Program-made: the position numbers and the translations under genes
Part shown: one piece after another, positions 1 to 64,000 of the stretch
How positions within the stretch are numbered: the stretch's first letter is position 1
How the letters are laid out: the number at the start of each line of letters is the position of its first letter
Assembly: GCA_945957395.1 (NCBI GenBank)
Contig: CAMFKE010000010.1
Coordinates: forward strand, 62,001-126,000
DNA: 64,000 nt
Origin: an uncultured Opitutia bacterium
GTDB taxonomy: Bacteria > Verrucomicrobiota > Verrucomicrobiia > Opitutales > UBA953
Direction of reading: 5' to 3'
Notes under the pieces: model-generated
Seen by the model: the letters and a program-made list of their open reading frames with translations, nothing else
Told to the model about the DNA's origin: nothing
Database searches by the model: none

Positions 1-576
1 CTGGTGGGCCTTGGCGCCGCGGATGACGATGCCGTCCGGGCGGCGCTCGACGACGCGCACATACATGTCGGGGTCGGCCTGCTCGGAGGGGGACTTGGAG
101 CGGTCGCCCTTCACGTCGGTCATGCAGCCGTCGACGATGAGGTCGTTCTCCTGCACATACTCGACGAACTTGCGGAAGCGCTCGTGGTACTTGGTGCCGA
201 ACTTGGCGTCGGTGTCGAAGGTGGTGGCGAAGACGGCGTTCATGGCGTCCATGCCGACGCAACGCTGGAAGCAGGTGCCGCACTTGCCGCCGAGCATGCG
301 CTGCATCTTGACCTTCTTGACGAGGTCGGCCGGGGAGGCGTGCAGGTGCGAGAAGCGGTTGATGGTCTTGCCCGTGAGGGTGGACGTGGTGGTCATCAGC
401 TCCTTCTGCTCCGCGTCGTGCGCCATGTCATAGGTGAGCGCGAGCGTGTTGATGGAGGGGGCGATGATGGGGTGATTGACGACGTCCTCGACGCGCTTGC
501 CGTTGAGGTAGACGCGCAGGGGCTTGCGCTTGGCGAGGGAGGCGCGGTACTCGGCGCCGGTCATGAGCTTGGACAT
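1..576 (-). CDS. abfD: 4-hydroxybutyryl-CoA dehydratase / vinylacetyl-CoA delta-isomerase, N-terminal part
   Basis: This flavin and [4Fe-4S] enzyme dehydrates 4-hydroxybutyryl-CoA to crotonyl-CoA. Only the first 192 residues are present because the gene runs off the window start; the family is about 490 residues long. The visible part follows the known enzymes closely, including ITPSIN-like text near residue 40, GKTINRF at 69-75, KVKMQRMLGGKCGTCFQRCVG at about 88-108 and a VDGCMTDVKGDR block. Cys102 and Cys106 fit the first two cluster ligands (Cys99 and Cys103 in the clostridial enzyme). It lies 179 bases after 4hbD on the same strand, so the three genes form a consistent succinyl-CoA to crotonyl-CoA route. 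A 4-hydroxyphenylacetate 3-monooxygenase is the nearest alternative family, but the Cys pair argues against it. Confidence 0.93.
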   Translation of the reverse strand, partial: MSKLMTGAEYRASLAKRKPLRVYLNGKRVEDVVNHPIIAPSINTLALTYDMAHDAEQKELMTTTSTLTGKTINRFSHLHASPADLVKKVKMQRMLGGKCGTCFQRCVGMDAMNAVFATTFDTDAKFGTKYHERFRKFVEYVQENDLIVDGCMTDVKGDRSKSPSEQADPDMYVRVVERRPDGIVIRGAKAHQ

Positions 577-726
577 GGTGAAAAAGTTTTTAGAGGGTTC
601 GTTGGCGAAGTTGGATCGGGCCCTGGAGGGCGATGCCGACTGTGGGAAAACTCCCCGCAGGGTCAATCAAGCGGTTAGGCATATTAATTCAGGCGCAGCG
701 CCTCAATAAGCCCAACTACTCAAGGG

Positions 727-750
727 CGCCCCCGGGGGAATCCGGGGGCG
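727..750 (-). terminator. GC hairpin after 4hbD
   Basis: A perfect 9-bp stem (CGCCCCCGG / CCGGGGGCG, 6-nt loop) lies immediately after the 4hbD stop on the minus strand. It has no clear U-run, so it may be a weak terminator, an RNA-stability hairpin, or part of an attenuating junction before abfD. Confidence 0.35.
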
Positions 751-755
751 GGGGG

Positions 756-1880
756 TTACCAGGCGGACTTGTAGATGTCGCGAATCTCGTCGCGGGAGAG
801 GGCGACGTAGTTGTTCACGAGGAGGCGCTGCTGGGTGGCGATCACGAGGTCGGAGAAGGCCTCGATTTCGGCCTCGGTCATGCCGTACTCGCGAAGCTTC
901 TTGGGCGGCAGGAGCAGATCGAGCATCTTGGTGAGCTTGGTCCAGGGGTTGCCGGAGGGGCCCAGGCCGAAGGCGCGGTGGAGCACGAAGGTGAGGTCGT
1001 GGATGCGGCCGTCGGGCTGCTTGGCGAGGTAGGCGTTGAAGACCGGCATGAGCAGGCGGGTGTTGGCCTCGCCGTGCGGCACGTGGTGGACGCCGCCGAC
1101 CGGGTAGGAGAGAGCGTGCACGGCGCCCACACCGGTGTTGCCGAAGGCCACGCCGGCGTAGTGCGAGCCGAGGAGCAGGTCCTGGGCGATCGCGGGCATG
1201 GCGGCCTTGCGACCTTCCATGAGGAAGGTGGCGAAGGAGCGCACGATGAGGCGGATGGCCTCGCGGGCGAACATGCGGGTGTACTCGTGCGAACGCGGCG
1301 AGACGTAGGACTCCATGGCGTGCACCAGGGCGTCGATGGCGGCCGGGAGCATGACGGCTTCCGGCAGGCCGGCGACGAGCTCGGGCACGAGCACGGCGGT
1401 GTCGGCGAAGAGCTGGGGGACGGCCAGGCCCATCTTGGTGCCCTTGGAGGGGATGCCGGCGATGGTGATCATGGTGGCCTCGGAGCCGGTGCCGCAGGTG
1501 GTGGGCACGAGCACGAGCTGGCGCTCCTTGATGATGTCGACGGACTTCTCAAAGAGCTGCAGGGCGGTGCCGTTCTGCTTGAGGGCCAGGAGCTTGGCGA
1601 TGTCGAGGATGGAGCCGCCGCCCACGCCGATGACGCGCTTGCAGTTGGGCATCTTGCGGAAGTCGGCCATGATCTTGTCGATCATCTCGTCGGTGGGCTC
1701 GCCCATGCCGTAGTCCTCGAAGCACAGGATGGTGCACTTCACGCCGGCGGGCAGGAAGCGGGTGTCGCGCAGGAACTTGGCGGTGAGGAGGCAGTCCTCG
1801 GGGCCGAACTTGGTCTCGGTCACGAACTCGGCGAAGGTGTCGAAGAGCTGGACGGAGGGCTGAAGGGAGAAGGTTTTCAT
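756..1880 (-). CDS. 4hbD: NAD-dependent 4-hydroxybutyrate dehydrogenase, iron-type alcohol dehydrogenase
   Basis: A 374-residue iron-containing alcohol dehydrogenase that interconverts succinate semialdehyde and 4-hydroxybutyrate. The Rossmann GGGS nucleotide motif is at residues 87-90 and the PTTCGTGSE segment at about 126-134. The metal ligands are Asp183, His187, His255 and His269, the last in VHHVPHG. The specific substrate is inferred from close agreement with clostridial 4HbD and from its neighbours sucD and abfD; the family alone would allow other short alcohols. The start was set at 1880 because upstream in-frame sequence is repeat-like and unlike the family. No Shine-Dalgarno sequence is seen; the 30 bases before the ATG are a pyrimidine-rich heptad array on this strand. 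Confidence 0.9.
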   Translation of the reverse strand: MKTFSLQPSVQLFDTFAEFVTETKFGPEDCLLTAKFLRDTRFLPAGVKCTILCFEDYGMGEPTDEMIDKIMADFRKMPNCKRVIGVGGGSILDIAKLLALKQNGTALQLFEKSVDIIKERQLVLVPTTCGTGSEATMITIAGIPSKGTKMGLAVPQLFADTAVLVPELVAGLPEAVMLPAAIDALVHAMESYVSPRSHEYTRMFAREAIRLIVRSFATFLMEGRKAAMPAIAQDLLLGSHYAGVAFGNTGVGAVHALSYPVGGVHHVPHGEANTRLLMPVFNAYLAKQPDGRIHDLTFVLHRAFGLGPSGNPWTKLTKMLDLLLPPKKLREYGMTEAEIEAFSDLVIATQQRLLVNNYVALSRDEIRDIYKSAW

Positions 1881-2014
1881 GGAAAGAGAAAGGAGGTGGA
1901 AGGTGGGAGGTCGGATGCGGGAGGGATCGGGAAGGAAAGCCGAAGGCGGTGTCGGACGCGGGCCGGCCGTAGGTCGGCCCCACTTATGCATTTTGCCTTT
2001 TGCACTTTGCCTTA
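1881..2014. repeat. Inverted heptad (7-bp) repeat array between sucD and 4hbD
   Basis: From 1881 the plus strand reads as successive 7-mers, GGAAAGA GAAAGGA / GGTGGAA GGTGGGA / GGTCGGA TGCGGGA / GGGATCG. The second arm at 1988-2014 is the inverse type: GCATTTT GCCTTTT / GCACTTT GCCTTA. The loop contains the 12-mer GCCGGCCGTAGG at 1962-1973, which recurs in the loop of the array at 19891-20006. In the transcript the first arm directly abuts the 4hbD start codon. Confidence 0.75.
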
Positions 2015-2037
2015 GCCGCCGGGGGCGGCGGGTCCCG

Positions 2038-2070
2038 GAACAAAGCCGCCGCCCCGGTGAGGGCGGCGGC
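2038..2070 (-). terminator. Terminator-like hairpin between sucD and 4hbD
   Basis: On the minus strand a perfect 10-bp stem (GCCGCCGCCC / GGGCGGCGGC, 6-nt loop) is followed by TTTGTT, just 14 bases after the sucD stop. It could end most sucD transcripts or attenuate read-through into 4hbD and abfD. Confidence 0.5.
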
Positions 2071-2083
2071 GTCGGGTGAGCGC

Positions 2084-3478
2084 TTAGGCCCAGATTTCCG
2101 CGTCGGTGGGGATCTTCTTGCCCTTGATGACGCTGCCCACGCGGGAGACGTTCATCAGGTGCTTGTAGTCCAGGTTCTCCGAGATGGAGTTGCCGCCCCA
2201 CGAGCCGCAGCCGAGGGTGGTGGTGGGCGCGAAGCCGTTGTCCAGGGCGCCGCCGGCGGTGGTGGAGCAGGGCTGGCTGACGACCAGGCGGCTGATGGGC
2301 AGCTCGGTGCCGGCGTAGGCGATGTGCGCGTCGTTCTCGGAGTGGATGCCGGCGGAGTGGCCGGCGCCTTCCACGATGAGGTTGGCCTTGGCGGCGGCGA
2401 CGGCCTCCTCGAAGGTCTTGTAGGGGAGGATGGCGACGACCGGGCAGAGCTTTTCCTTGGCCAGGATGTCCTTGGTGCCGGCACCCTTGGCGCGCAGCAG
2501 GATGATGCGGGTGGATTCGGCGATGCCGGAGACGCCGGCGAGGTCGGCGATTTCCTTACAGGGCTTGCCGACCACGTCCTTGCCAAGCATGCCGCCGGGG
2601 AAGACGACGTCGCGGAACTTCTGGATCTTGGCCTCGTCGGCGGTGTACCAGACCTTGCCGGTGGCTTCGAAGAGCTTGATGGCTTCGTCGTACTGCTCCT
2701 CGGGGACGAGGATGAACTGCTCGTGCGAGCAGATGATGCCGTTGTCGAAGGAGGCGCCGCGAACGATCTTCTCGATGGCGTCCTTGAGGTTCACGCCGCG
2801 GTCGATGACCACGGGCACATTGCCGGCGCCCACGCCGTAGGAGGGCTTGCCCGAGGAGTAGGCGGACTTCACCATGGCGCCGCCGCCGGTGGCGACGACC
2901 ACATCGACGGTCTTCATCAGGTCCTGGGTGGTCTGCACGGAGCCGTTCTTGACGACCTGGATGAGGCCGTCGGGGCCGCCGTGGGCCTTGACGATCTTCA
3001 TGAAGGCGTCGGTGAGGTGCTCGGCGCACTTCTGGGCCTTCGGGTGGGGGGCGAAGATGACGGCGTTGCCGCACTTGAGGGCGAACATGCCGTTGCACAT
3101 CGGGGTCACCACCGGGTTGGTGATGGGGGTCACGGCGCCGACGACGCCGACGGGCTTGGCCACGAAGAGCATGGCGTTCTCCTTGTCCTCGCCGATGATG
3201 CCGCGGGACTTCTTGCCCTTCAGGCTGTTCCAGATGGCGCGGGACTTGCCCTTCTTCTTGAGAATCTTGTCCTCGTACACGCCGATGCCGGTCTCTTCGC
3301 AGGCCATCTTGGAGAGCATTTCGGCGTTGTCGTAGACATACTTGCCGATTTCGCGGACGATGGCGTCCACCTTCTCCTGAGAGAAGGACTCGAAGGCGGC
3401 CTGGGCCTTGCGGGCCTTGGCGACGAGATCCTGAACCTGGGCATCGATGCCGGTGGTGGCGGGGGCGTGGTGACTCAT
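2084..3478 (-). CDS. sucD: CoA-acylating succinate semialdehyde dehydrogenase
   Basis: This 464-residue aldehyde dehydrogenase reduces succinyl-CoA to succinate semialdehyde with release of CoA. The family features are all visible: a Rossmann region with PVGVVGAVTPITNPV near residue 110, VVATGGGAMV near 195, a GVGAGN segment near 216, and the catalytic Cys250 in NGIICSHEQ. Length and motifs match SucD of the Clostridium kluyveri type. Acetaldehyde dehydrogenase (EutE/AdhE N-domain) is the related alternative, but the adjacent 4hbD and abfD favour succinyl-CoA as substrate. It is the first gene of the minus-strand cluster, with a long upstream region (3479-4012) where its promoter should lie. 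There is no recognisable Shine-Dalgarno sequence. Confidence 0.9.
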   Translation of the reverse strand: MSHHAPATTGIDAQVQDLVAKARKAQAAFESFSQEKVDAIVREIGKYVYDNAEMLSKMACEETGIGVYEDKILKKKGKSRAIWNSLKGKKSRGIIGEDKENAMLFVAKPVGVVGAVTPITNPVVTPMCNGMFALKCGNAVIFAPHPKAQKCAEHLTDAFMKIVKAHGGPDGLIQVVKNGSVQTTQDLMKTVDVVVATGGGAMVKSAYSSGKPSYGVGAGNVPVVIDRGVNLKDAIEKIVRGASFDNGIICSHEQFILVPEEQYDEAIKLFEATGKVWYTADEAKIQKFRDVVFPGGMLGKDVVGKPCKEIADLAGVSGIAESTRIILLRAKGAGTKDILAKEKLCPVVAILPYKTFEEAVAAAKANLIVEGAGHSAGIHSENDAHIAYAGTELPISRLVVSQPCSTTAGGALDNGFAPTTTLGCGSWGGNSISENLDYKHLMNVSRVGSVIKGKKIPTDAEIWA

Positions 3479-4012
3479 GGGATTTGGTGTAAGGGAAGTG
3501 GGCTAAAGGTGCGCTCGGCGGCTCGGATTTGTTTACGAGCCCGGTTGTTCCGTTCGCACGGGCTTTGGCGTACCCCATGCCTTTTCGGGTAACTCCCTTC
3601 CCCGCAAGCCGCCGTTGCGCGCCGCCGCCACCCCCACCACCCCTGAAAACATCCCCCCGGACACCGCCCAACCCGCTCCGGAACTGCCTTGGGCGCCCAT
3701 CAATGACCGCGCCAAGGCCCCTCCCCCGCCCTTTCGATTGCAGCGCGCCTACCAAGGCCCATTTAAAAAACTTATCACGAAACAGGCCCGCATAAGAGCC
3801 CTTCGCCGCAAAGGCGACGCGACCGCGGGCGCCGGCGGCGGTTCTCGCCTCTTCAGAACAGGAAATGGCGGCCATCCGGCCGCGCTCCCCAGAGGCGCCG
3901 GAGCCGCCGGCCCCGCAGAATCGCCGGCGAAAAACCATGCAGCCTTGCGCATGGTGCTCTCGCGACTCCGCCTTTGCCTTCCGCCGCAGGATGCCTCCCT
4001 ATTCCGCCCACC
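3479..4012. other. Intergenic region between divergent sucD and the glycosidase gene
   Basis: These 534 bases hold no convincing gene. They are GC-rich and pyrimidine-biased, apart from a short AT-rich patch at about 3760-3785 that is the best place for a sucD promoter. I could not assign clear -35 and -10 boxes. Open frames on both strands here are proline- or arginine-rich and match nothing I know. Confidence 0.5.
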
Positions 4013-6064
4013 ATGAAACACCCATTCGCCTCCGCCGCGCTGCTCGCCGCGCTCGCCTTCGCCCCCCTCGGCGCCCTCGCCGCCGAAGCCCCCGCCCCCG
4101 CCCTCGGCGCCTCCGCCGAGAGCGAGTCGCGCGCCGTGCTGGCCAATGACAAGCTCGCGCTCACCGTGCTGCTCGACGGCAACCGCGTGCTCGGCGTGAA
4201 GCTCGCCGACAAGGTGAACGGCCGCACCGTCGACCTGGGTTCGAAGCTCTTCACCATCACCGCCGAGGAGACCGACGACGAGTACGGCAAGCCCAAGCTC
4301 GCCACCCGCGACAGCGCCCACTGGCTCGCCTCCGCCCCCCGCCTCACCGCCCTGCCGGCGCAGCCCGGCGCTCGTCGCCTCGCCGATCGCTCGGCCGCCA
4401 CCGTGCTGGAAATCCCGTTCGCCTGGGACGGCGTGGGCAACGAGGTCGTCTGGCGCGCCGAACTGCGCGAAGGAGCCAATTACCTGCGACAGACCCTCGT
4501 GTTCACGCCCCACATGGGCAACGGCGAGGTCCGCGAGGTGCGCCTCCTCGACTTCGCCGCCGACAACGCGCGCGTCCAGGGCACCGTGCAGGGCGCCCCG
4601 GTCACCGTCGGCGACACACTCTTCTGCGGCGTCGAGCACCCGATGGCCGAAAACACCGTGAAGGACGGCCGCGTGTCGGGCGTGCTCAAGCGCAAGACCA
4701 AGGTCGCCAACCACAAAAACCTCACCGTCTCCGCCATCCTCGGCGTCGCCTCGCCCGGCCAGCTGCGCCGCACCTTCCAGCTCGGCTACATCAACGCCGA
4801 ACGCGCCCGCCCCTACGCCCCGCTGCTCAACTACAACACCTGGTATGACATCGGCTATTTCGACAAGTACGACGAGAAGGCCGCCCTCGACACCGTGCGC
4901 CTCTTCGGCGAGGAGCTCGTCAAGAAGCGCGGCGTGAAGCTCGACAGCTTCCTCTTCGACGACGGCTGGGACGACAACGCCACCCTCTGGCAATTCCACA
5001 AGGGCCTGCCCAACGAGTTCCGCGAGGTGCGCAAGCTCGCCGAATCCTACGGCGCCGGCCCCGGCGTGTGGTTCTCCCCCTGGGGCGGCTACGGCCAGCC
5101 CAAGGACGACCGCATCGCCGCCGCCAACAAGGGCCGCCAGCCCGGCAAGCTCTACGAGACCAACGACACCGGCTTCGCCCTGTCGGGGAAAAACTACTAC
5201 AGGCTCTTCCGCGACATGTGCCTGCGCATGATCCGCGACAACGGCATCAACCACTTCAAGTTCGACGGCACCGGCGACGCCGGAAAGGTGCAGCCCGGCA
5301 GCGACTTCGGCAGCGACTTCGAGGCCGTCATCGCGCTCATCGAGGACCTGCGCAAGGAACGCGCCGACCTCTACATCAACCTCACCACCGGCACCTGGGC
5401 CTCGCCCTTCTGGTTCGGCACCGCCGACTCCATCTGGCGCGGCAACTACGACCACGAGTTCATCGGCGTGGGCACGAACCGCCAGAAGTGGATCACCTTC
5501 CGCGACGCCAACATCTACGCCAACAATGTGGCCATCTCGCCGCTGTTCCCGATCAACTCGCTCATGACGCACGGCGTCATCTACGCCAAGCGCGCCCGCT
5601 GGCTGAACACCGACCCGGCCAACGACCTGCCCGCCGAAATCTGGTCCGGCTTCGCCTACGGCACGCAGATGCAGGAGATGTATGTCACGCCCTCCCTGCT
5701 CACGCAGGAAAACTGGGACACCCTCGCCGCCGCCGCCAAGTGGGCGCGCGCCAACGCCGACACCCTCGTGGACACGCACTGGATCGGCGGCGACCCCGCC
5801 AAGCTCGAAGTCTACGGCTGGGCCTCCTGGTCGCCCGCCAAGGGCATCGTGTGCCTGCGCAACCCCTCCGACCGCGAGCAGAGCTTCTCCGCCGACCCGG
5901 CCTCGCTCTTCGAACTGCCCGCCGGCGCCGCCGCCAAGTACAGGCTGGTCTCGCCCAAGGGCGACAAGGCCCCCGGCGACGCCACGCTGGAAGCCGGCCG
6001 CAGCACGACCTTCACGCTCAAGCCCTTCGAGGTCGTCGTCTTCGAGGCGCAGCCCGCGAAGTAA
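4013..6064 (+). CDS. Secreted clan GH-D-like glycoside hydrolase (alpha-galactosidase type)
   Basis: A 683-residue exported enzyme with a Sec signal peptide (MKHPFASAALLAALAF, then AALA-AEA at about 22-25), a beta-rich N-terminal domain, a central (beta/alpha)8 barrel and a small C-terminal beta domain. Barrel motifs are SFLFDDGWDD (about 312-321), GVWFSPWGGYG, and HFKFDGTGD, whose K-x-D places a probable nucleophile at Asp418; a second acid may be the Asp in FGTADSIW. This layout resembles GH36/GH27 alpha-galactosidases and relatives annotated in Bacteroides as enterotoxin-like, so the exact sugar is uncertain. The start is the only ATG giving a clean signal peptide, and a strong terminator follows. 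GH109 and GH89 genes elsewhere in the window suggest a host-glycan role. Confidence 0.75.
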   Translation: MKHPFASAALLAALAFAPLGALAAEAPAPALGASAESESRAVLANDKLALTVLLDGNRVLGVKLADKVNGRTVDLGSKLFTITAEETDDEYGKPKLATRDSAHWLASAPRLTALPAQPGARRLADRSAATVLEIPFAWDGVGNEVVWRAELREGANYLRQTLVFTPHMGNGEVREVRLLDFAADNARVQGTVQGAPVTVGDTLFCGVEHPMAENTVKDGRVSGVLKRKTKVANHKNLTVSAILGVASPGQLRRTFQLGYINAERARPYAPLLNYNTWYDIGYFDKYDEKAALDTVRLFGEELVKKRGVKLDSFLFDDGWDDNATLWQFHKGLPNEFREVRKLAESYGAGPGVWFSPWGGYGQPKDDRIAAANKGRQPGKLYETNDTGFALSGKNYYRLFRDMCLRMIRDNGINHFKFDGTGDAGKVQPGSDFGSDFEAVIALIEDLRKERADLYINLTTGTWASPFWFGTADSIWRGNYDHEFIGVGTNRQKWITFRDANIYANNVAISPLFPINSLMTHGVIYAKRARWLNTDPANDLPAEIWSGFAYGTQMQEMYVTPSLLTQENWDTLAAAAKWARANADTLVDTHWIGGDPAKLEVYGWASWSPAKGIVCLRNPSDREQSFSADPASLFELPAGAAAKYRLVSPKGDKAPGDATLEAGRSTTFTLKPFEVVVFEAQPAK

Positions 6065-6085
6065 GCCGCCACGCGCCCTCCCCGC

Positions 6086-6118
6086 AAAGCCCGCGAGCCC
6101 GCGCTCGCGGGCTTTTTT
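6086..6118 (+). terminator. Rho-independent terminator after the glycosidase gene
   Basis: The stem AAGCCCGCGAG / CTCGCGGGCTT has a 6-nt loop and is followed by a T6 run. It lies 21 bases past the stop codon. Confidence 0.9.
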
Positions 6119-6129
6119 GCACCTCCCGT

Positions 6130-6192
6130 AGGGCGCGCGCTTGCGCGTGCCGCGCACTCGTCGTCACTCCGGCACGCGCAAGCGCGCGCCCT
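6130..6192. repeat. Perfect 23-bp inverted repeat
   Basis: Arms 6130-6152 and 6170-6192 are exact reverse complements over 23 bases, separated by 17 bases. It starts just after CCCGT, giving CCGTAGG at its edge, and sits behind the terminator and before bioF. There is no T-run, so it is not a normal terminator. It resembles a REP-type palindromic element. Confidence 0.85.
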
Positions 6193-6256
6193 GCGAAACC
6201 GGACATCACCGCGAGACGGAGCCGGACAGCGCCGCGCCCGAGCGCAATGTGGCCGC

Positions 6257-7417
6257 ATGCCCGCCGCCCCCGACCCCAAGCTCCTCGCCCGGCTGCGCGC
6301 GCCGCTCGACGAGCGCGCCGCGCTGTCGCTGGAGCGCACGCTCGTCCCGCGCGCGCCGGAGGCGCCGTGGGTGTGCCTGGCCGACAACGACTACATGGGC
6401 CTCGCGCACGACCCGCAGGTGGTGGCCGCCGGCAAGGCCGCGCTCGACCGGTGGGGCGCCTCGTCGAGCGCGTCGCCGTTGATCACCGGATACACGGCGG
6501 AGCACGCTGCACTGGAGCGCGAACTGGGCGACTGGTGCGGGTTCGGCCACGCGCTCGTGTGGAACACCGGCTTCGCCGCCAACGCCGCCGTGCTGGGCAC
6601 GCTGCCCAAGCCGGGCGACCTCGTGCTCGCCGACCGGCTCATCCACGCGAGCATGATCTCGGGCCTGCTCGCCTCCGGCGCGCGACTTCAACGCTACCCG
6701 CACCTCGACCTCGCGAAACTCGAGGAGCTGCTCAAAAAGCACAGCGGCCACGAGGGCGTCGTCTGGGTGGTCACCGAGTCGGTGTTCTCCATGGACGGCG
6801 ACTACCCGGATTTGAAAAAGCTGGCGGCGCTGAAGGCCGAACACGGCTTCACGCTCGTGGTGGACGAGGCGCACGCCACCGGCTGGCACGGCCCCACCGG
6901 CGCCGGCCTGCTGGAGCGCGAGGGCGTCGCCGCCTACGCCGACATCGTGGTGGGCACGCTCGGCAAGGGCCTCGGCGCGTTCGGCGCGTACACACTTTTC
7001 CATGACGAAATCTTCCGGCGGCACCTGCTGAACTTCGCCCCGGAGTTCGTCTACTCGACCTATCTGCCGCCCGCCTGCGCCGCGTCCGCGCGCGCCGCCG
7101 TGCGCTGCGTGAAGGCGCTGCACGCCGCCGGGCTCGACACCGGCGCGCTCTCGCGGCGCTGGCGCGACGCCATCCGCACGGTCGTGCCGGGCACGCCCGA
7201 GGGCGACTCGCCCATCGTGCCCATCCCGCTCGGTGACGCCGCGCGCACGCTGCGCGCCGCGCAGAGGCTTCAGGAATCCGGGTGGAAGGTCGGCGCGGTG
7301 CGCCCGCCCACGGTGCCCGAAGGCGGCGCCCGCCTGCGCGTGTCGCTACGCCTCGGACTCGACGAAAACGCCCCGGCGGAATTCGCCGAGGCGCTGCGCT
7401 CGGCCCTCGCCGAGTAG
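6257..7417 (+). CDS. bioF: 8-amino-7-oxononanoate synthase
   Basis: This 386-residue PLP enzyme of the alpha-oxoamine synthase family condenses pimeloyl thioester with alanine in biotin synthesis. Visible signatures are NDYMGLA (44-50), GSSSSASPLITGYT-like text near 68-80, the Asp-His pair in VVDEAHATGWHG (201-212) and the Schiff-base Lys237 in GTLGKGLGAFGAY. 2-amino-3-ketobutyrate CoA ligase is the paralogue to exclude; bioA, bioB and bioD at 38778-42132 support bioF. It stands alone, 31 kb from the other biotin genes. The stretch before the ATG has no Shine-Dalgarno sequence and none of the palindrome found before bioA. Confidence 0.9.
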   Translation: MPAAPDPKLLARLRAPLDERAALSLERTLVPRAPEAPWVCLADNDYMGLAHDPQVVAAGKAALDRWGASSSASPLITGYTAEHAALERELGDWCGFGHALVWNTGFAANAAVLGTLPKPGDLVLADRLIHASMISGLLASGARLQRYPHLDLAKLEELLKKHSGHEGVVWVVTESVFSMDGDYPDLKKLAALKAEHGFTLVVDEAHATGWHGPTGAGLLEREGVAAYADIVVGTLGKGLGAFGAYTLFHDEIFRRHLLNFAPEFVYSTYLPPACAASARAAVRCVKALHAAGLDTGALSRRWRDAIRTVVPGTPEGDSPIVPIPLGDAARTLRAAQRLQESGWKVGAVRPPTVPEGGARLRVSLRLGLDENAPAEFAEALRSALAE

Positions 7418-7451
7418 TTTCCCCGAAGGGGGGGGGGGGGAAATCAAAAGG

Positions 7452-8606
7452 TCAGTGCGCGGCCGGCGGCTCCACCGCGGGAGCCAGTAAAAGCTCGCCC
7501 ACCTCGACGCCGCCCGTCGCGCGCCCGGCGGGGCGGGAGGTCACGGCGAACCCGTTGCCGCCGGCGGCGGGCTCGACCACCCACAGCGCCTTCGACACGG
7601 GGTCGGCCGCGTCGCCCCGGAGGGTGGCGGCGAGGAACGCGTAGTCGTTCACCTCGGGCGTGCCGCGCGCGAGGAGCACGGAGCGCATCATCGCGGCGCC
7701 GGCATTCGTGCCGGAAACGCCGAACGACCAGGCCTCGGTGGCGCCGAGGCGGCCGAAGAAGTTGCGCTTGTCCTGAAGCGTCACCTCGTAGCGCGCAGGC
7801 GCCTTGGCTCCGTAGGCGGGGGCGGCCTTGTCGTTCGCGATGAAGGTGAGCGTGGACGCCACGACGCGGAAGCTTTTGCCGTCGATGAGACGGGCCGCCC
7901 ACAGCGCGCCGCCCTGCGCCGGCATGGGATGCACCTCGCCCACGACCACGCCGCACTTGGCCGAGCCCAGCCGCAGCGTCTTGCCGGCGAACGACGGGGC
8001 GCCCTCGACCGGCAGCTTGCCCTCGGCCGTCTCGAACGCCTCGCGCAGCGCGAGGCTCAGACCCGGGTCGGCCGCCAGCGTGGCGCGCGCCGGCAGAAAC
8101 ACGCCGGCGAGGGCGAGCCGGTCGTAGCCGGCGGCGGCGGCGGCGGCGAGCAGGGGGGCGGGCGTCGCGCGGATGGCGTCCGGCAGCGGCGCCAGCGCGC
8201 AGGCGGCGGTGACGCTCGAGCCCTTCAGGCGCTCGGCCGCCTTCACGCGCAGCGCGTTGAGCGACTTATCGCTCTCCGCCAGCTTGGCGTTGGCGTCCTG
8301 GGCGACCTTGTCGGCCTTGGCCTTGCGCATCTCGGGCGTCTCGCTCTGGAACCCTTTGAACTCCACGCGGGGGGCCTGCGCCATGGACTTCGCCTTTTCC
8401 AAATCGCGCATCGCGGAGGCGCGCACCCCCATCGCCCGCTTCCACTCCACCAACTCGGCGCGGTCCAGTTGCGCGACGACATCGTCGTCGGCGATGGCGG
8501 GAACCGCGGGCGCCTTTTCCTGGGCCGAAGCCGGGGTGATGGAAAGCGGGGCGAGCGCAAGGAGCGCGGCCGCGGATAGTCGCTGCAGAAGGCGGGTCGG
8601 GGTCAT
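7452..8606 (-). CDS. Secreted hypothetical protein
   Basis: A 384-residue protein of unknown function with a Sec signal peptide (MTPTRLLQRLSAAALLALAP, cleavage probably at ASA-QEK near residue 29). After it comes an Ala/Lys-rich, probably helical segment (about 45-125) with LVEWKRAMGVRAS and KAKADKVAQDANAK, then a beta-rich region of small residues. One cysteine pair (Cys in VTAACALAP and SAKCGVVVG) is visible. I do not recognise a domain. The start was chosen for the signal peptide; an upstream in-frame ATG would add an unlikely 34 residues. It follows ptsH on the same strand but is separated from it by a terminator, so it is probably its own unit. The end converges on bioF. Confidence 0.6.
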   Translation of the reverse strand: MTPTRLLQRLSAAALLALAPLSITPASAQEKAPAVPAIADDDVVAQLDRAELVEWKRAMGVRASAMRDLEKAKSMAQAPRVEFKGFQSETPEMRKAKADKVAQDANAKLAESDKSLNALRVKAAERLKGSSVTAACALAPLPDAIRATPAPLLAAAAAAGYDRLALAGVFLPARATLAADPGLSLALREAFETAEGKLPVEGAPSFAGKTLRLGSAKCGVVVGEVHPMPAQGGALWAARLIDGKSFRVVASTLTFIANDKAAPAYGAKAPARYEVTLQDKRNFFGRLGATEAWSFGVSGTNAGAAMMRSVLLARGTPEVNDYAFLAATLRGDAADPVSKALWVVEPAAGGNGFAVTSRPAGRATGGVEVGELLLAPAVEPPAAH

Positions 8607-8629
8607 GGGGAGGGGGGAAGATCGGACGC

Positions 8630-8655
8630 AAAAAAACCCGCCGGGGAGCGGCGGG
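8630..8655 (-). terminator. Rho-independent terminator after ptsH
   Basis: On the minus strand CCCGCCG / CGGCGGG forms a stem with a 5-nt loop and is followed by T7. It separates ptsH from the secreted hypothetical gene downstream. Confidence 0.85.
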
Positions 8656-8725
8656 CAACGGTTTTGGGAGAGGTCGGGGGACGCCGGGGCGGCCGGTTCC
8701 CGGACCACCCGAAGGACGGGCGCGA

Positions 8726-9010
8726 TCAGGCCTCGTCGAACTTGCGGGCGAAGAGCGCCTCCATGTCCGTGAGCATCTGCTCGGCGCCGGGGCCGGTCAC
8801 GACGAACTTGAGCTTAGCGCCGTTGCCGGCGGCCAGCATCATGAGGCCCATGATGGACTTGCCGTTCACCGACTCGTCGTCCTTCTCGACCTGCAGGTCG
8901 GCCTCGGCGAACTTGTTCGCGATGCGCACGATCATGGCCGCCGGACGGGCGTGGATACCCATCTTGTTCTGGACGGTGAGGATGCGCGACAGCGGGGCGG
9001 AGTTTTCCAT
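8726..9010 (-). CDS. ptsH: HPr-family phosphocarrier protein
   Basis: A 94-residue HPr protein. The phosphorylatable His20 is in MGIHARPAAMIV, and the regulatory serine site is KSIMGLMML with Ser52 and the conserved Met-Gly-Leu. Both sites look intact, so it could act in a PTS relay or as an Hpr kinase target. No PTS permease or enzyme I lies nearby, which is common for the regulatory HPr of sugar-poor lineages. The gene has its own terminator (8630-8655) and diverges from pdhA across a 263-base region that contains an AT-rich patch near 9090-9110. Confidence 0.93.
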   Translation of the reverse strand: MENSAPLSRILTVQNKMGIHARPAAMIVRIANKFAEADLQVEKDDESVNGKSIMGLMMLAAGNGAKLKFVVTGPGAEQMLTDMEALFARKFDEA

Positions 9011-9273
9011 GGGACTAGGGCGTGTCGGCCGGGTGTCGGCCTGTCCTAAGGTTATTTCCCCTCGCCGCCCGGTCGGTCAAGGGTTTTCACATTGTTAAAA
9101 CAAAACCGGCGGATCGCCGCGCTCGTCAGCGGGGGCGCCTCGGTCAAAAACCGGACGCAGTCTTGTCACCGCTTCCATTCGGTGCCCATCTCTGTCGCTC
9201 TTTTGTCACGCCCGGCGACCCGCGCGCCCCCTCGACACCTTTTCTAAAGAAACCTCAACCGACCCATCCGACC

Positions 9274-10392
9274 GTGAGCAAACTCCCTCTCGCCCATCCC
9301 GAGGCGATCCGCATCGAGTCCCTTTCCAAGGAAGACTTCTCGAAGCACCCGATCAACGCCCGCCTGACCGCCGAGGAGAAAATCCACCTCTTCCGCCAGA
9401 TGGTTCGCATCCGCCACTTCGAGCAGCGCTCCATCCGCGTCTACCAGCAGGGCAAGATCGGCGGCTTCCTCCACCTCTATGTCGGCCAGGAGGCCGTCGC
9501 CACCGGCATCATCTCCCTCATGGGCCCGGACGACCACATCGTGGGCGGCTACCGCGACCACGGCTACGCCCTGCTCGTGGGCATGGGCATGAACGAGTGC
9601 ATGGCCGAACTCACCGGCAAGGTGACTGGTTGCTCCAAGGGCAAGGGCGGCTCCATGCACTACTTCGCCCCCGACAAGAACTACTGGGGCGGCCACGGCA
9701 TCGTCGGCGGCCAGGCCCCCCTGGGCACCGGCGTCGCCTACGCCATGAAGTACCAGGGCAAGAAGGGCTCCTGTTTCACCCACATGGGCGACGGCACCGT
9801 CAACCAGGGCGCCGTGCACGAGGCCTACAACCTCGCCGCCCTCTGGGACCTGCCCTGCATCTTCGTCATCGAGAACAACGGCTACTCCATGGGCACCTCC
9901 CAGGCCCGCTCCTCCGCCCACCCGGGCTGCCTCGCCCAGCGCGCCGAAGGCTACAACATGGCCTGGGACGTGGTCGACGGCCACGACCTCTACGCCGTGC
10001 GAGCCGCCGCCTACGAGGCGCTCAAGCGCGCCCACGACGAATCCAAGCCGACCATCCTGGAAATCTTCACCTACCGCTACTTCGGCCACTCCATGTCCGA
10101 CCCGGACAAGACCTACCGCGACAAGGAAGAGGTGAAGGAGTACCGCGAAAAGAAGGACCCCATCATCCTTTGGGAAAAGCGCCTGAAGGACGAGGGCGTG
10201 CTCACCGACGAGCTCGTCGAGAAGATCCACGCCGAAGCCATGGCCGAGGCCGACGAGGCCGCCAAGTTCGCCGACGCCTCGCCCTTCCCGCCCGAGTCCG
10301 ACATCTTCACCGACATCTACTGGGAAGAGGACAACCGCTCCGAGAAGACCAATTCGCAGGGCACCATCATCTTCGGCCGGGATGATGCGTGA
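9274..10392 (+). CDS. pdhA: Pyruvate dehydrogenase E1 component, alpha subunit
   Basis: A 372-residue thiamine-diphosphate subunit of the pyruvate dehydrogenase complex. It shows FHLYVGQEAVATG-type text near residue 66, YRDHGYAL, SKGKGGSMHYF, and the ThDP-binding GDG...N motif in HMGDGTVNQGA with IENNGYSMGT. The start is a GTG (VSKLPLAHPEAI); a longer frame upstream to 9022 lacks family similarity and is mostly intergenic. pdhB follows, separated by a 123-base gap filled by a heptad array. Genes for E2 and E3 are not in the window, so a branched-chain 2-oxoacid dehydrogenase is a weaker alternative. No Shine-Dalgarno sequence precedes the GTG. Confidence 0.9.
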   Translation: MSKLPLAHPEAIRIESLSKEDFSKHPINARLTAEEKIHLFRQMVRIRHFEQRSIRVYQQGKIGGFLHLYVGQEAVATGIISLMGPDDHIVGGYRDHGYALLVGMGMNECMAELTGKVTGCSKGKGGSMHYFAPDKNYWGGHGIVGGQAPLGTGVAYAMKYQGKKGSCFTHMGDGTVNQGAVHEAYNLAALWDLPCIFVIENNGYSMGTSQARSSAHPGCLAQRAEGYNMAWDVVDGHDLYAVRAAAYEALKRAHDESKPTILEIFTYRYFGHSMSDPDKTYRDKEEVKEYREKKDPIILWEKRLKDEGVLTDELVEKIHAEAMAEADEAAKFADASPFPPESDIFTDIYWEEDNRSEKTNSQGTIIFGRDDA

Positions 10393-10400
10393 CCACACCG

Positions 10401-10505
10401 GGTTTCCGGTGTTCGGTTTTCAGTTTTCAGCATCCGGAATGCGGATGCCGATTTCGAAAACCCGGCCTGAAGCCCCACTGAAAACAGAAAACTGAAAACA
10501 GAAAA
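10401..10505. repeat. Inverted heptad array between pdhA and pdhB
   Basis: Seven-base units run almost without break: GGTTTCC GGTGTTC / GGTTTTC AGTTTTC / AGCATCC GGAATGC / GGATGCC GATTTCG on the left, and CTGAAAA CAGAAAA / CTGAAAA CAGAAAA at 10478-10505 on the right. The right arm is the reverse complement type of the left. It ends 10 bases before the pdhB ATG. Confidence 0.85.
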
Positions 10506-10515
10506 CTTTCCTGCC

Positions 10516-11502
10516 ATGGCTGTCATGTCCTACCGCGAGGCACTCCGCCTCGCCTTCCGCGAAGAAATGCGCCGCGACCCCAATGTCGTCCTCATGGGCG
10601 AAGAGGTCGCCCACTTCAACGGCGCCTACAAGGTGACCGAGGGCCTCCTCGCCGAGTTCGGCGAGAAGCGCGTCGTCGACACCCCCATCTCCGAAGCCGG
10701 CTTCATCGGCCTGGGCATCGGCGCCTCCATGCTCGGCATCCGCCCCGTCATGGAACTCATGTTCTGGTCCTTCTCCTATGTGGCGTTCGACCAAATCATG
10801 AACAACGCCGCCAACATCCGCTACATGTCCGGCGGCAAGATCAGCTGCCCCATCGTCATCCGCGGTCCCGCCAACGGCGGCACCAACGTGGGCGCCACCC
10901 ACTCGCACACGCCCGAGGCCATCCTCGCCGCCCACCCCGGCATCAAGGTCGTCTGCCCCGCCACCCCCGCCGACGCCAAGGGCCTCATGAAGGCCGCCAT
11001 CCGTGACAACGACCCGGTCTATGTCATGGAAAACACCATCCTGTACAACGACCGCGGCGAGGTGCCCGAGGATCCCGATTTCGTGATCCCGCTGGGCAAG
11101 GCCGACATCAAGCGCGCCGGCAAGGACCTCACCATCGTGGCGCACGGCCGCATGGTCATCATGGCCCTCAAGGCCGCCGAAAAGCTCAAGGCCGAGCACG
11201 GCGTGGAGGCCGAGGTCGTCGACCTGCGCTCCATCCGCCCGCTCGACGAGGAGACCATCCTCGCCTCGGTGAAGAAGACCAACCGCGTGCTGCTCGTGGA
11301 GGAGAACAAGCCCTTCTGCGGCGTCGACGCCCAGGTCGCCTACCTCATCCAGCGCAAGGCCTTCGACTACCTCGACGCCCCCGTGCACCGCGTGTCCTCC
11401 TTCGACGCCCCGCAGATCTACTGCAAGAAGCTCGAAGACCTCCAGATCCCCAATGTCGACCGCGTCTTCGCCGAAGCGAAGAAGGTGCTCAACATCAAGT
11501 GA
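10516..11502 (+). CDS. pdhB: Pyruvate dehydrogenase E1 component, beta subunit
   Basis: The 328-residue E1 beta partner of pdhA. It carries the transketolase pyrimidine-binding domain (MGEEVAHFNGAYKVTEGL near 32, DTPISEAGFIGLGIG near 55, VIRGPANGGTNVGATHSH near 115) and the C-terminal domain with DLRSIRPLDEETI and LLVEENKPFCGVDAQVAYL. Alpha and beta subunits are separate genes as in heterotetrameric E1. The start is fixed by the family N-terminus MAVMSYREALR. A terminator lies 27 bases after the stop, so the operon ends here. Confidence 0.92.
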   Translation: MAVMSYREALRLAFREEMRRDPNVVLMGEEVAHFNGAYKVTEGLLAEFGEKRVVDTPISEAGFIGLGIGASMLGIRPVMELMFWSFSYVAFDQIMNNAANIRYMSGGKISCPIVIRGPANGGTNVGATHSHTPEAILAAHPGIKVVCPATPADAKGLMKAAIRDNDPVYVMENTILYNDRGEVPEDPDFVIPLGKADIKRAGKDLTIVAHGRMVIMALKAAEKLKAEHGVEAEVVDLRSIRPLDEETILASVKKTNRVLLVEENKPFCGVDAQVAYLIQRKAFDYLDAPVHRVSSFDAPQIYCKKLEDLQIPNVDRVFAEAKKVLNIK

Positions 11503-11528
11503 TCCCGGGAACGCTCCCCCCGAGCGAC

Positions 11529-11572
11529 AAAGCCGCCGCCACCCCCTCCGGGTGCGGCGGCTTTCCTTTTCC
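11529..11572 (+). terminator. Rho-independent terminator after pdhB
   Basis: AAAGCCGCCGC / GCGGCGGCTTT forms a stem closed by a roughly 13-nt loop and followed by TTTCCTTTT. The remaining 230 bases up to the secretion operon hold no gene and must contain that operon's promoter. Confidence 0.85.
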
Positions 11573-11804
11573 CCGCCCGCTCCAAAATCGGGTGCAACCG
11601 CCCGGCGACTCCGGCGTTACAGCGCGCACCGGCTTTGCGCATCGACTCCCCCTCAAATCCCCTGCAACACACGGGAACCCCGGGGCGCCGCCTCAGTTTA
11701 GAGCCAATTTACCCCACATCCCCCCCTTTCCCTGCCAAAACCGGACAAATCCAGGCCCCCGCTACGCTTTCCGCCACCCCCCGGTTTCGCCCGCCCCCCT
11801 CCGC

Positions 11805-12719
11805 ATGCCCACCCCGCCCACGAACCCCTCTCCCGACCCGGACGGGCCCCGTCGCGACCTCTTCTTCGCCGAGCTCCTGCCCGCACTCGACGGCGAATCC
11901 GCCGCCGACACCGAGGCGCGCGTGCGGCTCGAACTGGAAACCTCCGCGCCGCTCCCGGTCGACAAGCTCGCCTACGGCTGGGTGCGACTCGCCTCCCGCG
12001 AACCACTCTTTTACGCGGCCCCCCGCGAACGCCTCCCCGCGCACGACCCCTTCGCCGCCCCCGGCGCCGTCCTGCCCCCGCGCGACAGCGTCCTGCTCCC
12101 CGACGGCGTCTCCGAAGCCGACTTCGCCGGCGCCCAGCGCGACCTGTACGCCGACCTGCGCGCGCGCCCCGAGCTTTTCCGCCTGCGCGAACGCGCCGTC
12201 GCCGACCGGCTGCTCTCGCGCGTCACCCCCTTCCTCAAGTACGGCGCGCTCGTCGCCCTCGTGCTGCTGCTCGCCGCCGGCGCCCTGGCCGCCACCCGCG
12301 CCGTGCGCGAGGCGCGCCTCGCCGCCGAGGCCCCCGCGCTCAAGTCCGCCCGCGACCGGCTTTCGCTGCTCATGACACTGGACCGGTTCGAGTCCCCCGC
12401 GCGCAGCGTGTTCGACGCGCTCGCCCTGGTGAACCCGCACCGCCCCGAGACCGTCGCCTTCACCCGCGTCGCCTTCGCCGACAACCGCGAGCTCACCCTG
12501 GAAGGGCGCTCCACCGACGCCGCCGCGGTCAACCGCATGGCGGACGCCCTGCGCGCCGGCGGCCTCTTCGCCTCCGCCGACATCCAGAAGCTGGAGGCCT
12601 CCGGAGGTCGCACCACCTTCCGCCTGCGCCTCATCCACTCCCACTGGCCCAAGTTCGCCGACGCCCCGACCGAAGTCGCCCCCGCTCCGGCCGCACCCGC
12701 CCCCACGCCCGCGTCATGA
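11805..12719 (+). CDS. PilN/GspL-like inner-membrane assembly protein
   Basis: A 304-residue protein opening the type II secretion operon. Residues 1-145 are cytoplasmic and short for a GspL (whose ASKHA domain is about 230 residues); ETSAPLPVDKLAYGWV resembles a piece of the PilM/GspL fold. One transmembrane helix (YGALVALVLLLAAGALAA, about 146-165) is followed by a periplasmic PilN-like domain with HRPETVAFTRVAF and LEGRSTDAAAVNRMADALR. The C-terminus is an Ala-Pro tail. The role is inferred from this topology and position: it would link the cytoplasmic ATPase GspE to the periplasmic parts. It overlaps the next gene by 4 bases (ATGA), so translation is probably coupled. Confidence 0.7.
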   Translation: MPTPPTNPSPDPDGPRRDLFFAELLPALDGESAADTEARVRLELETSAPLPVDKLAYGWVRLASREPLFYAAPRERLPAHDPFAAPGAVLPPRDSVLLPDGVSEADFAGAQRDLYADLRARPELFRLRERAVADRLLSRVTPFLKYGALVALVLLLAAGALAATRAVREARLAAEAPALKSARDRLSLLMTLDRFESPARSVFDALALVNPHRPETVAFTRVAFADNRELTLEGRSTDAAAVNRMADALRAGGLFASADIQKLEASGGRTTFRLRLIHSHWPKFADAPTEVAPAPAAPAPTPAS

Positions 12720-13297
12720 AACGCCTACCCGCCCCCCTGACCCGGCTGACCGGCTCGCTCTCCGGCCGCATCCGCTCCGCCACCCCCCGCGAGCGAACCC
12801 TGCTCGCCGCGCTCTCCGCCGTGGCCGTGCTGCTGCTGCTCTCCGCAGGCATCCGCCTCACCCGCTCCGAACTCGCCCTGCGCCGCGAGCTCGCCGAGCG
12901 CGTCGAATCCGGCGAACGCATCCTGGCCTCCGCCTCCGCCACCGAGCCGGCGCTCAACGAGAAGACCGCGCGCCTCGCCGCCAAGCGCCGCACCGCCTCC
13001 GACATGCTCGCCGCCATCGACTCGCTCGCCCGCGAAAGCGGCCTCAACGCCGAGGCCGCCAACCCGCGCCCCGAGCGCGCCGGCAAGCTCACCATCCACC
13101 GCGTGCGCCTCAGCCTGCGCGCCCCCTCCCTTCAGAAGCTCATGGACTTCGACGACCGCCTGCGCCTGCGCGGCGACGGCCTCGTGGTCGAGCGCGTCAC
13201 CGTCGAATCGCGCACCAACGGCGTGGAACTCTCCGCCGTCTACGAGATCGCCTCCTGCCAGGCTTCAGAAGCCGAGGAAACCAAACCCAAGGCCTGA
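12716..13297 (+). CDS. GspM/PilO-like inner-membrane protein
   Basis: A 193-residue bitopic protein with a short cytoplasmic N-terminus, a transmembrane helix (LLAALSAVAVLLLLSAGI, about 29-46), a coiled-coil of about residues 50-100 and a ferredoxin-like periplasmic domain containing LRAPSLQKLMDFDDRL. This is the classic GspM/PilO topology. It overlaps the preceding gene by 4 bases, which fixes its start. It is expected to form a heterodimer with the upstream GspL-like protein in the secretion platform. Sequence conservation in this family is low, so the call rests on topology and context. Confidence 0.72.
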   Translation: MKRLPAPLTRLTGSLSGRIRSATPRERTLLAALSAVAVLLLLSAGIRLTRSELALRRELAERVESGERILASASATEPALNEKTARLAAKRRTASDMLAAIDSLARESGLNAEAANPRPERAGKLTIHRVRLSLRAPSLQKLMDFDDRLRLRGDGLVVERVTVESRTNGVELSAVYEIASCQASEAEETKPKA

Positions 13298-13358
13298 CCC
13301 CGCCCCGCCTCCGCCACCTCCCGCCCGACTCTCAACCGGCCCGCCCCACTCGCCCCCC

Positions 13359-15542
13359 ATGTCCCGCCGCTCTTTCGCCCTCAGCGCCCTCGCCGCCCTC
13401 GCCGGCGCCCCCCTCCTCCTCGCCCAGCAGGCCCCCGCCGCCCCGGCCCCCTCGCCGGCGCCCGCCGCGAACGCCCCGCGCGACACCGACGGCGTCGGCC
13501 GGCTCACCTTCGTCGACGACCTGCCCGCCCAGCTCATCGCCCTGCTGGAGAAGCTCACCGGCCGCAGCGCCCTGCGCTCCGGCGACCTGCCCGGCCCGAA
13601 GATCACCTACTCCTCCGGACGCGACCTGACCCGGCGCGAAGCCATCACCGCCATCGAGAGCCTGCTGGCCATCAACGGCATCGCCGTCATCCCCCACGGC
13701 GACGCCTTCCTCAAGATCGTCCCGGCCGCCGCCAACAAGGCCGCCAACGCCGAGGCCCCGCCCCTTTACCTCGACTCGGTCGCCGACCTGCCCCCCAGCG
13801 AGCGCTTCGTCGCCCGACTGTTCACCCTGCGCAACGCGCCCTATGTGATGTTCGACGCGGCCGTGCAGTCCATGGTCAACAAGCAGCGCGGCGGCACCGC
13901 CGTGCCCATGCCGGCCGCCAACTCCGTGCTCGTCACCGATTCGCTCGCCAACATCCAGCGCATCGAGGCCGTCCTGGCCAAGGCCGACAGCGCCAGCAAG
14001 GTCGTCTTCGTGCCGCTCAAGCACACCCGCGCCGCCGAGGTGGTCAAACAGCTCAAGGCCCTCCAGGCCTCCGGCCTCAAGACCGGCTTCGCCGGCGAGG
14101 TGGGCTTCGAGGCCGGCGACGCCGTCAACCAGGTGATGGCCGTGACCAACCCCTCCAACGAGGCGCGCATCCGCGAGATCATCGCCGGCATCGACACCGA
14201 GAACGCCCCCGTCACCCGCTCCGAGCTGCTTCCCCTTCGCCACGCCGAGGCCGCCGATGTCGTGCAGCTCGTGCAAAGCCTCGCCTCCGGCACCTCCGGC
14301 GCCATCGGCCAGAACGCCGCCAACGCCGCCAACGCCGGCCGCACCAACACGCGCTCCACGCGCGGCGCCCAGGTGAGCTCCTCGCGCACCACCTCCTCCA
14401 ACGGCCAGGTCTACATTTCCCAAAACTACAACTACGACCCGTCCAAGAAGGGCGCCACCGACGACGACGCCTCCTTCAGCCCCTACTTCACCGCCGTCGC
14501 CGACACGCGCTCCAACGCCCTCGTCGTCTACGGCACCGACCGCGACCTGCGCCAGGTCAAGGACCTCATCGCCAAGGCCGATGTGCAGTTGCCCCAGGTG
14601 CGCCTCGAGGTCGTCATCGTCGAGGTCACCCTCGGCGCAGGCCAGGCCTCCGGCTTCGAGACCCTCGGGCTGGGCCTCTACACCGGCACGCAGGGCGTGC
14701 CCGACGGGCGCCACAACGGCGACTACAACTTCAACGCCGCCATGCCGGGCCTGCCCAACCAGGCCGGCTCGGGCAAGCCGCCCTTCTCCCTCACCGGCTC
14801 CCTCAAGGACTTCTCCTTGGAGATGATCTTCAACAAGTCCCGCGAGGACGCCCGCGTGAAGCTGCTCTCCTCCCCGGTCATCGTCACCTCGCACAACAAG
14901 CCCGCCCTCATCAAGGTCGGCCAGCGCCAGCCCATCATCACCGGCACCACCAACTCGACCGTCACCGCCGGCACCACCACCTCCCAGATCGACTACCAGG
15001 ACATCGGCCTGCAGGTGGACATCACGCCGCGCATCGGCGCCAACGGGGTGGTCGAGATGAATGTGCGCCAGAAGAACGAGAGCATCATCGGCAACACCAC
15101 CATCGACGGCAACCAGCAGCCCATCATCGGCAACCGCGAGGCCGAATCCTACCTCACCGCCGCCAGCGGCGAGACCGTCGTGCTCGCCGGCCTCCAGTCG
15201 TTCAACGAGACCAAGACGAAGGGCAAGGTGTGGCTGCTCGGCGACATCCCCTGGCTGGGCGAGTGGCTCTTCCACCCCGAGACCTCGCTCATGCAGAAGA
15301 CCGAGCTCATCGTCTTCCTCAAGCCCCAGGTGCTCAACCCCGCCGACACCGTGCCCGCCTCCGACACGCCCGGCCTGCGCCCCGGCTCGCTCACCAAGGA
15401 CTCCGCCCTGGGCCGCATCAACTCCGGCTCCTTCTCCGAAGTCACCGCCCCGGGCACCGTCTTCGAAAAGGAGGAGGCCGAGCGCAAGGCCGCCGCCGGC
15501 AAGAAGCCCGAGAAGACCGAGCTGCGCGGCATGCACGACTGA
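13359..15542 (+). CDS. gspD: Type II secretion system secretin
   Basis: A 727-residue outer-membrane secretin with a signal peptide (MSRRSFALSALAALAGAPLL), N0/N1-N3 periplasmic repeats (SGDLPGPKITYSS, then VVFVPLKHTRAAEVVKQL and LLPLRHAEAADVVQLV) and the C-terminal secretin core (VRLEVVIVEVTLG, SPVIVTSHNKPALIKVGQ, DIGLQVDITPRIG, GETVVLAGLQ, PWLGEWLFHPETS). The N3 linker is unusually rich in Ala, Asn, Ser and Thr (about 305-350). It forms the pore through which folded proteins leave the periplasm. No pilotin gene is obvious. GspE, F and pseudopilins follow on the same strand. Unlike its neighbours it starts 61 bases after the previous stop, without overlap. Confidence 0.93.
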   Translation: MSRRSFALSALAALAGAPLLLAQQAPAAPAPSPAPAANAPRDTDGVGRLTFVDDLPAQLIALLEKLTGRSALRSGDLPGPKITYSSGRDLTRREAITAIESLLAINGIAVIPHGDAFLKIVPAAANKAANAEAPPLYLDSVADLPPSERFVARLFTLRNAPYVMFDAAVQSMVNKQRGGTAVPMPAANSVLVTDSLANIQRIEAVLAKADSASKVVFVPLKHTRAAEVVKQLKALQASGLKTGFAGEVGFEAGDAVNQVMAVTNPSNEARIREIIAGIDTENAPVTRSELLPLRHAEAADVVQLVQSLASGTSGAIGQNAANAANAGRTNTRSTRGAQVSSSRTTSSNGQVYISQNYNYDPSKKGATDDDASFSPYFTAVADTRSNALVVYGTDRDLRQVKDLIAKADVQLPQVRLEVVIVEVTLGAGQASGFETLGLGLYTGTQGVPDGRHNGDYNFNAAMPGLPNQAGSGKPPFSLTGSLKDFSLEMIFNKSREDARVKLLSSPVIVTSHNKPALIKVGQRQPIITGTTNSTVTAGTTTSQIDYQDIGLQVDITPRIGANGVVEMNVRQKNESIIGNTTIDGNQQPIIGNREAESYLTAASGETVVLAGLQSFNETKTKGKVWLLGDIPWLGEWLFHPETSLMQKTELIVFLKPQVLNPADTVPASDTPGLRPGSLTKDSALGRINSGSFSEVTAPGTVFEKEEAERKAAAGKKPEKTELRGMHD

Positions 15543-15584
15543 TCCGCAGGCCTAAGAACGAAGCACCGCACCACACGCGCCACC

Positions 15585-16367
15585 ATGCCCCCTCGCCCCC
15601 ACTCCGTTCCGCGTTGCGCGTTCCGACTTCCGCGTCTCCTCGCCGCACTGTCATTGGCCGGCGGATGCGCCTTCGCCGCCGATGCGACGCCCCCGGCGGC
15701 ACCCGCCACGGTCGAGTACCGCCGCGCCTCCCTCGCCGAACGCCCTCCCTTCGCCAAGGCCGAGCGCGGCGCCGTCAAACCCTCCTCCGGCGGCCCCCTC
15801 GACCTGCGCGGATTCTTCGGCTCCGGCGACAGCCTCGAGGTCAGCCTCTCCCGCCCCGACGGCAAGGAATCCGCCTGGTGCAAGGTCGGCGACAAATCCG
15901 CCAAGTGGGTCGTCGACGCCGCCGACCCCGACGCCGGCACCGCCACCGTCCACTTCGACGGCATGCTCCTCCAGCTCAAGCTCGCCCGCCCCGAGCCGCC
16001 CTCCTTCACCGTCACCCCGGCCGCCGACACCGAGAAGCCCGCCAAGGCCGACCGCCCTGCCTCGCGCCGGCTCAGCGAGGCCGGACGCACCGCCATGCGC
16101 GCCGCCATGCGCGAGGGCTTCGAGCGCGCCCGCAAGGAGCACCCCGAATACTTCGACGGCACCAAGCTCACCCCGGAGCAATCCAAGGAGCGCGACGACT
16201 ACATCCGCGCCGGCATGGCCCGCGTGCGCGAATCCGTCGCCAAGGTCTCCCCGGAGGACGCCGCCCAGATTGAAAACATGCCCATGCCGGGCATGCGCCC
16301 CCGTCGCAGCGCCTCCAACACGCCGCCCTCCGACACCCCGGAGAGCGACGACACCATCACCCACTGA
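15585..16367 (+). CDS. Exported protein of the secretion operon, possibly GspC/PilP-like
   Basis: A 260-residue exported protein between gspD and gspE. The N-terminus (PRLLAALSLAGGCAFAADA) is a signal peptide, possibly with a lipobox-like LAGGC. Residues 65-130 contain LDLRGFFGSGDSLEVSLS and a KWVVDAADPDAGTATVHFDG segment that recalls the homology region of GspC/PulC (functional-motif and self-referring beta fold). The C-terminal half is helical, Arg/Glu-rich and ends in a disordered tail. I do not recognise a named family, so its role as the GspC-type link between secretin and platform is inference. Its first 17 codons cover a heptad array (15601-15635), and no alternative start occurs before the signal peptide core. 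Confidence 0.55.
   Translation: MPPRPHSVPRCAFRLPRLLAALSLAGGCAFAADATPPAAPATVEYRRASLAERPPFAKAERGAVKPSSGGPLDLRGFFGSGDSLEVSLSRPDGKESAWCKVGDKSAKWVVDAADPDAGTATVHFDGMLLQLKLARPEPPSFTVTPAADTEKPAKADRPASRRLSEAGRTAMRAAMREGFERARKEHPEYFDGTKLTPEQSKERDDYIRAGMARVRESVAKVSPEDAAQIENMPMPGMRPRRSASNTPPSDTPESDDTITH
15601..15635. repeat. Heptad array inside the 5' end of the gspC-like gene
   Basis: Five uninterrupted 7-mers, ACTCCGT TCCGCGT / TGCGCGT TCCGACT / TCCGCGT, follow the ATG at 15585. A left arm may exist at 15554-15581 but is badly degenerate. The array is translated as part of the leader. Confidence 0.6.
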
Positions 16368-16382
16368 TCAGGACCGCCCGCC

Positions 16383-18065
16383 ATGCCCGCCGACTCCCCC
16401 GACGCCCCCGGCCTGCGTTCCCTTTTCCCCACCCTCTCCGAGAACGACGCCCTCGAGGTGCTCGCCTCTCCCCGCGGCCTTCGCTGCTCGCGCCTCGCCG
16501 ACATCACCGGCGACGCCCCCGCCGATGTCGCCCGCCGCCTCGCCGCCTCCTGCGGCCTGCCCTTCGCCGACACCTGGTCGCCCGCCGCCAACCCCGGCGC
16601 CTTCGCCCCGCCCTCGGTCCTGCACGAATTCGCCGGCATGCCCGAAGCCGCCGACGCCCCCGCCGGCACGCTCCCGCTCGTCACCGCCTGGCCCCCCTCC
16701 CCGCGCGACTCCCGCTGGCTGCGCTCCCTTTGCGGGCTCTCCCCCTCCTGGCGCATGGCCGCCCCCGATTCCGTCGAGGCCGCCCTGCGCGCCGGCTTCG
16801 GCGTGGGCGCCGGCAGCCTCGACGCCGCCGAAGCCTCCCTCGCCGAAGACGCCGTGCGCGACGAAGCCGAGGACGAGGCCGCCGCCGTCATCCGCTTCGT
16901 GCGCGATGTCATCGCGCGCGGCGCCGCCGACCGCGCGACCGACATCCATTTCGAACCGGGCGAAGGCACGCTCAACATCCGCTACCGCATCGACGGCGCC
17001 CTCGTGCCCGTGCCCGTCCCCGCCAACCTCGTCCGCTTCCAGTCCGCCCTGCTCTCGCGCCTGAAGCTCATGGCCAAGCTCGACATCGCCGAGCGCCGCC
17101 GCCCGCAGGACGGCCGCATCGCCTTCTCCGCCGACGGCGCCACCTGGGACATCCGCGTATCCACTTTGCCCACACTCCACGGCGAGAGCGTCAGCCTTCG
17201 TCTCCTCGCCGCCAACGCCGAGCCCCCCGGCATCGGCGACCTGGGCTTCCTGCCCGACGACGAGCGCGCGCTCAACGCCGTGCTCGCCCGCCCCCACGGC
17301 ATCATCCTCGTCACCGGCCCCACCGGCTCCGGCAAATCCACCACGCTCAACGCCTGCCTGCGCCGCGTGCGCTCCCCCGAGCTGCGCCTCATGACCGTCG
17401 AGGACCCCGTCGAGTACCGCGTCACCGGCGTCAACCAGACCCAGGTTCAGCCCGAGATCGGCCTCAACTTCGCCAGCGTCCTGCGCAGCGTGCTGCGCCA
17501 GGACCCGGATGTCATCATGGTCGGCGAAATCCGCGACCGCGAGACGGCCGACATCGCCATCCGCGCCGCGCTCACCGGCCACCTCGTCATGAGCACGCTG
17601 CACACGAACGACGCCGCCGGCGCCGTCACGCGTCTCACCGACATGGGCGTGGAGCCCTTCCTCATCGCCTCGGCGTTGGAGATGGTCATCGCGCAGCGCC
17701 TCGTGCGCCGCCTTTGCACGCACTGCAGCGCGCCGCTGGATTACACGCCCGAGTGGCTCTCCTCCCGGCTCGCCGCGCTGGAGATCGACCCGGCCGAGGC
17801 GGCCGCCCGCCCCGTGCTGCGCCGCCCCGTCGGCTGCGAACACTGCCGCGGCATCGGCTACAAGGGTCGCCTCGCCATCGTCGAGCTGCTCCCCGTCACC
17901 GACTCCGTTCACCCGCTCATCGTCGAGCGCCGCCCGGCCTCCGACATCCGCGAGGCCGCCCTGCGCGACGGCATGCGCACGCTCCAGCGCTGCGGCTGGG
18001 AACAGGCCAAACGCGGACTCACCACCCTCGACGAGGTCCTCACCTACGCCGAGAAAAGCGTCTGA
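16383..18065 (+). CDS. gspE: Type II secretion ATPase
   Basis: A 560-residue secretion ATPase of the GspE/PilB family. A divergent N-terminal MshEN-like domain precedes the ATPase core: RATDIHFEPG (about 187), the Walker A GPTGSGKSTT at about 312-321, the Asp box LMTVEDPVEYRV, Walker B in RQDPDVIMVGEIRD, and His box LVMSTLHTNDA. A zinc site follows with two Cys pairs (CTHC and CEHC) in the C-terminal part. It powers pseudopilus assembly from the cytoplasm. All nucleotide-binding residues look intact. The array at 18071 lies between this gene and gspF. Confidence 0.95.
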   Translation: MPADSPDAPGLRSLFPTLSENDALEVLASPRGLRCSRLADITGDAPADVARRLAASCGLPFADTWSPAANPGAFAPPSVLHEFAGMPEAADAPAGTLPLVTAWPPSPRDSRWLRSLCGLSPSWRMAAPDSVEAALRAGFGVGAGSLDAAEASLAEDAVRDEAEDEAAAVIRFVRDVIARGAADRATDIHFEPGEGTLNIRYRIDGALVPVPVPANLVRFQSALLSRLKLMAKLDIAERRRPQDGRIAFSADGATWDIRVSTLPTLHGESVSLRLLAANAEPPGIGDLGFLPDDERALNAVLARPHGIILVTGPTGSGKSTTLNACLRRVRSPELRLMTVEDPVEYRVTGVNQTQVQPEIGLNFASVLRSVLRQDPDVIMVGEIRDRETADIAIRAALTGHLVMSTLHTNDAAGAVTRLTDMGVEPFLIASALEMVIAQRLVRRLCTHCSAPLDYTPEWLSSRLAALEIDPAEAAARPVLRRPVGCEHCRGIGYKGRLAIVELLPVTDSVHPLIVERRPASDIREAALRDGMRTLQRCGWEQAKRGLTTLDEVLTYAEKSV

Positions 18066-18070
18066 TCAGG

Positions 18071-18126
18071 AGGTTTCAGGTTCAGGGTTCAGCCCCCTGA
18101 AACCTGAAATCTGAACCCTGAAATCC
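18071..18126. repeat. Compact inverted heptad array between gspE and gspF
   Basis: The left arm is AGGTTTC AGGTTC AGGGTTC (18071-18090) and the right arm CTGAAAC CTGAAAT / CTGAACC CTGAAAT (18097-18124), with a loop of only a few bases. The arms are reverse complements with one 6-base unit. The gspF ATG starts 10 bases later. Confidence 0.9.
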
Positions 18127-18136
18127 TTCTCCGCCC

Positions 18137-19381
18137 ATGCCCCGCTTCTCCTACGACGCCCTCGACGCCGACGGCCGCCCCTCCAAGGGCGAGCTGGACG
18201 CCGCCGACCGCCGCGCCGCGGCCCGCCGGCTCGCCGCGCAGGGGCTGCGCGTCTCCCGCCTGACGGAATCCGGCAAGGCCGCCTCGTCCGTCTCCGAGGG
18301 CGGCGAGGACCACCCCGACCTCCACCGCGCGCGCCCGCTGGGCGTGCACCCGGTGGCCTCCGCGTTCGTCGCCGGATTCGCCGAGCTGCACGAGGGCGGC
18401 ATGCCCGTGGGCGACGCCGTCAAGCTGATGGCCTCGCGCGTGACCGAGCCCGCCCTGCGCGCGCTCACCCGCGGGCTCTGGCGCGACCTCTCCGAGGGCA
18501 TGCCGCTCTCGCAGGCCATGGCCAGGCGCCCCGTGCTCTTCGACGAATCCACCGTGCACCTCGTGGCGGCGGGCGAGGCGACGGGCAACCTCGTGCCGGT
18601 GCTCACCCGCGTGCGCGCCTCCTTCGAGGCCCGCGAGGCCCTGCGCGCCAAGGTCCTCGGCGCCCTCGCCTACCCGCTGCTGCTCGCCGGCGCGGCCACG
18701 CTGGTGCTGGGCATCTTCGTCTTCGCCCTCATGCCGGTGATGGAGACGCTCATGGGCCAGCTCGGCGGCAAGTTCCCCTGGTATGTGCAGGGGCTCATGC
18801 TCGCCGCCTCCGTCTTCGTCAAAGGCCTGCCCGTCTTCCTCATCCTCGGCGCCTTCGTCGCGCTGCGCCTTCGCAAGGCCCGCGTCGACCCCGCCGCTCG
18901 CCGCTCGCAGGACGCGCTCGCCCTGCGCATACCGCTCGTCGGGCGCGCCATCGTGCACGCCGAGGCCGCCCGGCTCGCCGAACTCCTCTCCACGCTGCTG
19001 GGCTCCGGCGTGAACGCCGCGCAGGCCCTGAAGCTCGCCGAGAAGCCCATCGGCAACGACGAGCTGCGCTCGCGCTATGTCGTCGCGCGCCGCCGCGTGC
19101 ACGACGGCGCCGCCATATCGCTCGCCCTGCGCGACACCGGCATCTTCGAACCCGAGGATCTCGACCTGGCCTCCGTGGGCGAGAACGCCGGGGCGCTCCC
19201 GCGCTCCTTCGCGTCCGTCGCGACGCGCCGCTCGAAGGCGTTCGACGCCGCGCTCTCGCGTATCGTGAAAACCCTTACGGCCGTGTTCTTCTCGGTCGTC
19301 GTGACGCTGGTGGGCTTCTGCCTCGTCTCCATCATCACCACCAGCCTCTCCGTCAGCAAAAACGTCAGCGTGCGCCGATAG
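18137..19381 (+). CDS. gspF: Type II secretion inner-membrane platform protein
   Basis: A 414-residue GspF/PilC protein with two tandem T2SSF domains. The N-terminus (FSYDALDADGRPSKGELDA) is typical. Helix-rich domains contain EGGMPVGDAVKLMA near 93 and TLLGSGVNAAQALKLAEKP near 290, the repeated L-x-x-G-x-x(L/A)xxA pattern. Three transmembrane segments are visible at about 176-200 (LLLAGAATLVLGIFVFALMP), 216-240 and 380-405. It forms the inner-membrane platform around which GspE acts. The expected family length is about 400, so it is complete. Confidence 0.95.
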   Translation: MPRFSYDALDADGRPSKGELDAADRRAAARRLAAQGLRVSRLTESGKAASSVSEGGEDHPDLHRARPLGVHPVASAFVAGFAELHEGGMPVGDAVKLMASRVTEPALRALTRGLWRDLSEGMPLSQAMARRPVLFDESTVHLVAAGEATGNLVPVLTRVRASFEAREALRAKVLGALAYPLLLAGAATLVLGIFVFALMPVMETLMGQLGGKFPWYVQGLMLAASVFVKGLPVFLILGAFVALRLRKARVDPAARRSQDALALRIPLVGRAIVHAEAARLAELLSTLLGSGVNAAQALKLAEKPIGNDELRSRYVVARRRVHDGAAISLALRDTGIFEPEDLDLASVGENAGALPRSFASVATRRSKAFDAALSRIVKTLTAVFFSVVVTLVGFCLVSIITTSLSVSKNVSVRR

Positions 19382-19419
19382 TCGCGCGCCCCTATCCACA
19401 GCCAACCCCGCATACGCCT

Positions 19420-19860
19420 ATGAAACGCCCCGTCCGCCGCGCCGCGCGCGCCTTCACCCTCATGGAGATCCTCGTGGTCATCGCCCTCATCGCGGGCATC
19501 GCCACGCTCGTCATGACCAACATCGGCGGCATCTTCGGCAGCGCCTCCGCGGACCTCGAGAAGACCAAGGTCCGCGAGGGCTTCGAGACGCCCCTGTTCT
19601 CCTACCGCATGAATGTCGGCACCTACCCGTCCACCGAGGAGGGCCTCAAGGCCCTGCTCGTCGCCCCGGACGGCAAGGCCGACCGCTGGAAGGGCCCCTA
19701 CGTCAAGGGCGAGAAGTCGCTCGTCGACGGCTTCGGCAAACCCTACGGCTACCGCTTCCCGGGCACGCACAACCCCTCCGGCTACGACCTGTGGTCCAAC
19801 GGCCCCGACCAGCAGGAAGGCACCGCCGACGACATCGGCAACTGGGAGCCCGCCAAGTAA
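19420..19860 (+). CDS. gspG: Major pseudopilin
   Basis: A 146-residue prepilin of the type II secretion pseudopilus. The leader is Arg-rich (KRPVRRAARA) and cleavage would fall before FTLMEILVVIALIAG, giving mature N-terminal Phe and Glu5. The residue at -1 is Ala, not the usual Gly. The C-terminal half carries the GspG signature YPSTEEGLKALLV, WKGPYVK and the calcium-site region YDLWSNGPDQQ...DDIGNW. It forms the main filament pushed through the secretin. Confidence 0.95.
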   Translation: MKRPVRRAARAFTLMEILVVIALIAGIATLVMTNIGGIFGSASADLEKTKVREGFETPLFSYRMNVGTYPSTEEGLKALLVAPDGKADRWKGPYVKGEKSLVDGFGKPYGYRFPGTHNPSGYDLWSNGPDQQEGTADDIGNWEPAK

Positions 19861-19890
19861 GTGAACGGCGGACTCGTCCGCCTCGGGAAC

Positions 19891-20006
19891 GCAAAAGGCA
19901 GAGTGCAAAATGCAAAAATCGCACCGTCGCACGCGCGCGCCGTCGCCTTACGCCGGCCGTAGGACCGCGCACCCGGCATCCTTCCGCCTTTTGCGTTCCG
20001 CATTCA
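19891..20006. repeat. Inverted heptad array overlapping the gspH start
   Basis: Left arm GCAAAAG GCAGAGT / GCAAAAT GCAAAAA (19891-19918); right arm GCCTTTT GCGTTCC / GCATTCA (19986-20006). The 67-base loop holds the 12-mer GCCGGCCGTAGG (19952-19963), identical to that at 1962-1973. The upstream ATG of gspH is inside the left arm and an in-frame TTG (19991) is inside the right arm. Confidence 0.85.
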
Positions 20007-20443
20007 CCTTGATGGAGGTGCTCGTCGTGCTCGCGCTCATCGCGCTCGTCGGCTCGCTCTCCCTTCTCGATTTCGGCTCGCTCCTCGACCGCGCCGCCAC
20101 GCCCTCCCCGCTCGAGACCCTCACCGCCGCCGTCGACGCCGCGCGCTCGGGCGCCCTCAACGCGGGCGCCCCGACCAGGCTCCTCTACGACGCCCAATCC
20201 GGTTCGCTGCGCCTGCACACCGGCGCCGCCTCGCGCGACTTCGCCTTCGCCACGCCCGCAGGAGTGACCTTCACCCTACCCGCCGACGCCGCCGAGGGCG
20301 CCGAGCGACCGCTTGAAGCGCTCGTGTTCCACCCCTCCGGTTGCGCGCTGCCCGCCGCCATCGAGCTCACCGTGGGCGCCGAGCGCTCCAGCTACCGGCT
20401 GGAGCCGTTCTCCGGCGCCCTGACACGGGAGGAAAGCCGATGA
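19910..20443 (+). CDS. gspH: Minor pseudopilin, GspH-like
   Basis: A prepilin of up to 177 residues with the hydrophobic stem SAFTLMEVLVVLALIALVG. If translation begins at the ATG at 19910 the leader is 30 residues and is coded by the repeat array. If it begins at the in-frame TTG at 19991 the leader is 4 residues (MRSA), a more usual length. Residue -1 of the cleavage site is Ala and Glu5 is present. The rest resembles GspH in size and in the beta-rich C-terminus (ASRDFAFATPAGVTF). It overlaps the gspI ATG by 4 bases. Confidence 0.78.
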   Translation: MQKSHRRTRAPSPYAGRRTAHPASFRLLRSAFTLMEVLVVLALIALVGSLSLLDFGSLLDRAATPSPLETLTAAVDAARSGALNAGAPTRLLYDAQSGSLRLHTGAASRDFAFATPAGVTFTLPADAAEGAERPLEALVFHPSGCALPAAIELTVGAERSSYRLEPFSGALTREESR

Positions 20444-21168
20444 AACGCGGAAATCGGAACGCGGAAATCGGAATGCGGAGCGCACGGATGCGCGCCGGAT
20501 TCATCTCCCTGCCGAAGCGCCCCACGCCCGGTTCCTTATTCCGCATTCCCTCGCCCGCGTTCCGCGTTTCCGTGCGCCCCGCTTTCACGCTGCTGGAGGT
20601 GCTCGCGGCCACCGCCATTTTCGGCATCGCCACCGCCGGCCTCTTCATGGCGTTCGCCCCCACCCACGAGGCGCTCTTCAGGCTTTCCAACATCGCCTCC
20701 GACGACGGCGACCTCGAGATCGCCAAGGCCTTCGCCGCCGACGCGCCCGACCGCGACACGCTCCTGCGCGGGCTGGACACCACGCTGCCCGACGGGCGCA
20801 CCCTGCGCTGGCGCGCCGAAATCACGCCCACCGACACCGAGGCGCTCTTCCGCGTGTTCCTCACAGCCGAACGCGACGGGGCTCCCCCGCTGACCGCCGA
20901 TTACCTGCATTTCGAACCGCGCTGGCTCCTGCCCACCGACGAGAAACCGCGCTGGCTGACACACTCGGCAAGCTCCCCCTCGGCGCCTCCGGGCGGCGGC
21001 GGCACCCCGGGCAAACCGCCCCCCGGCGGCAAGCCCGGCTCGGGCCAGGCTTCGGGAGAAAAGCCTTCCGGCGGGAAACCCGGAGGCGACCGCCCCTCGT
21101 CCGGTCGGCCGCAAAACACCAAACCCGGCGGCGGCCCGTCCGCCCCCCCGCGAGGCGCGACACGGTGA
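20440..21168 (+). CDS. gspI: Minor pseudopilin, GspI-like, with Gly/Pro-rich tail
   Basis: The prepilin stem PAFTLLEVLAATAIFGIATAG is followed by a compact pilin domain (to about residue 180) and an unusual 60-residue tail of PGGKPG-like and PSGGKPGGD-type repeats that ordinary GspI lacks. With the ATG at 20440 (ATGA overlap with gspH) the protein has 242 residues and a 48-residue leader that reads straight through a heptad array. The in-frame GTG at 20572, directly after the array, would give a 4-residue leader (VRPA). Residue -1 is Ala. The tail could be a surface-exposed linker, which is inference. Confidence 0.75.
   Translation: MKRGNRNAEIGMRSARMRAGFISLPKRPTPGSLFRIPSPAFRVSVRPAFTLLEVLAATAIFGIATAGLFMAFAPTHEALFRLSNIASDDGDLEIAKAFAADAPDRDTLLRGLDTTLPDGRTLRWRAEITPTDTEALFRVFLTAERDGAPPLTADYLHFEPRWLLPTDEKPRWLTHSASSPSAPPGGGGTPGKPPPGGKPGSGQASGEKPSGGKPGGDRPSSGRPQNTKPGGGPSAPPRGATR
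20447..20572. repeat. Inverted heptad array in the gspI leader
   Basis: Left units GCGGAAA TCGGAAC / GCGGAAA TCGGAAT / GCGGAGC GCACGGA (20447-20488); right units GTTCCTT ATTCCGC / ATTCCCT CGCCCGC / GTTCCGC GTTTCCG (20531-20572). All are in exact 7-base register. The whole element lies between the gspI ATG and the alternative GTG. Confidence 0.9.
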
Positions 21169-21797
21169 GAACGCCCATTTCTCGCCTCCCGCTGCGCCGG
21201 CGCGCCTTCACCCTGCTGGAGACGCTCATGGCCACGGCCCTTTTCGCCGCTCTCATCGCCGGCGCCACGGTCGTCCTTTTCCAAGTCTCCGCCGCCTGGG
21301 CCACCCAGGCCGAAGACCCGGTGCTCGACCGCCACGCCGAAAACCTCGAGCGCTTCCTGCGCCGCACCCTCACGGAGGCCCAAGGCGCGGTGACCGAGCC
21401 GACCGCCGAGCAGATATCCGAAGAGCACGCCCTGCTCTCGGTGCGGATGCCCGAAAACCTTCCCTGGCACGAGATCCTTGGCGTCGCCGGCGGCGATGTG
21501 ACCGGACGCCTCGCCTTCCGCGACGGCGCCCTGATCCTCCACTGGCAGACCGCCACCGAGCGACGCCTGGCGCTCGCCGAGCCGCACCGCATGGTGCTCT
21601 CGCCCTGGGTCGTCTCCGCGCGCATCTTCCTGCACGACGCCGTGAACAACCAATGGACCGAGTACGCGCCGAGCGAGCCCGTCGCGGGCCAACCCGGCTT
21701 CAACGCCTCGCGCGGCCTGCGCGTGCTGCGCGTCGAGCTCGACCGGGGCGGCCACCGACGCGTATTGCAAATCCTGATACGAAGGAGCGGCTCATGA
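21165..21797 (+). CDS. gspJ: Minor pseudopilin, GspJ-like
   Basis: A 210-residue prepilin starting at a GTG that overlaps the gspI stop (GTGA). It has a short Arg-rich leader (LPLRRR), Ala at -1, and the stem AFTLLETLMATALFAALIAG. The region after it (about 40-210) has the larger beta-sheet of GspJ, with WVVSARIFLHDAV and a C-terminal LRVLRVELDRGG. Chain overlap with gspK (ATGA) continues the coupled pattern H-I-J-K. Confidence 0.82.
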   Translation: MRTPISRLPLRRRAFTLLETLMATALFAALIAGATVVLFQVSAAWATQAEDPVLDRHAENLERFLRRTLTEAQGAVTEPTAEQISEEHALLSVRMPENLPWHEILGVAGGDVTGRLAFRDGALILHWQTATERRLALAEPHRMVLSPWVVSARIFLHDAVNNQWTEYAPSEPVAGQPGFNASRGLRVLRVELDRGGHRRVLQILIRRSGS

Positions 21798-22939
21798 ACG
21801 CCATGACAGTCCGGAACGCGGAACTCGGCACGCGGAACTCGGGTCGGCCCTCCGCAGCCTTTGCCCAAATCGTTTGCCCGGGCACCCCATGGTCCCGCAG
21901 ACCAATCCGCACTCCACAATCCGCACTCCGCAATCGCCGCGGCGTCGCCCTGCTCTTCACGCTCGGATTCGTCGCGCTGCTCGCGATGCTCGTGACCGGC
22001 CTCATGGCCACCCTGCGCACCCGCCTCGTCGAGGGCGAGATGCGCGCCCAGCGCTCCTCGCTTCGCCTCGACGCCGAATCGGCGCTGGCCGTGGTGCGCG
22101 CGCGCCTCGCGGTGTTCGAAAGCGACGCCTCCGGCATCTACCTCAACGGCGCCGACCTGGAGCTCCTCGAGGCCGACCCCCTCGCGGGATGGGCGCCCGC
22201 CGACGGCGCCACGGTGACGGTGCGCCTGAGCGACGCCTCCGCCCTCGTCTCGCTCAACTCCGCCCGCCCGCGCGAGCTCACCGCCCTCTTCGAGGACCTC
22301 GGCATCTCCTCCGACCGCGCCGCGTCCCTCGCCGACTGCCTCGCCGACTGGACCGACGCCAACGACACCGCGCGCCTCAACGGCGCCGAGGCCGAGGCCT
22401 ACGGCGTCCCCGGCAAACCGGCGAACCGGCCGCTGCGCTCCTTCGCCGAGCTGCGCCAGGTGAAAGGTTTCGATGAACTCTTCTTCGCACCGGACGGCAC
22501 GCTCAACGCCACCGGTCGCGAGCTGGCCGCGGTGAGCACATTCCTGGGCGCCAACGCCCGCCCCAACATCAACACCGCCGAAGAACCTATCCTGCGCGCT
22601 CTCGCCGCGCGCACGGGCGCCGACCCCGCGACCATCCTGGCCCTGCGCACGCCGCTGGACTACCCGAACGACCGCACCCACCTCGGCGTCCTCAAAAACG
22701 CCGGCGACCTCGCGCAAATCGGCTCCCCCGAAGGCCTTGCCGAACGCATCGCCTTCGCCTCCTCCGCCCTGCGCGCGACCATCACGGTCAGCAAGGGAGA
22801 CCTGCGCTACACACTCGACGCCCTGCTCGCTCCCGGCGGCTCCGACTCCGCTCCCGTAGCCGTCTCGGCGCGCGCGGACGAAGGGCTGCTCTGCGAGGAC
22901 CCGCCGGAGGCCGCTGTCGTCTCGACCGACGCCGAGTAA
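21794..22939 (+). CDS. gspK: Pseudopilin tip protein GspK
   Basis: A 381-residue GspK, the large pseudopilin at the filament tip. The stem is GVALLFTLGFVALLAML, preceded by NRRG with the usual Gly at -1, and the C-terminal part has the two helix-hairpin-helix-like repeats (SLNSARPRELTALFEDLG, NINTAEEPILRALAARTG). The ATG at 21794 overlaps the gspJ stop. No ATG, GTG or TTG occurs in frame between 21806 and the stem, so the repeat array at 21812-21938 must be translated into a roughly 48-residue leader. The end overlaps the minus-strand gene at 22807-23298 by 133 bases. Confidence 0.88.
   Translation: MNAMTVRNAELGTRNSGRPSAAFAQIVCPGTPWSRRPIRTPQSALRNRRGVALLFTLGFVALLAMLVTGLMATLRTRLVEGEMRAQRSSLRLDAESALAVVRARLAVFESDASGIYLNGADLELLEADPLAGWAPADGATVTVRLSDASALVSLNSARPRELTALFEDLGISSDRAASLADCLADWTDANDTARLNGAEAEAYGVPGKPANRPLRSFAELRQVKGFDELFFAPDGTLNATGRELAAVSTFLGANARPNINTAEEPILRALAARTGADPATILALRTPLDYPNDRTHLGVLKNAGDLAQIGSPEGLAERIAFASSALRATITVSKGDLRYTLDALLAPGGSDSAPVAVSARADEGLLCEDPPEAAVVSTDAE
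21812..21938. repeat. Inverted heptad array inside the gspK leader
   Basis: Left units CGGAACG CGGAACT / CGGCACG CGGAACT / CGGGTCG (21812-21846); right units AATCCGC ACTCCAC / AATCCGC ACTCCGC / AATCGCC (21904-21938). Right arm reads as the reverse complement of the left type. A 57-base loop separates them. Confidence 0.9.
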
Positions 22940-23298
22940 GGCGTCGCCGGCACGGCGTGCCCGAAGGCCGCTCCGCACCGAGCGCACACCCAGTGGTCGG
23001 GCTCCGGGTCCTCCTCCGGTTCCGGACACCCGCCCTCCTCCTCCGCCAGCTTCTTCTGCAAGCCCATGAAGCCCGCCAACCCCGCGATGCACAGCGCGCC
23101 GAAACCGGCGCAAAAATACGCGAGGGTCGGCTCGATGAGCGCCGCGATCATCGTGGCGCCCGCGAACAGCGCGAAACAGATGCCCACGGGCACCATGACG
23201 CCGTAGTCCTCGCCCTGCGGGCGTCGCGACGCCTCCTGCGACTCATCCAAGGCGTAGAAGGGGTGGACTCGGTCGCAACGGCAACGGGGACAGTTCAT
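22807..23298 (-). CDS. Small zinc-ribbon membrane protein
   Basis: A 163-residue protein with an N-terminal CPRC motif (residues 3-6), two transmembrane helices (VPVGICFALFAGATMIAAL and LAYFCAGFGALCIAGLAGFM) and a second Cys pair CARCGAAFG near residue 105, followed by a Ser/Ala-rich tail. The two Cys pairs suggest a zinc ribbon with membrane hairpin. I know no name for it. The tail overlaps gspK on the opposite strand by 133 bases, so either the C-terminus is dispensable or the true end is earlier. The start MNCPRCRC was chosen over an upstream ATG that adds 13 unlikely residues. Confidence 0.6.
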   Translation of the reverse strand: MNCPRCRCDRVHPFYALDESQEASRRPQGEDYGVMVPVGICFALFAGATMIAALIEPTLAYFCAGFGALCIAGLAGFMGLQKKLAEEEGGCPEPEEDPEPDHWVCARCGAAFGHAVPATPYSASVETTAASGGSSQSSPSSARAETATGAESEPPGASRASSV

Positions 23299-23494
23299 AC
23301 GATGGGTCTCGGCGGCGGGCAAAGTGAGGGCAGCCAACAGGTCCGAATCACCATTTCAACACCCTTGCTGCGGCGCAGCGCCGAAATCGTAACAAGCTCT
23401 CGACGACAGGTTTATCCACGGAACTCTCGGATCGCGCCGGCGGTGTTTTCGGGGAAAGGTGGCGGGGTGTCGAGCGCCGCGAGCGAGGGGGATA

Positions 23495-23528
23495 AAAGCG
23501 AAACCCGCTCCGGGTCGGAGCGGGTTTC
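23495..23528 (-). terminator. Terminator after tRNA-Gln
   Basis: Minus-strand GAAACCCGCTCC / GGAGCGGGTTTC, 12-bp stem with a 5-nt loop, then CGCTTTTA. It ends the two-tRNA unit. Confidence 0.75.
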
Positions 23529-23532
23529 AAGG

Positions 23533-23606
23533 TGGTAGTACTACTAGGATTTGAACCTAGACAAAGGGTGTCAGAAACCCTTGTGCTGCCATTACACCAT
23601 AGTACC
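23533..23606 (-). tRNA. tRNA-Gln (anticodon CTG)
   Basis: A 74-nt cloverleaf on the minus strand. It has acceptor GGTACTA / TAGTACT (with a G1-U72 pair), the Gln-type D arm GTGTAATGGCAGCAC, an anticodon stem AGGGT around loop TTCTGAC, T-arm CTAGG-TTCAAAT-CCTAG, and encoded CCA. Its D arm is the standard Gln form. It is transcribed after tRNA-Thr, 26 bases away. Confidence 0.93.
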
Positions 23607-23632
23607 AAAAAGACTTTTCAGGGCGCCGCAGG

Positions 23633-23708
23633 TGGAGCCGGCAGTCGGATTCGAACCGACGACCTTCCGCTTACAAGGCGGATGCACTACCAACTGTGCT
23701 ATGCCGGC
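23633..23708 (-). tRNA. tRNA-Thr (anticodon TGT)
   Basis: A 76-nt cloverleaf with acceptor GCCGGCA / TGCCGGC, anticodon stem CCGCC around TTGTAAG, T-arm GTCGG-TTCGAAT-CCGAC, discriminator T and encoded CCA. All stems pair well. It is the first gene of the tRNA pair. Confidence 0.95.
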
Positions 23709-23856
23709 AGACAACTGCGGGCCGTGAAAGGTTTGTCAAGGGACTTTCCCGAAATTTGTCCCCACATCAAGCGCCGAAGTGAGGGAAACGGGAACAGCGG
23801 GAGCGATACCTTTCGATGAAGGGGCCGCCCACCCTTGGCCCGCGATCCGCGTTTCC

Positions 23857-25554
<1,698 letters not shown>

Positions 25555-25662
25555 TTACGGGGGCCTCATTGCACCGCCGGCCGCCCGGGTGGCAAGGGCG
25601 GATTTTCCCCGGCGCGAAAGCCCGCTTGCACGCTCACGCGGCGGGCGATATTCCCGCCGCCC

Positions 25663-27168
25663 ATGATTCGAAAAATCGCCCTGTTCGGCGCACTGGCGCC
25701 CGTGGCCGTGCTGACCTTCGCCCCCTCCGGACAAAGCCGGCCGACGAAGCCGCCAACCGAGGCCGCACCTCCCGCCGCTCCCGCCACGCCGCTGGCAAGC
25801 CTTGTGCGCGCGTCCAACGCCATGGGCTTCGCTCGTCTGCGCGCATCGAAGGGCGACACGGCGTTCTCTCCGGCCGGTGTGACGCATGCGCTCGCACCCG
25901 TCGCGCCGGGCACACAGGGCTACACGCGCGCGGAACTTCTACGCGGATTCGGGCTGCCCGAGGACGACGATCAAGTGGCCTCGGCCCTCACCGAATACCT
26001 GGGCGACGCCAACAAGGACGAAGAGGTTTTCAGTTCGCACACCGGCTTCCTGCTCAACGGCGACTTCCCGCCCACGGCCCGGTTCAAGTCAGCACTCACG
26101 GCGCTGCCGGCGTGCGAACTGCTCACGACCGAGGCGACGCCGGGTTACTTTTTCGGTCTCTTCGGCGGCAGCGACGGATTCAGGAGCGGAGAGGAGGCCA
26201 TCGCGGCATGGCTCAAGAAGCATTCGCGCATGAGCCTTTCCTTGGACGAGGCGCGCGCCCTAATGCCGCACAAGATAGCCAAGGACGACACCTGGGTGTT
26301 CACCGCCATCAACGCAAACTACTTCAAGGGCCGCTGGAAAATCCGCTTCGACAAGGAGCGCACCTGGCAGGAGGATTTCTTCTCGGAGGCGGCGCCCGGA
26401 AAGGTCGCGATGATGAACGAAACCTCCACCGAGTTCATTGCCGGCGACATGGACTGGCTGCCCGGATACGGGGCCGACAAGCCCAAACACCCGATGCCGA
26501 CCGCCGAAGGGCCTATCAGCTGGCGTACCCAACTGGAATACGAGGAGTCCTTGAACGCCTGGCCGCGCCACCAGTACCTGCGCATGCGCTTCGACGACGG
26601 CAAGCGCTCCATGATTATCCTGCTGCCGCGCTGGGACAGACAATCCGGCCAGTCGCCCGACGACGCCCTCGCGGCACTGGAAAAGCAGCTCACCGGCGAC
26701 GCCCTCTCGAACACGCTGGAGCGCATCCGCACGGACGGCGTGCCCGCCAACGTCCAAGTGAAGTTGCCGAAGTTCACCCTGCGCGCCCAGCACAAGCTGC
26801 TTTCCCGCGAAAGCGGGGCACCCCAGGGCACCGCCCCGTTCACGATGCAGGCGCTGACGAACCCGCTCATCAGCGACTTCTCGCCGATGTCCGCAGCCGT
26901 CGCGGGCGAGTGGATCAAGGGCAAAAATGTCGTGCTCGGCGAAGTCACGCAGATCTGCGAAGTCGAGGTGAACGAGGACGGCGCCAAGGCCGCCTCGGTG
27001 ACGACCGCACACGGCATATCAGTCGGCTGCTGCGCCATGGGCTTCGAACAGACGGCCTACGAATTCACGGCCGACCACCCGTTCCTGTTCATCATCCAGG
27101 ACGACAAAACCGGCGCCGCCCTCTTCGTCGGCCGCGTGACCCAGCCCGTCGCGAACGCGGCCCAATAG
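25663..27168 (+). CDS. Serpin-family protease inhibitor
   Basis: A 501-residue serpin with an N-terminal signal peptide (MIRKIALFGALAPVAVLTFA) and a Pro/Ala-rich linker before the serpin fold. Visible features are FSPAGVTHALA, FTAINANYFKGRWKIRF (typical SAxYFKGxW block), KVAMMNETS, MIILLPR and the C-terminal FTADHPFLFIIQDDKTGAALFVGRV. The reactive-loop hinge reads EDGAKAASVTTAHGISVG at about 438-455. Small residues at P12-P9 fit an inhibitor rather than a storage form; P1 may be Val or Ser, pointing to elastase-like targets. An in-frame extension upstream overlaps pyrG antisense and is rejected. Confidence 0.9.
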   Translation: MIRKIALFGALAPVAVLTFAPSGQSRPTKPPTEAAPPAAPATPLASLVRASNAMGFARLRASKGDTAFSPAGVTHALAPVAPGTQGYTRAELLRGFGLPEDDDQVASALTEYLGDANKDEEVFSSHTGFLLNGDFPPTARFKSALTALPACELLTTEATPGYFFGLFGGSDGFRSGEEAIAAWLKKHSRMSLSLDEARALMPHKIAKDDTWVFTAINANYFKGRWKIRFDKERTWQEDFFSEAAPGKVAMMNETSTEFIAGDMDWLPGYGADKPKHPMPTAEGPISWRTQLEYEESLNAWPRHQYLRMRFDDGKRSMIILLPRWDRQSGQSPDDALAALEKQLTGDALSNTLERIRTDGVPANVQVKLPKFTLRAQHKLLSRESGAPQGTAPFTMQALTNPLISDFSPMSAAVAGEWIKGKNVVLGEVTQICEVEVNEDGAKAASVTTAHGISVGCCAMGFEQTAYEFTADHPFLFIIQDDKTGAALFVGRVTQPVANAAQ

Positions 27169-27252
27169 CGGCATCCCGCGCTCCGAAATCGTCGGACAAA
27201 GTGCCGGCGGGAGGGGGCGAAATCCGGCAGCGTGGCGGGAAAATTTCGAGGC

Positions 27253-28248
27253 ATGAACTCTTTCAAGGAAACCGCGCCGGTGGCGGCGGAGGGCTTCGGG
27301 CTCGCCGCGGTGGCCGGCTATGTGAACGTGGCCGTGCTCGGTTTCTTCGCCTTCGACCCGCAACCCGGGCACGCCTCGGCGCTGGCGAACGCGCAGGTGC
27401 CGGTCAGCCACATGACGGGCGCCTTCTCGCGACTGGGCATCGACCTGGCGCGCGGCAAGTGGGCGGATCTCATACCCGTGAGCTCCATCGTGATCGGCTT
27501 TTTCCTGGGCGCGCTCATCACCGGCACGGTGATCGGCAACCTGCGCCTGCACCACGCGCGACGCTACGGGCTCATCCTCATCGGCGAGGGCTTCGTGCTG
27601 CTCGCGGCCGGCGCGCTGTGGAGCCGCGGCGACTGGCCCGCGCTCACGCTGTGCGCGCTGGCGTGCGGACTGCAGAACGCGATGACCGGCTTCTACCGGG
27701 GCATGATGCTGCGCACCACGCATGTCACCGGGCTGGTGACCGACATCGCCACGGAGCTGGGCGTGATGATCCGCGGACACCACATCCGCGTGTGGCGCAT
27801 GCTGCTCCAGGCGAGCATCCTCGCCGGATACTTCCTGGGCGGATGGGCCGGCGCGGCGGCCTTCCTGACCATGGAGAAACACCGCGCGGGCTCGGCGTTC
27901 ACCCTGAACCTCCCCTACCTCGTCAAGCCCGGCGCACTCGCGATACAACTCGACGCGGCGGCGTTCACACTGCTCATCCCGGCGCTCGTGTGCCTGGTCG
28001 CGGGCCTCTCCTATGTCCGCTGGCTTAACCGCAAATTCGGCACCTACGCCGCGCTCGGCGACCCGCTCGGCCCGGACTACGCCATGCCCACCCGCCCGGT
28101 TGACGAGAAATCGAGGGAGGACGGCGGCCTCGTCCAGCCGGTCATCGACGCGACCGCCCGCGCCCGCGTGGCGCTGCGCGCCCTTTCCCGCCGCACCACC
28201 GGCGCCTCGCGCGACGCCAAGGATGCCGACGCGGCGCCGAAGCGCTGA
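27253..28248 (+). CDS. DUF1275 (YoaK-type) membrane protein
   Basis: A 331-residue inner-membrane protein with six predicted transmembrane helices and the DUF1275 pattern: GFGLAAVAGYVNVAVLG, VPVSHMTGAFSRLGIDLA, ACGLQNAMTGFYRG and RTTHVTGLVTDIATELG. Members are of unknown function. The C-terminus (after about 285) is a hydrophilic Arg/Ala tail. The chosen start, MNSFKETAP, follows GAGGC; an in-frame ATG further upstream adds 7 residues. It converges on sdhB. Confidence 0.85.
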   Translation: MNSFKETAPVAAEGFGLAAVAGYVNVAVLGFFAFDPQPGHASALANAQVPVSHMTGAFSRLGIDLARGKWADLIPVSSIVIGFFLGALITGTVIGNLRLHHARRYGLILIGEGFVLLAAGALWSRGDWPALTLCALACGLQNAMTGFYRGMMLRTTHVTGLVTDIATELGVMIRGHHIRVWRMLLQASILAGYFLGGWAGAAAFLTMEKHRAGSAFTLNLPYLVKPGALAIQLDAAAFTLLIPALVCLVAGLSYVRWLNRKFGTYAALGDPLGPDYAMPTRPVDEKSREDGGLVQPVIDATARARVALRALSRRTTGASRDAKDADAAPKR

Positions 28249-28304
28249 CCCCGGGAAACGGCGAAGCCGCGCCGGAAAACTCCGACGCGGCCCCGTTGCG
28301 TAAT

Positions 28305-28354
28305 GAAAATTCGGATGCCGGACCCCGTTCCGCGTCCGGCGTTCCGAGTTCGAC
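28305..28354. repeat. Inverted heptad array between DUF1275 and sdhB ends
   Basis: Right units GTTCCGC GTCCGGC / GTTCCGA GTTCGAC (28327-28354) match, as reverse complement, the left GAAAATT CGGATGC CGGA (28305-28322). Loop is 4-5 bases. This is the only locus not next to a start codon; it lies between converging 3' ends. Confidence 0.7.
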
Positions 28355-29145
28355 TAGTCTCCGCCGGCGCGCTTCTTGCCGGTGGACTTGAAGAAGTCCT
28401 TCACCTTGGCCACCGCGTAGTCGCGATTGAGCTGGGCGATGAAGTCCAGCGTGATGCCCTTCGGGCAGGCGGCCTGGCACTCGCCGTAGTTGGTGCAGGA
28501 ACCGAAGCCGGCGTCGTCCATGGTCTTCACCATGGCCAGCGTGCGGCGGTCCTTCTCGGCCTTGCCCTGCGGCAGGCTGTTGAGCTGCGACACCTTGGCG
28601 CCGACGAAGAGCATGGCGGAGGCGTTCTTGCAGGAGGCCACGCAGGCGCCGCAGCCGATGCACTCGGCGGCGTCCATCGCGCGATCGGCCACATCCTTCG
28701 GGATGGGGATGATGTTGGCGTCGATGGCGGAGCCGGTGCGGATCGAGATGAAGCCGCCGGACTGGATGATCTTGTCGAAGGCGGTGCGGTCCACGACCAG
28801 GTCCTTGATGACCGGGAAGGGACGGGCGCGCCAGGGCTCGATGGTGATGGTCTCACCGTCCTTGAAGTTGCGCATGTGCAACTGGCAGGTGGTGACGCCG
28901 GGCAGCGGGCCGTGCGGCATGCCGTTGATGGTCATGGAGCACATGCCGCAGATGCCTTCGCGGCAGTCGTGGTCGAAGGCGACGGGCTCGCCGCCGTTCT
29001 TGATGATCTGCTCGTTGAGGATGTCCATCATCTCGAGGAAGGAGGAGTCCTCGGAGATGTCGGTGACTTTGTATTCCTCGAACTTGCCGGTGGTGCCGGT
29101 CTGGCGCCAGACGCGCAGCGTGAGGGAGAGGTTTTTGCCGCTCAT
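28354..29145 (-). CDS. sdhB: Succinate dehydrogenase/fumarate reductase iron-sulfur subunit
   Basis: A 263-residue iron-sulfur subunit. The plant-ferredoxin [2Fe-2S] ligands are Cys61, Cys66, Cys69 and Cys87 (CREGICGMC then C). The C-terminal domain has [11 protein letters not shown] for [4Fe-4S] and [14 protein letters not shown] for [3Fe-4S]. It transfers electrons between SdhA and the quinone site in SdhC. It is the last gene of sdhCAB on the minus strand, 39 bases after sdhA. The length of about 260 and CxxYGxC arrangement fit B-type complexes of Bacteroidetes and Verrucomicrobia. Confidence 0.95.
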
Positions 29146-29184
29146 GTCGTGAGTGTGCTGAAAGGTTGTGTGGTGGTTTCGCTC

Positions 29185-31212
<2,028 letters not shown>

Positions 31213-31247
31213 GACGAAGGGTCTCTGAGGTTGTATCCGTTAAAAAG

Positions 31248-32057
31248 TTACTTGGAGGCGGGGGCCTCGATCGTGCAGGAGGCGGCCGGCTGGCAGCCCT
31301 TGCAGCACTTCACGCCGTCCTTGGTGATGACTCCGGCGAGCACGGCGGCGGGGATGGCGATGAATCCGGCGGCGACGACGACGGCCAGGCCCTTGGCCAG
31401 CAGGTCGAGGCGGGGGCGCCACTTCTCGTTGCGCAAGCCGACGGACTGGAACATCGAGGAGGTGCCGTGCGCGAGGTGCGCGAACAGCAGGATCATGCCC
31501 ACGATGTAGAAGATGGAGACGGCGGGATGCGAGAAGCCGTCCACGACCATCGCGTGAACATTGAACACCTCGCGGGCTTCGGCGCCGCTGCCGAGCGTGG
31601 CGGCGAACTTGCCGCCCTTGTCATAGTCGGCGGCGACGATGCCGGTGAAGGCGGCGCGCACGGTGAAGTGCAGGAGGTGGAAGACGATGAAGGCCAGCAG
31701 CACGACGCCGGAGAGCGGCATGTAGAGGTTGCCGAGGAAGCCGAACTTGGAGGCGGGCGAGGCGTTGCGCGAGGTCTTGAACTCGTACTGCTCGGGGCGC
31801 GCGGCGCGGTTTTCCTTGGCCAGCATGATGCCGACGCGGATGTGCACCAGGACGCACAGGGCGAGGAAGCCGCGGATGCTCCACAGCGCGGCGGGCGGCA
31901 TCGAGTGCAGCAGCTCCGCGTAGCGGTTGATCTTATCGGGCGCGCAGAACATCTGCAGGTTTCCGACAAGGTGTCCGACGGCGAAGCCGACGAGCACGAG
32001 GCCGGTGATGGCCATCAGGTATTTTTTGACGAGTGAGGGCATGCGACAGCAGCTCAT
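31248..32057 (-). CDS. sdhC: Succinate dehydrogenase/fumarate reductase cytochrome b subunit
   Basis: A B-type single membrane anchor of 269 residues (264 if the internal MPSLVKKYL at 32042 is used). Five transmembrane helices are visible, with haem-ligand histidines in GFAVGHLVGN, LCVLVHIRVG, AFIVFHLLHF and LFAHLAHG, as in dihaem anchors. The C-terminus has a short Cys-rich tail (CCKGCQPAASC), unusual in the family. It starts the sdhCAB operon. I see no Shine-Dalgarno sequence for either start, so the exact N-terminus is open. Confidence 0.9.
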   Translation of the reverse strand: MSCCRMPSLVKKYLMAITGLVLVGFAVGHLVGNLQMFCAPDKINRYAELLHSMPPAALWSIRGFLALCVLVHIRVGIMLAKENRAARPEQYEFKTSRNASPASKFGFLGNLYMPLSGVVLLAFIVFHLLHFTVRAAFTGIVAADYDKGGKFAATLGSGAEAREVFNVHAMVVDGFSHPAVSIFYIVGMILLFAHLAHGTSSMFQSVGLRNEKWRPRLDLLAKGLAVVVAAGFIAIPAAVLAGVITKDGVKCCKGCQPAASCTIEAPASK

Positions 32058-32250
32058 GGTGTTTGTTCGGGAAAGGATTCTGGGCACCCGGGCCGCTGAA
32101 ATCGGCTCGGGCATGCGGGCTTATGGTGCGCATTTCCTCCCCGGCTACGCCTAAGGTCGCAATTGAGTCTCAACAGGGCGCTATTAGCGCACCTGCGCCG
32201 CATCATTAGTCACACGCGCCCGGCTTCCCTGGCAAAATTTCCCAAGCCGC

Positions 32251-32688
32251 TTACAACTCGCGGTCACCCCGAGCGCGAGCCAGGGCGAGCCGGAGCCGGC
32301 GCAACGCCGCGACCTCCCGCGACTTTCGCAACTCGTGCTCCCAAAGGCGCAACACGCGCCAGCCGCGCCGCTTCAGCTCGCGCGTCACCTCGCGGTCGCG
32401 TTCCCGGTTGCGCGAGATCTTGGAGCGCCAGAAGTCACGGTTGGTGGCGGGCACGGAGCCGTGCTCGGGGCAGCCGTGCCAGAAGCAGCCGTCGACAAAG
32501 ACCGCCAGCCGCAGCTTGGGGAAAACGAAATCGGGCGCCCCGAACACCTTGGCGTGTCGGCGCCACCCCGTGATCTTATGGGCGCGCAGCATCTCGACGA
32601 GCCGCAGCTCCGTCGCCTTGTTGCCCTTGCCGCGCACGCGCGACATGACCTCGGATCGCTTCTCGGGGCTGAAAATGTCGGCGGCCAT
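32251..32688 (-). CDS. vsr: Very short patch repair (Vsr-type) DNA endonuclease
   Basis: A 145-residue Vsr endonuclease that nicks at T:G mismatches arising from 5-methylcytosine deamination. Core text DIFSPEKRSEVMSRVRGKGN, GAPDFVFPKLRLAVFVDGCFWHGCP (catalytic Asp and His near the zinc Cys) and KWRxK-like RSKISRNRERD is intact. No dcm-type cytosine methylase lies in the window, so its partner is elsewhere or absent. The start at MAADIFSP was preferred; an in-frame ATG three codons upstream is possible. Confidence 0.9.
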   Translation of the reverse strand: MAADIFSPEKRSEVMSRVRGKGNKATELRLVEMLRAHKITGWRRHAKVFGAPDFVFPKLRLAVFVDGCFWHGCPEHGSVPATNRDFWRSKISRNRERDREVTRELKRRGWRVLRLWEHELRKSREVAALRRLRLALARARGDREL

Positions 32689-32799
32689 GCTCCGCATATG
32701 CGCACAGGCGAACGCCCCCGGAAAGGGAAAACTCCCTCACGCCGTGTCCCGCGACACGCGACCTTGCGCAGCGGCGAAACATCGGGGAGCAATGTCGGC

Positions 32800-33312
32800 A
32801 TGCCCGGACACGCCCGCCTCGTGCGCCTCCATCATCCCTCGCTCGGGGACGCCGTGGGCGCGCTCGACGAGCACGGCCGATGGCTCGCCCTGATTCCCGG
32901 CCCGGAGGCCTTGCCTCGCGTGGAGGGCCTTCTGCGAAAATCCGGCCGCGCCGCGACCGACTCCGACAGCGAAACCGCCGACGAGGCGCGACTTACACTG
33001 GCGCGATGGTTCGCCACCGGCGACGCCCCCGAGACCGCGCCCGACGGCACTCCCTTTCAACGCCGCGTCTGGCTCGCCTTGCGCGACATCCCGCGAGGCG
33101 AAACGCGCTCCTACGCAGAGATCGCCCGGCGGGTCGGCTGCCGCAGCGCGCGCGCCGTCGGCGGAGCGGTGGGCGCCAACCCCGTCTGCCTGTTCATCCC
33201 CTGCCACCGCGTGCTCGCCTCCGACGGCTCCCTCGGCGGCTTCGCCTGGGGCCTCGGGCTCAAGCGCACCCTGCTTCGCGCGGAGGGCGCGCCGCCCGCG
33301 AACGGCCCGTGA
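32800..33312 (+). CDS. ogt: Methylated-DNA--protein-cysteine methyltransferase
   Basis: A 170-residue O6-alkylguanine DNA alkyltransferase that repairs alkylated guanine by transfer to its own cysteine. The active site is IPCHRV with Cys135, and the helix-turn-helix includes the Arg finger region (SYAEIARRVGCRSARAVGGAVGANP) and the C-terminal GGFAWGLGLKRTLL. An AAT-GTCGGC context precedes the ATG, with a GGAG 10 bases upstream, one of few possible Shine-Dalgarno sites here. It diverges from vsr, so two repair genes share a region of 111 bases. Confidence 0.9.
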   Translation: MPGHARLVRLHHPSLGDAVGALDEHGRWLALIPGPEALPRVEGLLRKSGRAATDSDSETADEARLTLARWFATGDAPETAPDGTPFQRRVWLALRDIPRGETRSYAEIARRVGCRSARAVGGAVGANPVCLFIPCHRVLASDGSLGGFAWGLGLKRTLLRAEGAPPANGP

Positions 33313-33352
33313 CTCTGCTTGACCCCGCCGAGACATTCGCTCACTCGGCCGC

Positions 33353-34573
33353 ATGAAAAAAATTACATGGGCGGGGTTGATTCTATCGCTGGCGTGCGCG
33401 ACCGCACCGGCGGCGACGAACAAGGCCGATGTCGCCGGCGACGCGATGCCGCAGGAGCCGGGAGCGCACAAGCGCGTGCCGTGCCCGGACAACCCCAAGC
33501 TGACCGTCGATGTGTATGTGCCGAAAGCTTACGCCGAAAAGCCGGCCGCGCGGCTCCCGGTCCTGTTCATCTCCTCCCCGAGCCGCAACCCCGGTTTCCG
33601 CGGGCTGGAATCGTGGGCGGAGGCGCAAGAGGTCGTGCTCGTGGGCATCAACGAATCCAAGAACGGCGACTGGGCGCCCATCATCGCCGCGCAGGAGGCG
33701 GCGTGGAACGCGCTCAAGCCCATGCGCATACACCCGTGCCTGCGCTTCGCCACCGGGTTCTCGGGCGGCGGCTGCGCCTCCGCCGAGTTCGCGAAGCGCC
33801 ACCCCAAGGATTTCGCCGGCGTGGTGCTGCAATGCCACTCCGGCTTCGACGCCAAGACCCCCGGGCACATCGCCGCGGGCTTCATCGGCGGCATCAAGGA
33901 CACCACGCATCCCGACTCCGCCGTGCGCGGCGCCGCGGCGGAGGCCCGACGCTCCGGCCACTATGTGCAGGAGGAGCACCCCGACCGCGGACACGCCTGG
34001 GCGCCCACACCGATGGTGGCGCGCATGCTGACCAACCAGCTCACCGTCGCGCGCCTCACGCACCCGGGCATTCCGGAAAAAGAGCGCAAGGCCGCGCTGG
34101 AGGAGATCGGCAAGACCCTGACCGCCCTGCGCGAAAACCCCGCCGACGAGGCCGGCCGCGCGAAACTGGACGCCCTGCTCGACCCCGAGGAACTCAAGTC
34201 CAAGCCCTTCCGCGCCCCGGCCCTCGAACTCTGGTGCGCCGCCCGACTTCACTCGCTGGAGGCGCTCACCGGGCGCGAGGCGATGCGCGCCTGCACCGAA
34301 CCGACGACCGACGCCCGCTTCGCCGAATGCCGCGGCAAGCCCCGCGCCGCCTTCGACGCCTTCCGCAAGAAACTGGAAGCCGACCCCGAGCTCAAAGGCG
34401 AATTCGCGGCGTGGAGGGAGTACGAGCGCCTGCGTGACGCGCTGGCCAAGGCCGCCCGCGCCAACGCCAAGCCCAAGGAGCTCGCCGCGCTGCGCGACAA
34501 GCTCGCGGCCCTGGCGAAGAAGTCCCCCGGCACCCTGGCCGCCGAACGCTGCGCCGAAACGGCGGGCGCCTGA
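33353..34573 (+). CDS. Secreted alpha/beta-hydrolase-like protein
   Basis: A 406-residue exported protein (signal peptide MKKITWAGLILSLACATAPA). The first 220 residues look like an alpha/beta-hydrolase of the esterase/PHB-depolymerase type: nucleophile elbow GFSGGG (about 139-144), and His in HPDRGHAW. The rest (about 225-406) is Ala/Glu/Lys-rich and helical, perhaps coiled coil. Its natural substrate is unknown. It ends at a terminator that also serves the converging lipoprotein gene. Alternative: a carbohydrate esterase related to feruloyl esterase. Confidence 0.6.
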   Translation: MKKITWAGLILSLACATAPAATNKADVAGDAMPQEPGAHKRVPCPDNPKLTVDVYVPKAYAEKPAARLPVLFISSPSRNPGFRGLESWAEAQEVVLVGINESKNGDWAPIIAAQEAAWNALKPMRIHPCLRFATGFSGGGCASAEFAKRHPKDFAGVVLQCHSGFDAKTPGHIAAGFIGGIKDTTHPDSAVRGAAAEARRSGHYVQEEHPDRGHAWAPTPMVARMLTNQLTVARLTHPGIPEKERKAALEEIGKTLTALRENPADEAGRAKLDALLDPEELKSKPFRAPALELWCAARLHSLEALTGREAMRACTEPTTDARFAECRGKPRAAFDAFRKKLEADPELKGEFAAWREYERLRDALAKAARANAKPKELAALRDKLAALAKKSPGTLAAERCAETAGA

Positions 34574-34627
34574 CCGAGCCACTGATTTGCTCAAAAACCG
34601 ACGACCATCCTTAGCCGTCGAAACACG

Positions 34628-34663
34628 AAACGCCCCCGCACGGATACCTCCGGCGGGGGCGTC
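34628..34663. terminator. Bidirectional terminator between converging genes
   Basis: CGCCCCCGC / GCGGGGGCG stem (34631-34639 and 34653-34661) flanked by GAAA and by TCGCGTTT. It separates the hydrolase (plus) from the lipoprotein gene (minus). Confidence 0.65.
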
Positions 34664-34684
34664 GCGTTTCAGAAACTTCCGCCA

Positions 34685-35236
34685 TCAGCGCTCTGCGGCG
34701 GGCGGCGTCACTTGAATCACCTTATTTGCCAACTCCTTATCGACAGGGGAAGCGGCCGGTGGCGGCGGCGAGTTCAATTCGATCCGCCCGTCATCGGTCA
34801 GCCGCATCGCATCCTCATTCAATAGCTGCAAACGACCAGGCGCACCAGGCGGCCCGTGCCTCACTCCTATTGCGCCAGGGTCGGAAGCCAGAGCAGGCCC
34901 CGGAAGAACAACGTCCCGCATCGGTTTGTAATAAACTCCTTCGACACTTGGAAACCGGCCGAAAGAAAAGTCGGCCGAATCAAAATTCCGCGCAGGTGTC
35001 TTAACCAACTCGGGGAACCAGAGAAAGCGGCCAAACTCGAAATACGCAAAGCGCTCATCACTGCCTCGATACTCAATCGGCATCAATACGCTGTTAGGCA
35101 GAGCATAAACCCGGGTCTTCTTTTGAAACTCGGCGGGCGAAACCTCCGTGTAACAGCAGCTGAAATTAGAGCAGCCGCAGAGACTGAGGGAGCACGCCAC
35201 AAGCGCGGCGGAAATAAGGCAGACGGGATTCGACAT
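34685..35236 (-). CDS. Hypothetical lipoprotein
   Basis: A 183-residue protein with a lipoprotein-like signal (MSNPVCLISAALVACSLSLC then GCSNF; probable lipidated Cys near 22). The remainder has ordered text without known domain: RVYALPNSVLMPIEYRGSDERF, FGRFLWFPELVK and a Pro-rich C-terminal tail. The region's base composition is visibly less GC-rich than its neighbours, hinting at a different origin. A second in-frame ATG four codons upstream is less likely. Function unknown. Confidence 0.55.
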   Translation of the reverse strand: MSNPVCLISAALVACSLSLCGCSNFSCCYTEVSPAEFQKKTRVYALPNSVLMPIEYRGSDERFAYFEFGRFLWFPELVKTPARNFDSADFSFGRFPSVEGVYYKPMRDVVLPGPALASDPGAIGVRHGPPGAPGRLQLLNEDAMRLTDDGRIELNSPPPPAASPVDKELANKVIQVTPPAAER

Positions 35237-35280
35237 AGGAGCGTGCATGTGAGCTCAAGCCATTGCGCGCAAGCCGGCGC

Positions 35281-37008
35281 TCACCGGCGGGCGAGGTAGC
35301 GGGTGACCTCGGCGAGCGGGCGGCAATTGAGGATGTGGCGCGGCTCGAGCCTGCCCTTGCGCGCGGCGTCCACGCCGGCGGCGATGAACTGCAGGCCTGA
35401 GGTGTCGTGCGCGTCGGGGTTGATGGAGGTGAGCAGCCCGCGCTCGGCGGCGCGTATCCAGAGGCGCCAGTCCATGTCGAGGCGCAGCGGGTTGGCGTTG
35501 AGCTCGATGATCTTGCCGTTGGCCAAGGCGGCGTCGATGACCTTGGCGGCGTTCACCCTGTAGGGCTCGCGACGCAGCAGAAGGCGCCCCGTCAGGTGGC
35601 CGAGCATGGTGACGCCCGGGTGCTCAAGGGCGCGGATGATGCGCGCGGTCATCTCGTCCTCCTCGAGGGTGAAGGCGTTGTGCACGGAGGCCACGGCGTA
35701 ATCGAGCCGCGCCAGCATCTCGTCGGGAAAGTCGAGGGAGCCGTCCTTGAGGATGTCGACCTCGGAGCCGGCGAAGACATGGCAGCGGAAGCGCCCCGAC
35801 GCATTCAGTTTCCGGATATCGTCGATCTGGCGCGAAAGGCGGGCCTCGTCGAGGCCGTTGGCCTGGAAGGAGGACTTGGAGTGGTCGGCGATGCCTAGGT
35901 ATTCCCAGCCGAGCGCCTCGGCCGCGGCCACCATCTCCTCCAGCGTGTTCTTGCCGTCGGAGGCGGTGGTGTGGTTGTGGAAGGCGCCCCGGATGTCCTT
36001 CACCGTCACGAGCTTCGGGAGTTTGCCCGACTCGGCCAGCTCGAGTTCGCCCATGCCTTCGCGCAATTCCGGCGGAATCCAGGGAAGGCCCAGAGCGGCG
36101 AAAAGGCCCTCCTCGCTCGTCACGGGAGCGGGCGCCGCGACCTCCGGACGCACCGGCGAGAGCCCCCACTCGCTCAGCGAAAGGCCGCGTTCGAGCGCGC
36201 GGCGGCGCATGGCGACATTGTGCTCCTTGGACCCGGTGAAGTGATGCAGCGCGTACGCGAACTGGGCGGCGGGCACGACGCGCAGGTCGGCCTGCAGCCC
36301 GCTCTCGAAGCGCACGCTGGACTTCGTCTCGCCCTTGGCGGTCACCTCGCGCACGCCGGGCTGCGCGCAGAACCAGTCCATGACGGGCCCCGGCTCGGCG
36401 GTGGCCACGAGGAAGTCGAGGTCGCCCACGGTCTCCATGCGCCGGCGAAGGCTGCCGGCCGCCTCGGCGTGCGTGACGCCGGGTACCTTTCGCAGGCCGT
36501 CGAGGATGGGCATCGCCACGGCGAGGGCGGCCGGGCGCAGGTGGCGTTTCGCGTAGGCGGCGCGGTTGGCGATGCCGGAGAGAATCTTCTCCTGAGTCTT
36601 CGCGCCGAAACCTTTGATTTCGGCGACGCGGCCGTCCTCGCAGGCTTTCTTGAGGCCCGCGATGGTGTCCACGCCGAGCTCGGCGTGAAGGGCCTTCACC
36701 TTCTTCGGCCCGAGGCCGGGGATATCCAGCATCTCGATGAGGCCGGCGGGGATGCTCGCGCGCAGTTCGTCGAGCATGGCGCAGCGTCCCGTCTCGCGGA
36801 TCTCGAGGATGCGCTCGGCGAGGTCCTTGCCGATGCCGCGCACCTCGGTCAGCCGGCCGTCGGCGATGAGCGTGCCGAGGTCCTCGGGCATGGTCTCGAG
36901 CGTGCGGGCGGCGTTCTGGTAGGCGCGGACCTTGAACGGGTTGTCGCCGCGCAGTTCCAGCAGCGTGGCGAGCGTGTCGAACACCTCGGCGATATCGGCT
37001 TTGTCCAT
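35281..37008 (-). CDS. polX: DNA polymerase/3'-5' exonuclease PolX
   Basis: A 575-residue bacterial family X polymerase. Order of domains: helix-hairpin-helix 8-kDa region ([14 protein letters not shown]), polymerase core with [19 protein letters not shown] (metal ligands in GDLDFLV), and a C-terminal PHP phosphoesterase ([41 protein letters not shown]). Roles are gap filling and 3' processing in repair. All metal-binding His/Asp of PHP look intact. Start [10 protein letters not shown] is preferred over an in-frame ATG three codons upstream. Confidence 0.95.
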
Positions 37009-37070
37009 GCGGGGCACTCAACGCACAAGCGCGCCCGCGTAAAGCGCGGACCCCGGACGGACTCCGGGCG

Positions 37071-37114
37071 CGAAAAAGGCCCGGCCCGGGTCGCCCCGGA
37101 GCCGGACCTTTCGC
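37071..37114 (-). terminator. Terminator after the GH109 gene
   Basis: Minus-strand GGTCCGGCTCCGG / CCGGGCCGGGCC form an imperfect GC stem followed by TTTTTCGCG. It lies just past the GH109 stop. Confidence 0.65.
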
Positions 37115-37133
37115 GGACCGCAAGCGGCGCCGG

Positions 37134-38576
37134 TTAGGCGATGATGCCCAGGGGCTGCATCGTCTTCCAGAGGCCGCGGGTGAAGTCGGGGATGTTCACG
37201 GGGCAGGAGCCGGTGCCGACGGAGCGCGCGGAGAGCTCGAGGATGGAGCTCCAGGAGGCGGCGTCGTAGGCGGTGCTGTCGGGCGTGGTGCCGTTCTTGA
37301 TGCACTCCAGGTGGCGGTACATCATCACGAAGTCCATGCCGCCGTGGCCGGCGCCCTTGGAGGCTTCCTTGAGGCGGTTGATGAGGGGGTGCGTGAACAT
37401 TTCGCGCATCTTCTTCATGTCGGCGTCCTCCAGCCAGGAGTGCGAACCGTGCGGCACGGCCAGGCCGTACTTCTTGCCGTCATCGAGGGCGAGGCGCGCG
37501 GGGTAGTCGAAGAAGGTGCCGCCGGTGCCGGAGAGGGCGTTGATGCGGCTGTAGGGGCGCGGCGAGATCACGTCGTGCTGGAGCATGATGGAGCGACCCA
37601 GCTCGGTCTTGATGATCGTGGTGTTCATGTCGCCGCAGATGTACTTCTCCTCGTTATGGATGCCTCCGTTGGGATTGTTCTTCTTGCGGTAGGCGGACAG
37701 GCCGGCTTCGGGCGAGGAGACCGACACGAGGAACTTGAACTGGTCGCCGCGGTTGACGCCGAGGTACTGGGCGACGGGGCCCAGGCCGTGCGTGGGGTAA
37801 AGGTTGCCGTCGAGGCGGTGGTGGTAGGCGCGGCGCCAGTCGCCCTCGGTGCCGAGCTGGTAGAGCATCCAGCGCAGGTCGTGGATGTAGGCGCACTCCG
37901 CGTGGGTGAGCTCGCCGAAGACGCCGTTGCGGGCCATGTTCAGCACGAACAGCTCGTTCTCGCCGTAGCAGCAGTTCTCCAGCATCACGCAGTGGCGCTG
38001 CGTGCGCTCGGAGGTGTCCACGAGGCGCCAGCAGTCGTCCACCGTGACGGCGGCGGAAACCTCGACGAAGGCGTGCTTGCCGGCCTCCATGGCGCCCACG
38101 GCCATGGGGACGTGCCATTCCCACGGGGTGGCGATGATGACGACATCGATGTCGTCGCGCTTAACCAGCTCCTCCCAGGAGTCTTCGGCGCCGCCGTAAA
38201 CGGCGGGGGACTTGCCGGTGGCCTTCATCACGATGTCGGCGGCCATCTCGGCGCGCTCCTTGCGCAGGTCGCACACGGCGGTCACCTCGACGAGCTTGGT
38301 GTGCAGGGCGTCGCGCATCAGCGAGGTGCCGCGGCCTCCGGGGTGGCCGCCGCCGAGGATGGCGACGCGCACCTTTTCCAGGGGCTTGGTGGTCAGGTCA
38401 TGCACGGGCTTCTGACCGGCCGGACGCGGGCGCGTGGCGCCGATGTCGAGCTTGTCGGACTGGGCGGAGGAGGAGACGCCGTATTTGCCGGCCTGCGCGG
38501 AGGCGGCGCCGAAAAGGCCCATGCCGAGTCCGGCGATGGCGGTGTTACGAAGGAAGTCGCGACGGGAGGTGCTCAT
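37134..38576 (-). CDS. Tat-exported GH109-type glycosidase (Gfo/Idh/MocA fold)
   Basis: A 480-residue NAD-dependent enzyme of GH109, whose characterised members include alpha-N-acetylgalactosaminidases. A Tat signal is present (STSRRDFLRNTAIAGLGMG). The dinucleotide motif reads AILGGGHPGGRG near 72, followed by EVSAAVTVDDCWRLVD, LENCCYGENELFVLNMAR, and HRLDGNLYPTHGLGPVAQYL near 250-270, a hallmark of GH109. Generic sugar dehydrogenases share the fold, but these blocks support GH109. GalNAc removal fits mucin-glycan use. The upstream region is shared with bioA and includes the dyad at 38701. Confidence 0.88.
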   Translation of the reverse strand: MSTSRRDFLRNTAIAGLGMGLFGAASAQAGKYGVSSSAQSDKLDIGATRPRPAGQKPVHDLTTKPLEKVRVAILGGGHPGGRGTSLMRDALHTKLVEVTAVCDLRKERAEMAADIVMKATGKSPAVYGGAEDSWEELVKRDDIDVVIIATPWEWHVPMAVGAMEAGKHAFVEVSAAVTVDDCWRLVDTSERTQRHCVMLENCCYGENELFVLNMARNGVFGELTHAECAYIHDLRWMLYQLGTEGDWRRAYHHRLDGNLYPTHGLGPVAQYLGVNRGDQFKFLVSVSSPEAGLSAYRKKNNPNGGIHNEEKYICGDMNTTIIKTELGRSIMLQHDVISPRPYSRINALSGTGGTFFDYPARLALDDGKKYGLAVPHGSHSWLEDADMKKMREMFTHPLINRLKEASKGAGHGGMDFVMMYRHLECIKNGTTPDSTAYDAASWSSILELSARSVGTGSCPVNIPDFTRGLWKTMQPLGIIA

Positions 38577-38700
38577 AAGGAGGTGGATGTGACGGGGTTG
38601 GGATCAGGGCCTCGGCCTTTGCACGACCGGACCGGCTGTGTCGCCTCAATGCCCTGTCGCGACGGGAAATCCAATCCTGATTTATCGGCGGGCGTACTGC

Positions 38701-38728
38701 GTTAAGCATGGCGCGCTTTTCGCTTAAC
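38701..38728 (+). promoter_or_regulatory. Candidate biotin-repressor (BirA-type) operator
   Basis: A perfect dyad GTTAAGC - 14 bp - GCTTAAC lies 49 bases before bioA. Known BirA sites have half-sites like TTGTTAACC separated by 14-16 bp, so spacing and six of seven inner positions match. The BirA gene is not in the window, so the assignment is inference. Confidence 0.55.
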
Positions 38729-38777
38729 ATTCAAAAAACAGGGGCCACGGTGGGCCGACGCAGCCGAAAAAGCCCCC

Positions 38778-40148
38778 ATGACCGACCACGCCACGCCCAG
38801 CGCCAAGCAGACCGCCGAGACCGACGCGCTCGACGCACGGCATTCGTGGCACCCGTTCACGCAGATGCGCGAGTACCTGGCGAACCCGCGCGTGCACATC
38901 GTGCGCGGCGAGGGCTGCAGCCTCGTCGACTCGGAGGGCCGCGAGTACCTCGACGGCACGGCCTCGCTCTGGACAAATGTGCACGGACACAACCACCCGG
39001 AGCTCAACGCCGCCATCATCGATCAACTCGGGCGCGTCGCGCACACGACGCTGCTGGGGTTCAACCACCCGCCCGCCGCCGCGCTCGCGGAGAAGCTGGC
39101 CGGGCTCACCGGCGGCGCCCTCCCCCGCTCCTTCTACACCGACAACGGCTCCTGCGCCGTCGAGGTGGCGCTGAAACTTTCCTTGCAGTACCGGCAGCTC
39201 GCCGGCGAGGCGCAGCGCACGGGCATCATCGCCATGGAGAACGCCTACCACGGCGACACCTTCGGCACCATGTCGGTGGGCGACAACGGCGTGTTCCACG
39301 GCCGGTTCAAGCCGTGGTTCTTCGCCTGCGACCGATTCCCCGCCCCCGACTACTGCGAGTTCGACGGGCGCGTGGTGCGCGACCGCTCCGCCGACTCTCT
39401 CGCCGCGCTGGAGCGCCTGCTTACGCAAAAGGGAGCGAGCACCTCGTGCCTCATCCTGGAGCCCGGCATCCAGGGCGCCGCCGGCATGCTGCTGCAGCCG
39501 CCGGGCTTCGTGAAGGCCGTGGCGCAACTCTGCCGCCGGCACGGCGTGCACCTCATCCTCGACGAGGTGTTCACGGGCTTCGGTCGCACGGGCGACCTGC
39601 TGGTGTGCCATCGCGAAGGCGTGACGCCCGACATCCTCGTGCTGGCCAAGGGGCTCACGGCAGGGTACCTGCCGCTGGCCGCCACGCTCTGCACCGAGGC
39701 GATCTACGAAAAATTCCTCGGCGCGCAGGACGAGTGGCGCGCCCTGTACCACGGGCACACCTTCACCGGCAACCCGCTCGCCTGCGCCGTCGCCCTCAAG
39801 TCGCTCGAACTGCTGCGCCCCCTCGTCGAGTCCGGAGAACTGCGCCGCAAGGCCGCGCTGTTCGGCAAGCTCGTGGCGGAGCACTTTGAAAACCACCCGT
39901 GCGTATCTGAAATCCGCCAACGCGGGTTCGTCGCCGCGATCGCCCTGAAGCCGGCGCGCCCGGGCGAAACCTGGGCGGTCAACGACCGCACCGGCTACCG
40001 CGTGAGCCTCGCCGCGCGAAAGCACGGGCTGCTCATCCGTCCGCTCGGCGACACCGTCCTGCTCGTGCCGCCCCCGGCCATGTCCGACGACGAGCTGCGC
40101 CGCCTCTGCGCCGGCACGCTCGCGGCGATGAACGAGGTGCTCTCCTGA
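38778..40148 (+). CDS. bioA: Adenosylmethionine--8-amino-7-oxononanoate aminotransferase
   Basis: A 456-residue class III PLP aminotransferase making 7,8-diaminopelargonate from KAPA. N-terminal text [13 protein letters not shown] is typical of BioA, as are [46 protein letters not shown] and the Schiff-base Lys in [11 protein letters not shown]. Start is the first ATG with a family-like N-terminus. It heads the bioABD operon, with bioB 59 bases later. Confidence 0.95.
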
Positions 40149-40207
40149 AAACCGCCGCCCCGTTTGCCTCCCCGCCCCTCTTCAATCTTTCATCCTCCCA
40201 CTTCGCC

Positions 40208-41341
40208 ATGCCGTACACCCTCGAACAAGTCCGCGCCATCTACGAGCTGCCGCTCACCACGCTCATCTTCAAGGCGCAGGAGGTGCACCAGAAGCACCAG
40301 GACCCCGCCGGCGTGCAGCTGTGCACGCTCAAGTCGATCAAGACCGGCGCGTGCCCGGAAGACTGCGCGTACTGCCCTCAGTCCTCGCGCAACAACACCT
40401 TCGTGGAGGCCGAGGCGCTCATGGAAACCGACGCCATCCTGAAGGACGCCCGCGCGGCGGCCGCCTCCGGCGCCACGCGCTTCTGCATGGGCGCCGCCTG
40501 GCGCCAGGTGCGCGACGGACGGCAGTTCGACTCCGTGCTGGCCACCGTGCGCGGCGTGAAGGCGCTGAACCTGGAGGTGTGCTGCACCCTGGGCATGCTC
40601 AACGCCGACCAGGCGAAGAAGCTCAAGGACGCCGGCTGCGACGTGTATAACCACAACCTGGATACCTCGCGCGAGCACTACTCCAAGATCATCACCACGC
40701 GCACCTACGACGACCGCCTGCAGACCCTCGCCAATGTGCGCGAGGCCGGGTTGGAAGTCTGCTCCGGAGGCATCCTCGGCCTGGGCGAGACCGTGGACGA
40801 CCGCCTCAAGATGCTCCGAGAGTTCGCCAACATGACGCCGCCGCCGGACTCCGTGCCCATCAACGCGCTCGTCGCCGTGAAGGGCACGCCGTTGGAGAAC
40901 AACAAGTTCGTGGACACCTTCGAGTTCGTGCGCGCCATCGCCACCGCGCGCATCCTCATGCCCAAGTCCATCGTGCGCCTGTCCGCCGGACGCACCCAGA
41001 TGAGCGACGAGACGCAGGCCCTCTGCTACCTCGCCGGCGCCAACTCCATCTTCCTGGGCGACAAGCTTCTCACCACCGAGAACCCCGACAAGAACGACGA
41101 CCTGGACCTGCTCAACCGCCTGGGTCTGCACCCGATGCACCCGGACGACGCGCGCCGCATCCACCGCGAATCCGGCGAGGCGCCGGTGTTCGACCCGGCC
41201 ACCGTGGCGCCCGCGCAGACGGGCTCCGGCAAGGTGAAGATCAAGTACGCCTCGGACGAGGAGATCGCCGAGCACGCCCACGAGCTCAACGACCAGGGCA
41301 CCTGGGCGCGCCCCTGCACCTCCGGCTGCGACCACCACTAA
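40208..41341 (+). CDS. bioB: Biotin synthase
   Basis: A 377-residue radical SAM enzyme that inserts sulfur into dethiobiotin. The [4Fe-4S] ligands are Cys49, Cys53 and Cys56 ([13 protein letters not shown]). Further motifs are [21 protein letters not shown] and [11 protein letters not shown] with the [2Fe-2S] Arg. Nothing is missing. The C-terminal CTSGCDHH tail is a plausible extra metal site. BioD follows after the heptad array at 41367-41435. Confidence 0.96.
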
Positions 41342-41366
41342 GCGGGCCGCCGGCATTGCCGGCGCT

Positions 41367-41435
41367 GTTTCAGGTTTTCCGTTTCAGGTTTGAAGCGGCC
41401 TGAGCCTGAAACCTGACACCTCCAACCTGACACCT
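41367..41435. repeat. Inverted heptad array between bioB and bioD
   Basis: Left units GTTTCAG GTTTTCC / GTTTCAG GTTTGAA (41367-41394); right units TGAGCCT GAAACCT / GACACCT CCAACCT / GACACCT (41401-41435), which are the inverse type. Loop GCGGCC. The GTG start of bioD follows 4 bases later. Confidence 0.9.
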
Positions 41436-41439
41436 TTCA

Positions 41440-42132
41440 GTGAAGACCCTTCTCATCCTCGCCAACGACACCGGCGCCGGCAAAACCCGCGTCACCGGCG
41501 CGCTGGCCGGCATGTTCGCCGCCTACGGTCACGCCGTGCAAATCGTGAAACTGGTGGAGACCGGCGTCGCCGCCGGCGAAACCGGCGACGCCGAAACGGC
41601 CGCCACGCTGGCGCGCGAGACCGCCGCGCTCTTCGGGCAGCCCGCGCGCGTGACGGCGCACACGCTGTTTTCCTTCACCCAGCCGCTCACGCCCACGGTG
41701 GCGGCCTCGCGCGACCGCAAGCCGTTCAGCAAAACCCTGCTGCGCGAGGCGCTGGAAGCGCTGCCGGCGCAAGGAGCGGATTTCCGCATCCTGGAAACGG
41801 CCGGAGGTCTGGCCGTGCCGGTGGACGCCGACGGCTCCGACTGGACCGACTTCGCGCTCGAGATCGCTCCGGACGCCGCGGTGGTGGTGCTGGAGGACCG
41901 GCTCGGGGCCATCAACCAGGCGCGCCTGACGGCCGCCTATGTGAAGGCCAAGGGCGTCGCCAGGGCCGGCTTCTGGCTGAACGCCGCCAAGCCCGTCGCC
42001 GACGATCTGCGCGCCATCAACCGCACGCACCTGGCGCCCACAGGGCTGCCCATCCTCGCCGACACCGCGCACGGGGACACCGCTCCGCGCCTGCCGGCGG
42101 GCTCGCCGCTCACCGCGCTTTTCACGGCCTGA
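41440..42132 (+). CDS. bioD: Dethiobiotin synthetase
   Basis: A 230-residue P-loop carboxylase that closes the ureido ring of biotin. The Walker A reads NDTGAGKTRV (9-18), with the characteristic KLVETGV block, LETAGGLAVPVD and LEDRLGAINQARLT. The start is a GTG directly after the right arm of a heptad array. Together with bioA, bioB and the distant bioF, the late biotin pathway is complete; early bioC/H genes are not seen. Confidence 0.93.
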   Translation: MKTLLILANDTGAGKTRVTGALAGMFAAYGHAVQIVKLVETGVAAGETGDAETAATLARETAALFGQPARVTAHTLFSFTQPLTPTVAASRDRKPFSKTLLREALEALPAQGADFRILETAGGLAVPVDADGSDWTDFALEIAPDAAVVVLEDRLGAINQARLTAAYVKAKGVARAGFWLNAAKPVADDLRAINRTHLAPTGLPILADTAHGDTAPRLPAGSPLTALFTA

Positions 42133-42172
42133 CGCGACGACCGACCCCGCCAGGGAACCGGGCGGCGGGCTT

Positions 42173-42898
42173 TCAATAGAAGAGCGCCACCGCCGTGATG
42201 TTGTCGGGGCCGCCGCGACCGTTGCCCAACTCCACGATGCGCGAAACGAGCGCCTTGGGGTTGGGTGCGGCCGGTATGGCGGCGGCGATCTCGGCGAACT
42301 TCTGCGTCTTGGTGACGCCGTCGGAGTAGAGCAGAAAACAGGAGGAAGGCGGGGTGGCGAAGCTCCCGCGCTCCACCAGGAGTTCCACCGGCTGCCCGAT
42401 GCACTGGGTGAGCGTGTGGTGGTAGGCCGCCGGGATGGAGTCGGCGACGCCGGGCCCCTGCGCGTCCAGCATCTCCTGCGCTAGCGTGTGATCGCGCGTG
42501 AGGCGGCTCCAATTCCCCGCGGGAGGGAAGAAGCACAGGCCGCTGTCGCCCACATGGCCCAGGCTGAGCCGACCGGGAAGCGCGCGCACGGCGGTGAGCG
42601 TGGTGCCGATGCCGGTGCCCGGAGCGACGCGACCGCCCTCGGCCTGAACGATCCGGTTGACGCGGGTGAACACCGCCTGCCAGTCCGGATCGGCGTCGCG
42701 CGGCAACGCGCGCACTTCGAGCAGAAGCGCCTCGAGCGCCACGCGCGAGGCGAGCTCGCCGCGAGGCAGGCCGCCGAGTCCGTCGGCCACGGCGAAGAGC
42801 CCGAGCTCGGGGGCGCACAGGAAGCCATCCTCGTTCATTTCGCGCACCCGACCGCGATCGGTGATGCCGGCGGAGGCGACAGGGAGGTTGGCAAGCAT
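42173..42898 (-). CDS. PP2C-type serine/threonine phosphatase
   Basis: A 241-residue metal-dependent phosphatase. PP2C motifs are intact: RGRVREMNEDGFL near 16, FAVADGLGG near 35, TTLTAV, HVGDSG near 108, LLYSDGVTK and the final RGGPDNITAVAL. No transmembrane segment or sensor domain is present, so it is a stand-alone cytosolic phosphatase, perhaps opposing a Ser/Thr kinase outside the window. It sits 84 bases after glgB on the same strand. Confidence 0.92.
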   Translation of the reverse strand: MLANLPVASAGITDRGRVREMNEDGFLCAPELGLFAVADGLGGLPRGELASRVALEALLLEVRALPRDADPDWQAVFTRVNRIVQAEGGRVAPGTGIGTTLTAVRALPGRLSLGHVGDSGLCFFPPAGNWSRLTRDHTLAQEMLDAQGPGVADSIPAAYHHTLTQCIGQPVELLVERGSFATPPSSCFLLYSDGVTKTQKFAEIAAAIPAAPNPKALVSRIVELGNGRGGPDNITAVALFY

Positions 42899-42981
42899 GT
42901 CGGGTTTCCTAAACGGTCGGCGCGGGGCGTGTAAAGATTGCGTGGCGGCCGAAGGGCGAATGGGCGACGGCGCCCGGGCGA

Positions 42982-45198
<2,217 letters not shown>

Positions 45199-45352
45199 CG
45201 GGGTCTGAAAGGGGAAGGGGTAATCGGAAATCGAGGACGACGGAGCGCCGTCGGCGGGAGTGCGCAAAGTGCCGCCGGCCTTGCGTCGAGACAAGGGCAA
45301 AGCCCGGAGAACAAACGGGGCAACACCGCCGTTTTCCGCCTTGTCGGCGAGG

Positions 45353-47602
45353 ATGCGGGCCCCAAGCTGCGCCCTCGTGTACACCCGATGGTTGCTTGCG
45401 GCGGCTTGCCTCGCCGTCACCGGACCGGCTTTCGCCCAGGAAGCCGCGCCGGCGGCGCCGACCCCGGCCCGCGCGGCACCGGAGCCGAACCAGCCCGCCT
45501 TCTCCGGCGCGCTCTCGGTATCGGGCGACAAGCGCACGATCGTCGCCATCCCCGACGAATACGGCAACCCCACCCTCTTCATGCCCGGCGCCCAACTCGA
45601 GGCGCAACGCATCATCTACGACAAGCAGGACCGCAAGGCCACCGCCGAGGGCGAAGTGAAGGTGGACCTCTCCCGTCGCGAGGGCTTCGCCGGCCTGCGC
45701 GCGGTCGCCGACGGCGCCGAATATCGCGCCGACCTGCGCCGGCTCGACACCGGATATGTGCGCCTAGGACATCCCCCGGTCTATGTCGAAGCCGGCAAGG
45801 TGACCGTCGAGACCGCCACCGCGAAAGTGGACACCTCGCGCGCCTCGCTCGACCGCGTGCGACTCTACTACAACGAACCGGATTTGGGCGTCATCTCCGC
45901 CTCGGCGACCAAGGTCAGCTACGACACCGCCTCGGACACGCTTTCCGCGAAGGAAGTGACCTTCCGCATCGGCCCCGTACCCGTGTTCTACCTGCCGTCC
46001 TATACGCAGGAGGGCCTGGACATACCGCCCATCGATCCGGAAATAATCGCCGGCAGCACGAACCGCTACGGCCCCTTCCTGCAGACCACCACCTTCTACA
46101 CGGCCTCCAAACGCTGGCAGCCCGGCCTTCTCCTGGACGGATACGGCAAGGCCGGCGTGCTCGCGGGCCCGGCCTTCCGCTACGACACGCTCAAGCCGGC
46201 CTCCGGCGAGACGACCTCGTACAACGCGATGAAGGGCGACCTTCGCGTGGGCTTCATCTCGGATCACTCGGACCGCGGCACCGACCAGTTCGGCAACGCC
46301 ATCCCCGAGTTCCGCCACTTCGTCGAATGGCAGCACAAGCAGACCATCGCCGACACCGTCGAGATCACCAACTCCCTGCACTGGTGGAGCGACCCTCTCG
46401 CCACACGCGACCTGCGCCGGCGTCTTTTTAACGAGAATCAGCAGCCGGACAACTTCCTGGAGATCGTCTACCCGGACCGTGATTTCTATGCGTCGGCCTT
46501 TGTGCGCCACGCCCCCAACGAGTTTCAGGATGTGAACCAGCGCCTCCCGGAGGTGCGCTTCGACCTTAACCCGCGCGAAATTTCCGACACGCGCATCTAT
46601 CAGCGCGGGCACATCTCCATCGCCTACCTTCGCGAGGAGGCCTCCGACGAACTCACCGCCCTGCCCGGCACGTTCGACGACACGCTGGCAACCCCGCGCA
46701 TCGACGCTTACTACGGTCTCACCCGGCCCGTCACGCCCGACCCGGCGTTCGCCATCACCCCCGTGGCCGGCGTACGCTCCACCACCTGGTTCGACGCGAT
46801 CAACGGCGACCCGACCTACTCGCGACTCGCCGGCCAGGTGGGCTTCGACGCCCAGGCCGTGGCCAACGGCAAGTGGGATTACGACAACACCGTCTGGGAA
46901 ATCCGCGGCCTGCGACACCTGTTGCGCCCGCTCGTCCAGTACCGCTATCTCCCCGGAGCCACCGAGGGCGCCTCGCGCATCCCGCAAATCGACCGCTGGA
47001 GCTTCCTCACCGCCCCACCCCCCATCGACCTTCAGCAGCGCCGCGACACGGACGAACTGCATGAGACGCAGATTCTGCGACTCGGCCTGGAAAACCTTTT
47101 CCAGACTCGCGACACCGAGTACGGATCTCGCGACCTTCTCGGCCTCGACATCTATCAGGACATTCGGGAAACCGACCGCCCCGGCGAACGCACACTCTCG
47201 GACACTTACATACGCCAGAAATTCACCCCCGCCTACTGGCTGGAGTTCGAAATGTATGAGCGCATCAGCCCCTATACCGGCAAGCTCAACGAACTCTCCA
47301 CGCAGACCACCATCACCGACGGAGACCGTTGGAAACTGCGATTCGGCACGCAACACGTCTCCGATGTGGCCCGGATCGACCAGCTTCTCCTCGGCTGGGA
47401 ATACCGCATCGACAGCCAATACGCCCTGAGGACCCTTTGGCGTTTCGACGCCGACTCCGGCACGCTGGCCGAGCAAAGCTACGGCGTCGTCCAGCAACTC
47501 GGCCACTCATGGCAGCTGGAATACAGCATCGGCCACAGCCGCAATGCGCGCACCGACTCCGGCACCCGATTCAGCGTGCACCTGCGCCTCAACACCTTCT
47601 AG
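45353..47602 (+). CDS. LptD/OstA-like LPS-assembly outer-membrane protein
   Basis: A 749-residue exported protein (signal peptide ALVYTRWLLAAACLAVTGPAF). After the N-terminal OstA/LptA-like region (EYGNPTLFMPGAQLEAQRII, RATAEGEVKVDL) comes a beta-barrel rich in amphipathic strands, with VPVFYLPSYTQEGLDIPP (the common LptD F-YxP motif) and AGVRSTTWF. This supports LPS or lipid export to the outer membrane, so the organism is diderm. Sequence similarity of LptD outside Proteobacteria is weak, hence moderate confidence on the exact name. It starts 154 bases from glgB (divergent). Confidence 0.78.
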   Translation: MRAPSCALVYTRWLLAAACLAVTGPAFAQEAAPAAPTPARAAPEPNQPAFSGALSVSGDKRTIVAIPDEYGNPTLFMPGAQLEAQRIIYDKQDRKATAEGEVKVDLSRREGFAGLRAVADGAEYRADLRRLDTGYVRLGHPPVYVEAGKVTVETATAKVDTSRASLDRVRLYYNEPDLGVISASATKVSYDTASDTLSAKEVTFRIGPVPVFYLPSYTQEGLDIPPIDPEIIAGSTNRYGPFLQTTTFYTASKRWQPGLLLDGYGKAGVLAGPAFRYDTLKPASGETTSYNAMKGDLRVGFISDHSDRGTDQFGNAIPEFRHFVEWQHKQTIADTVEITNSLHWWSDPLATRDLRRRLFNENQQPDNFLEIVYPDRDFYASAFVRHAPNEFQDVNQRLPEVRFDLNPREISDTRIYQRGHISIAYLREEASDELTALPGTFDDTLATPRIDAYYGLTRPVTPDPAFAITPVAGVRSTTWFDAINGDPTYSRLAGQVGFDAQAVANGKWDYDNTVWEIRGLRHLLRPLVQYRYLPGATEGASRIPQIDRWSFLTAPPPIDLQQRRDTDELHETQILRLGLENLFQTRDTEYGSRDLLGLDIYQDIRETDRPGERTLSDTYIRQKFTPAYWLEFEMYERISPYTGKLNELSTQTTITDGDRWKLRFGTQHVSDVARIDQLLLGWEYRIDSQYALRTLWRFDADSGTLAEQSYGVVQQLGHSWQLEYSIGHSRNARTDSGTRFSVHLRLNTF

Positions 47603-47623
47603 CGGACAGCAGGAAGCGCCGCC

Positions 47624-48637
47624 ATGCCCTCCGCGACCGAAACGCCCCCTGACGAGCTCTCGGGCGACGCCCTCGCCGGGCGCACCGACCACCCGATACG
47701 CCTGCCCGTGTTCGAGGGACCGCTCGACCTGCTGCTCTACCTGATCCGCAAGAACGAGATCGACATCCACGACATCCCCATCGGCACGGTGATGCGCCAG
47801 TACCTGGAGGTGCTGCGCGGCTATGAACGGATGAACCTCGATGTGGCCGGCGAGTTCTTCGTCATGGCGGCCACCCTCATGTACATCAAAAGCCGCATGC
47901 TGCTGCCCCCCGAGAAGGTGGCCGCCGGCGAGACCGGAGACGAGGAGGCCGCGGAGCAGGAGGAAAACCTCGACCCGCGCTGGCAGCTGGTCCGCCAACT
48001 CATCCAGTACAAGCGCATCAAGGAATCGGCGGGATATCTGCACGCGCTCATCGAGGCGCGCCAGGGATTCGCGCAGCGCGTCGTGCCCCCGCCCTCGCAG
48101 GAAAGCGACGAGCGCCCGGTCGCCGGCGCCGACCGCATCGAGATCTGGAACACCTTCAACGAAATCCTGCGGCGGCTCTCCCAACGCGCCATGCCCGGCG
48201 AGATTCACGCCGAGAGCGTGACCATCACGACGCGCATGGAGGACATCCTCTCGCGCCTCTCGCGCGAACCCTCCTTCACCTTCACCTCGCTGCTTCCCGA
48301 GCGGCCCACCATCCCCTTCCTCGTCGCCACCTTCCTCGCCTGCCTCGAGCTCGCCCGCCTCGGCAAGCTGATGCTCGATCAGACCGGCAACTTCGACGAC
48401 ATCCTCTGCCGCGAACGCCCGGCCGACGACCCCCTCTTTCTCCACAGCGACGCGCCCGCCGACGCCGAGTCGGCCCCGCCATCCGAGCCCACCGAGGAGC
48501 CCCACGAGGAAGCGGAGTTCATGGACGACGAGGATGACGACGACTTCGAGGAAGACGACGAGAGTCTCGAGGAGGACCACGAGGCTCCGCCGGTGAAGGA
48601 CGACCCGACCTCGCCCGAAGAAAGCCGTCCGCTCTGA
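47624..48637 (+). CDS. scpA: Segregation and condensation protein A
   Basis: A 337-residue ScpA, the kleisin of SMC. The N-terminal text LPVFEGPLDLLLYLIRKNEIDIHDIPI is diagnostic, with YLEVLRGYERMNLDVAGEFFVMAATLMYIKSRMLLP after it and the C-terminal winged-helix end FLACLELARLGKL. A long acidic, Glu/Asp-rich tail (EDDDEDDDDFEEDDESLEED-like) is unusual in length. ScpB is not in the window. It follows lptD by 21 bases with an AGGA 12 bases upstream of the ATG. Confidence 0.94.
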   Translation: MPSATETPPDELSGDALAGRTDHPIRLPVFEGPLDLLLYLIRKNEIDIHDIPIGTVMRQYLEVLRGYERMNLDVAGEFFVMAATLMYIKSRMLLPPEKVAAGETGDEEAAEQEENLDPRWQLVRQLIQYKRIKESAGYLHALIEARQGFAQRVVPPPSQESDERPVAGADRIEIWNTFNEILRRLSQRAMPGEIHAESVTITTRMEDILSRLSREPSFTFTSLLPERPTIPFLVATFLACLELARLGKLMLDQTGNFDDILCRERPADDPLFLHSDAPADAESAPPSEPTEEPHEEAEFMDDEDDDDFEEDDESLEEDHEAPPVKDDPTSPEESRPL

Positions 48638-48751
48638 GCCGGGGTTGAGCGCCCACCCGCGCCTGAACTGCGACGGAATCGTCTTTTTCGCTTGGACACG
48701 CGAACGCTTGTGCGCCACCTTGCCGCCCACATCTCGACACCCCCACCCCCG

Positions 48752-49168
48752 ATGAGCACCGAGCCCACCCCGCCTCCGCCCCCGCCCGCCTCGAAGCCCC
48801 AGCTTCCCCCCGCCTCCAAGCCCACCCTGCCGCAGGCCCCCAAGCTTTCGCTCGCCGCCAACAAAAGCGCCGCCTCCTTCACGCCCGAGCCCTCCGCCGA
48901 CCCGTTCGCCACGGAAACGGCCCGTCCGCAACCCGCGGCCCCCACGGCCGCCTCGCTGCCCCGTCCGCCCGCCATCGGCGGTGCCTCCGCCCCCTCGGCG
49001 ACCAAGGCGCCCATCCCCGCGGCAAACGCCCCCGGCACCGTCCACGCGCCCCTCATCCCGCTGGATGAGGACGCCCCCAAGTGGACCGGCATCGCCGGCG
49101 GACTCGCCGCCGCCGTGGCCGTGGCGGCCTGCGTGCTCAGCTTCCTCGAAATCAAGCCCACGCTCTGA
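48752..49168 (+). CDS. Proline/alanine-rich membrane protein
   Basis: A 138-residue protein: a low-complexity Pro/Ala/Ser stretch (residues 1-95) and one C-terminal transmembrane helix (GIAGGLAAAVAVAACVLSFL). It would be tail-anchored in the inner membrane. I do not recognise a family. The upstream in-frame ATG at 48692 adds 20 unlikely residues. Small tail-anchored proteins like this occur before trxA in relatives only by my loose recollection, so no function is offered. Confidence 0.5.
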   Translation: MSTEPTPPPPPPASKPQLPPASKPTLPQAPKLSLAANKSAASFTPEPSADPFATETARPQPAAPTAASLPRPPAIGGASAPSATKAPIPAANAPGTVHAPLIPLDEDAPKWTGIAGGLAAAVAVAACVLSFLEIKPTL

Positions 49169-49213
49169 GTCTTCGACCAACAACACTCGAACAACCCACC
49201 GGAACATACAGCC

Positions 49214-49543
49214 ATGGCCTCCAACCGCATCATCAATCTCGACGCCGCCGGCTTCGAGAAAGTCGTCAAGTCCGCCTCCGTCCCCGTCGTCGTCGACTTC
49301 TGGGCCCCCTGGTGCGGCCCGTGCAAGGCCATCGCCCCCGTGCTCGACCAGATCGCCGACGAACTCGGCGACGCCGTCGTCATCACCAAGGTGAATGTGG
49401 ACGACAACGGTGACCTCGCCCAGCAGTTCGGCGTGCAGAACATCCCCACCCTGCTCTTCTTCAAGAACGGCACGCTGGTGGACAAGGTGATCGGCTCGCG
49501 CCCGAAGGCCGACCTCGTGACCGTCATCAAGAAGCACGCGTAA
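49214..49543 (+). CDS. trxA: Thioredoxin
   Basis: A 109-residue thioredoxin with active site WCGPC (Trp33, Cys34, Cys37) in DFWAPWCGPCKAI, cis-Pro in NIPTLLFF and the usual length and ending. It reduces disulfides in the cytoplasm. A terminator 25 bases later closes the unit. Confidence 0.97.
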   Translation: MASNRIINLDAAGFEKVVKSASVPVVVDFWAPWCGPCKAIAPVLDQIADELGDAVVITKVNVDDNGDLAQQFGVQNIPTLLFFKNGTLVDKVIGSRPKADLVTVIKKHA

Positions 49544-49860
49544 GCGATCCGCTCGAACGTCCGGATCCGGAAAAGGCGCGCGCCCGAAAAGGCGTGCGCC
49601 TTTTGCTTTTCACGCCCCGGATGTGCCGCGACGCGCCGCCGCTCGCATCCGCCGAAGGCCCGGCGACCGGGCCACCTCCGGCCGCATAGGCACGGAGCCG
49701 AACGGCACCGAAGCGGCTCTCTCAAAACAACTTGCAACCCGGCGCCCAGGCGCGCCTGCGCAGCCCGCACGACGCACCGGGGAGCGATTACTATTTTGGC
49801 ACGCCATCGTAATTATTGAGGGCTTGCAGAGTAGGCCCATGACCCCAGCTTGCGCCGCCG
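49544..49860. other. Intergenic region between trxA and the HAD gene
   Basis: 317 bases. Apart from the terminator, there is a less GC-rich patch (about 49785-49825) with an ATTAC / GTAAT dyad and TTGGCA. It is the likely promoter area of the HAD-type gene. No gene seen. Confidence 0.4.
49570..49614 (+). terminator. Terminator after trxA
   Basis: AAAAGGCGCGCGCC / GGCGTGCGCCTTTT stem with a 5-nt loop and T-rich end TTTTGCTTTT. Confidence 0.85.
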
Positions 49861-50379
49861 ATGCTTCGCCGCCTCTTCAAGTTCAAGAAGGAGACGCCTC
49901 CGCCGGAACCGGTTCCGACGGAGCGCGAAGCGCATACCAAGCCCTCCGAGCCCAAGGAAAAGCCGTGGATCGGCGTCGACCTGGACGGAACGCTCGCCCG
50001 CGCCACCCCGTGGAAGGGCATGACGCACATCGGCGAGCCCGTGCCACTCATGGTGCGCCGCGTGCAAGAGTGGACGAGCAAGGGCCTCACCGTGAAGATT
50101 GTCACGGCGCGCGCCCCGCACCCCGAGGCCGTCGAGGCCATCCGCCTCTGGCTTGTCAAACACGGCATGCCCGAGCTCGAGGTCACCGACCGCAAGGACT
50201 TCGGCATGATCGAGCTGTGGGACGACCGCGCCATCCAGGTGGTGCGCAACACCGGCAAACCCTTCCTGAGCCCCTCCCTCTTCGGACGCCCCAAGGCGCC
50301 AATCCTTTCGGACGAGGCTCCCGACGCGACCTTCTACCTCCTGCGCGCCGAACAGCCGCCGGAAACGCCCAAAGGCTGA
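49861..50379 (+). CDS. HAD-like hydrolase
   Basis: A 172-residue protein. After a short Lys-rich N-terminus comes HAD motif I, WIGVDLDGTLARATP, with nucleophile Asp40 and Asp42. A motif II-like threonine is in VKIVTARAP, and the last acidic motif in IELWDDRAIQVV. The cap is minimal (type C0/polynucleotide phosphatase-like). Substrate unknown. It starts 317 bases from trxA. Confidence 0.75.
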   Translation: MLRRLFKFKKETPPPEPVPTEREAHTKPSEPKEKPWIGVDLDGTLARATPWKGMTHIGEPVPLMVRRVQEWTSKGLTVKIVTARAPHPEAVEAIRLWLVKHGMPELEVTDRKDFGMIELWDDRAIQVVRNTGKPFLSPSLFGRPKAPILSDEAPDATFYLLRAEQPPETPKG

Positions 50380-50422
50380 AACTTCCCCCGCCCAAACTCA
50401 TTTTCCCATAACCCAATAAAAC

Positions 50423-50875
50423 ATGAAACCCACGATTCTTATAACGCTCGCCACCACGCTCCTGTGCGCCGCCGGCTGCACCTCCGAGCCCGACGCCGTC
50501 ACCATGGAAGTGACACGCGTCGCCTGCACCCACACGGGCGTGCTTTCCTATGATGTCACCATTCGCAACGACAGCGACGCGCCCATCACACTGGCGGATT
50601 GGGACGCCGCGCACCCGGAAAACAACTTCATCCTAAAGGCCGACACGCGCACCGTGCGCTCCGACCAGGTGGAGGCGGCGACCCCCGCCCGACCCCTGAC
50701 GCTGCGCCCCGCCCAGGCCGTCCGCGTCCCCTGCTCCCTTCGCGTCAAGGCCGCCCGCGGCCTTCACCACGCCGATGTGACGGTGAAATCCCAGCCGACC
50801 CTGCACGCTCAGTTCAGCTTCGAACTCATGCAGGACACCGACCTGGCCCAGCCCGCTCGCAAGCCCCTCCTCTGA
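50423..50875 (+). CDS. Hypothetical lipoprotein
   Basis: A 150-residue lipoprotein with signal ILITLATTLLCAAGC (lipid Cys at 19). The mature part looks like one Ig-like beta-sandwich (VACTHTGVLSYDVTIRNDSDAPITL, LTLRPAQAVRVPCSL). No name known. It lies 43 bases behind the HAD gene, so probably co-transcribed, and ends at a terminator. Confidence 0.55.
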   Translation: MKPTILITLATTLLCAAGCTSEPDAVTMEVTRVACTHTGVLSYDVTIRNDSDAPITLADWDAAHPENNFILKADTRTVRSDQVEAATPARPLTLRPAQAVRVPCSLRVKAARGLHHADVTVKSQPTLHAQFSFELMQDTDLAQPARKPLL

Positions 50876-50895
50876 GACACGCAGAATATCGACCT

Positions 50896-50938
50896 GAAAA
50901 AGGCCCGGAGTCGCAGCCGCGACACCGGGCCTTTCTCT
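50896..50938. terminator. Bidirectional terminator between lipoprotein and thiE
   Basis: AAAAAGGCCCGG / CCGGGCCTTT stem with a central GTCGC/GCGAC inner stem. It serves the converging genes. Confidence 0.85.
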
Positions 50939-50954
50939 TATCCGCGCACGGCGA

Positions 50955-51587
50955 TCACGCCCGCGCTTCGGCCAAACGGGAAAGAAGCTCGCGCGCGGCG
51001 ACGGCGGGTTCCGCCGCGGCCATGACGGAGGACGACACCGCCACACCGAGCGCTCCGGTGGCGAGAACGGCGGGGATGTCGTCGGCCACCACGCCGCCGA
51101 TGACGACGCAGGGCAGCGGCGCGAGCCGGTCGACGAGCCGCCGCAGATCCCCGGGGGCGAGCACGGGCGCCAGCTTTTGCTTGGTCGTGGTGAACCGCCA
51201 GGGCCCCACGCCCGCATAGTCGGCGACGCGCTCGCGCAGCACCTTCTCCGCATCCTCCGGGAAATTCACGGTGACGCCGACAAGGCGCGCCTCGCCGAGC
51301 AGCCTGCGGGCCTCGACCGGCGACATGTCCTCGCGCCCCAGGTGCACGCCGTCGGCGCCGCAGGCGAGCGCCAATTCGGGCGAGTCGTTGACGATGCAAA
51401 CGGCGCCGTGCCGGCGGCACTCCGCCACCACCTCGCGCGCCTCGCGCAGCCGGGCTTCGCCCGAAAGCGCCTTGGTTCTGAACTGAATCCAGCGCGCACC
51501 GCCCGCGCAGGCCGCCGCGGCCTGCTCTGCATGCGAGCGGCCGGGCAGGTCGAGCGTGAGAACCTGGAGCGGTGAGATGCTTTTCAT
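50955..51587 (-). CDS. thiE: Thiamine-phosphate synthase
   Basis: A 210-residue TIM-barrel enzyme joining hydroxymethylpyrimidine-PP and thiazole phosphate. Signature text WIQFRTKAL, CIVNDSPELALACGADGVHLG, GREDMSP and VVIGGVVADDIPAVLATGALGVAVSS fits ThiE, although R-x-K/GG residues should be checked against TenI, the inactive paralogue. It follows tyrS by 52 bases on the same strand. No TPP riboswitch is seen in that short gap. Confidence 0.85.
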   Translation of the reverse strand: MKSISPLQVLTLDLPGRSHAEQAAAACAGGARWIQFRTKALSGEARLREAREVVAECRRHGAVCIVNDSPELALACGADGVHLGREDMSPVEARRLLGEARLVGVTVNFPEDAEKVLRERVADYAGVGPWRFTTTKQKLAPVLAPGDLRRLVDRLAPLPCVVIGGVVADDIPAVLATGALGVAVSSSVMAAAEPAVAARELLSRLAEARA

Positions 51588-51639
51588 GGAGGAAACCAGC
51601 GCGCGGCAAATCGCCAAAGGTCCGCCGGGAGCCCGACGC

Positions 51640-52851
51640 TTAGTCGACCAGCTTCACGAAGGTGCGCTTGCCGGCCTGCACCACGGTCGAGGTGATCGGG
51701 CGCACGAAGCGCAGCGCCGGATCAGTCACCTTCTCGTCATTCACCTTCACCGCGCCCTGCTGGAACAGACGGCGGATTTCGGCCTTCGACGGAAACAGTC
51801 CGGTGGCGGCGAGCAGGTCGGTCAGCGTGGCCTCGTTGGCCTCCGGCACCAGCCTGTCCCAGGTGAACTCGGGAATGTCGTCGCGCACCTGCTTCTTGGA
51901 AAACACGGCCTCGAACTGAGCGCGCTCATGCGTGGCCACATCCAGCGAGTGGAAGAGCGCGGTGAGCGACACGGCGAGCTGCTTCTTCGCCTCCATCGGG
52001 TGGATCTTCTTGCGCTCGAGAATCTCGGCCTCGGGAAGCTCCAGAAGGAACTTGTAGTAGGCCCACATGGTCTCGTCCGGGATGGACATGATCTTGCCGA
52101 ACATGTCCTTGGGGTTGTCGTTGAAGGCGATGTAGTTGCCGAGGGACTTCGACATCTTCTTCTCGCCGTCGAGACCGACGAGCAGGGGCATCGTGATGAC
52201 CGCCTGTTCCGGCTTGCCGGCGTCCTTCTGGAAAACGCGGCCCACCAGGTTGTTGAAAAGCTGATCGCTGCCGCCCAGTTCCAGGTCGCTGTCGATCATC
52301 ACGGAATCGTAGCCCTGGAGAAGCGGGTAGAGGAACTCGACGACCGAGATGGGCGTCTGCGAGGCGTAGCGCTTCGCGAAATCGTCGCGCTCCAGCAGGC
52401 GAGCCACGGTCATGTGGCGGGCCAGGTGCAGGCAGTCCATGAAGCTCATGCGCGCGAACCACTCGCTGTTGCGACGCACCTCGGTCTTGTCCTTGTCCAG
52501 GATGCGGAAGGCCTGCTCCAGGTAGGTGGAGGCGTTGTTCTCGATCTCCGCCTCGGTGAGCACGGGGCGCGTCTCGGAGCGGCCGGAGGGGTCGCCGATG
52601 CGCGTGGTGTAGTCGCCGATGATGAGCACCGCCTGATGGCCCATGTCCTGAAACTGGCGCAGCTTGTTGAGGCACACCATGTGGCCGAAGGTCAGGTCCG
52701 GGCGCGTCGGATCCACGCCCAGCTTGACGCGCAGACGCTTGCCCGACTTCAGCCGCTCGAGGATGTCCGCGGCGCCGTGGAAGGTGTCGGTACGCTCGCG
52801 CATGAGCGCGACCTGCTGTTCGGGAGAAAGGGGGGGCATGGACATGGTCAC
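51640..52851 (-). CDS. tyrS: Tyrosyl-tRNA synthetase
   Basis: A 403-residue class I synthetase. The HIGH region reads DLTFGHMVCLNKLRQF (His57), the KMSKS loop DGEKKMSKSLGNY, and the C-terminus carries an S4-like RNA-binding domain (FPSKAEIRRLFQQGAVKVNDEKV). It is of the TyrZ/short type rather than the E. coli TyrS type. Three in-frame starts lie within 12 bases (MTMSMPP); I use the first. A one-armed heptad array lies just upstream. Confidence 0.95.
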   Translation of the reverse strand: MTMSMPPLSPEQQVALMRERTDTFHGAADILERLKSGKRLRVKLGVDPTRPDLTFGHMVCLNKLRQFQDMGHQAVLIIGDYTTRIGDPSGRSETRPVLTEAEIENNASTYLEQAFRILDKDKTEVRRNSEWFARMSFMDCLHLARHMTVARLLERDDFAKRYASQTPISVVEFLYPLLQGYDSVMIDSDLELGGSDQLFNNLVGRVFQKDAGKPEQAVITMPLLVGLDGEKKMSKSLGNYIAFNDNPKDMFGKIMSIPDETMWAYYKFLLELPEAEILERKKIHPMEAKKQLAVSLTALFHSLDVATHERAQFEAVFSKKQVRDDIPEFTWDRLVPEANEATLTDLLAATGLFPSKAEIRRLFQQGAVKVNDEKVTDPALRFVRPITSTVVQAGKRTFVKLVD

Positions 52852-52868
52852 GCTGGGAAAGTTGAGCC

Positions 52869-52896
52869 GTTCAGGATTCAGGTTTCAGGCGGCAGG
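52869..52896. repeat. One-armed heptad array before tyrS
   Basis: GTTCAGG ATTCAGG / TTTCAGG CGGCAGG in exact 7-base register, 17 bases from the tyrS ATG. No convincing second arm is visible. Confidence 0.7.
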
Positions 52897-53013
52897 GGGA
52901 AACAAAAAATCACAGGATGCCGCCAACGCCCGCAGCCGGCGTTGAAAAAGAACAGAACCCCGAGGCGCGCGAGCTGTGTATGCGGCGCGCGGGCGCCGTC
53001 TGCGCCACGCCCC

Positions 53014-54183
53014 ATGCCTCAACACCCCAAGGTCTTCCTCGGTTTCGACTACTATGTTCCCGCCGTCCACCGGGGCGTCGTTCGCGCCGCGCGCGAACTC
53101 GGATGGCACCTGCAGACCAACGCCCATGACCGGCGCGTCCCGCTCGACCGGCGATTCGACGGACTCATCCTCCAATTCGGAAGCGACCCCGCGCTCGACG
53201 CCCTCGCGCTCGCCCACCCGGGCCGCGTCGTGGACATCACGCGCCGGCGACCGGACACGCGCCTGCACCGCGTTTACCAAGACCCTGCCGCCGCCGGCGA
53301 ACTCGCGGCGGAATTCCTGCTGAAACAGGGGCACGGCGACTTCGCCGTGCTGGAGGGCGGGCACTGGGCGGACCCCGCGAGGTGCGACGCCTTCGTCGCC
53401 GCAATCAGGGCGGCGGGACGCCCTTGCCGCCGCTGGAAGCGGCCGCGGCACGCGGAGGCCGGAAACGACACCGACGCGCTCGCCGAACTCCTGAGAGAGA
53501 AGCTGAACGCGCACGCGGGGCCGCTCGCCGTGTTCTGCATGCACGACGCGCACGCCGCACTCCTTCTGCGCGTCGCTCACGAGCTTGGCGTGACCGTGCC
53601 CGGCAAACTCTGCGTGCTGGGGTGCGACGACGAGGAACTCTTGTGCGAGGCCACCCGCCCTCCGCTCTCCAGCATCAACCTGAATTTCGAAACCGTCGGC
53701 CACCGGGCCGCGCTGAGGCTCGACGCGCTCATGCGCGGCGACTGCTCAGCGCCGCGGGAGACGGGGGTGCCGCCCTCGGGCGTGACCGAACGCCTGAGCA
53801 CCGGCGCCCTGCGCTCGGACAACCCGCGCGTGCGCGCGGCCTTGGAGCTGATCGAGCGCGCGGGCGACGCCACGCCGCAGGTGGAGTCGCTCGCCCGCGC
53901 CGCCGGGGTGAACCGTCGCACACTGGAACGCGCGTTTCGGGAAACGCTTGGGTGCAGCCCGCTGGAGGTCATCATCCGGCACCGCGTGGAGCGCGCCGCA
54001 CGCCTGATGCGCGAACACCCGTCCATGAGCGGCCCTCGGGTTGCCGAGCGACTGGGCTACCGCTCCCTCGCCCACTTCTACCGGCAATTCTCGCAGGTGA
54101 AAGGCGTGCCGGTCGACGAGTTCCGCCGCCGACACTCCGCGGCGGGGCTTGGCGAACCGTCCGCCTCTCGCCGTCACTTGTAG
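53014..54183 (+). CDS. XylR-like AraC-family transcription regulator
   Basis: A 389-residue regulator with an N-terminal periplasmic-binding-protein-like sensor (LacI/XylR type) and a C-terminal AraC helix-turn-helix. The sensor has VFLGFDYYVPAVHRGVVRAAREL, FDGLILQFG, CMHDAHAALLLRVAHELG and VLGCDDEELLCEATRPPLSSI. The DNA-binding domain (about 275-380) has VESLARAAGVNRRTLERAF and GYRSLAHFYRQFSQVKG. It probably senses a sugar. It converges on namZ, with a 10-base overlap of the ends, and diverges from tyrS. Confidence 0.88.
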   Translation: MPQHPKVFLGFDYYVPAVHRGVVRAARELGWHLQTNAHDRRVPLDRRFDGLILQFGSDPALDALALAHPGRVVDITRRRPDTRLHRVYQDPAAAGELAAEFLLKQGHGDFAVLEGGHWADPARCDAFVAAIRAAGRPCRRWKRPRHAEAGNDTDALAELLREKLNAHAGPLAVFCMHDAHAALLLRVAHELGVTVPGKLCVLGCDDEELLCEATRPPLSSINLNFETVGHRAALRLDALMRGDCSAPRETGVPPSGVTERLSTGALRSDNPRVRAALELIERAGDATPQVESLARAAGVNRRTLERAFRETLGCSPLEVIIRHRVERAARLMREHPSMSGPRVAERLGYRSLAHFYRQFSQVKGVPVDEFRRRHSAAGLGEPSASRRHL

Positions 54184-55442
54184 AGCATGAAGGGCTTGCT
54201 CGACTCGCGGAAAGCCGCGGCCTGGGCGGACCAACGGGCGACGAACGCCTTCACATCCGCCTTGGCGCCCTTGGTGCGCAGCTCGTTGAACCAGGCGCGC
54301 GAGCCCACATGCTTGTTGAACAGCAGGGCCTGGTTGGCCGACGCGGCCCGGTACGGGTTGCCGCGGCTCCACGCGCACGCGAGACGCATCATGTGGAAAC
54401 TGATCTCCGTGGGGCGGCTGTTATGCCAGTCCTTCACGCCGAGGTACACGCCCTGCCCGCCGTCCATCATCATGCGCGGCGCGGGGTCCAGGCCGGGCAC
54501 GCGGCAGCGGTTGAACTCGCGCGCGATGTCGGCCGCCTTGCGGTTCGGGTAGCCGACCCAGCGGAACGGATACAGGGGGCCGTAGCCGTGGTAAAAGTCG
54601 CCCAGCTGGCAGCCCAGCCCGGTCATGGCGTAGCCCATGGCGGCGTCGGCCGTGGGGATCTTGGGGGAAGTGGGAACCCAGCGAAGGCCCGTATCCGCCC
54701 AAAGCATACCGCGGCGCCAGCCCTTCATGGGCATGACCTTCAGTCGGCCCTTGGCGCGGGCGGCGGGACTGAGCGTCAGCCAGCCGGGAGAGCGCACCGC
54801 CATGAGGGCGAGCTCGCCGATGGTGAGCCCGTGGACATAGGGAACCGGATACATGCCCACATAGCTCTCGAACTCGCGGTCCAGCCCCGGTCCGTCCGCC
54901 AGAAGGCCGCCCAGCGGGTTGGGACGGTCGAGCACCACGACCTGAACGCCGGCCTCGAAGCAGGCCTCGATGACGAGGCGCATGCAGCTCACATAGGTGT
55001 AGGAGCGGCAGCCGACATCCTGCAGGTCGATGAGCATGGCGTCCAACCCCTCGAGCATGTCGGGCGTCGGCCGGCGCGTCTTCCCGTACAGGGAGAACAC
55101 AGGCAGCCCCGTGCGCCGGTCGATGGTGTTTTGCACGGGGATCTCGGCCTTCTCGGTGCCGTAGATACCGTGTTCGGGCCCGAACAGTTTCACGAGCCTG
55201 ACGCCCTGAGACTTGGCCCGGATAAGCACATCCATCGTGCGCTCCCCGCGCCGGTTCACCCCCGCCGGGTGCGTGACGAGGCCGACGCGCTTGCCCTTGA
55301 TGTCCGAGAAGCCGCGCTCCTCCAACACATCGATGCCGAGCGACACGCGGCCGCCGGCAAGCGACTGCGCCAGCGCCGACGGGGCGAGCGCGGCGAGCGC
55401 GGCGCCCACGGCGAAGGTCTTCAAAAAGTCGCGGCGGTCCAT
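54174..55442 (-). CDS. namZ: Tat-exported DUF1343 protein (NamZ-type exo-beta-N-acetylmuramidase)
   Basis: A 422-residue exported protein with Tat signal MDRRDFLKTFAVGAALA. DUF1343 hallmarks are KRVGLVTHPAGVN, LVKLFGPEHGIYG, LPVFSLYGKTRRPT, LIDLQDVGCRSYTYV and LDRPNPLGG. NamZ enzymes release N-acetylmuramic acid from peptidoglycan fragments. No MurNAc kinase or MurQ is nearby, so the exact role is open. The upstream array at 55460-55582 and gene rfaE2 lie divergent to it. Confidence 0.87.
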   Translation of the reverse strand: MDRRDFLKTFAVGAALAALAPSALAQSLAGGRVSLGIDVLEERGFSDIKGKRVGLVTHPAGVNRRGERTMDVLIRAKSQGVRLVKLFGPEHGIYGTEKAEIPVQNTIDRRTGLPVFSLYGKTRRPTPDMLEGLDAMLIDLQDVGCRSYTYVSCMRLVIEACFEAGVQVVVLDRPNPLGGLLADGPGLDREFESYVGMYPVPYVHGLTIGELALMAVRSPGWLTLSPAARAKGRLKVMPMKGWRRGMLWADTGLRWVPTSPKIPTADAAMGYAMTGLGCQLGDFYHGYGPLYPFRWVGYPNRKAADIAREFNRCRVPGLDPAPRMMMDGGQGVYLGVKDWHNSRPTEISFHMMRLACAWSRGNPYRAASANQALLFNKHVGSRAWFNELRTKGAKADVKAFVARWSAQAAAFRESSKPFMLYK

Positions 55443-55459
55443 GGGCGAGCACACAAAGA

Positions 55460-55582
55460 GTGAATGGTGAATGGTGAAGAGTGAAAATAGCCGGAACGCA
55501 GCTTGCCGGGCGACGCAGGTCCGAGCTCGAACGGGAAATCTCCTGAACACTCATTTCGCCATTCACTCTTCACCATTCGCAC
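55460..55582. repeat. Inverted heptad array between namZ and the nucleotidyltransferase gene
   Basis: Left units GTGAATG GTGAATG / GTGAAGA GTGAAAA (55460-55487); right units TTCGCCA TTCACTC / TTCACCA TTCGCAC (55555-55582). The right is the reverse-complement type. It lies between divergent genes, 14 bases before the ATG at 55597 and 18 bases before the namZ start. Confidence 0.92.
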
Positions 55583-55596
55583 TTTGTCTGCCTCGC

Positions 55597-56109
55597 ATGT
55601 CCCCCCTTGAGAACAACCCGAAACTCATGACACTCCCGCGCGCCATCGCCCGGCGCGCCGAACTGAAGGCGGCCGGCAAGCGGCTCGTGCTGACCAACGG
55701 GTGCTTCGACCTGCTGCACTGCGGCCACCTCTACTACCTGCGCGAGGCCGCATCCCTGGGCGACGAGCTCTGGATCGGACTCAACGGTGAGGCCAGCGTG
55801 CGCGCCCTCAAGGGCCCCACCCGCCCCGTGCAAAGCGACCTTGAGCGCGCCTACGCGCTGGGAGCGCTGCCCTTTGTCCACGGTCTTTTCACCTTCGAGA
55901 CCCCCCGCCTCGACGGCGAAATCCGCGCCCTGCGCCCGGATGTGTACGCCAAGGCCGGCGACTACACCCTCGACAAGCTCGACCCCGGCGAGCGTGCGGC
56001 GCTGGAGGAAAGCGGGACGCAAATCAGCTTCCTGCCATTCCTTCCCGGCTACAGCACAACCGGGCTGATCGCCAAGATCTGCGCCGCGGCGAAAGCCGGG
56101 GCGCTCTGA
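55597..56109 (+). CDS. Glycero-manno-heptose 1-phosphate-type adenylyltransferase (RfaE2/HldE C-domain)
   Basis: A 170-residue cytidylyltransferase-fold enzyme of the RfaE domain-2 type. Key motif LVLTNGCFDLLHCGHLYYL has H-C-G-H (His41, His44). Other text: LWIGLNGEASVRALKGPTRP, VYAKAGDYTLDKLDP, STTGLIAKI. It would activate heptose 1-phosphate for LPS, in line with an outer membrane. No kinase domain is fused. The start MSPLENNPK avoids the array-derived upstream extension. Confidence 0.85.
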   Translation: MSPLENNPKLMTLPRAIARRAELKAAGKRLVLTNGCFDLLHCGHLYYLREAASLGDELWIGLNGEASVRALKGPTRPVQSDLERAYALGALPFVHGLFTFETPRLDGEIRALRPDVYAKAGDYTLDKLDPGERAALEESGTQISFLPFLPGYSTTGLIAKICAAAKAGAL

Positions 56110-56200
56110 GGCGAGCCGGCCCGGCGGCCGGCCCGTCCTGCGCGCCTTAGGCATGGAACAAGTCGCACGGGTTTCTTTTTCCTGCCCGACTTTTCCGCCC

Positions 56201-58378
56201 ATGCCCCCGCGCCTTTCGCTTTTCATCGCCCTCGCAGCCGCCCTGCCGGCAGCTTCCGCCGCCCCCCTGCCCCCGGTCCCCGAGTCCCCGCAGTCGGACA
56301 TCGTCTACACGCTGCATGATCAAAAGATCGCCGACCCGTACCGCTGGCTGGAAGGCAGCGCCGCACCCGAACTCGGCCATCCCGACCCGGCGCTTGACCG
56401 GCGCGTGCGCGAGTGGTCCCTCGCGCAGAACGCTCGCACCCAGGCCTTTTTCGACGCGCAGCCCGGCCGCGCGGCCCTCGACGCCAGACTGCGCTCCCTC
56501 TTCCGTCCGGACTCCGTCAGCGTCCCGCTGATCCGCGGTTCGCGCGAATTCGTATCGCGACGCAGCGGCGACGACAGCAACGCCGTGCTCTTCGTGAGAG
56601 ACACGCCCACCGGCGCCGAACGCGAGCTACTCAACCTCAACCGGACGCACCCCGACGGGCGCACCTCGCTCGCCCGCACGACGCCCAGCCTCGAGGGCGA
56701 GCTCGTCGCGTTCGCCACCTTCAAGTCGGGCGATGAAAACACCACGCTTCGCGTGCTCAACGCCGCCGACGGAACCCTGCTGCCGGACATCATCACAGGC
56801 AAAGCGGCTGTGGCCGGCTGGCTTCCGGGTGGTCGCGCCTTCATCTACTCCAAGCTTAGGGACATCCGTAATCCGCACTCGCGGGAAATCCGCCTGCATC
56901 GCCTCGGCGAGGACCCGTCGCGCGACCGGCTCATCTGCGCCCAGCACGAATCCGGCCCGTTCGCCACCACCGGAGGCCCCTTCGCCGAACTCGACTCCGA
57001 GGGACGCTGGCTCATCCTCGGCTACCACAAGGGATGGGGCGTCAACGACCTGCGCGTGTGCGACTTCCCCCACTGGCTGGCCACGGGCGAACTGCGCGGC
57101 CCCGTCATCGCCGAGAACGCCCATGCGGCCTACTCCGGCGTGATCCGCGGAGACACTCTCTTCCTTCGCACCACCGAGGGCGCCCTGAACGGCCGCCTGT
57201 TCAAGATCAACCTGCGCGACGCCTCGCGCGACAAGTGGAGCGAGATCATCCCGCCGCAGCCGGACCGCTCGATCGCCAATGTCTCGCTGGCGAAGGACTT
57301 CATCGCCGTCTCCTGGAACGAAAACGCCCTCACGCGCCTTGAACTGCGCGATTTCGAGGGCGCCATCGTGCGCGACCTGCCGCAGCCCGGCGTGGGCGTG
57401 GCCTGGCTCACCACGGACGAAAAATCCAACATCGCCCACCTCTCCTTCAGCAGCCTCAACGAGCCGCAGTCGACCTACCGGGTCGACCTCACGAGCGGGG
57501 AGCGAAGCCTCTACTTCCGCCCCGCCCAGCCCGTCTCCCCCGCGGACTACGAGGTGAAACAGCTCTTCTACAAGTCCAAGGACGGCACGCGCGTGCCGCT
57601 TTTCGTGGCGCACAAGAAGGGCATTCGCCTCGACGGCGCCCGACCCACCATCCTCTGGGGCTACGGAGGCTTCTCGGTTTCCCAGCGACCCTGGTTCAAC
57701 TCCGCCATCATCCCCTGGCTCGACGCCGGCGGCGTCTACGCCGTCGCGGGACTGCGCGGCGGCAGCGAGTACGGCGAGGCCTGGCACAGGGACGGCATGC
57801 TCGAGAAAAAGCAGAACGTCTTCGACGACTTCATCGCCGCAGCCGAATTCCTCATCGCCGAAAAGTACACCTCGCCGGCGCATCTGGGCGTCAAGGGCGG
57901 CTCCAACGGGGGCCTGCTCACGGGCGCCGTGCTGACCCAGCGACCCGACCTCTTCTCGGCCGTCAATGTGGGCGTGCCCCTGTTGGACATGCTGCGCTAT
58001 CAGCACTTCCTCATGGCCCGCGTCTGGGTGCCCGAATACGGCGACCCGGCCCGCGAGGCCGATTTCCGCTGGCTCAGCGCGTACTCGCCTTATCACAACA
58101 TCCGCCGGGGCGTGAAGTACCCGGCCACGCTCATCGAGGCCGGTGAAAACGACACGCGCGTGCACCCGCTGCACGCCCGCAAGATGGCCGCCCGCCTGCA
58201 GGCCGAGACGGCCGGCGACCCGCTCACGCGCCCCATCCTGCTGCGCGTCGACTTCGACTCCGGACACGGCGCCGGCAAGTCCTTCGACATGCGCGTGCGC
58301 GACACGGCGGACAACCTGCTGTTCTTCGCGCGCCATCTCGGCCTGCGATTCCCCGAGGAAACCAAGGGCAAGAGCTAA
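56201..58378 (+). CDS. Prolyl oligopeptidase (S9A)
   Basis: A 725-residue exported prolyl oligopeptidase with signal MPPRLSLFIALAAALPAASA. A seven-bladed propeller (about 80-430) precedes the alpha/beta-hydrolase domain. Active-site residues are Ser568 in GGSNGGLL, the Asp in AGENDTRVHPLHARKM and the His in DSGHGAGKS, all intact. The N-terminal DPYRWLE is the family start. It cleaves after proline in short peptides, here probably in the periplasm or outside. A terminator follows. Confidence 0.95.
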   Translation: MPPRLSLFIALAAALPAASAAPLPPVPESPQSDIVYTLHDQKIADPYRWLEGSAAPELGHPDPALDRRVREWSLAQNARTQAFFDAQPGRAALDARLRSLFRPDSVSVPLIRGSREFVSRRSGDDSNAVLFVRDTPTGAERELLNLNRTHPDGRTSLARTTPSLEGELVAFATFKSGDENTTLRVLNAADGTLLPDIITGKAAVAGWLPGGRAFIYSKLRDIRNPHSREIRLHRLGEDPSRDRLICAQHESGPFATTGGPFAELDSEGRWLILGYHKGWGVNDLRVCDFPHWLATGELRGPVIAENAHAAYSGVIRGDTLFLRTTEGALNGRLFKINLRDASRDKWSEIIPPQPDRSIANVSLAKDFIAVSWNENALTRLELRDFEGAIVRDLPQPGVGVAWLTTDEKSNIAHLSFSSLNEPQSTYRVDLTSGERSLYFRPAQPVSPADYEVKQLFYKSKDGTRVPLFVAHKKGIRLDGARPTILWGYGGFSVSQRPWFNSAIIPWLDAGGVYAVAGLRGGSEYGEAWHRDGMLEKKQNVFDDFIAAAEFLIAEKYTSPAHLGVKGGSNGGLLTGAVLTQRPDLFSAVNVGVPLLDMLRYQHFLMARVWVPEYGDPAREADFRWLSAYSPYHNIRRGVKYPATLIEAGENDTRVHPLHARKMAARLQAETAGDPLTRPILLRVDFDSGHGAGKSFDMRVRDTADNLLFFARHLGLRFPEETKGKS

Positions 58379-58409
58379 GCCGCGCCGCGCGCCCGGCGCC
58401 AAAAGCAGG

Positions 58410-58440
58410 AAAGCCGCCCCGTCCGGGGCGGCTTTCCTAT
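58410..58440. terminator. Terminator after the prolyl oligopeptidase
   Basis: AAAGCCGCCCC / GGGGCGGCTTT 11-bp stem with a 4-nt loop then CCTATTG. Bidirectional, as the next gene converges. Confidence 0.85.
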
Positions 58441-58481
58441 TGTATCCGTTCTGCGCACACAGGGTGCGCGGAAAGGGCGGA

Positions 58482-59363
58482 TTACTTCGCGGTCTTGGCT
58501 TCGGCCTCGGCCTTCTGCTTGGCGAACTCCTCTTCGGTGACGGCCATGTACAGCTTGGCCTCCTCGATCTCCATGACGTAGTTGCGCACGAGGCTGAAGC
58601 CGTAGGTCTTGGTCATCTCCTCGTTGTTCTTCAGAAGGGTGTCCTCGGACTTCTTGAACTCCTCCTCCAGCTTCTTCTTGGCCTCGGCCTCCTTGGTCTG
58701 GTCGATGGCGGCCTTGAGCTGCACGAGGCGGCTGCGCTGGGCCTGAACGAGCTGCACATTCTGGCGGAAGATGTTGTTCTCGGCGACACCGGCGATGGTC
58801 GCGATGTGGGCGAAGCGTCCGTTCTCGTTCTTGAGGAAGTTGTCCTCCTTGAAGTCCGGCTTCGTCTTGGCTTCGTCGTATTCCTTGTCGGACACGGGCG
58901 TGTAAAGGCGGGTCTTGCCCACTTCGACGAGGTACTGGCGCAGGATGGAGAAGCCGTAGGTCTTCGCCATGAGCGTGTTGTTCTGCTCCAGCGACTTGTT
59001 GGTCTCGTCGAGCACCTTCTTGAGGGCCTCCTTCTCGACCAGCGTAAGGGCTTCCTCGATACGCTGCTGCAGGCGCTTCACCTGCGCGAGCTGGTTCTGA
59101 ACGACGGTGACGTTCTGCTGGAACTGGCGGTTCGCCTCCACCGTCTTGATGGAGCAGACAAGGACGTGCTTGCGACCGTTGGCCTCCAGGGACTCGAAGG
59201 CGGTGGGCTTGGTGTCGGCGGACGCGGGCTGACTGGCGGTGGTCATGGATTTATCGGGGGTGGAGGGGGATTGAGGGACGGTTACAGTTTTGGCGGCCTC
59301 CGGCTCGCCGGCGAAAGCCAGCGGCGCCACGGCGGCGAGGGAAAGGAGAAGTGCGTTGCGCAT
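58482..59363 (-). CDS. Exported coiled-coil protein with an internal duplication
   Basis: A 293-residue secreted protein (signal MRNALLLSLAAVAPLAFAG). The mature part carries two similar halves: KTYGFSILRQYLVEVGKTRLY (about 134-154) and KTYGFSLVRNYVMEIEEAKLY (about 255-275), each preceded by a Glu/Lys-rich coiled coil (EEALTLVEKEALKK; AEAKKKLEEEFKK). No known family comes to mind. It sits behind cvpA and the kinase gene on the same strand, with 58 bases between. Confidence 0.6.
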   Translation of the reverse strand: MRNALLLSLAAVAPLAFAGEPEAAKTVTVPQSPSTPDKSMTTASQPASADTKPTAFESLEANGRKHVLVCSIKTVEANRQFQQNVTVVQNQLAQVKRLQQRIEEALTLVEKEALKKVLDETNKSLEQNNTLMAKTYGFSILRQYLVEVGKTRLYTPVSDKEYDEAKTKPDFKEDNFLKNENGRFAHIATIAGVAENNIFRQNVQLVQAQRSRLVQLKAAIDQTKEAEAKKKLEEEFKKSEDTLLKNNEEMTKTYGFSLVRNYVMEIEEAKLYMAVTEEEFAKQKAEAEAKTAK

Positions 59364-59421
59364 GGGGAGAAGTGGGGGGAAAACGAGTTAGGCTAGGCCC
59401 GGGGGATTCCAAGAAAGAAAC

Positions 59422-60264
59422 CTAGCGTGCGGGACCGGCAAGCGCCCGGTCCAAAAGTGATTCGAGGTCCGTCTCGGCCAGACGACGCTGGAACGATTCG
59501 TCCTCAATGAGAGCCAGCACGCGTGGGTGAGACAGCAGCCCCACGGCGTCATGACGGCGCACCATCTCACGCAGCTCGGAGTCGCTGGCCAAGGGATAAA
59601 AGGACGGATGCGCAGCGATGGCCCGCACCGAGTCGTCAGCCTGCAGGCGTCGAAAGGCCTTCGGATCCCGAAGCACACGCAGAGCCTTGTCCAAAATCCG
59701 CCGGGGACGCTCCGGCACCAGATCAAAACGGGCAAGCGGCTCGGTCCCGGGCCACGCCGCCAACGCCGACTTCACCCGAACCGGCCATCTCAGCAGAGCC
59801 GGTGCGCGTCCGCGGGCGGAGGCCCAAGCCTCGCCCATACCCGCCAACGCCAGAACAAAAGCCAGCGCGACGCCGAACCAGGCGATGCCGACCCAGCAGC
59901 CAACAATCGCCCCGGACACAGGACTCTCGGGCTCGCCGGAGGCCCCCTTGGACCGGCCGCGCCACCAGGCCCAGCCGAACACGGCAAGCCAGACCAGACT
60001 GCCCAGCAGCAGCGTTCCGGCTGCCTCGCGGAGCAGCCAGGGAAATTGCGTTCCGTCGAACAGCAGTCGGCCGAAGGCGGCGCCTCCGGCCGAACAGACG
60101 ACGAGGGAGGCCACCAGCGCCAACACCGACGCGAGCGCCCGCACGGGCCCCTGTCGCATGCCGCGAGCGGCGGCGACCGTCATCGAAACGGTCAGCAAAA
60201 GCGCCACGCCTCCAAGGATGCAGGCATCCCCGAAGGACAGCTCGGCTGCGACGATCTCACCCAA
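59422..60264 (-). CDS. CvpA-like membrane protein
   Basis: A 280-residue protein with four transmembrane helices in the first 145 residues (CILGGVALLLTVSMTVAAARGMRQGP near 15, ALASVLALVASLVVCSAG, LLLGSLVWLAVFGWAWW, CWVGIAWFGVALAFVLALAG), as in CvpA, and a hydrophilic C-terminal domain that is longer than usual (about 130 residues). The RQGPVRAL segment resembles the family signature. Function of CvpA is still not settled. Its start lies 10 bases after the kinase stop, so both are co-transcribed. Confidence 0.7.
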   Translation of the reverse strand: MGEIVAAELSFGDACILGGVALLLTVSMTVAAARGMRQGPVRALASVLALVASLVVCSAGGAAFGRLLFDGTQFPWLLREAAGTLLLGSLVWLAVFGWAWWRGRSKGASGEPESPVSGAIVGCWVGIAWFGVALAFVLALAGMGEAWASARGRAPALLRWPVRVKSALAAWPGTEPLARFDLVPERPRRILDKALRVLRDPKAFRRLQADDSVRAIAAHPSFYPLASDSELREMVRRHDAVGLLSHPRVLALIEDESFQRRLAETDLESLLDRALAGPAR

Positions 60265-60274
60265 GAGACTCTCC

Positions 60275-61381
60275 TCAGGCGGAAGCCATCACCTTGCGAA
60301 TGAGTGCCTCGCGCGCCTCGATGCTCTCGGTCAGCTGGATTTGCACGAGAGCGCGCCGCAGGTTGTGCCCCGGGTAGCGCGTCTTGAAGTACACATCGCC
60401 GGCGAGGTAATCGGCGAAGAAACGAATGCCGAGTTCCAGCGGGATGAGGTGAATCGCGTCGAAAAGGTAATGTTTGTCGGCGTCGGTGAGGAAGTCGCCG
60501 GCCATGGCGAGATACCCCTTGTGCAGGGCCGCGAAAAGGTCCGTGTCGAACACCACGGACTGCAGCTCGGCGGTCTCCTCCCCGGCCGGGTTGCAGCCGG
60601 AGCGCATGCAGTCACCCACATCATAATGGATGAGACCGGGCTGAACCGTGTCCAAATCGACGATACAGGTGCCCTTGCCCGTATCATCGTCGATCATCAC
60701 ATTGCCCACCTTCGGGTCGCCGTGGATGGGACGGGTGATCAGCTCGCCGCGCATCGAGGCGTTCTCCAGCACATGGCAGAACGCCCGGCGCTTCTCGATG
60801 AAGCGCAGGCACCGCTGCGCCTCGGGCGAGGCGGCCAGACGGGCCTTGCCGTCCGCGGTGGCCAGCGCCGCGTCCATTTTCGCCAGATAGCCCGGGGTGA
60901 CATGGAAACCCGGAAGCGCGTAGGCGAGGCGCTCGGCGGGCAGGTCGCTGATCATGCGATGGAAGTGACCCAGCACATAGCCGGCCTCGCGCGCATGCTC
61001 GAGGTTGCGGACCTTCTCGTAGCTGTTGGCGCTGGCGATGTGCGTGATGGCGCGCCACAGGTCGCCCGAGGCGTCGGTCACAAAATCCGCGCCCTCCAGC
61101 GTCTCGATGATTTTGGGAAGCTGCCAGATGCGGTCGGCGGCGTCGGCGCCGGCCTCGATCTTCCTGTGGCAGTGGTCGGTGATCACGCGCATGTTGCGCA
61201 TGATGATCTCCGGCTCGGGGAAGATGGCTTTGCGGATGCGCTGCAGGATGAAGCGCTGCTCGGAAAAGGCCGTTCGGAAGACGACCATATAGGTGTCGTT
61301 CACATTTCCCGTGCCGTGCGGGCGCAGGATGGCGAGTCGGCCTGGAACATTGAATCGACGGGCGATGTCTTCGACGAGCAT
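60275..61381 (-). CDS. NahK-like sugar kinase (APH fold)
   Basis: A 368-residue kinase of the aminoglycoside-phosphotransferase fold, similar to N-acetylhexosamine 1-kinases. Motifs are GTGNVNDTYMV (glycine loop), RFILQRIRKAIF, the catalytic loop ITRPIHGDPKVGNVMIDDD with HGD..N and the IVDLDTVQPG metal site. N-acetylhexosamine phosphorylation would link to the GH89 and GH109 enzymes, but this substrate is inference. It starts close to the tRNA-Thr on the other strand. Confidence 0.78.
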   Translation of the reverse strand: MLVEDIARRFNVPGRLAILRPHGTGNVNDTYMVVFRTAFSEQRFILQRIRKAIFPEPEIIMRNMRVITDHCHRKIEAGADAADRIWQLPKIIETLEGADFVTDASGDLWRAITHIASANSYEKVRNLEHAREAGYVLGHFHRMISDLPAERLAYALPGFHVTPGYLAKMDAALATADGKARLAASPEAQRCLRFIEKRRAFCHVLENASMRGELITRPIHGDPKVGNVMIDDDTGKGTCIVDLDTVQPGLIHYDVGDCMRSGCNPAGEETAELQSVVFDTDLFAALHKGYLAMAGDFLTDADKHYLFDAIHLIPLELGIRFFADYLAGDVYFKTRYPGHNLRRALVQIQLTESIEAREALIRKVMASA

Positions 61382-61466
61382 GGGGCGGGCAAAGCATGAT
61401 TTATCCGCCTCGCCGGCGATTCCAAAGCTCCCCGGATTCGGTTAAAAAATCGTTTCCGAAAACGGC

Positions 61467-61495
61467 TTGCCAAGGCGGGGCCCCCGCCTAGCTAT
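61467..61495 (+). promoter_or_regulatory. Candidate promoter of tRNA-Thr (CGT)
   Basis: TTGCCA, 17 bp, AGCTAT lies so that transcription would begin about 6 bases before the tRNA. The -35 box is good and the -10 poor, so this is only a candidate. Confidence 0.35.
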
Positions 61496-61507
61496 CGTCG
61501 CCTTCTC

Positions 61508-61583
61508 GCCCCAGTAGCTCAGTTGGTAGAGCAGCGGTATCGTAAACCGCAGGTCGTCGGTTCGAATCCGACCTTGGGCTCCA
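61508..61583 (+). tRNA. tRNA-Thr (anticodon CGT)
   Basis: A 76-nt cloverleaf with acceptor GCCCCAG / CTTGGGC, D arm GCTC..GAGC, anticodon stem GCGGT around ATCGTAA, T-arm GTCGG-TTCGAAT-CCGAC, discriminator T and CCA. One acceptor pair (5-68) is C-U, a mismatch. Confidence 0.93.
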
Positions 61584-61591
61584 TATTTTTC

Positions 61592-61627
61592 GGCCCGCGC
61601 CAGGACAACACCGGCGCGGGCCTTCTT
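61592..61627 (+). terminator. Terminator after tRNA-Thr
   Basis: GGCCCGCGCC / GGCGCGGGCC 10-bp stem with an 11-nt loop, then TTCTTATTT. Confidence 0.85.
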
Positions 61628-61667
61628 ATTTCCCCGAGCCTGCCCCGGTGGTTTGCCCGACCGGCAT

Positions 61668-61694
61668 TTTACGATAGCCTTGAAAGACCGTAAA
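61668..61694. promoter_or_regulatory. Small dyad before folE2
   Basis: TTTACG and CGTAAA, separated by 15 bp, lie 21 bases before the folE2 ATG. It could be an operator. Zn-responsive regulation is known for folE2 in other bacteria, but this dyad does not match the known Zur box well. Confidence 0.3.
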
Positions 61695-61714
61695 CCCTAG
61701 GACCAAACCCTTCC

Positions 61715-62686
61715 ATGAGCCAGACCAAGCACGCCCACGAAACCAAGCCGGCCGCCCACGCCCCCTCCCGCGTGTACGACCGCGCCTTCCGCGCGAGCGA
61801 GGCCTACAAGGCGACCCTGCCCGACATGCAGAACACGGACGCCAGCCAGATCCAGGGCGCCAATGTCCCCATCCTGCAGGTGGGCATATCGAACTTCCGC
61901 CTCCCCCTGCTTTTCCTGACGAAAGACGGGGGCAAGATTCAGCTGGAAACCTCCGTTTCCGGCACCGTTTCGCTCTCGGCCGACCACAAGGGCATCAACA
62001 TGTCGCGCATCATGCGCGTCTTCTACGAGTTCCAAGACCGCGTGTTCACGCCCGAGGTGGTCGAGGAGATCCTGCGCAGGTACAAGCAGGACCTGGGCTC
62101 CAGCCGCGCCCGACTGCGCTTGGAGTTCAACTACCCCATGATCAAGCCCAGCCTGCGCTCCGGGCTCAAGGGCTGGCAGTACTACCGCTGCTGTTACGAA
62201 GGCACGATCGACGACCTCGACCGCGTGCGCAAATTCATCCACTTCGACTTCGTCTACTCGTCCGCCTGCCCCTGCTCCGGCGAACTCGCCGAGCACGCCC
62301 GCACGATGCGCGATGTGTTCACCATCCCCCACTCGCAGCGCTCCAAGGCCCGTGTCGTCGCGGAAATCGCCGAAGCCTCCCACCTCACCATCGAGGAGAT
62401 CCAGGAACTCTGCCTCAACGCGCTTCAGACCGAGACCCAGGTGATGGTCAAGCGCGAGGACGAACAGGCCTTCGCCGAGCTCAACGGCGCCTACATGAAG
62501 TTCGTCGAGGACGCCGCACGCCTCGTCTACGAGTCGCTCGATTCAGACAGCAGGATTCGCGACTTCCAGGTGGCCTGCGCACACCTGGAGTCCCTGCACT
62601 CCCATGACGCCGTGGCCGTGATCAACAAGGGACTCCCCGGCGGTCTCTCCGCGGACTTCTCCGAGTTCAAGAACCTCATCTGCTAA
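61715..62686 (+). CDS. folE2: GTP cyclohydrolase FolE2
   Basis: A 323-residue GTP cyclohydrolase I of the FolE2/COG1469 type that starts folate and queuosine synthesis. Hallmarks are [10 protein letters not shown] near 57, [14 protein letters not shown] near 88 and the [15 protein letters not shown] segment with the metal Cys. The C-terminal half has [28 protein letters not shown]. Length fits the family. It is flanked by tRNA genes, each with its own terminator. Confidence 0.95.
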
Positions 62687-62711
62687 ACCGCCGAAGGTTC
62701 CACGGACCGTT

Positions 62712-62745
62712 GAAAAAGCGCTCTCACAGGGGGGCGCTTTTTCGT
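62712..62745 (+). terminator. Terminator after folE2
   Basis: GAAAAAGCGC / GCGCTTTTTC stem with a loop of 12 and T-rich end, 26 bases past the stop. Confidence 0.8.
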
Positions 62746-62784
62746 TTGCGAGGCGCGACCCGCCGCCCAACTTCGCACGCCGAG

Positions 62785-62861
62785 GTGGGCGTAGCTCAGT
62801 TGGATAGAGCAGATGCCTTCTAAGCATCAGGTCGCGCGTTCGACTCGCGCCGCCCACACCA
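62785..62861 (+). tRNA. tRNA-Arg (anticodon TCT)
   Basis: A 77-nt cloverleaf with acceptor GTGGGCG / CGCCCAC, anticodon stem GATGC around CTTCTAA, T-arm GCGCG-TTCGACT-CGCGC, A73 and encoded CCA. All stems pair. Confidence 0.95.
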
Positions 62862-62886
62862 TAAATTGCACGGAGTGCGCGCGGGC

Positions 62887-64000
62887 CTAGCGCGTCTCCA
62901 GGCGCAAGGCGCCGCGCGAATCCACCCCGTCTTTGCCACGCACGGTGACACGAATGACGCAGGAGTTGTTCGTGGTCGCATCGGACGGGAGCTTGATGCG
63001 ATAGGAATTTCGCGAAGACGGCCTGCCGGCCAGGCCGCTGTGCGCATCAGTGGCGACTTCGCGTCCGTCGGCGACGAGCGTGACCTTCTTGATTTCCAGC
63101 GCGTGCGAGCCCGAGCTGTAGGCGAAGTTCACGCCGGTCATCCTGCGGGCCTGTTCGCTTGATAGGGGGTACTCGATGTCCTTCCAGTCCGTGCCGATGC
63201 CGGACGGCGTCCACTCACCCAAGGTTTCCACCTTGGGGGGCGTGACGGCGGGGAGCTTCTCGGCGAGGATTTCGGCGACCGCCGAGCGGGCGGCGCCGAC
63301 CGGGTCGGCGAAGGGCGTCATGCGGCTGATGCCGACGCTCTCCACCCACTTCTTCTCAAAGGCGCCCCGGTCGAAGTTCGTGCCGGCCTTGAGCGCGGCG
63401 AACTGGCCGGCCACGCGGGGCGCGTAGAAGTCGCGCACGAGGCCGCTCCAGACGCGGCAGGAGTAGTCGTTGATGGGCGGGCCCCAGAGGGTGACGATGC
63501 GGCGCGCGTTGTGCTCGCGGGCATCCTGCTCGGCCTTCGAGCCCGGGTGGGCGCGGGCGAAGCCGAGCCAGGTGGTGAGGTTGAGCGTCGGGTGCGATTC
63601 GAGCAGGCGGTCGAGCGTGCCGAGCAGCTTGAGCGCGCGGGCGACGGCGCGGTCGCGCAGGGCGTCGTCACCGGCGTCATGGGCGGCGTAGGCGATGCGG
63701 ATCCACTCGTCGGCGCGCATACCCAGTGCGAGCGCGGCGAATTCCACGGCGTCGACGCGGTAGGCGGCCACATTCTTCAGGGATTCGCCCTGGGCGAGGA
63801 AGTCGTTCGCGGCCTCGATGAAGGAGCGGTCGATCTTGATGCTGCCGGTCCGGCGGGCGACCTGCCAGTTGAAGCCCGGGTGGTCGATCAGTCCGGCGTC
63901 GCAGGTCTTGCGCAGGGTGGCCCAGGAGCGCAGCACGCCCTCGGGCGCGGCGCCGTATCGGGCTTTCGCATACGCGGGCAGCCAGGTGTCGAGATCGATC
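62887..64000 (-). CDS. GH89-type alpha-N-acetylglucosaminidase, C-terminal part
   Basis: The C-terminal 371 residues of a GH89 (NAGLU) enzyme; the gene continues beyond the window on the right, so the 5' end is missing. Hallmarks are IDLDTWLPAYAKARYG, NARRIVTLWGPPINDYSCRVWSGL, and LVRDFYAPRVAGQF with KKW, text that is conserved at the end of NAGLU enzymes. After it comes a short beta-rich module (about 250 onward) with NNSCVIRVTVRG. It removes alpha-linked GlcNAc, for example from mucin or heparan. It converges on tRNA-Arg, with 25 bases between. Confidence 0.85.
   Translation of the reverse strand, partial: IDLDTWLPAYAKARYGAAPEGVLRSWATLRKTCDAGLIDHPGFNWQVARRTGSIKIDRSFIEAANDFLAQGESLKNVAAYRVDAVEFAALALGMRADEWIRIAYAAHDAGDDALRDRAVARALKLLGTLDRLLESHPTLNLTTWLGFARAHPGSKAEQDAREHNARRIVTLWGPPINDYSCRVWSGLVRDFYAPRVAGQFAALKAGTNFDRGAFEKKWVESVGISRMTPFADPVGAARSAVAEILAEKLPAVTPPKVETLGEWTPSGIGTDWKDIEYPLSSEQARRMTGVNFAYSSGSHALEIKKVTLVADGREVATDAHSGLAGRPSSRNSYRIKLPSDATTNNSCVIRVTVRGKDGVDSRGALRLETR

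Follow-up and report, generated by a model that had tools for sequence, protein, structure and literature searches.

The gspK reading frame of an uncultured Opitutia bacterium runs through a palindromic heptad array that is probably translated and removed with the prepilin leader

The gsp operon of an uncultured Opitutia bacterium raises the question of how GspK is made when a palindromic block of 7-base repeats stands between its start codon and the codons of its membrane helix, and of what becomes of the residues that the repeats encode. The window, that is, the whole stretch of 64,000 nucleotides that was analysed, holds the following features around the gspK start.

21165 to 21797, + strand: gspJ, with an array-free leader
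21782 to 21787, + strand: AAGGAG, a Shine-Dalgarno-like motif 6 nt 5' of the ATG at 21794 (from the sequence)
21794 to 21796, + strand: likeliest gspK start codon, an ATG in an ATGA overlap with the gspJ stop codon TGA at 21795-21797 (from the sequence)
21794 to 22939, + strand: gspK precursor open reading frame, 381 aa (profile and fold matches)
21812 to 21842, + strand: heptad arm 1, CGGAACG CGGAACT CGGCACG CGGAACT CGG (from the sequence and Tandem Repeats Finder)
21843 to 21901, + strand: inter-arm loop, read as about GRPSAAFAQIVCPGTPWSRR and partly common to an element elsewhere in the genome (C6:85092-85200)
21902 to 21935, + strand: heptad arm 2, inverted, CAATCCG CACTCCA CAATCCG CACTCCG CAATC (from the sequence and Tandem Repeats Finder)
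21938 to 21946, + strand: predicted prepilin peptidase site R-G↓V, residues 49-51 of GspK (alignment with 16 GspK relatives)

Read codon by codon from the ATG at 21794, the gspK frame contains a second ATG at 21803 and then, as the first-pass annotation had claimed, no ATG, GTG or TTG before the hydrophobic stem; the next is the ATG at 21986, which falls within the stem, that is, within the GspK membrane helix. The frame crosses both heptad arms and the loop, about 42 codons, and the leader up to the Gly of RRG↓VALLFTLGF counts 50 residues if it starts at 21794 and 47 if it starts at 21803, in agreement with the roughly 48 first estimated. Since there is no canonical start 3' of the array, only translation through the array can yield a prepilin-competent GspK. 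The AAGGAG motif lends weak support to initiation at 21794, because this genome is generally without Shine-Dalgarno use: in an 864-kb sample such motifs precede 20 of 575 genes compared with 3.9% of random windows, which is no enrichment, and overlapping starts have them somewhat more often (5/25 vs 1/42).

The product was recognized as GspK by profile and by fold. Pfam T2SSK_1st matched above its cut-off (E 3.7e-14), NCBIfam T2SS_GspK matched residues 49-349 with E 1.3e-27 and 97 bits, short of the curated cut-off (130 bits), and Foldseek aligned the AlphaFold model with the solved GspK/XcpX chains 3ci0_K, 5vtm_X, and 9a1f_T (E <= 2.2e-10). In this model residues 1-37 are unordered (pLDDT < 50), and a long helix starts at residue 44. 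A class III signal is present, with Gly at -1 followed by the hydrophobic stem (RRG↓VALLFTLGFVALLAML), and it aligns with that of the relatives; one prepilin peptidase gene was found in the genome.

The leader is far longer than is usual for this family. In the 16 GspK relatives, leaders measure approximately 6-27 residues compared with 50 here, the alignment gap of the relatives coincides with the array, and removal of the array would leave a leader of ordinary length, about 9 residues (MNAMTV-RRG). The range of 5-15 residues first given as normal for GspK was too narrow, both for these relatives and for the prepilin superfamily, whose published range is 6-26 residues (PMC4471445); the 50 residues exceed that range, which is typical of the superfamily and no strict requirement. 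Type IVb prepilins offer a partial parallel in that leaders above the usual 6-10 residues are processed, although their published leaders reach only about 26-30 residues and, unlike that of GspK, are not built of DNA repeats (PMC4471445). Among the 19 N_methyl prepilins of the genome that were checked, leader arrays occur besides gspK only in gspH and gspI of the same operon. The residues added to GspK are positively charged and would lie on the cytoplasmic side.

The gspK element is a 126-base palindromic block in which two inverted, degenerate arms of 7-base repeats flank the loop. Each arm matches at 16/21 positions at period 7. Markov simulations of the 64-kb window reached a maximum of 17 and gave 2.1 expected arms at >= 15, compared with 16 seen; a single arm like those of gspK is thus within the reach of chance in a stretch of that length. 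Chance does not account for a pair of inverted arms that share the CGGA heptad class, stand 60 nt apart, and have siblings elsewhere in the genome. Sibling pieces were found with E values of 2e-7 to 1e-4, and the C6:85092-85200 element shows a 68% match to the gspK element that spans the arms and a portion of the loop. An arm resembles the reverse complement of its partner (0.65) more than that of arms of other arrays (0.51; 21 pairs), with 0.58 for the gspK pair. Because all six frames stay open across the array, its heptads being stop-free in every one, an open path through it is expected by construction, and its openness is no evidence of selection for reading. The idea that arrays within genes are specially stop-free was rejected (5/9 vs 19/60, p 0.15, not significant).

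Elements of this kind are abundant in the genome. Approximately 69 arrays, mostly between genes, were counted in the 864-kb sample, in which period-7 clusters number 112 compared with 9-19 for the control periods 4, 5, 8, 10, 11, and 13. Arms are common to several elements, whereas loops are mostly private, the gspK loop being shared in part with one element. Several heptad classes coexist, among them CGGANNN, TGAAAAC, AAAANGC, and CACCTNN. At codirectional junctions, the distance from the upstream stop to the array is often no more than about 10 nt, and a start codon usually follows 0-17 nt after the array; the gene finder favours starts after arrays through codon use, which biases the intergenic counts in that direction and leaves the stop-side distances unaffected. 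The family appears nearly confined to this genome, as the class GTTTTCNG repeated three times gave 15 matches here compared with 3 in another 140 genomes from the order, and CGGANNN repeated four times gave 19 here compared with 4 in 28 relatives. When named genomes were searched for congeners, only Cerasicoccus frondis came up, at 31%. In one locus (L058:14716-14967), an MsbA-like ABC transporter has its start codon in the loop of an array, so that arm 2 is read as an N-terminal tail, with a later GTG possible.

Within the window, arrays cluster in the gsp operon (15597-21940), with one upstream and then others at the E/F, G/H, H/I, and J/K junctions; two tRNA genes lie 3' of the operon on the - strand (23536-23708). 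Three of these sites are listed here.

18079 to 18127, + strand: array in the gspE-gspF spacer
19887 to 19993, + strand: 5' end of gspH, with an array arm at 19887-19918 that contains an ATG at 19910, and an alternative start, TTG, at 19991
20440 to 20574, + strand: 5' end of gspI, with an ATG at 20440, a CGGA array at about 20442-20570, and a GTG at 20572 right after arm 2 as an alternative start (MRPA↓FTLLE)

Thus gspH and gspI have a start codon directly after arm 2 (TTG 19991 and GTG 20572), and gspK has none.

Arrays also lie in frame within conserved proteins. Mfd is intact, with 1241 residues, and carries three in-frame arrays in its N-terminal 500 residues (L173, G000:C6:108401-113400); two of them, loops included, at residues ~98-131 and 306-358, are absent from 15/15 aligned relatives, and the third array reads NPQSAIRNPQS. 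In UvrA (L180, G000:C6:176001-178000, nt 953-1081), a 46-residue insert at residues 320-365 lies between the two ATPase halves and includes QSAIRNPQS; the corresponding segment of Geobacillus UvrA (2r6f) is 2 residues long. In an HrpA-like helicase (L104:8649-8743), an in-frame hairpin array occupies a linker and adds ~20-25 residues relative to two relatives. Inserts in conserved genes measure about 100-160 nt. Further in-frame arrays were seen in a helicase and in DUF3142, AMP-ligase, DUF4838, and RHS proteins, as read in this genome's own sequence; an array in a P-type ATPase (L178), which adds only a few residues, was not counted as a clean insert. If genes such as mfd, uvrA, and hrpA are expressed, the organism must translate these elements, since no alternative start avoids the array. 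By analogy, the inserts in Mfd, UvrA, and HrpA are the strongest indirect support for read-through of the gspK array.

We therefore consider it likely, as the reading that best fits the sequence, that a coding palindromic element, similar in behaviour to those of Rickettsia, inserted into the gspK leader, and that it is translated there and then lost when prepilin peptidase cuts the leader off. A lineage-specific palindromic element of ~126 nt would have entered the leader codons in frame, just past the gspJ-overlapping start, and the path would have stayed open because the heptads are stop-free in every frame. Translation would begin at the ATG at 21794 and add 42 residues by reading the two arms and the loop, which would give the precursor a positively charged, unstructured leader of 50 residues, and prepilin peptidase would cut after Gly50 to release what is presumably a functional GspK. 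The first-pass annotation had proposed just this, that GspK can be translated only through the array and that the peptidase takes the leader off; the missing canonical start, the encoded peptidase, and the unordered residues 1-37 all agree with it, and translation and cleavage are what we infer from them. It had also ascribed the tolerance of the repeat to the cleavage of the leader. Cleavage may well explain tolerance at gspK, but it is no general reason, since UvrA, Mfd, and HrpA, which are not cleaved, keep their inserts in the mature protein; in such proteins linkers and tails seem to suffice. It weighs against this reading that intergenic arrays normally have a start codon after arm 2, and that gspK is an exception to the genome's own pattern.

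The array could also be a control element that sets the amount of GspK relative to GspJ through an RNA hairpin or the nascent peptide, a role that is compatible with translation and removal of the array but that we regard as unlikely. Arrays do sit at the operon junctions E/F, G/H, H/I, and J/K and abut starts throughout the genome, and heptamer repeats just 5' of starts in Beggiatoaceae have been proposed as translational control sites (PMC4679880). However, the predicted fold of the gspK array is no more stable than that of shuffled sequences (z -0.97), so that an unusually stable hairpin was rejected; the arms pair only in their constant tetrads, and other arrays lie deep within coding sequence, where such a role is impossible. 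A search of 15000-24000 of the window against Rfam returned the two tRNAs only and matched the array to no structured-RNA family.

Somewhat less probable still is initiation at a non-canonical codon close to arm 2 or beyond it, which would leave GspK a short leader and make the array an ordinary intercistronic hairpin. It would bring gspK into line with gspH and gspI, which carry TTG and GTG after arm 2, and with the start codon that most codirectional intergenic arrays have ~0-17 nt after arm 2, and the gspK array sits in a gene junction as other arrays do. The codons speak against it: the only in-frame near-cognates before the cleavage site, ACG 21830, ATC 21869, and ATC 21905, all lie within the array and would still have arm 2 read, whereas the first one 3' of arm 2, CTG 21950, would lose the cleavage site. 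Such a start had been named from the outset as what could overturn the reading through the array, and the near-cognate codons make it improbable.

That the insertion made gspK a casualty, uncoupled or inactivated and with no functional precursor made, we judge equally improbable. A leader of about twice the published maximum (PMC4471445) would fit such an outcome, as would the second, array-free GspK paralog at C4:297141-298034, for which a possible GTG start would give a leader of ~14 residues. Against this, pseudogenization would be expected to leave stops, and the mature part of GspK comprises 331 open codons with gene-like codon use (mean log-odds +0.45 per codon, compared with -0.20, not gene-like, in the array region), keeps its conserved columns, and has the GspK fold in the model. 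A sequence or assembly error, the other objection raised at first and one invited by an uncultured, repeat-rich genome, is very improbable as the source of the open path, since the AAT before CGC CGC GGC needs two substitutions to give ATG, the only starts in the two other frames (TTG 21861, TTG 21874, and ATG 21889) are all 5' of arm 2, so that even a frameshift or single indel leaves arm 2 read in gspK, and other genes carry open inserts of the same kind.

With translation and removal of the array as the preferred reading for gspK, the wider picture that we propose, with about equal confidence for and against, is of a lineage-restricted family of ~200 heptad palindromes (an extrapolation from 69 in 864 kb) that has spread both to gene junctions and, in frame, to coding genes, core repair genes among them (three copies in mfd and one in uvrA), where many can be translated in whatever frame through their stop-free heptads; gspK would be the extreme, expressible only through the element, which is hidden in a disposable leader. 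A phylum-wide occurrence of heptad arrays in prepilin leaders, of the RIPHSAF type, was rejected, as the exact pattern gave 0 matches in 387 genomes; a protein search for such leader arrays in 213 genomes returned 30 loci, with a clear array in none. In some Lentisphaerae-like genomes (L073, L074, L075, and L094), prepilins share a repeated long leader (SFPVKRSFSPLPKSAFTLIEL) that resembles another repeat read in a leader.

Among bacteria, it is chiefly Rickettsia that is known for in-frame coding palindromes, and in the open-access literature on heptamer or palindromic coding inserts we found no description of the present combination. Another case, of different composition and in a Verrucomicrobiota-type genome, would show that core bacterial proteins can repeatedly gain segments from dispersed repeats. 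It would make the sites that tolerate inserts testable, as well as the spread of heptamers as mobile DNA against their retention for translation control, and GspK would be a clean test case, as the insert should disappear from the mature protein. The STRR sequences of heterocystous cyanobacteria are short tandem heptamer repeats dispersed in the genome, like the arrays here, but they form families of fixed units and, unlike these, are not known to occur as inverted pairs. In Beggiatoaceae, Cyanobacteria, and Bacteroidetes, heptamer direct repeats of TAACTGA are mostly intergenic and lie just 5' of starts (PMC4679880). They share with the present arrays a dispersed 7-bp tandem repeat near starts, and TAACTGA is also found in some open reading frames, at protein ends; they consist of one fixed unit in direct orientation (PMC4679880), whereas the arrays here are degenerate inverted pairs that also occur mid-protein in conserved proteins. 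Geobacter metallireducens has 49 heptanucleotide elements of four tandem heptamers each, within and between genes; they have one consensus, GGACCGG (PMC2700814), and, unlike the arrays here, are not known as in-frame coding inserts. The arrays appear to behave like Rickettsia palindromic elements, a likeness of behaviour that does not by itself make them members of that family. The Rickettsia elements, according to the summary in PMC10969869 (Ogata et al. 2000, 2002), are ~100-150 bp long and occur in frame in many unrelated genes and between genes, apparently tolerated. Both are thus palindromes of roughly 100-150 bp inserted in frame, here in the conserved genes for Mfd, UvrA, and HrpA; unlike the elements so described, those of this Verrucomicrobiota-type host have arms of degenerate tandem heptads, fall into several classes, and carry loops that are mostly private.
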